This document shows, one piece after another, positions 1 through 22,988 of a stretch of DNA of 22,988 bases. A program made the translations under genes and the position numbers. Each line of letters starts with the position of its first letter. The stretch's first letter is position 1. The stretch is from contig DDKG01000057.1 in assembly GCA_002339265.1 (NCBI GenBank), positions 3,286 through 26,273 of the forward strand, written 5' to 3'. The notes under the pieces are model-generated. The model was not told the origin of the DNA. It was given only the letters and a program-made list of their open reading frames with translations, and made no database searches. Source of the DNA: Massilia sp. UBA2604. Lineage in GTDB: Bacteria; Pseudomonadota; Gammaproteobacteria; Burkholderiales; Burkholderiaceae_D.

Positions 1-200
1 TGGCAGCCTTCGCGGTCGCCCGAGTGGTTCAGCGGGAACAGCACCTCTTGCGTGAACTTCGCGCCTTCTTCGAGCACCTGGTTGATGATGTCGGCATCGA
101 TCTCCGAGTACTTCGGCAGATTCTTGAATTCTTCGGTGACGTTGAGGAATTCGTGCAGAACGAACTGCATATCCCGGATTGGCGCGACGTACTGACCCAT
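1..200 (-). CDS. Acyl-CoA dehydrogenase, N-terminal fragment (runs off the window)
   Basis: Only the first 66 codons are present; the gene continues past base 1. The start (ATG at 198-200, minus strand) has a GGAG ribosome binding site at 207-210. The peptide begins MGQYVAPIRDMQFVLHEF and continues with the pattern of the acyl-CoA dehydrogenase N-terminal extension domain found in the roughly 600-residue FadE-type enzymes (LNVTEEF, then EVLFPLNHSGDREGC). Such enzymes are FAD-dependent and introduce the 2,3-double bond into acyl-CoA in beta-oxidation. The catalytic region is outside the window, so substrate range cannot be judged. It lies 47 bp downstream of a TetR-type regulator on the same strand, suggesting co-transcription and control by that regulator. 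Confidence 0.85.
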   Translation of the reverse strand, partial: MGQYVAPIRDMQFVLHEFLNVTEEFKNLPKYSEIDADIINQVLEEGAKFTQEVLFPLNHSGDREGC

Positions 201-238
201 GGTTATCTCCTGAACGATGGTAATGATGTTGGACGTAA

Positions 239-259
239 CAGGCGGCTTCAGGCCGCCTG
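239..259. other. Perfect hairpin over the tetR stop codon
   Basis: CAGGCGGC and GCCGCCTG (239-246 and 252-259) form an 8-bp GC-rich stem with a 5-base loop (TTCAG) that contains the TGA stop of the TetR gene. On the minus strand the stem is followed by TTACGTCC, not a clear T tract, so this may be a weak attenuator or mRNA-stability structure between tetR and the acyl-CoA dehydrogenase gene rather than a real terminator. Confidence 0.45.
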
Positions 260-865
260 ATGGTCTTGCGGTAGTTGGGGATTGCGGTAATTCTCGACCA
301 GCCGCTCGAAGGCGGCCCGTGCGCGCTCGACCGCGCCTGGATTGCGCAGGAAGCGGGCATCGTGGTGCAGGGCCAGGATCAGGCCGTGCATCTCGAACAC
401 CAGCTGGGCGGCGTCCAGGTCGCGCCTCAGGTGGCCGATCTCGACCGCCTGCTGCACGCTGCGCAGCAGGGCTTCCTGCCAGGCGCGCACCATCGACACC
501 AGCTGCTCGCGGATCGGGCCTTCGCGGTCGTCGTATTCGACCGCGCCGCTGATATAGATGCAGCCCGACGCGATCTCGACCGAGACGCGCTTGACCCAGC
601 GGGTGTACATCGCCACCAGGCGCGGCAGGCCGCGCGCTTCCTTGATGCTCGGGAAAAACACCTCCTGCTCGAAGCGGTGGTGGTACAGCTTGACCACCTC
701 GAGCTGCAGGTCTTCGCGCGAACCGAAGTGGGCGAACACGCCCGACTTGCTCATGCTCATCCGGTCGGCCAGCAGGCCGATGGTCAGGCCTTCGAGGCCG
801 TTGCGACTGGCGAGCTCGAGCGCGACGTCGAGGATTGCGGCCCGCGTCTGTTCGCCCTTGCGCAT
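248..865 (-). CDS. TetR/AcrR-family transcriptional regulator
   Basis: 205 residues, a normal TetR length. Residues 1-55 form the three-helix DNA-binding domain: TRAAILDVALELASRNG, then the helix-turn-helix LTIGLLADRMSMSKSGVFAHF followed by GSREDL. The C-terminal ligand-binding part (about 80-200) resembles the YsiA-like group of regulators often associated with fatty acid degradation. The gene immediately precedes an acyl-CoA dehydrogenase on the same strand, so an acyl-CoA-responsive repressor of beta-oxidation genes is a reasonable inference but is not shown. No clear Shine-Dalgarno sequence precedes the ATG at 865; GGGGAA lies too far upstream. A consensus -35 and a candidate operator lie at 913-951. 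Confidence 0.88.
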   Translation of the reverse strand: MRKGEQTRAAILDVALELASRNGLEGLTIGLLADRMSMSKSGVFAHFGSREDLQLEVVKLYHHRFEQEVFFPSIKEARGLPRLVAMYTRWVKRVSVEIASGCIYISGAVEYDDREGPIREQLVSMVRAWQEALLRSVQQAVEIGHLRRDLDAAQLVFEMHGLILALHHDARFLRNPGAVERARAAFERLVENYRNPQLPQDHQAA

Positions 866-912
866 GAATTTTGCTGAAGTACTGATGGCTTCCCCTGAAT
901 CGAAAAAAATCC

Positions 913-951
913 GAACGCTCGTACTATTATCTATCAGCCGAGGAATGTCAA
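913..951 (-). promoter_or_regulatory. Candidate tetR promoter with overlapping operator-like dyad
   Basis: On the minus strand a perfect TTGACA (-35, 946-951) is followed by an AT-rich stretch offering GATAAT (14-bp spacer) or AATAGT (17-bp spacer) as -10. Directly downstream, 913-924 reads GAACG-CT-CGTAC, an inverted repeat with one mismatch, overlapping the -10/start region where a TetR repressor would sit for autoregulation. The promoter call is moderate; the operator call is speculative. Confidence 0.45.
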
Positions 952-1132
952 ACGGGAACTTAGAGGTGGCGTTCTATTGATGCAAGACAACGATTGGTAC
1001 TGGGAGAAAGTACCGTGCAGCGCTCCCGCGCCGCCACCGTGGGTGGCGCACAGGAGTTTGTCGTTTCAGCTATAAAGGTACATTATTTTTCGCGAATGGG
1101 ATATCCCGTTGACGAGGTGCATGACGACAAGG

Positions 1133-1516
<384 letters not shown>

Positions 1517-1534
1517 TATATTTTTCCAATATCC

Positions 1535-2695
1535 CTAGGTATAGCCGAATGTGACCACCCGCATCACCAGCTTATAGGCCATATACGCCATGCCATAGGT
1601 GGCGCGACGCAGCCAGCCGGTGTGAGCGAATTCCTGCGGACAGACCTCCTTGCCATCGGCAATGCCGCGCTCGATATGCTCGCGCATGGTGGCGGCGAAC
1701 ACCGGATCGCTCACCACGACATTGGCCTCCTGGTTCAGGAACAGCGACAGGCCGTCGCAATTGCTCGAGCCCACAGTCGCCCAGTCGTCGTCGACTACCG
1801 CCACCTTGGCATGCAGCTGGGTCTTGCGGTATTCGACCACCCGCACGCCGTCGGCCAGCAGCTTGGGATAGAAGGAATGCGCGACCGCATCCTGGATCTT
1901 GAACTCCCCCACCCCGATCAAGAGCGTCACCTGCACGCCGCGCCGCGCGGCATGCGCCAGCGCCTTTCGGAACTTGCGGCCCGGCGCGAAATACGGCGTC
2001 GCCAGCAGTACGCTGTGGCGCGCGTGTCCCAGCGCGTGCAGATAGGCTTTCTGGATCGTGCTGCGGTTACGCAGGTTGTCACGCACCACAAATGCGGCCC
2101 GTGCCGGGCTTTCGCAAGAGGGAATGGGCTGCTTGCGCATTTCCCGGAACAACTGGAAGCGCTTGCGCAGCCGCAGGCGGCCGGACCTGGCCCACTGGAC
2201 TTGCGCCTCGTGGTGGATCTGGGCCACCAGCGGGCCGCGCACGCGCACCGAGAAATCCCAGCGCGGCGCCGGCAGGCGGTGGCCGTCGGCGTGGTCGCAC
2301 AGCCAGTCGTCGTTGACGTTGATGCCGCCGACGAAAGCGACTTCGCGGTCGATCACGGCGATCTTGCGGTGCGAGCGGGCGATGCCGCGCCGGCACCAGG
2401 GATTGAAGACGCGATATTGGGCGCCGGCGTCAAGCAGGGTGGGCCCGAGCCGGCCGCAGCAACGGTGGCCGGTGCCGAACCAGTCGACCAGCACCCTCAC
2501 CTTCACGCCGCGGCGCGCGGCGCGCGCGAGGGCGTCGCGCACGGCGGCGCCGGTCTCGTCCTCGGCAAAGATATACGTCTCGAACAAGACCTCGTGCTGG
2601 GCGGCGTCGAGCGCCTCGATCAGCGCCGGGAAGAAAGCAATGCCGCTCTGCAGCAGCGCGATGTCATTGTTGTCGACAAAGGTCAGACTGCGCAT
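1535..2695 (-). CDS. clsB: Cardiolipin synthase B (phospholipase D superfamily)
   Basis: 386 residues from the ATG at 2695. I prefer this start to an upstream in-frame one because AAGG lies 6 bases before it and the homologous sequence begins at MRSLTFVDNNDIALLQSG. Two HKD motifs of the phospholipase D superfamily are visible: HRKIAVID (about residues 109-116, then FVGGINVNDDW) and HAKVAVVD followed by GSSNCDGLS in the C-terminal half. ClsB makes cardiolipin at the membrane from phosphatidylglycerol and a second phospholipid. The start overlaps the end of the upstream EEP-family gene by 13 bp, implying translational coupling, the same pairing as ybhP-clsB in E. coli. Confidence 0.9.
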   Translation of the reverse strand: MRSLTFVDNNDIALLQSGIAFFPALIEALDAAQHEVLFETYIFAEDETGAAVRDALARAARRGVKVRVLVDWFGTGHRCCGRLGPTLLDAGAQYRVFNPWCRRGIARSHRKIAVIDREVAFVGGINVNDDWLCDHADGHRLPAPRWDFSVRVRGPLVAQIHHEAQVQWARSGRLRLRKRFQLFREMRKQPIPSCESPARAAFVVRDNLRNRSTIQKAYLHALGHARHSVLLATPYFAPGRKFRKALAHAARRGVQVTLLIGVGEFKIQDAVAHSFYPKLLADGVRVVEYRKTQLHAKVAVVDDDWATVGSSNCDGLSLFLNQEANVVVSDPVFAATMREHIERGIADGKEVCPQEFAHTGWLRRATYGMAYMAYKLVMRVVTFGYT

Positions 2696-3513
2696 GGCCC
2701 TTGTGTGAGTTCGAGCTCGGCCACGATGGGCGCGTGATCGGACAGCTTGGCCCACAGCGGACCATGCATCACCCTGGCGTTATTGACCTTGAAGCCGCGC
2801 ACGTAGATGCGGTCGAGCCTGAACCACGGCAGCATGGCCGGGAAGGTGCGGGCCGGCGCCAGGCGCGGCTGGCGGCCGGCCCAGCTGCGCACCATGTCAC
2901 CCATCGGCGAGCGCGGCCCCAGTTCGTCGAACACTTCCTTGACCCCAAGGGCGTTGCGCAGCTTGTCGCTGAGGGTGTTGCGCCAGTCATTGAAGTCGCC
3001 CGCGATGATCACCGGCTCGCCGTTCGGCGCGGAGGCGTTGACGGCCTCGATCAGCGAGGCCGTCTGGCGACCGCGGCTGCCTTCGAACAGGCCCAGGTGG
3101 ACGACGTAGCAGTGCACGCGGCATTCGGGCGCGCCCAGGATGCAGTGCAGGATGCCGCGCTGCTCGTAGGCGTGGTCGGAGACGTCGTGGTTGTGCGAAT
3201 TCTCGATCGGCCAGCAGCTCAGCAGCGCATTGCCGTGGTGGCCGTGGTCGTAGACCGCGTTCATCCCGTACGCCGTATGGTGGGCGTCGGGCGCGAAATA
3301 ATCGTACTGGGCGGTTTCGGGCCAGTGGCGGTGGCCGCGGTCTTCCTTGCCGTAGCGCGCCTGGAAGCGGTCGTGGCGCCCTTGTACTTCTTGCAGGAAC
3401 ACGACGTTGGCGTCGAATTCGGCGATGGCTTTCTTGAGTGCGATCACGCGTGGCGTGCTGCGCAGCGAAGAGACGCCCTTATGAATGTTGTAGGTGGCTA
3501 CACGGATTTTCAT
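2683..3513 (-). CDS. Endonuclease/exonuclease/phosphatase family protein (YbhP-like)
   Basis: 276 residues with the ordered motifs of the EEP (DNase I-like) fold: MKIRVATYNIHKG at the N-terminus, FLQEVQGR (metal-binding Glu), HLGLFEGSR, IIAGDFNDWRNTL (catalytic Asp/Asn) and LSDHAPIVAELEL (Asp-His) near the C-terminus. Family members hydrolyse phosphodiester bonds in DNA, RNA or phospholipid-type substrates; the substrate of this group is unknown. Position immediately upstream of and overlapping clsB mirrors ybhP in E. coli, which hints at a lipid-related role (inference). No strong ribosome binding site is visible before the ATG at 3513. The 133 bp upstream hold no recognisable gene. Confidence 0.85.
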   Translation of the reverse strand: MKIRVATYNIHKGVSSLRSTPRVIALKKAIAEFDANVVFLQEVQGRHDRFQARYGKEDRGHRHWPETAQYDYFAPDAHHTAYGMNAVYDHGHHGNALLSCWPIENSHNHDVSDHAYEQRGILHCILGAPECRVHCYVVHLGLFEGSRGRQTASLIEAVNASAPNGEPVIIAGDFNDWRNTLSDKLRNALGVKEVFDELGPRSPMGDMVRSWAGRQPRLAPARTFPAMLPWFRLDRIYVRGFKVNNARVMHGPLWAKLSDHAPIVAELELTQGPCAV

Positions 3514-3646
3514 GGGAACATTCTACCCGGATCGGACCGCCGTTCTCGTGAAACGGGCCCAATCGTGCGCTTCACAGCCTGGCGCTGGAGCGCGGAGCGC
3601 GGCGGTCGGCTTGGATGCCGTCGCGCCCTTACTGAATCTCTGACAT

Positions 3647-3856
3647 TCAGGCAATCGCCAGCGCGGTGTCATACACCGCTTCATGCCCCGACACGATCAT
3701 GCGGCGGGGACGGCGCTCTTGCGCGCCCTGTTTTTCCTGACGGGGGGCCAGCGGACCACTCAGGCGCAGGCCGTCGAACAGATCGATATAGATGCAGTCG
3801 TCCCCCAAGGTGATTGCCTTAACTTTCTTGTCGCTATTCAGTTCGAGGTTATCCAT
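3647..3856 (-). CDS. Small DUF2442-like protein, function unknown
   Basis: 69 residues from the ATG at 3856, chosen because GGGAG lies about 5 bases upstream; a longer in-frame start at 3904 lacks such a site. The core VKAITLGDDCIYIDLFDGLRL followed by GPLA, a PR(x)n-R segment and a short C-terminal GHEAVYD resembles DUF2442 proteins (pattern: beta strand, LFDGR-like turn, vPLa..PRL, small C-terminal strand). DUF2442 proteins occur alone or next to DUF4160, sometimes in toxin-antitoxin-like pairs; no partner gene is visible here. The gene stands alone, with a well-formed promoter at 3921-3949. The family assignment is from pattern only. Confidence 0.6.
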   Translation of the reverse strand: MDNLELNSDKKVKAITLGDDCIYIDLFDGLRLSGPLAPRQEKQGAQERRPRRMIVSGHEAVYDTALAIA

Positions 3857-3920
3857 TTTATCTCCCAGAATCATCCACTTAAAAGTTTCCCACCCAAAAT
3901 TCATCTTGGGTGAACTGTTG

Positions 3921-3949
3921 ACCTTAGTCTACGCATTTACACCTGTCAA
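3921..3949 (-). promoter_or_regulatory. Sigma-70-type promoter for the DUF2442-like gene
   Basis: On the minus strand TTGACA (3944-3949), a 17-bp spacer, then TAAGGT (3921-3926). The predicted start of transcription near 3914 would give a leader of about 58 bases. The -35 lies inside one arm of the perfect inverted repeat at 3944-3982. Confidence 0.55.
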
Positions 3950-3982
3950 ACATCGAATATCTCGTGCACATGCTGTTTGACA
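3944..3982. repeat. Perfect 9-bp inverted repeat containing two divergent TTGACA hexamers
   Basis: TGTCAAACA at 3944-3952 and its exact reverse complement TGTTTGACA at 3974-3982 are separated by 21 bp. The left arm supplies the -35 of the minus-strand promoter. The right arm reads TTGACA on the plus strand but has no good -10 at the right distance. The arrangement could be a regulator binding site. Confidence 0.6.
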
Positions 3983-4096
3983 AAATTTCCTATTGTTATG
4001 AAAAAGACAGGTGAACTGTATTCAAATGTATTTTCATAGGAGAGAGTGCATTTGAGCGAACGCATATGCGCGGCCACGCACAGACCATTTTTTGAA

Positions 4097-4116
4097 AAAA
4101 GTACCTACGTACTTTT
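4097..4116. other. AT-rich 8-bp hairpin
   Basis: AAAAGTAC, loop CTAC, GTACTTTT. The stem is perfect but has only two GC pairs, flanked by A and T runs on both sides. It could be a protein-binding dyad or a weak bidirectional terminator; nothing in the context decides. Confidence 0.4.
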
Positions 4117-4216
4117 GTTAAAAAACGTCATTTTATTGCGCAAACATGCCACATTTCAATGCTGATTTTCGGCAAATAAACTGCTATAAGGCAATTTTAT
4201 TTACTGTTCGCAATTT

Positions 4217-4669
4217 TTAAGCGATTTTGCGGGGTAGTTGCAGGATCGCTTCGGCGTTGGATGACGAGAAGCAGCGGTCCGCCGCTTCCAGATGCGGCAG
4301 CCAGGCATGGCGCAGGTGTTCGCGCGGGCTGAGGAGGATGGGGATATCGCGCGGCACGCAGACCGAGAACACGTGCTCGGTATTGTGGGTCACGCCGGGG
4401 GCGTAGCGGTGACGCCAGACGGGATAGATCTCGTAGACGTTCGACAGCTGCCAGTCGCGCAGGCAGATGTGTTCGCCGTCGGCCACGATGCCGGTCTCTT
4501 CGAACAGCTCGCGCGCGGCGGTCTTCATCAACGGCTCGTCCGGCGCGTCGAGCGAGCCGGTGACCGATTGCCAGAAGCCCGGGCGGTCGGCGCGTTCGAG
4601 CACCAGCACTTCCACGTCGGAAGTGTGGATCACGACCAAGACCGATTCGGGGATCTTGTGGGGTTTCAT
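4217..4669 (-). CDS. nudB: Dihydroneopterin triphosphate diphosphatase (Nudix hydrolase)
   Basis: 150 residues, the usual NudB length. The Nudix box is at residues 38-61: GSLDAPDEPLMKTAAREL then FEETGI, with RE and EE metal ligands at 53-54 and 57-58; there is one more residue between the first Gly and the first acidic residue than in the textbook pattern. The N-terminal KIPESVLVVIHT and the internal PGFWQSVTGSL are typical of NudB. The enzyme removes pyrophosphate from 7,8-dihydroneopterin triphosphate in folate synthesis. It lies 46 bp downstream of aspS on the same strand, an arrangement shared with E. coli and many proteobacteria. No strong Shine-Dalgarno sequence is visible before ATG 4669. 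Confidence 0.87.
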   Translation of the reverse strand: MKPHKIPESVLVVIHTSDVEVLVLERADRPGFWQSVTGSLDAPDEPLMKTAARELFEETGIVADGEHICLRDWQLSNVYEIYPVWRHRYAPGVTHNTEHVFSVCVPRDIPILLSPREHLRHAWLPHLEAADRCFSSSNAEAILQLPRKIA

Positions 4670-4715
4670 GGGCAGGATGGGAGGCGGACGGCAAGACCAT
4701 CCGCCCCGGCCATCG

Positions 4716-6518
4716 TTACGCCACTTTCGGCTCGTTACGCAGGCGGATATGCAGTTCCTTGAGCTGCTTCTCGTCGACTTCCGACGGCGCGTTGGTCAGC
4801 AGGCACTGGGCGCGCTGGGTTTTCGGGAAGGCGATCACGTCGCGGATCGACTCGGAGCCGGTCATCAGCGTGATCAGGCGATCCAGGCCGAAGGCCAGGC
4901 CACCGTGCGGCGGCGCGCCGTACTGCAGCGCATCCAGCAGGAAGCCGAACTTCAGCTGCGCCTCTTCGGCATCGATCTTCAGCGCGCGGAACACCTTGCT
5001 CTGCACTTCTTCGCGGTGGATACGGATCGAGCCGCCGCCCAGTTCCCAGCCGTTCAGGACCATGTCGTAGGCCTTGGCGATGCAGGCGCCCGGGTTGGTC
5101 TCGAGCATGTCCTCGTGGCCGTCCTTCGGTGCGGTGAACGGGTGGTGGGTCGCGTTCCAGCGGTCGCCGTCTTCGTCGTATTCGAACATCGGGAAGTCGA
5201 CCACCCACAGCGGGGCCCAGACGTCGTCGAACAGGCCGGCCTTCTTGCCGAATTCCGAGTGGCCGATCTTCACGCGCAGCGCGCCGATGGCGTCGTTGAC
5301 GACTTTCGCCTTGTCGGCGCCGAAGAAGATCAGGTCGCCATCTTGCGCGCCGGTCAGTTCCAGGATCTGGGTGAGGACTTCGTCCGAGATGTTCTTGACG
5401 ATCGGCGACTGCAGGCCGTCACGGCCCTTGGCCTTCTCGTTGACCTTGATGTAGGCCAGGCCCTTGGCGCCGTAGATCGCCACGAATTGGGTATAGGCGT
5501 CGATTTCCGAACGCGGCATCGAACCGCCCTGCGGCACGCGCATGCCGACCACGCGGCCGTTCGGCATGTTGGCGGCGCTGTTGAACACCTTGAACTCGAC
5601 CGACTTCATCAGCTCGGTCAGTTCGGTGAACTCGAGCTTGACGCGCATGTCCGGCTTGTCCGAACCGTACTTGCCCATCGCGGTGGCGAAGTCCATCACC
5701 GGGAACGGGTTGGCCAGTTCGATGCCGGTGGTGTTCTTGAACACGACGCGCATCATCTCTTCGAACAGGTCGCGGATTTCCTGTTCGGTCAGGAACGAGG
5801 TTTCGCAGTCGATCTGGGTGAATTCAGGCTGGCGGTCGGCGCGCAAGTCTTCGTCGCGGAAGCACTTGGTGATCTGGTAGTAACGGTCGAAGTTGGCGAC
5901 CATCAGCAGCTGCTTGAACAGCTGCGGCGACTGCGGCAGCGCAAAGAAGTTGCCGGCGTTGACGCGCGACGGCACCAGGTAGTCGCGCGCGCCTTCCGGG
6001 GTCGACTTGGTCAGCATCGGGGTTTCGATGTCGATGAAGCCCAGGTTGTCCAGGTACTTGCGCACTTCCATCGAGACTTTATAACGCAGCTTCAGGTTGT
6101 GCTGCATTTGCTGGCGGCGCAGGTCGAGCACGCGGTGCGTCAGGCGGGTGGTTTCCGACAGGTTGTCGTCGTCCAGCTGGAACGGCACCGGCACCGAGGC
6201 GTTCAGCACTTCGACTTCGGTCGCGTTGATCTCGATCTTGCCCGACTTCAGGTTGCTGTTGGCGGTGCCTTCCAGGCGGTTGGTCACGGTACCGACGATG
6301 CGCAGGCAGTACTCGTTGCGCACGCCTTCGGCGGCCTTGAAGACGGCGGCGTTGTCCGGATGGCAGACCACCTGCACCAGGCCTTCGCGGTCGCGCAGGT
6401 CGATGAAGATCACACCGCCGTGGTCACGGCGGCGGTGCACCCAGCCGCACAGGCTGACGGTTTGGCCCAGCAGTTCCTCGGTCACGAGGCCGCAGTAGTT
6501 GGTACGCATGGTGGACAT
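4716..6518 (-). CDS. aspS: Aspartyl-tRNA synthetase (bacterial type)
   Basis: 600 residues from the ATG at 6518, chosen because GGAA lies about 10 bases upstream and the homologous part starts at MRTNYCGLV; an earlier in-frame start would add 13 unlikely residues. The N-terminal OB-fold anticodon-binding domain is seen in [20 protein letters not shown]; the class II catalytic core carries [13 protein letters not shown], motif 2 in [18 protein letters not shown], an inserted GAD-type domain (about 290-420) and motif 3 in [16 protein letters not shown]. It charges tRNA-Asp, and in many betaproteobacteria also tRNA-Asn for later amidation (known for the group, not visible here). It sits between the DUF502 gene and nudB in one minus-strand run. 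Confidence 0.97.
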
Positions 6519-6595
6519 AGTTTTCGTTCCAGGTTGGTTGATTGCTCGCGCCGCCATCGAAGGCGGCCACTATTCTTTCGTACTTTGATTCGGTA

Positions 6596-7219
6596 TTACT
6601 TGATCGCTGCGGCCGGCGCACTCACAGGTACTTCCACCGGCGCGACCACGCCCATCGAGACGATGTACTTCAATGCCGCATCGACCGTCATGTCCAGCTC
6701 TTTCACGCGGCTGCGCTCCATCATCAGGAAGAAGCCGGAGGTCGGGTTCGGGGTGGTCGGCACATACACGCTGACGTAGTCGCCGCCCAGGTGCGCCGCC
6801 ACTTCGCCGCCCGGCGCGCCGGTGAGAAAGGCGATGGTGTACGAGTCGGCATGCGGATACGGCACCAGCACCGCCTGGCGGAAGGCGTTGCCCGACGGCG
6901 AGAACAGCGTGTCCGACACCTGCTTGACGCTGCCGTACAGCGAGCTGACCACCGGCACCCGCTTGAGCAGGCGTTCGCCCAGGCGCACGATGTAGTTGCC
7001 GACCAGGTTGTTAGTGAGCAGGCCGGTCAGGAACACGATGGCCAGGGTCAGCACCGCGCCGAAGCCCGGCACGTCCATGCCGAACATGGAGCGCGGCTGC
7101 CAGGCGTCCGGGACGAACAGCAGCGACTGGTCGAGCGTGCTGATGATCAGGTTCAGCACCCAGGCCGTGATGACCAGGGGCACCAGGACCAGCAGGCCGG
7201 TGATGAAATATTTGCGCAT
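6596..7219 (-). CDS. DUF502 family inner-membrane protein
   Basis: 207 residues from the ATG at 7219, chosen because GGGA lies 7 bases upstream and the upstream in-frame extension is Arg/Pro-rich non-homologous sequence. Two membrane segments are visible, about residues 6-26 (FITGLLVLVPLVITAWVL) and 54-74 (GAVLTLAIVFLTGLLTNNLV), with a conserved soluble part containing RVPVVSSLYGSVKQV and VPYPHADSYTIAFLTG typical of DUF502. Molecular function is unknown. The fmdB - DUF502 - aspS order is common in betaproteobacteria and suggests one operon; the gap to fmdB is 46 bp. Confidence 0.85.
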   Translation of the reverse strand: MRKYFITGLLVLVPLVITAWVLNLIISTLDQSLLFVPDAWQPRSMFGMDVPGFGAVLTLAIVFLTGLLTNNLVGNYIVRLGERLLKRVPVVSSLYGSVKQVSDTLFSPSGNAFRQAVLVPYPHADSYTIAFLTGAPGGEVAAHLGGDYVSVYVPTTPNPTSGFFLMMERSRVKELDMTVDAALKYIVSMGVVAPVEVPVSAPAAAIK

Positions 7220-7265
7220 CGGATTCCCGTTGTTCTTGTTGGCGCGCGGCGCGAGCCGCGCCGGA

Positions 7266-7592
7266 TCAGGCGCCGCTCTTGTCGCCGCCGCCGCTCGGCG
7301 TACTTGGCGCGGCCGGGGCCGCAGGCGCCGCTGCGCTGGACTCGGTCGACGCGGCCGGCGCCGGGGCGGCGCCGTTTCCATTGCTGGCCGTACCGGTGGC
7401 CGGCGGCGTACCGCCGCGGAAATCGGTCACGTACCAGCCGGTACCCTTGAGCTGGAAGCCGGCAGCGGTCACTTGTTTCTTGAAGGACGGCTTGGCGCAG
7501 GACGGGCAGACGGTCAGGACCGGATCCGATATTTTTTGCAGTACATCTTTGGTAAAACCGCATTCTTCGCAGCGGTAGGCGTAAATCGGCAT
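7266..7592 (-). CDS. FmdB-family zinc-ribbon protein
   Basis: 108 residues from the ATG at 7592, preceded by GGAG about 9 bases upstream. The N-terminal MPIYAYRCEECGF with a second pair VCPSC (C8, C11, C29, C32) forms the single zinc ribbon of the FmdB/CxxC_CXXC_SSSS family. A short body (KKQVTAAGFQLKGTGWYVTDF) is followed by a low-complexity Ala/Pro/Ser/Gly tail (about 70-108). The family is named after a putative regulator of formamidase, but its general role is unknown. It heads the fmdB - DUF502 - aspS run. Confidence 0.85.
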   Translation of the reverse strand: MPIYAYRCEECGFTKDVLQKISDPVLTVCPSCAKPSFKKQVTAAGFQLKGTGWYVTDFRGGTPPATGTASNGNGAAPAPAASTESSAAAPAAPAAPSTPSGGGDKSGA

Positions 7593-7783
7593 GCTAGGTG
7601 CTCCGCAAAAATCTTCAAAACCCTGAATTATAAAGCTTTTACACGGGGATTTGCCGTTTGCGGCCTGCCTCGGCTGGCACAGACCCGGCGCATGGGCAAG
7701 AGCGCACGGTACGCTGTTGTTTTTCACCATCGTCAACAGGTGTTTCGTTTGCCCAAGCATGCCGCAGATGTTTTAATACGGCC

Positions 7784-7922
7784 TGATTCACCGAATGTTG
7801 GCGGCAGGAAATATCTGCCGCTCTCAGCAAAGAAGAAACAGAAGACTGCGCGATGCCTGCATGAGCGCGGTCCGTACAAGAACACTAGCTTGCCAAGCCC
7901 GCGTATGCGGGCTTTTTCTTTT
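7784..7922 (+). ncRNA. Candidate small RNA
   Basis: A promoter-like TTGCCC (7749-7754), 17-bp spacer and TTTAAT (7772-7777) precede a transcript of about 140 bases containing a 7-bp hairpin (GCGGCAG 7801-7807 with CTGCCGC 7815-7821), an A-rich single-stranded stretch (7824-7848), a weaker GCGC/GCGC structure, and a strong intrinsic terminator ending in T5CT4. No plus-strand protein gene precedes the terminator, so an independent short RNA is the simplest explanation. It runs convergently into the 3' end of ubiB. I do not recognise it as a known RNA family. Confidence 0.42.
7895..7922 (+). terminator. Rho-independent terminator
   Basis: AAGCCCGC, loop GTAT, GCGGGCTT followed by TTTCTTTT. The T tract is present only on the plus strand, so it does not serve ubiB, which ends nearby on the minus strand. 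Confidence 0.75.
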
Positions 7923-7932
7923 GGACGGGGCG

Positions 7933-9495
7933 TTACAGCAGGTACAGGGCCACCAGCCCCACGCCGAACCCCACCGCCATGCAGGTCAGGAACGCCAGCA
8001 TGCGATTGGTGCGGCGCTGCTCGATCAACACCATCGCCAGCATGTCGCCATTGCCCACATGGGGATTCGCCAACTGCCCCTTCGATTCGCGCTCCAGCAC
8101 CTGGAACACCAGGCGCGGCAGCTGCGGGAAGATCTGGGCGTAGCGCGGCGCCTCGGCGCGCAGGCGTTCGGTCAGGCCTTTCCAGCCGACCTGCTCCGTC
8201 ATCCAGCGCTCCAGATAGGGCTTGGCGGTCTTCCACAGGTCGAGGTCGGGATCGAGCTGGCGACCAAGTCCTTCGATATTGAGCAGGGTCTTTTGCAGCA
8301 GCACGAGCTGCGGCTGCACCTCGACGTTGAAGCGGCGCGAAGTCTGGAACAGGCGCAGCAGCACCTGGCCGAACGAGATGTCCTTCAGCGGGCGGTCGAA
8401 GATCGGTTCGCAGCAAGCGCGCACCGCCGCTTCGAGCTCGTCCACGCGCGTGGTCGACGGCGCCCAGCCCGACTCGATATGGGCCTCGGCCACGCGCTTG
8501 TAGTCGCGGCGGAAGAAGGCCAGGAAGTTCTGCGACAGGTAGTCCTTGTCGAAATCGTTCAGGGTGCCGACGATGCCGAAGTCCAGCGCGATATAGCGGC
8601 CCAGGGTTTCCGGCGCGGTTGAGACCAGGATATTCCCCGGGTGCATATCGGCGTGGAAGAAACCGTCACGGAACACCTGGGTGAAGAAGATCTCCACGCC
8701 ATCGCTCGACAGCTTTTTCAGGTCGACGCCGGCGGCCGCCAGGCGGTCGATCTGCGAGATCGGAATGCCGTACATGCGCTCCATCACGATCACGCTGCTC
8801 GAGCAGTAATCCCAGTACATCTCGGGCACCATCAGCAGCTCGGAACCGGCGAAGTTGCGGCGCAGCTGGCTGGCGTTGGCAGCCTCGCGCATCAGGTCCA
8901 GCTCGTCGTGCAGGTATTTGTCGAACTCGGCCACCACTTCGCGCGGCTTCAGGCGCCGCGCCTCTCCCCACACGCGCTCGATCAGGCTGGCCGCCAGGCG
9001 CATCAGGGCCATGTCTTCGTCGATCAGCTTCTTCATGCCGGGGCGCAGCACCTTGACCGCGACCTCCTTGCCATCCCTGAGCTGGGCGAAGTGGACCTGG
9101 GCGATCGAGGCCGAGGCCACCGGCTCACGGTCGAAGCGCGCGAACAGTTCGTCGGGATGGGCGCCCAGCGAGCGCGTGATCTGGGCCACGGCCAGCTCGG
9201 AGCCGAACGGCGGCACCCGGTCCTGCAGCAGCGCCAGCTCGTCGGCGATATCGGGCGGCACCAGGTCGCGCCGGGTCGACAGCACCTGGCCGAACTTGAC
9301 GAAGATCGGGCCCAGCTCTTCCAGCGCCTGGCGCAGGCGGATCGCGCGCGGCGAGGTGATGCGGCGCCAGAAGAAAAAGGTGTTCATCAGGCGCGCAGTG
9401 CGCGGGGCATTGATGCTGGTGACGGCGATCTCGTCCAGGCCGTACCTGGTGAAGACGGTGAGGATGCGCAGCAGGCGCAGGAATTTCAATATCAT
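7933..9495 (-). CDS. ubiB: UbiB, ABC1-family atypical kinase/ATPase for ubiquinone synthesis
   Basis: 520 residues, close to E. coli UbiB (546). Diagnostic elements are the KxGQ motif ([16 protein letters not shown], residues 67 on), the nucleotide-loop equivalent [24 protein letters not shown] with the lysine, and the kinase-like [11 protein letters not shown] and LDFGIVG segments. The C-terminus ends in a hydrophobic segment (about 500-520, [20 protein letters not shown]) that anchors the protein to the inner membrane. UbiB is needed for the hydroxylation stage of aerobic ubiquinone synthesis, probably extracting or presenting lipid intermediates. Its ATG overlaps the ubiJ stop codon as ATGA, so the two are translationally coupled. 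Confidence 0.95.
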
Positions 9496-10166
9496 CGACG
9501 ATCCGGGTGGTGGTCTGCGCTGGTGAGAATGAGGGAAGGTGCGGCGGCGCGCTGGGCCAGCATTTGCTCGAGCCTTGCAATGCGCTTGGCGGTGCGCTCG
9601 ACATCGTCGCGCAGGCGCACTACATCGCTGGCAAAAGCCTCGCGCTGCGCCGGCCGCACCAGCACCGGCCGCTCTTCGGCCAGGAATTCGGCCAGGTTCT
9701 CGGCCAGGCGGCGGCCCGCCTCGGTCGCGCCGGCGGCGGTACGGCGCGCGGTCTTGACCAGGCGATGGGCGCCCAGCGGCCCCACCACCCGCTCGAGGTC
9801 GTGCTCGGCATCCCAGCGCAGGCCGTTGGCCAGCTGCGAGATCACGTTGGCGAATTCGGCGTCGCCCTCGATCTTCACGTACGACAGTGCGCGCGTGCGG
9901 TCCTGGGCGATCAGCGGCAGGTCGGCCGGCTTCACGCGGATCGTGACGCTGGCCGCAGTATCTCCCTGGCCGGCCTCGAGCAGGCCGTCGGGACCGACGA
10001 GCATGCGCAGCCGGGCCAGGCCGGCGTCGATGCAGGCGTCCTTGCCGGCGTGGCGCACGAGCAAGGCCCTGGCCCAGGCTTCCTGGGCCAGCAAGTGGTT
10101 GATCGCGGCGACCGCGGGCAGCGTGAGAGCGTGCTGAGGCGACAGTGACGAAAGACTAGGAAACAT
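9492..10166 (-). CDS. ubiJ: UbiJ, SCP2-domain ubiquinone biosynthesis accessory factor
   Basis: 224 residues from the ATG at 10166, which has GAGGG 11 bases upstream; a TTG six codons earlier lies next to the upstream terminator T tract and is less likely. The N-terminal half is an SCP2-type lipid-binding domain ([36 protein letters not shown]), followed by helices ending in a coiled coil ([20 protein letters not shown], then RIARLEQML). UbiJ organises the Ubi complex and binds ubiquinone precursors. The gene overlaps ubiB by 4 bp and lies just after the terminator that follows the Tim44-like gene, so it needs read-through or its own promoter; none is obvious. Confidence 0.88.
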
Positions 10167-10182
10167 GAAAAAGACGACCCTC

Positions 10183-10219
10183 AAAAAACAAAACCGCCCG
10201 GGTTGATGCGGGCGGTTTT
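10183..10219 (-). terminator. Strong rho-independent terminator between the Tim44-like gene and ubiJ
   Basis: An 11-bp stem (AAAACCGCCCG 10190-10200 with CGGGCGGTTTT 10209-10219, 8-base loop) is followed on the minus strand by TTTTGTTTTTTG. It ends transcripts from ubiE and the Tim44-like gene. The ubiJ start codon lies only about 17 bp further on. Confidence 0.85.
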
Positions 10220-10307
10220 GATCTTACCAGTTTGCCGGGTGCAAACCCGGCGACACGGAATGTTTATCGAAAAATAATTCCGCCAGAACTAGACGCATCA
10301 GATGCGC

Positions 10308-11297
10308 TTAGTTGGTCTGCTGGATACCGGCCAGCACCCAGCCGCCCGAGCCCGACAGCGGCTTCGACATGTTCCAGACTTCGACGAACGGTTCCGGCAG
10401 CGCGTCCTTGGCGCTGCGGATCATGGCGTTGAACTGCACGCTCGCCAGGTAGTCGGTCGCGGTCTTTTCGATGCCCAGCAGCTGGGCGTCGATATTGACC
10501 ACGTCGGTGTAGTCGGCCACGCCGCCGCGTTCCTGGATCTGCATCTTCAGCTCGGCGAACACTTCGGGCGCGGTGAATTCGCGCAGGTCGTCGGTGTCGC
10601 CGCGATCCCAGGCCGCCTGCATGCGGATGAAGGACGATTTCGCATGGCGCAGGAAGGTCTCGCTGTCGAAGTCGGCCGGCACGCCCCATTGCTGGTAGTT
10701 GGCCGCGGTGGTGGCGCCGCCGAAGCCGGCCGCAGCACCTTTATCCAGGCCCACATTGCCCTGGAAAGCGGCAGGGCCGTTGCGCAGGCCGGAGCCGATT
10801 TCAGGCGTGGCGCTGGTGTTGGCTGCCTGTGGCTTGAAGCCGCCGCCACCGAAACCGCCCGCGGTAGCCGCCGACGGATTGGCCGGCGTGTCCTTGCGGC
10901 GAATCATGCGCACGATGAAGAAGATCACCCCGCCGATCAGCGCGACCATTAGGATGGTCGAGATGATGCTGGCCAGGGCGCCGCCGATGCCCAGGTGCGA
11001 CAGCAGCGCGCCCAGGCCCAGGCCCAGCAGTGCGCCGCCCAGGATGTTACGCATCATGCTCGGTTTCTTGGCAGCCGCAGCGGCGCCCGCCGCGCCAGCG
11101 CCAGCCGCTGCAGGCGCTGCCGAATTCGGGGTCTGGCGCTGCATGCTCTGAGCAGGCGCCGGGGCCGGACCCTGCTGCTGCACGGACTGCGATTGCCGTC
11201 CGATCGAGCGCTTGCCGCCCATTGGTCGGGCGAAAGCGTCCGCCACCATCGCGAACGCGGTGACTGCCAACATCGTCGTGACCAGGAATTTTTTCAT
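10308..11297 (-). CDS. Tim44-like domain protein, membrane-associated
   Basis: 329 residues from the ATG at 11297, preceded by GGAG 6 bases upstream. An N-terminal signal-like segment (MKKFLVTTMLAVTAFAMVAD) is followed by a Gln/Pro/Ala-rich low-complexity stretch (about 30-85), a Gly/Leu-rich hydrophobic region (GGALLGLGLGALLSHLG), a membrane helix (ISTILMVALIGGVIFFIVRM), another linker, and a C-terminal Tim44-like domain (about 195-325: ETFLRHAKSSFIRMQAAWDR, then EFTAPEVFAELKMQIQERGG). The role of bacterial Tim44-like proteins is not established; the fold can bind membranes. It is 22 bp downstream of ubiE on the same strand. Confidence 0.83.
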   Translation of the reverse strand: MKKFLVTTMLAVTAFAMVADAFARPMGGKRSIGRQSQSVQQQGPAPAPAQSMQRQTPNSAAPAAAGAGAAGAAAAAKKPSMMRNILGGALLGLGLGALLSHLGIGGALASIISTILMVALIGGVIFFIVRMIRRKDTPANPSAATAGGFGGGGFKPQAANTSATPEIGSGLRNGPAAFQGNVGLDKGAAAGFGGATTAANYQQWGVPADFDSETFLRHAKSSFIRMQAAWDRGDTDDLREFTAPEVFAELKMQIQERGGVADYTDVVNIDAQLLGIEKTATDYLASVQFNAMIRSAKDALPEPFVEVWNMSKPLSGSGGWVLAGIQQTN

Positions 11298-11319
11298 CGT
11301 CTCCGTCCTTAGAGTAAAA

Positions 11320-12054
11320 CTACAGTTTGATACCGGTGTGCAATGCGGCCACACCCGCCGTCAGGTTGAAATACTGGACCCGCTCCAGTCCTGCGTCCTG
11401 CATCATCCCCTTCAGGGTGTCCTGGTCGGGATGCATGCGAATCGATTCGGCCAGATAGCGATAGCTTTCGGCATCGCCGGCGATCTTCTGGCCCAGCCAC
11501 GGCAGCACCGAGAACGAATATACATCGTACGGTTTCTGCAGCGGCGCAATCACTTTCGAGAATTCCAGCACCAGCAGCTTGCCGCCCGGCTTGAGCACCC
11601 GGCGCATCTCGGCCAGGGCCTGGTCTTTATGGGTCATATTGCGCAAACCGAAGGCGACGCTGACCCGGTCAAAATAGTTATCCGGGAACGGCAGTTTTTC
11701 GGCGTCACACAACATGGTTGGGGTGACAAGCCCCTTATTCAAGAGGCGATCGCGCCCGACGCGCAGCATCGACTCGTTGATGTCGGTGAGCCAGACTTCG
11801 CCGGTCTTGCCCGCCTGCTTTGCGAAGGCCTTGGCCAGGTCGCCGGTGCCGCCGGCGATGTCGAGCACCTTGAAGCCGGGACGCACGCCGGCCTGGGCGA
11901 TCGTAAACATCTTCCAGGCGCGGTGCAGGCCGGCCGACATCAGGTCGTTCATGACGTCGTACTTTGAGGCGACCGAGTGGAAAACCTTGGCGACTTCCTG
12001 GACCTTCTGGTCCTCGGCGACGGTCTTGTAGCCGAAGTGAGTGGTATTGGTCAT
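11320..12054 (-). CDS. ubiE: UbiE, demethylmenaquinone / 2-octaprenyl-6-methoxybenzoquinol C-methyltransferase
   Basis: 244 residues from the ATG at 12054. The SAM-binding motif I is [15 protein letters not shown], preceded by the family signature [19 protein letters not shown] and followed by [20 protein letters not shown] and [17 protein letters not shown]. The enzyme carries out the C-methylation step of ubiquinone (and, where present, menaquinone) synthesis. No strong Shine-Dalgarno sequence is visible. An IS1595-type element is inserted only 36 bp upstream of the start codon, next to a TATAAT-like box, so native promoter input may have been lost or changed. The reading frame itself is intact. 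Confidence 0.95.
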
Positions 12055-12082
12055 ATGTGCGAGACGGTTGGGTGTTGCCGCA

Positions 12083-12090
12083 TTATACAA
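12083..12090. repeat. Target site duplication, left copy
   Basis: TTATACAA directly abutting the left end of the IS; an exact copy lies at 13161-13168. Eight bases is the length typical of the IS1595 family. Confidence 0.93.
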
Positions 12091-13160
12091 GGCGCTGTCA
12101 CCATTACCTGTGGAGGAGGCCGAACGCGATGCGCAGCAATTGCTCTACGGAAGGAACTCGCCCGCCATCGAGCGCCCAGTGCCACCCCAGGTAGTTAGGC
12201 AGGCGGCGTGACGCCACGCCATGGAAGCGTGCCAGCCATTCCTTGAAACGCCGGTGGTAGGCGTTGACATTTTGAACATGGATCGCTCCCTCGACACCTT
12301 TGCGCACCCTTTCGCCAGCGCTGAGATTGACGGCCTGGTGCGCGATGCCATGAGCACGGGCAAAGGCCGGATAAGCGGCGTTGCCATCGGTGACCAGCAG
12401 CACGTGAAGATCGAGTTTCGGCAGCAGGTACTTGGTCAGCTGGGATGCCTTGAGCGCGCCGCGACCGGTAACGGCATCAATGGTCCGGCCGCTGCGGTCG
12501 CGCGCCACCAGGATGCAGTCGAGGTGATGGGAGATGCCGCGCAGGGCCGCCCGGCCTCCGCGTTTGCGCGGTTGGCGATCGAGCTTGCGTGAGCCCTTCT
12601 GCGATTCGAGCAAGAACGTCTCATCGGCTTCGACGATGCCCGACAGACGCGCCGGCCGATCGTCCTTGACCCGTTCGAGAAAGCGGTGACGCCAGCGGAA
12701 CGCGGTATTACGGTGCACGCCGACACGTTTGGCCGCGGAGCGGACTGTGCGGGAATCGAGCACCGTTTCCAGATAGTCGAGCCACTTGCCCTTGTGCCTG
12801 AGCCGCGCCAGCGGCGTGCCGGTCAGGTCGTTGAAGGTACGGCCGCATGCGCAGCAGCGAAAACGTTGCAGGTCGTTGGCCTGGCCGTGCCGATAGCAAC
12901 GCTCGCAGGCGCACTCCGGGCAGCGCCGACCCTCCGATCGGATCTCGTCAATCAGGGCTACCATGCGGTCCAGCCCGGCTGCCGGATGCAAGGCGGCGAG
13001 CAACTGCCGGCGCTGTGGCTGGTTCAACAGCGTCAGTTGGTCCAGCAGCTGCGCGAACCCTGGTGCTTTCATTGTGCGCTCCCGATCGATGGCGACCAGG
13101 ATTGGACCGAGGATCAGCTCAGCAGTTCACTGCTCATCCATATTTAACGTTGACAGCGCC
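12091..13160 (-). mobile_element. Intact IS1595-family insertion sequence, 1070 bp
   Basis: Terminal inverted repeats begin GGCGCTGTCA at both ends (12091-12100; reverse complement at 13151-13160) and remain partly matched further in (CnCnTTA-like). The element contains one intact transposase gene and is flanked by a perfect 8-bp target duplication TTATACAA. Intact ends, intact gene and perfect duplication point to a recent, possibly still mobile insertion. It separates ubiE from the sequence that formerly lay upstream of it. Confidence 0.93.
12104..13072 (-). CDS. IS1595-family transposase
   Basis: 322 residues. An N-terminal zinc ribbon (C51-x2-C54 and C73-x2-C76, in [14 protein letters not shown] and [15 protein letters not shown]) is followed by a helix-turn-helix ([20 protein letters not shown]) and an RNase H-like DDE-type catalytic core with [26 protein letters not shown] and the C-terminal [20 protein letters not shown] then LPNYLGWHW. 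This domain order and length fit the ISSod11-like branch of IS1595. The stop codon is only 13 bp inside the left end of the element, so the gene nearly fills the IS. No frameshift is seen. Confidence 0.93.
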
Positions 13161-13168
13161 TTATACAA
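13161..13168. repeat. Target site duplication, right copy
   Basis: TTATACAA, identical to 12083-12090, directly abutting the right inverted repeat of the IS. Confidence 0.93.
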
Positions 13169-13626
13169 GCACCCCGGCGGTGGACTGCGCCATTGGCGGC
13201 CGGTGGGCTGGCGCGGACGAAAGCGGCGCGGCGCCAAGTGGATTTGCTGCCCTACGGAATTGTCTCTGTGCCCTTGTTGGACGGGCACAACGCATGGAGC
13301 GCTAACAACCCGCTCAGCAGTGGTTCATGGAGGCGCCCACCCTTCCCCACTACGGTTGACCCCGGTAAGATCGATAGCAGGTCGCCAATAAAGTTGCAGT
13401 CAACTCCTTGAGAAACCATAAAGATTACATACGCCATTGCACATGTCATTGAACTTCTATTAATGTTTGTGCGCCACACCGTATGCATTTCAGGTTTAAT
13501 GGAACAATACTTTTCGCGTCAGCAATCCGCACAAAAGGATTAGTTGCCGCACGGATGCGTTAAGCAAGACGCACCGGAACTCACAACAACGAAAACCGGC
13601 AAGCGCCGGTGATAACGAGGGCAACG
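13169..13626. other. Intergenic region between the IS and the sigma-54 activator gene
   Basis: About 460 bp without a convincing gene. It contains a 7-bp hairpin (TGTGCCC 13267-13273 with GGGCACA 13283-13289), an AT-richer stretch from about 13385 to 13500 with promoter-like elements on the plus strand (TTGCAC 13437-13442, then ATTAAT 13459-13464 at a 16-bp spacing, low confidence), and a small hairpin ACCGGC-AAGC-GCCGGT at 13595-13610, seven bases before the ribosome binding site of the next gene, where it could affect translation. Confidence 0.5.
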
Positions 13627-14967
13627 GTGTCTGTAAAACGTCTTTTATGCATTTCGGGTGAAGGCAGTGCGCACGCACGCGCCTGCCATGGAGAACTGCC
13701 TGGCTGGGATGTGTGCGTGGTCGAGGACATCGCCGCAGCGCGCAAGGTGTTGTCGCAACAACACTACGGCGTCGGCCTGCTGCTCGACTGCAGTGATGGC
13801 GCGGGCGACGCCGAGATCGAGCGCTTCCTGCGCCAGCACCACCATACGCGCTGGATCGGCGTGTTCGATGCGCCGCGCATCGACCAGCCGGCGCTGCGCG
13901 AGCTGGTCGCCGCCCACCTGTTCGATTTCCATACGCGTCCGGTCGACACGCTGCGCCTGAAGCATTCGCTCGGCCATGCGCACGGCATGGCGACGCTGGC
14001 CAAGACCACGCCGCCGCACCGGCGCCAGGCCTCGGAACGGGCCAGCCACATCGACGGCGCCTCGCGCGCCATCGTGCGCCTGCGCGCCCACATCGACAAG
14101 ATCGCCATGGTCGATGCGCCAGTGCTGATCTCGGGCGAAAGCGGCAGCGGCAAGGAACTCGCGGCCCAGGAAATCCACCTGCGTTCGCAGCGCGCGGACG
14201 GCCCCTTCATCGCCATCAATTGCGCAGCGGTGGCGCCGGCCCTGATCCACTCCGAGCTGTTCGGTCACGAACGCGGCGCCTTCACCGGCGCCACCCGCGA
14301 CAAGCCGGGCCTGCTCGAAGCGGCGTCCGGCGGCAGCATTTTCCTGGACGAGATCGGCGACCTGCCACTCGACCTGCAGGCCAGCCTGCTGCGCTTCCTG
14401 CAGGAGCGCGTCATTTATCGCGTCGGCGGCACCCGCACCATCGCGGTCGATGCGCGCGTGATCACCGCCACCCACGTCAACCTGCCGCAGGCCGTGGCCG
14501 AGGGACGCTTCCGCGAAGACTTGTACTACCGCCTCAGCGTGTTCCCGATCGCGGTGCCGCCGCTGCGCGAACGCAAGGAAGACCTGCCGCTGCTGACCGA
14601 CCTCATCTTCAACAAATACGCGGTCGAACGCAGCCCCCAGCTGAAGGGGGTGAGCCGCGAAGCGCTGCTGGCCATGGCGCGCTACGACTGGCCGGGCAAT
14701 GTGCGCGAACTCATCAACCGGGTACGGCGCGCCATGGTGCTGGCCGAACACCGGCTGATCATGCCGGAAGACCTCGACCTGCCCAGCGCCGGCCCGATCT
14801 GCCCGGTCAAGGAAGGCCTCGGCAATTCGCGCCTCTCGGCCGAGCGCATCGCCATCGGCGAGAGCCTGGCGCGCAGCGGCAACAACATCAGCCAGGCCGC
14901 GCGCGACCTCGGTGTCTCACGCATGACGCTGTATCGCCTGATGGCCAAGCACGCGATCTCGCCGTAA
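13627..14967 (+). CDS. Sigma-54-dependent transcriptional activator, VpsR-like
   Basis: 446 residues from the GTG at 13627, chosen because GAGGG lies 5 bases upstream; a GTG six codons earlier lies inside a hairpin. Residues 1-125 form a receiver-like domain with D54 near the usual phosphorylation position and the segment FDFHTRPVD then LGHAHGMATL, which I associate with VpsR-type regulators. The AAA+ domain carries Walker A GESGSGKE (170-177), the sigma-54 contact loop GAFTGA (217-222), Walker B IFLDEI (238-243) and RFREDLYYRLSVFPI. The C-terminus is a Fis-type helix-turn-helix (NISQAARDLGVSRMTLYRL). VpsR-like proteins control biofilm matrix genes. It is directly upstream of, and oriented towards, a sigma-54 promoter driving a secreted fibre-like protein, so that operon is the likely target. 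Confidence 0.9.
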   Translation: MSVKRLLCISGEGSAHARACHGELPGWDVCVVEDIAAARKVLSQQHYGVGLLLDCSDGAGDAEIERFLRQHHHTRWIGVFDAPRIDQPALRELVAAHLFDFHTRPVDTLRLKHSLGHAHGMATLAKTTPPHRRQASERASHIDGASRAIVRLRAHIDKIAMVDAPVLISGESGSGKELAAQEIHLRSQRADGPFIAINCAAVAPALIHSELFGHERGAFTGATRDKPGLLEAASGGSIFLDEIGDLPLDLQASLLRFLQERVIYRVGGTRTIAVDARVITATHVNLPQAVAEGRFREDLYYRLSVFPIAVPPLRERKEDLPLLTDLIFNKYAVERSPQLKGVSREALLAMARYDWPGNVRELINRVRRAMVLAEHRLIMPEDLDLPSAGPICPVKEGLGNSRLSAERIAIGESLARSGNNISQAARDLGVSRMTLYRLMAKHAISP

Positions 14968-15036
14968 GTCCCGACCCAATCCTGTCGTCGGCTTCTTCCT
15001 ACGACCCCTTTCCTTGATTTGACAGGCTTTTCCCGC

Positions 15037-15065
15037 CAGCGCGCTTGCCACACGGCAGCGCGCTG
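15037..15065. other. GC-rich hairpin downstream of the activator gene
   Basis: CAGCGCGC (15037-15044) pairs with GCGCGCTG (15058-15065); inside, TGCC pairs with GGCA across one bulged T. There is no T tract on either strand, so it is not a standard terminator, although it may mark the 3' end of the activator mRNA. Confidence 0.5.
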
Positions 15066-15140
15066 CGGAGCCTTGCTCACTCTGCGGAGAGCGCATTGTG
15101 GTTACACCTTGATACAGTTTGATAGATTTTTCGCTAACTT

Positions 15141-15158
15141 TGTCACAGGCCTGAGACA
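15141..15158. promoter_or_regulatory. Candidate upstream activator sequence (palindrome)
   Basis: TGTCACAGGCCTGAGACA is an 18-bp dyad with a single mismatched pair. It lies 105-122 bp upstream of the -24 element, in the range where sigma-54 activators bind. Assignment to the neighbouring activator is inference. Confidence 0.5.
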
Positions 15159-15232
15159 CTACCGTCAATGACTATTGTCCGCCCTCACTTCCCCCTTCTG
15201 CATCACTAAAACTCATCAAATTAGTCCTACAT

Positions 15233-15245
15233 AATCAAGGACTTA
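15233..15245 (+). promoter_or_regulatory. IHF binding site, perfect consensus
   Basis: AATCAAGGACTTA matches WATCAANNNNTTR at every defined position. It lies between the candidate activator site and the sigma-54 promoter, where IHF bending brings the activator to the polymerase. Confidence 0.6.
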
Positions 15246-15262
15246 AAAATGGCGCATTCATC

Positions 15263-15278
15263 TGGCATGAGTCCTGCT
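15263..15278 (+). promoter_or_regulatory. Sigma-54 (-24/-12) promoter
   Basis: TGGCATGAGTCCTGCT: the GG and GC dinucleotides are exactly 10 bp apart, and the sequence matches the TGGCAY-N5-TTGCW consensus except for C in place of the first T of the -12 box. Predicted transcription start is near 15289, leaving a leader of about 58 bases before the ATG at 15347. It is downstream of a sigma-54 activator gene. Confidence 0.7.
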
Positions 15279-15346
15279 AATGGACGGTTGGACCGGGCGT
15301 CATGGGACCCCGGGAATTCAACTCAGTGACAATTAGGGGAGCAACA

Positions 15347-17581
15347 ATGAAGCGCACTATCCTGGCAACCGCGATCGCCCTGGCATTCAGCATGGCTCAC
15401 GCACAAGAAAACTCCGTCAACGACGTCCGCGGCGGCAACACCCAGACCTCGTCGATGACGACCAACACCGACAGCAGCACTGTCACTGACTCCCGCAACA
15501 GCAACAATACGTCGACGACTTCGAACGACAGCATGAACAACAGCAACAACCAGGCGACGACGACGAACTCGACGACCAACACCGATAGCAGCCAGGCCAA
15601 CAGCAACAACCAGTCGACCAGCACGACCACCAATACCAATAACAGCCAGGCGAACGACAACAGCCAGGCCAACAACAGCAGCACCAATACCGACAGCAGC
15701 CAGACCAACAGCAATAACCAGTCGACCACGACCAACACCAACAACAGCCAGGCCAACAACAACAGCCAGCAAAACAACAACAGCCAGCAGAACGACAACA
15801 GCACGACCAACAACAACAACCAGGTTGACCGCTCGGACAACCGCGTTGTCGACAACCGCAGCACCCAGACGGACACCCGTACCAACACCAACACCGAAAC
15901 GATCGACAGCAACGACACGATCACCACCAACACCACGACCACCAACGACAGCAGCCAGGACAGCTCGGGCCAGAACAACAGCTCGGGTGACGCACGTGCG
16001 GCAGCCGCCGGCGCCGCGGCCTCCAACAACGGTGGCAGCGCCACCTCGTCGGTCGCCAACTCGTTCAACACCTCGTCGGCCAACGCAGTCAGCTCGCTGA
16101 CTGGCACCGTGTCGGGCAACAACATCAGCAACATCGGCAACACCGCCTCGAACACCGGCGGCGCCAACGGCGCAGCCGGCACCGGCTCGGCCGGCGGCGT
16201 GGGCAACGGCGGCACCAACAACGCCACCGGCGCAGCGGGCGGCACCGGCAACGGCGCAGCGGGCGCGGCTGGCGGCGCAGGCGGCTACGCAGCTGCCGGC
16301 ACCGCATCGACCGGTGCATCGACCGTCGGCAACGCCTCGGGCGGCGCAGGCGGCGCATCGGGCGCGGCTGACTCGGTCGGCGGCGCAGGTGCGGCTGGCG
16401 CAGCGGGCGGCTACGCTGCCGGCGGCAACGGCGCGGCGGGCGGCGCAGGCACCGGCGGCGCCGGCGCAGCAGGCGGCGCAGCCAACGGCGGCAACGGCGC
16501 GGCAGGCGGCGCAGCCACCGGCGGCGCCGGCGGCGCGACCGGCTCGCTGGCTGGCGGCAATGGCGGCGCGAACGGCGCCATCAGCACCGGCGCCGGCGGC
16601 GCAGGCGGTGCAGGCGAAGCCAACGGCGGCGCAGGCGCAGCAGGCGGCCTGGGCGGCGCAGGCGGCACCGGCGGCGCATCGTCGGGCTCGACCCTGACCG
16701 CATCGAACGGCGCCAGCGGCGGCGGTGCAGCGATCGGCGACGCCACCTCGACCTCGGGTTCGGGCGGCATGCCAGGTTCGGGCACCGAAACCGCAGGCAC
16801 CGGCGGCGCCAGCGGCGCAGCCACCAACACCGGCGGCACCTCGACCGCAGGCAGCCCAACCAGCGGCGCCAGCTCGGGCACCGCGGGTGACTCGATGGCC
16901 GGCACCGGCGGCGCCGGCGCGGCAGGCGGCGCCGGCGGTTCGGGCGCGGCAGGCGACAACACCTCGGGCGCTGGCGCAGCAGGCGGCGCAGCCACCGGCG
17001 GCACCTCGGGCGCTGGCGCTTCGCTGGCAGGCACCGGCGGCGCCGGCGCAACCGGCACCGCTGGCGCAGGCGGCTCGGGCGCGGCTGGCACGGCCGGCAC
17101 TGGCGGCAACGGCGCGACCGGCACCGGCGGCGCAGGCGGCGCAGGCCAGGGCGGCACGGCTGGCGCGGGCGGCATGGGCGGTTCGGGCGCAGAAGCGACC
17201 GCATCGACCGGCACCGGCGGCGCAGGCGGCTCGTCGACCGGCGGCTCGGCCACCGGCGGTTCGGCCACCTCGGGTGACGCGACCTCGGGCGCCGGCGGCG
17301 CAGGCGGCGCAGGCGGCACCACCAACGGCGGCGCAGGCGGCTCGACCGGCGAAATGGTTGCCGGCGCAGGCACCGGCGGCTTCGGCGGCGCCGGCACCGG
17401 CGGCAACGGCGGCAACAACAGCGTGAATGCCGGTTCGTTCGACATGTCGAACTCGATGAGCAACATCGCCCAATCGGCAGCCGGCATCTCGATCATCAGC
17501 CAGAACAACGGCTTCTCCTCGCTGATCCAGCAAAGCGTCAACGTTCAGTCGAACATGAACGTGGGCGGCTCCGGCCAGTAA
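15347..17581 (+). CDS. Large secreted Asn/Ser/Thr- and Gly/Ala-rich fibre-like protein
   Basis: 744 residues from the ATG at 15347, with GGGGAG 6 bases upstream. A signal peptide (1-19, MKRTILATAIALAFSMAHA) is followed by VNDVRGGN, a double-glycine motif at 28-30. Residues about 31-215 are dominated by Asn, Ser, Thr and Gln in imperfect repeats such as TNTDSSQANSNNQST; residues about 220-690 are dominated by Gly and Ala (GGAGGAG-type runs), with no Cys. The last 55 residues lose this bias and contain GISIISQNNGFSSLIQQSVN, a motif shared with the next gene product. The composition suggests an extracellular, perhaps amyloid or silk-like, matrix fibre. Homology to a named family cannot be claimed from the sequence alone; the role as substrate of the downstream export genes is inferred from context. 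Confidence 0.85.
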   Translation: MKRTILATAIALAFSMAHAQENSVNDVRGGNTQTSSMTTNTDSSTVTDSRNSNNTSTTSNDSMNNSNNQATTTNSTTNTDSSQANSNNQSTSTTTNTNNSQANDNSQANNSSTNTDSSQTNSNNQSTTTNTNNSQANNNSQQNNNSQQNDNSTTNNNNQVDRSDNRVVDNRSTQTDTRTNTNTETIDSNDTITTNTTTTNDSSQDSSGQNNSSGDARAAAAGAAASNNGGSATSSVANSFNTSSANAVSSLTGTVSGNNISNIGNTASNTGGANGAAGTGSAGGVGNGGTNNATGAAGGTGNGAAGAAGGAGGYAAAGTASTGASTVGNASGGAGGASGAADSVGGAGAAGAAGGYAAGGNGAAGGAGTGGAGAAGGAANGGNGAAGGAATGGAGGATGSLAGGNGGANGAISTGAGGAGGAGEANGGAGAAGGLGGAGGTGGASSGSTLTASNGASGGGAAIGDATSTSGSGGMPGSGTETAGTGGASGAATNTGGTSTAGSPTSGASSGTAGDSMAGTGGAGAAGGAGGSGAAGDNTSGAGAAGGAATGGTSGAGASLAGTGGAGATGTAGAGGSGAAGTAGTGGNGATGTGGAGGAGQGGTAGAGGMGGSGAEATASTGTGGAGGSSTGGSATGGSATSGDATSGAGGAGGAGGTTNGGAGGSTGEMVAGAGTGGFGGAGTGGNGGNNSVNAGSFDMSNSMSNIAQSAAGISIISQNNGFSSLIQQSVNVQSNMNVGGSGQ
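15575..15728 (+). repeat. Imperfect 46-bp direct repeat in the Asn/Ser/Thr-rich part
   Basis: Two near-identical segments, about 15575-15620 and 15683-15728, encode TNTDSSQ(A/T)NSNNQST and are about 107 bp apart, with shorter related units (NNSQANNNSQ) between and after them. They indicate growth of the gene by internal duplication. Confidence 0.65.
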
Positions 17582-17629
17582 GCGTCAAACCGGCGGTGCT
17601 CACCGGCCCATGCGCCGATGTGCACCGCC

Positions 17630-17661
17630 CCGCCACGCGGCTTGGCTGCGTGGCGGTTTTT
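17630..17661 (+). terminator. Intra-operon rho-independent terminator or attenuator
   Basis: A perfect 9-bp stem (CCGCCACGC 17630-17638, GCGTGGCGG 17648-17656) is followed by TTTTT. It lies 48 bp after the large structural gene and 13 bp before the start codon of the next gene, leaving the latter's ribosome binding site (GAGG) intact. Partial read-through would make much more structural protein than export machinery. Confidence 0.8.
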
Positions 17662-17674
17662 CGAGCGAGGCATC

Positions 17675-18076
17675 ATGAAACGCATTACCCAGATTAGCGC
17701 TCTCCTGCTGGCGGCCTGCATGGCGCTGCCGGTAGCCGCCCAGGCCGCGGAACCGGCGAAACTGCCGGTGGTGGTGGGCTTCCTGTCGAAGGTGGAAGTG
17801 GCGCCGAGCCGGGAAGACGATCTCGCCAAGGGCTGGGGCAAGGTGACCGAGGCCGAGGAACTGGGTGGATTGCGTGGCGGCGCCGACATCGTGACCACCG
17901 AGGCGACGCTCGGCGGCACGGTCGGCAACAACACGGCCACCAACGTGACTACCGGCTTCAACGTCATCGACAACGGCTCGTTCGCGAACTCCTCGGGCTT
18001 GCCGGTCGTGATCCAGAACTCCGGCGCGAACGTCCTGATCCAGAACGCGACCGTCATCAACCTGCAATTGCAATAG
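17675..18076 (+). CDS. Small secreted partner protein with fibre-type C-terminal motif
   Basis: 133 residues from the ATG at 17675, preceded by GAGG. The export signal is ambiguous: signal peptidase I cleavage near AQA-AEP (about residue 24), or a lipobox LAAC ending at C15. A double-glycine motif EELGGLRGG ends at residue 69, and the following 64 residues are rich in Thr, Asn, Val and Ile. The C-terminal GLPVVIQNSGANVLIQNATV aligns well with the C-terminus of the large upstream protein (GISIISQNNGFSSLIQQSVN), including a preceding GSF. I infer a minor fibre subunit or nucleator, comparable in role to FapB or FapE, but no named family is recognised. Confidence 0.75.
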   Translation: MKRITQISALLLAACMALPVAAQAAEPAKLPVVVGFLSKVEVAPSREDDLAKGWGKVTEAEELGGLRGGADIVTTEATLGGTVGNNTATNVTTGFNVIDNGSFANSSGLPVVIQNSGANVLIQNATVINLQLQ

Positions 18077-18089
18077 GCATCGGAAGAGA

Positions 18090-18764
18090 ATGAAGCACGG
18101 GATCTTCCTCGCCGCCCTGTGCGGCATCCTGCTGGCGCCGGCTCCGGCGCCAGCACTCGAACTGGCGGTGGTCGGGCGCGTCAACGTGCCGGTCACCAGC
18201 CTCAAGGACATCAAGTTCCAGCGCACCACGCGCCAGCAGTACGACTACAGTTGCGGCGCTGCCGCCGTGTCGACCCTGCTGTCACATCACTACAACACCC
18301 CGACGCCTGAACAGGACGTGTTCAAGGAGATGTACGAAAAGGGGGACAAGCCCAAGATTCACAAGGAGGGCTTTTCGCTGCTCGACATGCAGCGTTTCCT
18401 GGCCGCGCGCGGCTTTCGCGCCGACGGCTTCAAGCTGCCGATCGAAAAACTGATCGAAGAAAAACTGCCGGCCATCGTCCTGATCACCGACCGCGGCTTC
18501 AACCATTTCGTGGTCGTCAAGGGCTTTGAAGACGGCCGCATCCTGATCGGCGATCCGTCCACCGGCAACCGCGTGGTCAGCATGGAGCGCTTCCAGGAAA
18601 TCTGGCGCAGCAAGATCCTGTTCGTGATCCACAGCCACAAGGACGGCATCGCCTTCAACAACCCGGCCGACTGGCGCGGCGCCCCGCGCGCGCCATTGGG
18701 AACCGGCATGCACCAGGACCAGCTCAGTGCCTCGCTGCCGAAATTCGGCCCGGGCGATTTTTGA
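18090..18764 (+). CDS. Periplasmic C39-type cysteine peptidase (FapD-like)
   Basis: 224 residues, with GGAAGAG just before the ATG. A signal peptide (about 1-22, MKHGIFLAALCGILLAPAPAPA) predicts periplasmic location. The C39 catalytic residues are in place: Q49 (six before the nucleophile), C55 in YDYSCGAAAVSTLL, H139 in FNHFVVVKGF and D155 in LIGDPSTG. C39 peptidases cut after double glycines; those in bacteriocin exporters are cytosolic and fused to ABC transporters, whereas stand-alone exported forms such as FapD occur in amyloid-secretion operons. The neighbouring secreted proteins all carry an RGG motif, the probable substrates. It is 13 bp after the previous gene and 14 bp before the next, clearly one operon. 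Confidence 0.85.
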   Translation: MKHGIFLAALCGILLAPAPAPALELAVVGRVNVPVTSLKDIKFQRTTRQQYDYSCGAAAVSTLLSHHYNTPTPEQDVFKEMYEKGDKPKIHKEGFSLLDMQRFLAARGFRADGFKLPIEKLIEEKLPAIVLITDRGFNHFVVVKGFEDGRILIGDPSTGNRVVSMERFQEIWRSKILFVIHSHKDGIAFNNPADWRGAPRAPLGTGMHQDQLSASLPKFGPGDF

Positions 18765-18778
18765 CTAAAGGATGTGAT

Positions 18779-19318
18779 ATGCGCTGGCTTCCCCTCAAAT
18801 CGATGATCCAACGCGGCCTGCTGGCGACCGCCCTGTGCGCGGCGCTGGGGACAATGCCGGCGGTGCAGGCGGCCGATGCCGCCGCAAGCACCGGGATTGC
18901 CGGCTTCGGCACGCCGGTCGGGGCCGAGACGCTGGACGATACCCGCGGCGGCTTCGAAATCGCAGGCGGCCTGTCGGTGGCGCTCGGCATCGAGCGCGTG
19001 GTGTCGCTCAACGGCGAAATCCTGTCGCGCACCAATATCGCGATTCCCGACCTGGCCGCGATGACCGCCGACCAGGCCCGCCTGACCCAGGAAGCGCTGG
19101 GCGCGGCGCGCATGATCCAGATCGGCGGCAACAACTTTGCGGCGGCCGACCTCAACCTGCCGAACGGCGCGACGCTGGTACAGAATACCCTCGACAACCA
19201 GGCGATCAGCTCGGTCACGACCATCACCTCGGCCGTGAATAGCATGTCCTTGCTAAAAGACATGAATTTCCACAGCACGATACGCGACGCCGTCGTACGT
19301 TCCCCTGGAACACTGTAA
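18779..19318 (+). CDS. Secreted partner protein of the fibre operon, unknown family
   Basis: 179 residues from the ATG at 18779, preceded by AAGGA at good spacing; a TTG overlapping the previous stop codon is less likely. The signal peptide covers about residues 1-31 (ends TMPAVQA-ADAA). The double-glycine motif AETLDDTRGG ends at residue 58 and is followed by FEIAGGLSVALGIERVVSLN. The body is Asn/Ala/Thr/Ile-rich, with NGATLVQNTLDNQAISSV, a weaker version of the LIQN-type motif of its neighbours, and no Cys after the signal peptide. It may be a minor subunit, nucleator or secretion adaptor (FapE-like role by position between FapD-like and FapF-like genes). No homology is claimed. Confidence 0.75.
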   Translation: MRWLPLKSMIQRGLLATALCAALGTMPAVQAADAAASTGIAGFGTPVGAETLDDTRGGFEIAGGLSVALGIERVVSLNGEILSRTNIAIPDLAAMTADQARLTQEALGAARMIQIGGNNFAAADLNLPNGATLVQNTLDNQAISSVTTITSAVNSMSLLKDMNFHSTIRDAVVRSPGTL

Positions 19319-19354
19319 TATTGCAAAATTGTTAATATAAAACTGGAGATCTGG

Positions 19355-20860
19355 ATGTATCCACACGTCGCGCGGCTTGGCGCCGCCGGCCTGGCGGCCG
19401 CCCTCCTGGCGCCGCCCGTGCTCGCCCAACAACCTGCTGCCGAGCGTGGCACGCAGGACCACAAGACCGAACTGTCCCAACTCAAGGACGAACTGGCCGA
19501 ACAGCGGGCATTGGTGAATCGTCTGGTGCTCGAACTCCAGGCCCAGCGCGAACAGCTGCAAAAGATGCAGGAGCCGGCCGCCCCGGCGCTGGCGGCGCGC
19601 GAGCGCATCGTGGAAGAAACCACCCCGCTGTCCGGCGCCCCGTTCGCCGTGCCGACCGCGCTGGCCGACGGCGTCCTGCTGTCGCAGCAGCGCGGCGCCG
19701 GCATGTCGATGCAGGCGCCGGTGGCCCAGCCGCCGGTGCTGCCGCCGGCCGAGAGTGGCGTGGCGGCCCCGCTGCCGCCGCAGCCGCGCCCGAACCAGCC
19801 GACTCTCCCGGCGCCGGGTCCGGCCCAGGCGCAGACCCAGCGTCCGGCTCAGCAAGGTCAGCAGCAGACGGCGCAGAACAACAATCGCCAGGAACCGAAC
19901 CGCCCGCCCGAAGTCGCGCCGATCGGCGATACGCCGGGCGTACTGACCCAGCGCGGCACCTATGTGCTGGAGCCGTCGGTGCAGTACGGCTACTCGTCGA
20001 GCAACCGCGTGGCCCTGGTCGGCTATACCGTGATTCCCGCGATCCTGATCGGCCTGGTGGACGTGCGCGAGATCAAGCGCAATACCTTCACCACGGCGAT
20101 CACCGGCCGCACCGGCATCAACAACCGGATGGAAGTCGAGGTCAAGGTGCCGTATGTGTACCGCTCGGACGCCACCGTCAGCCGCGAGCTGTTCACCGGC
20201 ACTGCGGTCGAGCGCGTGTTCGACACCACCGGCAAGGGCCTGGGCGACATCGAGGTCGCCGGCCGCTACCAGCTCAACAACGGCGGCCCGGACCAGGGCT
20301 ATTACATTGCCGGCCTGCGCTACAAGAGCCGCACCGGGCGCGATCCATTCGAGGTCGTGACCGACTGCGACCAGCGCTGCATCGGCGAGAACGTGACCGG
20401 CACCGGCCTGCCGCTGGACCTGCCCACCGGCTCCGGCTTCCATTCGCTGCAAGGCACCCTGACCTGGCTGTATCCGTCGGATCCGGCCGTCTTCTTCGGC
20501 AACCTGAGCTATGTGCACAATTTCAAGCGCGACAATGTGACGCGCCTGGTGCGCAACGGCGTGCGCGAGCCGCTGGGCGAGCTGGAACCGGGTTACGTGC
20601 TCGGCTTTAACTTCGGCATGGGCCTGGCGCTGAACGACAAGGCCTCGCTCAGCCTGGGCTACGACCACAGCACCATCGCGCGCATGAAGCAGAACGGCCA
20701 ACCCGTGGCCGGCTCGGTGCGCACCCAGCTCGGCACCCTGCTGCTCGGCTACTCGTACCGCCTGAGTCCGAAGCGCACGCTGAACATCGCGGTGGGCGCC
20801 GGCGTGACCCGCGACACCCCGGACGTCACCCTGACCCTGCGTGTGCCGATGACGTTCTGA
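19355..20860 (+). CDS. Outer-membrane barrel with N-terminal coiled coil (FapF-like export pore)
   Basis: 501 residues; GGAG lies 8 bases before the ATG. A signal peptide (about 1-24) is followed by a heptad-patterned coiled coil (about 36-71, with L40, L43, L47, V54, L57, L61, L68), a Pro/Gln/Ala-rich linker (about 72-190) and a C-terminal domain of alternating amphipathic strands (YVLEPSVQYGYSSSNRVAL, then VLGFNFGMGLALNDKASLSL) ending in Phe (RVPMTF), as expected of an outer-membrane beta-barrel inserted by BAM. FapF of Pseudomonas has the same plan, coiled coil then barrel, and exports the amyloid subunits. A pair of cysteines three residues apart (DCDQRC) lies in what is probably an external loop. 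It is the last gene of the operon. Confidence 0.8.
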   Translation: MYPHVARLGAAGLAAALLAPPVLAQQPAAERGTQDHKTELSQLKDELAEQRALVNRLVLELQAQREQLQKMQEPAAPALAARERIVEETTPLSGAPFAVPTALADGVLLSQQRGAGMSMQAPVAQPPVLPPAESGVAAPLPPQPRPNQPTLPAPGPAQAQTQRPAQQGQQQTAQNNNRQEPNRPPEVAPIGDTPGVLTQRGTYVLEPSVQYGYSSSNRVALVGYTVIPAILIGLVDVREIKRNTFTTAITGRTGINNRMEVEVKVPYVYRSDATVSRELFTGTAVERVFDTTGKGLGDIEVAGRYQLNNGGPDQGYYIAGLRYKSRTGRDPFEVVTDCDQRCIGENVTGTGLPLDLPTGSGFHSLQGTLTWLYPSDPAVFFGNLSYVHNFKRDNVTRLVRNGVREPLGELEPGYVLGFNFGMGLALNDKASLSLGYDHSTIARMKQNGQPVAGSVRTQLGTLLLGYSYRLSPKRTLNIAVGAGVTRDTPDVTLTLRVPMTF

Positions 20861-20869
20861 TCGATATCA

Positions 20870-20893
20870 AGGCCGCCCTGGAACATGCGGCCT
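20870..20893 (+). other. Hairpin downstream of the export-pore gene
   Basis: AGGCCGC (20870-20876) pairs with GCGGCCT (20887-20893) across a 10-base loop, starting 9 bp after the stop codon. It lacks a following T tract, so it is at best a weak terminator or a 3'-end protective structure. Confidence 0.4.
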
Positions 20894-20957
20894 GGATGAG
20901 TTGTGGTAAATACGAACACGATTGAAAAATCTTGCTTCCGTTTTAAGAAATTGTCCT

Positions 20958-20963
20958 TATAAT
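20958..20963 (+). promoter_or_regulatory. Promoter -10 element of the cold shock gene
   Basis: A perfect TATAAT in an AT-rich stretch, but with no good -35 at 16-18 bp (TTGCTT lies 20 bp upstream). The predicted start near 20970 gives a leader of about 85 bases, long as is usual for csp genes. Confidence 0.55.
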
Positions 20964-20985
20964 CAGATTTGCAATGTAGAGCGTG

Positions 20986-21020
20986 GCCCTGGTTTCGGTC
21001 GGAGGTAACGCCAACAGGGC
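20986..21020 (+). promoter_or_regulatory. Structured 5' leader of the cold shock gene
   Basis: GCCCTG (20986-20991) and CAGGGC (21015-21020) form a long-range stem in the untranslated leader, enclosing a GGAGG-like sequence (21001-21005), with the true ribosome binding site GAGGG outside it. Cold shock leaders of other bacteria refold with temperature; whether this one does is unknown. Confidence 0.35.
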
Positions 21021-21054
21021 GATCAACGCACAATAACTTTTTGAGGGAATTAAC

Positions 21055-21261
21055 ATGGCAACTGGCACTGTAAAATGGTTCAACGATGCGAAAGGTTTCG
21101 GCTTCATCACCCCTGACGGCGGTGGCGAAGACGTCTTTGCGCATTTCTCGGCCATCAATGCCGCCGGCTTCAAATCGCTGCAGGAAAACCAGCGCGTGAG
21201 CTTCGACATCACTGCCGGCCCAAAAGGCAAGCAGGCTGCGAACATCCAGCCACAGGCTTGA
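21055..21261 (+). CDS. CspA-family cold shock protein
   Basis: 68 residues, a single cold shock domain from end to end. RNP1 is KGFGFI (13-18) and RNP2 is VFAHF (27-31), with the N-terminal GTVKWFND typical of the family. These proteins bind single-stranded RNA and DNA and melt RNA structure. GAGGG lies 8 bases upstream of the ATG. The gene has its own promoter and a strong terminator, so it is a single-gene transcript and probably unrelated to the fibre operon that precedes it. Confidence 0.95.
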
Positions 21262-21271
21262 TGCTGCACTA

Positions 21272-21288
21272 GCCCGCTCGAAGCGGGC
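21272..21288 (+). other. Hairpin in the 3' region of the csp transcript
   Basis: GCCCGC, loop TCGAA, GCGGGC, starting 10 bp after the stop codon, without a T tract. It precedes the real terminator. Confidence 0.5.
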
Positions 21289-21299
21289 GTGCAAATGAC

Positions 21300-21332
21300 A
21301 AGAGCACATCCAAGGATGTGCTCTTTTGTTTT
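21300..21332 (+). terminator. Rho-independent terminator of the cold shock gene
   Basis: A perfect 12-bp stem, AAGAGCACATCC (21300-21311) with GGATGTGCTCTT (21314-21325), is followed by TTGTTTT. The T tract is on the plus strand. Confidence 0.9.
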
Positions 21333-21370
21333 GGGGCCTCCGTGCGTGGTTTGCCGGCGGTGGCGATCAC

Positions 21371-21421
21371 CTACCCTAGGGTGGACGGCTCGCCGTCCAC
21401 GCGTTCAACCGGCCAACGCGT
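21371..21421. repeat. REP-like double-hairpin element
   Basis: TACCCTAGGGTGG leads into a perfect 9-bp hairpin (GTGGACGGC 21381-21389, GCCGTCCAC 21392-21400) and then a second one (ACGCGTT 21399-21405, AACGCGT 21415-21421). The TAGGGTGG...CCACGCG form resembles intergenic palindromic units that I recall from related genomes, but only one copy is present here, so repetitiveness is not shown. Confidence 0.45.
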
Positions 21422-21427
21422 CACCAC

Positions 21428-21868
21428 TCACTTGCAACCGCAACCGCCCGACCCGCACCCGCCGCCGCCCGACTTGGCCGGCGCCGAACCCGGCAGGATG
21501 GTGCCCGGCGCGCGGCCGGACTCTTCGTCGAAGCCGGCCGCCTGCAGGCGCGCCACGTACTGCTTCCACAGCGACTCCTGGCTGCGGCCCAGCTCGTACA
21601 AATAATCCCAGCTGAAGATGCCGCTGTCATGGCCGTCCGAGAAGGTCGGCTTGATCGCGTAGTTGCCGACCTGCTCGACGTCGGCGATGCCGACTTCGCG
21701 CTTGCCGACCTGCAGGACTTCCTGGCCCGGGCCGTGGCCCTTCACTTCGGCCGACGGCGAATACACGCGCATCAGCTCGAACGGGATCGAATAGGCGCTG
21801 CCGTCGTCATAGGCGATGTCGAGCACGCGCGATTTCTGGTGGACGGTCAGTTCGGTTGGGTTAGGCAT
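21428..21868 (-). CDS. DUF971 domain protein with Cys-rich tail
   Basis: 146 residues. The DUF971 domain (about 1-115), related to the N-terminal domain of gamma-butyrobetaine hydroxylase, is recognisable from LDIAYDDGSAYSIPFELMRV, YSPSAEV and HDSGIFSWDYLYEL. The C-terminus ends in a flexible GGGGCGSGGCGCK tail with three cysteines, a possible metal-binding site. Function is unknown. AGAAG precedes the ATG. In betaproteobacteria I expect this gene immediately upstream of ubiE; here the two are separated by about 9.4 kb. It is 29 bp downstream of the HIT gene. Confidence 0.85.
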   Translation of the reverse strand: MPNPTELTVHQKSRVLDIAYDDGSAYSIPFELMRVYSPSAEVKGHGPGQEVLQVGKREVGIADVEQVGNYAIKPTFSDGHDSGIFSWDYLYELGRSQESLWKQYVARLQAAGFDEESGRAPGTILPGSAPAKSGGGGCGSGGCGCK

Positions 21869-21897
21869 GGATCTTCTCTATTTCTGTTCAGCTCAGT

Positions 21898-22323
21898 TTA
21901 TGTGAAACGGCGCGCGATGGCGGCGCCCAGTTGTCCGGCCAGCGCGCGGCGCGCCGCCAGGATAGTCGGTTCGGTGTCGCGCACCGCCTGGGCCCACACG
22001 GGCGCCGGGAAATGCGCGTCGTCCGCGTAGCGCGGAATGATATGCCAGTGCAGGTGCGGCACCACATTGCCCAGGCTGGCCACATTGACCTTCAGCGGCT
22101 GCATGACTTCGCGCACCGCCTCCTCGACCAGGAACACGGCCTCGTTCACCAGCAGGCGGTCGTCACGCGACAGGTCGCTCATCTCGCGCACGTGATCGTG
22201 CCAGATCACGCGGCAAAAGCCGGGATAGCTGGCGTCGTCGACGACGATGACGCTGAACTTGTCGCCGGCCCAAGCGGTCGGCACGGCGAGGTTGCACAGC
22301 TCGCAGCCTGGTTCCCTCGTCAT
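21898..22323 (-). CDS. HIT-family (histidine triad) protein
   Basis: 141 residues. The histidine triad is HLHWHII, preceded by NVASLGNVVP; the N-terminus has CELC (residues 7-10). HIT proteins hydrolyse or transfer nucleotides from nucleoside phosphoramidates, dinucleotides or similar compounds; the substrate here is unknown. Its ATG overlaps the stop codon of the upstream Fe-S oxidoreductase gene as ATGA, indicating translational coupling. Confidence 0.88.
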   Translation of the reverse strand: MTREPGCELCNLAVPTAWAGDKFSVIVVDDASYPGFCRVIWHDHVREMSDLSRDDRLLVNEAVFLVEEAVREVMQPLKVNVASLGNVVPHLHWHIIPRYADDAHFPAPVWAQAVRDTEPTILAARRALAGQLGAAIARRFT

Positions 22324-22988
22324 ACCAGCACCCTTTCGATGCCGCCGTTGTTGGCGCGCGCCACGTACTCGGGCAGCCAGTTCTCGCCCAGCAGGTGCTT
22401 CGCGATCTCGACCACGATGTAGTCGGCGGTGGTGCCCGAATCGTCGTTGTAGCGCGAGAGGCCCTGCAGGCAGGACGGGCAGCTGGTCAGGATTTTCACA
22501 TCGCCCTTGAACCCGTCGGCACGCAGTTTATCGGCGCCCTTGACCATCTCGGCTTCCTTGCGCGAACGCACCTGGGTCGAGATGTCGGGACGCGTCACGG
22601 CAAACGTCCCCGACTCCCCGCAGCAGCGGTCGTTCTTCTCGATCTTGACGTTGTCGTGCGTCGAGACCAGCGCGTTCACCGTCTTCATCGGATCCTGCAG
22701 CTTCATCGGCCCGTGGCAGGGGTCGTGGTACATATAGCGAGTGCCGTTCACGCCTTCGAGCTTGACGCCCTTCTCCAGCAGGTATTCATGGATGTCCATG
22801 ATGCGGCAGCCGGGGAAGATCTTCTCGAATTCATAGGTCGCCAGCTGGTCGTAGCAGGTGCCGCACGAGACCAGCACGGTCTTGATGTCGAGGTAGTTCA
22901 GCGTGTTGGCCATGCGGTGGAACAGCACGCGGTTATCCGTCATCATCTTGTCGGCCTTGTCGTACTGGCCGGCGCCGCGCTGCGGATA
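22320..22988 (-). CDS. Fe-S oxidoreductase with CCG domains, C-terminal part (start outside the window)
   Basis: About 222 residues are present; the reading frame is open to the end of the window, so the N-terminus lies beyond it. The segments VSCGTCYDQL, HDPCHGP, RCCGESGTF and TSCPSCLQGL are cysteine-rich CCG-type motifs as in GlpC, heterodisulfide reductase subunit B and D-lactate dehydrogenase Fe-S proteins, which bind clusters and pass electrons. From the context I think of the large (about 1300-residue) betaproteobacterial FAD-linked oxidase with DUF3683 that usually precedes HIT and DUF971 genes, but the FAD domain is not visible here. Confidence 0.82.
   Translation of the reverse strand, partial: YPQRGAGQYDKADKMMTDNRVLFHRMANTLNYLDIKTVLVSCGTCYDQLATYEFEKIFPGCRIMDIHEYLLEKGVKLEGVNGTRYMYHDPCHGPMKLQDPMKTVNALVSTHDNVKIEKNDRCCGESGTFAVTRPDISTQVRSRKEAEMVKGADKLRADGFKGDVKILTSCPSCLQGLSRYNDDSGTTADYIVVEIAKHLLGENWLPEYVARANNGGIERVLV

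Follow-up and report, generated by a model that had tools for sequence, protein, structure and literature searches.

The closest described counterpart of the locus analysed here is the Fap system of Pseudomonas. Its C39 peptidase FapD is essential: the catalytic cysteine is required for secretion, and a Cys-to-Ala mutant abolishes secretion of FapC. Where FapD cuts, and what it mainly cuts, has been a question ever since; the same work reports no N-terminal FapE peptides by mass spectrometry and proposes the linker of the pore FapF as a target (PMC5557850). A 2025 review repeats FapE and the FapF linker as targets, still with the wording "thought to", and describes Fap operons as almost invariably three-repeat (PMC12822426). 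Other papers state that 6 of 16 genera lack fapA (PMC3792158), that a chaperone role is known for some C39-like domains, and that FapF has a PTG motif (both PMC6173800).

Gene content and regulation

We analysed a window of 22,988 nucleotides from Massilia sp. UBA2604; all coordinates below refer to its plus strand. An earlier note, made from the letters alone, had described a sigma-54 activator followed by five plus-strand genes, among them an exported C39-type peptidase with an intact triad and a protein combining a coiled coil with an outer-membrane barrel. Every one of these genes was found in its place. The activator (13609..14967, alternative start 13627) is sigma-54-dependent and has an N-terminal VpsR domain, an AAA+ domain and a Fis-type HTH (Pfam PF00158, 7.8e-67; PF20161 VpsR, 1.3e-12; PF02954, 1.6e-9). 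It is followed by S1, S2, the C39 peptidase, S3 and the pore.

S1 (15347..17581, starting with ATG) is a giant exported substrate of 744 aa with a signal peptide, and the putative major fibre subunit. It contains an Asn/Ser/Thr/Gln-rich region (15437..15979, about 80% N+S+T+Q), a Gly/Ala-rich region (16187..17416, 42% G, 26% A) and a conserved C-terminal segment QNNGFSSLIQQSVNVQ (17417..17578) with Fap-repeat-like spacing. S1-like ORFs of 193-889 aa occur in 91 loci, which are not dereplicated, and some of the ORFs are cut by contig ends. S2 (17675..18076) is a small exported protein of 133 aa with a single repeat-like C-terminus, present in 75 of the 80 named loci. S3 (18779..19318, 179 aa) is exported and occupies the position of FapE. 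All three substrates had been called low-complexity or Asn-rich in the earlier note; S1 is indeed low-complexity, whereas S2 and S3 are exported proteins of small size whose N/Q segments at the C-terminus are conserved.

The peptidase (18090..18764; Pfam PF03412, 4.2e-22) is Sec-exported and FapD/FilB-like. Its residues Cys55, His139 and Asp155 form a catalytic triad that is invariant in 27 of 27 alignment rows (L040 was left out of this alignment), and 74 of the 75 proteins from named loci carry the C39 motifs. The FapF-like pore (19355..20860, 501 aa) has a signal peptide, a coiled coil (19454-19570, helix 34-72 in the model), a linker predicted to be disordered and an outer-membrane barrel (about 19949-20857).

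The sigma-54 promoter TGGCATGAGTCCTGCT (15263..15278, GG-N10-GC) is located 84 nt upstream of the S1 ATG. By itself, the loose sigma-54 pattern shows no enrichment in the window (43 matches vs 37.9 expected). The same element, scoring at least 9 of 11, precedes S1 in 69 of 72 loci vs 2.6% of shuffles, which, like those used below for the hairpin and the tag, preserve single-letter composition only. An attenuator-like 12-bp hairpin followed by TTTTT (17630..17656) lies between S1 and S2; such hairpins were observed in 31 of 70 S1-S2 gaps vs 1.4 in shuffles.

The neighbourhood survey proposed in the earlier note found the peptidase, S3 and the pore all together in 28 of the 145 family genomes, and thus the gene set is more than chance. 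The exceptions, a pore only in G072 and S3 only in G047, are both fragments in assemblies 86-89% complete. Among the 53 uncut named loci, the activator is present in all, the activator with S2, C39, S3 and the pore in 52, and the same gene order on one strand in 50. A literature search found no paper on such loci; those retrieved for Massilia Fap and for VpsR/sigma-54 amyloid looked unrelated.

Relation to the Fap system

The earlier note had seen no FapA-like chaperone, and had suggested a separate class with a main substrate nothing like FapC. Indeed, phmmer with four FapA proteins gave no match at E<=1 in the six frames of the window or in the ORFs of loci L031-L058; the same search recovered FapA, with E from 1e-40 to 3.5e-7, in 4 of 4 held-out canonical loci. 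A FapB/C repeat HMM built from 35 canonical repeats gave no match at iE<0.01 in any of the 91 S1 or 102 S2 proteins (not dereplicated, some genomes being included both as a G handle and as a named record). In the four held-out canonical loci it found eight FapB/C-type ORFs with 2-3 repeats and missed the FapC of L101. As FapA and three-repeat FapB/C subunits are lacking in searches with positive controls, the assignment to a sister class of Fap, rather than to Fap itself, appears largely right. The phrase "nothing like FapC" was slightly too strong, because the C-termini of S1 and S2 have Fap-repeat-like spacing. In relaxed form this spacing was observed in 88 of 102 S2 and 87 of 91 S1, a hint only, as the pattern was made after looking and has no null; in strict form it was observed in 14 of 91 S1 and none of 102 S2, and also not in the canonical L101 FapC.

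These C-termini, together with faint repeat-model matches in S2 (iE<1 in 83 of 102; 0 of 102 in reversed sequences), fit an alternative in which the locus is a true but diverged Fap system, with S1, S2 and S3 being FapC, FapB and FapE and with fapA lost; the 6 of 16 genera mentioned above lack fapA as well. The order subunit(s)-C39-S3-pore also mirrors BC-D-E-F. However, the repeat model recognises the held-out FapB/C-type ORFs and no S1 or S2, and three repeats are described as almost invariable in Fap operons. The peptidase matches the FapD model NF058616 (1.2e-36) with 126 bits, far below the 330-bit cut-off, and the pore matches the FapF model NF058560 (8.1e-43) with 147 of 700 bits. In the C39 tree (L066 was left out as too short) Fap rows form one group (support 77/64), outside the 100/98 clade of 33 rows that contains the sister class. 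We regard a diverged Fap as unlikely, though still a serious alternative.

The N-terminus of S3 weakly matches FapE in profile comparison (E=1.7e-6 with the signal peptide; 1e-3, probability 21%, without it). No similarity was detectable by this comparison after or outside the tag described below, and thus S3 is unsupported as a full-length FapE homologue. The structure model of S3 has low confidence (mean pLDDT 67.7, pTM 0.43).

The LxxxRG tag

The pattern L(-7)xxxR(-3)G(-2) is common to S3, S2 and the disordered pore linker. The tags are LGGLRGG in S2 (17861..17881, double-glycine-like and preceded by E), LDDTRGG in S3 (18932..18952, followed by F) and LSQQRGA in the pore linker (19679..19699). 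Position -1 is mostly G in S2 and S3, and T or A in the pore. The tag was found in 81 of 83 S3, 75 of 85 S2 (66 with G at -1) and 75 of 88 pores (66 of these 75 with T or A at -1, none with G); these columns are partly by construction, because the counting pattern required L/M/I/V at -7 and R/T/K-G. The ten remaining S2 have altered tags, six [TA]SGK-like and four HAG-like. Less biased evidence comes from alignments A1 (S3) and A3 (pore) and from shuffles. R56 G57 G58 F59 of S3 are invariant in all 27 rows of A1, and the tag was observed in 70 of 84 S2 (0.78 expected) and 73 of 81 pore linkers (0.32 expected). The stricter pattern [LM]xxxRG[GRK], within residues 16-190 of the longest ORF in named loci, occurs in 61 of 75 S2, 60 of 74 S3, 1 of 75 C39 and 0 of 80 pores, low counts because -1 is T or A in the pore and over-long ORFs push some tags beyond this range. 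The background is 3 of 231 other signal-peptide-like ORFs in the same part.

Outside the class, ten wider relatives have LxxxRGGF in S3 and [LM]xxx[RS]G[GR] in S2 in all ten cases; the pore linker has the tag with RG in three and with RA in two more. FapE, encoded between fapD and fapF, contains [LM]xxxRG[RK][YF] in 19 of 21 genomes, its ORFs having been selected with the help of a motif search; of the two other ORFs in this position, one has LxxxTGKY and in one no tag was found. Position -1 is R or K in 20 of 20 FapE rows. The FapE tag is a candidate FapD site. At about residues 35-42 it predicts a gap shorter than the ~70 peptide-free residues of Pseudomonas FapE reported in PMC5557850, which, like the R or K at -1, speaks against cutting at the tag.

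Two broader uses of the tag were dropped: as a general feature of S1 (6 of 91 have it) and, in the pore linker, as a general Fap feature (RG in 1 of 21 Fap-type genomes, LxxxTGK in two more). By these counts the pore tag is largely limited to one branch. Given the few tagged pores among wider relatives and Fap, and six Duganella pores without coiled coil or linker, linker cutting is not essential to the class.

C39 domains of type 1 exporters cut double-glycine leaders, which have L at -7 and G-G at -2/-1; R or K at -1 is unusual for a C39 site. In sequence the tag resembles such a signal positioned behind a Sec signal peptide, and it may be a cutting or docking site of the periplasmic protease; we infer cleavage. 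Alternatively, the secretion system is the same and LxxxRG is an uncut docking or targeting signal for the pore coiled coil or for a C39 acting as a chaperone, as some C39-like domains do. The variation at -1, where G, T, A, R and K occur among others and FapE has R or K throughout, favours this. On the other hand, the Cys/His/Asp triad is invariant, the FapD Cys-to-Ala mutant loses FapC secretion, and the tag also lies in a linker predicted to be disordered. An uncut tag is clearly the less expected outcome, with a small but real chance.

Other relatives of the peptidase and pore

The putative Fil system originates from Acinetobacter; no paper on it was found by literature search. A Fil-like pilus, rather than an amyloid, would agree with the slightly better match of the peptidase to FilB (NCBIfam, 6.7e-40) than to FapD, both being found by the profile search, and with a match of the pore to FilC (1e-15). 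However, the pore matches FapF far better, and no Fil model is among the NCBIfam matches of S1, S2 or S3 at E<=1; we find a pilus improbable.

The best sequence relative of the pore is Pseudomonas FapF (PDB 5o67, 4.3e-26), and ranks 1-18 of a Foldseek search with the pore model are all FapF (E 4.6e-17), in line with the earlier note. An LPTG motif, comparable to the PTG motif of FapF, is invariant in alignment A3. A reading without fibre export takes the barrel for a solute porin and the small proteins for unrelated ones; in its favour, the COG4313 channel 4rl8 also matches the fold, though more distantly (E 9.9e-12). FapF ranks above this channel, and the pore strictly co-occurs with C39 and S3; we hold this reading to be hardly credible.

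Proposed mechanism and significance

The reading that we favour, and hold to be fairly probable, is a sister class of Fap in which C39 recognises and probably cuts LxxxRG and the pore exports S1-S3 into a surface fibre. Sigma-54 and the VpsR-type activator would drive abundant S1, and the attenuator-like hairpin would lower expression of the downstream genes. Judging from signal peptides, S1, S2, S3, C39 and the pore would cross the inner membrane via Sec. Periplasmic C39 would then recognise the tag carried by S2 and S3; in most Oxalobacteraceae the pore linker would be recognised by its tag as well. Cutting, which is probable, would take an N-terminal pro-leader off S2 and S3, whereas a cut in the linker would release or reset the gate formed by the coiled coil. 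In the fibre exported through the pore, S1 would be the bulk material, S2 a nucleator or minor subunit, and S3 would take the place of FapE. The sequences themselves show the gene set and its conservation, the homology of pore and peptidase, the promoter, the hairpin and the tag, whereas cleavage, the order of events and fibre or amyloid formation are what we infer.

A general two-leader code is conceivable, though we lean slightly against it. A Sec signal peptide would be followed by an LxxxRG[G] leader read by a free periplasmic C39, which would mature fibre subunits and in one branch cut its own pore linker, coupling maturation to gate opening. Canonical Fap would come under such a code via FapE, and other loci with an exported C39 and a barrel may do so too. 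In 4 of 10 of the latter, a small exported neighbour has a segment resembling MDxVTAG, LDQVAGG or ELSHIKGT; for the other 6, the filtered same-strand list contained no such segment.

The sister class also tempers the view that Fap-type systems always have three repeats: the screen described in PMC12392863 demands a FapB/C repeat match and would be expected to miss it. New here, on the sequences compared, is that S2, S3 and the pore linker share a tag also found in FapE. The full RGG in two exported proteins and the tag shared with FapE make the question of the FapD site amenable to point mutation, and S1 offers a new Gly/Ala-rich material with a putative fibre role.

Comparison with known systems

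Curli (type VIII) rely on Sec export, an outer-membrane pore and amyloid subunits with N/Q repeats; they work alike, but share no homologous part among the matches obtained. The putative Fil system has a related peptidase and barrel, but the pore of the sister class is far closer to FapF. As in double-glycine leaders, L -7 and G-2 G-1 are present in the N-terminal leader of S2 and S3; however, a Sec signal peptide precedes this tag, C39 is a separate exported protein, and R at -3 is near-invariant. With Pseudomonas Fap the sister class shares the exported C39 peptidase, the coiled-coil and barrel pore, N/Q-bearing exported subunits, the D-E-F order, and the tag common to FapE and S3. Unlike Fap, it lacks FapA and FapB/C with three imperfect repeats, and has sigma-54/VpsR control, a giant main substrate that is Asn/Ser/Thr-rich and then Gly/Ala-rich, the full RGG in both S2 and S3, and the tag in the pore linker.

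Operon structure and regulatory signals

All six genes claimed in the earlier note were confirmed in the window as described. The activator (13609-14967; VpsR domain, sigma-54 AAA+ domain, Fis HTH) is followed by the giant exported substrate S1 (15347-17581; 744 aa, signal peptide present), the small exported protein S2 (17675-18076), the exported C39 peptidase (18090-18764; signal peptide, Cys55, His139, Asp155), the small exported protein S3 (18779-19318) and the FapF-like pore (19355-20860), with a coiled-coil helix, a linker predicted to be disordered and a barrel. Behind its signal peptide S1 has approximately 180 residues that are about 80% Asn, Ser, Thr and Gln, then a conserved block, a Gly/Ala-rich stretch (about 410 residues, 42% Gly, 26% Ala) and a conserved C-terminus; this agrees with the composition noted before for the main substrate, Asn/Ser/Thr-rich and then Gly/Ala-rich. 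A 736-aa open frame antisense to S1 (minus strand, 15323-17533) is probably a by-product of biased composition. An IS1595-type insertion element lies between ubiE and the operon (12083-13168; transposase at 12104-13072, minus strand, PF12762, 2.6e-13). Its inverted ends of 36 nt are 78% complementary.

In most loci S1 is preceded, at about 76-99 nt, by a GG-N10-GC sigma-54 element, scoring at least 9 of 11 in 69 of 72 upstream regions (2.6% in shuffles). The window element, at 15263-15278, reaches 9 of 11 when counted in this way. The S1-S2 gap of the window contains a 12-bp hairpin followed by TTTTT (z=-3.9). Terminator-like hairpins were found in 31 of 70 such gaps, against 1.4 in shuffles, and none by the same test in the other 39. 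Excess production of S1 would predict such hairpins.

Distribution of the gene set

The genes co-occur. Among 145 genomes of the family, the pore was matched in 29 at E<1e-57 (41 at E<=1e-3), S3 in 29, and the C39 peptidase in 28 at E<1e-100 (35 at E<=1e-40); 28 genomes hold all three. The exceptions, G072 with the pore only and G047 with S3 only, are fragments from assemblies 86-89% complete. The named loci are the best 80 of 491; of these 80, 27 are cut by contig ends and 53 are uncut. These best 80 are labelled Massilia, Telluria, Janthinobacterium, Duganella, Pseudoduganella, Rugamonas, Herbaspirillum, Rhodoferax, or Oxalobacteraceae/Burkholderiaceae without genus, and Massilia timonae is the closest of them to the window (pore identity 96%). 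The activator, S2, C39, S3 and pore are all present in 52 of the 53 uncut loci (L162 lacks S3), and in 50 all five share a strand and a single gene order, while a further two have the pore on the opposite strand. A pore gene on the strand opposite to S2-C39(-S3) and adjoining a sigma-54 activator was observed in L044, L049, L050, L054, L055, L056 and L058. Genome G019 has a second pore paralogue (L053, 2897-4093, minus strand), with no C39, S2 or S3 match in the 15 kb covered.

S3 presence was compared in 20 loci from a phylum-wide pore search: it was found in ten (L111-L120, from nine other families; E 2.5e-50 to 9e-4) and not in the ten Fap-type loci L101-L110. Pairs of fapD and fapF have been noted in five additional phyla (PMC6173800).

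Relationship to the Fap system

By sequence the pore matches FapF 5o67 among solved structures (E=4.3e-26). In a structure search with the AlphaFold model of the pore (mean pLDDT 63.7, higher for most barrel strands), ranks 1-18 are all FapF chains (best E=4.6e-17), followed by COG4313. Among NCBIfam models, the pore matched FapF at 8.1e-43 and FilC at 1e-15, and the peptidase matched FilB at 6.7e-40 and FapD at 1.2e-36. The C39-type peptidase of the earlier note does match FapD; the model of FilB, from the putative Fil pilus system, scores slightly better. All four scores are under the curated cut-offs; therefore, as judged from sequence and model, the two proteins are kin of the Fap machinery and not named members.

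A FapB/C repeat model built from 35 canonical repeats found none in 91 S1 and 102 S2 proteins at iE<0.01. At iE<1 it matched 83 of 102 S2 and none of the 102 reversed S2, a faint similarity. As a positive control, eight FapB/FapC-type ORFs from four held-out loci each showed 2-3 repeats with this model; the FapC of L101 was missed. According to a 2025 review, the number of repeats in Fap operons is fixed at three (PMC12822426). The absence of a FapA-like chaperone also stands: FapA was not found in the window or L031-L058 by a search that finds it in 4/4 held-out canonical loci. In a C39 tree of 58 rows, which carries long-branch warnings, a branch with support 77/64 separates the Fap rows from the others, our class and five other-family loci form a clade (100/98), and five other S3 loci and Fil-like rows have no settled deeper position. 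With no FapA and no repeat match at iE<0.01, the system, suspected earlier to be a separate class, is filed as a sister class that would work like Fap.

A conserved tag in S2, S3 and the pore

In the window S1, S2 and S3 all carry xxxRGG behind the signal peptide. The general form is L(-7)xxxR(-3)G(-2) with position -1 variable. In S3, R-G-G-F is invariant in 27/27 alignment rows and LxxxRGG fits 81 of 83 non-identical proteins. The tag fits 75 of 85 S2 proteins, 71 of them with R at -3 and 66 with G at -1; elsewhere the S2 leader is hypervariable. The ten off-pattern proteins comprise six that resemble [TA]SGK and four that resemble HAG. All 28 rows of the pore alignment share L109, R113 and G116 in the linker, and 27 have G114. 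Of 88 pores 75 fit the tag, 66 of these having T or A at -1; those that do not fit are five pores cut by contig ends, six without a coiled coil, L044 and L198. Composition shuffles predict 0.78 tags in S2 (70/84 seen) and 0.32 in the linker (73/81 seen). The strict pattern [LM]xxxRG[GRK] occurs in 61/75 S2, 60/74 S3 and 0/80 pores; in other ORFs near these loci it occurs in 119/4349, and in 3/231 with a crude signal peptide. The tag was dropped as a general feature of S1, only 6 of 91 carrying it.

The six pores without coiled coil and linker are from Duganella (L175, L176, L184, L192, L193, L197). Four of these loci have a HAG-like S2 tag, and in L193 and L197 both S2 and S3 retain RGG; S3 reads RAG in L184 and CGG in L192. 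At four distant exported-C39/barrel loci (L064, L066, L067, L069), small exported neighbours have MDxVTAG-, LDQVAGG- or ELSHIKGT-like segments behind the signal peptide, which may be a second leader of a related kind; no such segment was seen at six further loci of this kind (L060-L063, L065, L070).

Candidate role of the tag and comparison with known systems

Fap-type operons of 21 genomes (L071-L091, eight above NCBI's FapF cut-off) were compared, the ORFs at the FapE position being chosen by motif search. Between fapD and fapF, 19 genomes have an ORF with [LM]xxxRG[RK][YF] and one (L091) has LxxxTGKY; the search found no tagged ORF there in G275. The fapD-fapF ORF of that genome (L109, 4338-5360, minus strand) has a single Fap-repeat match (iE 1.4e-4). 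When the 20 tagged ORFs are aligned, all have the G and carry R or K at -1, and 18 have the R before the G. Comparing the S3 and FapE profiles gave E=1.7e-6 with the signal peptide included and 1e-3 (probability 21%) once it was left out; six control comparisons gave E 0.066-0.58. No match extends past the tag, and therefore the S3-FapE link, drawn from sequence, is limited to the tag region at the N-terminus and to the position of the gene.

FapC secretion requires FapD and its Cys, as reported in PMC5557850. The same source gives the target of FapD as unclear, also puts forward the FapF linker and says that canonical C39 sites are missing from Fap proteins; it reports that FapE gave no peptides over the first ~70 residues. 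The 2025 review again names FapE and the periplasmic region of FapF as presumed targets (PMC12822426). For variation among operons, for the linker and for the rules of screening, PMC3792158, PMC6173795 and PMC12392863 were consulted. A literature search, with most subscription journals outside its scope, found no paper on our class or such a tag.

Most likely, S2 and S3 would be cut at the tag by the C39 peptidase, which in most Oxalobacteraceae would cut the pore linker as well. Two observations argue against cutting: FapE has R or K at -1, and its peptide gap is longer than the tag position predicts. Two further points oppose cutting of the linker: just 3 of 10 wider relatives have the RG linker tag, as does 1 of 21 Fap-type genomes, and there are Duganella pores without a coil. 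It is possible that the tag is instead a docking signal with no cutting.

The tag resembles the double-glycine leader that C39 peptidases read, whose consensus has L at -7 and GG at -2/-1; the tag of S3, and mostly that of S2, has L at -7, G-2 and G-1. In the Fap system, FapE shares with S3 the tag and the gene position, with R or K at -1 where S3 has G.
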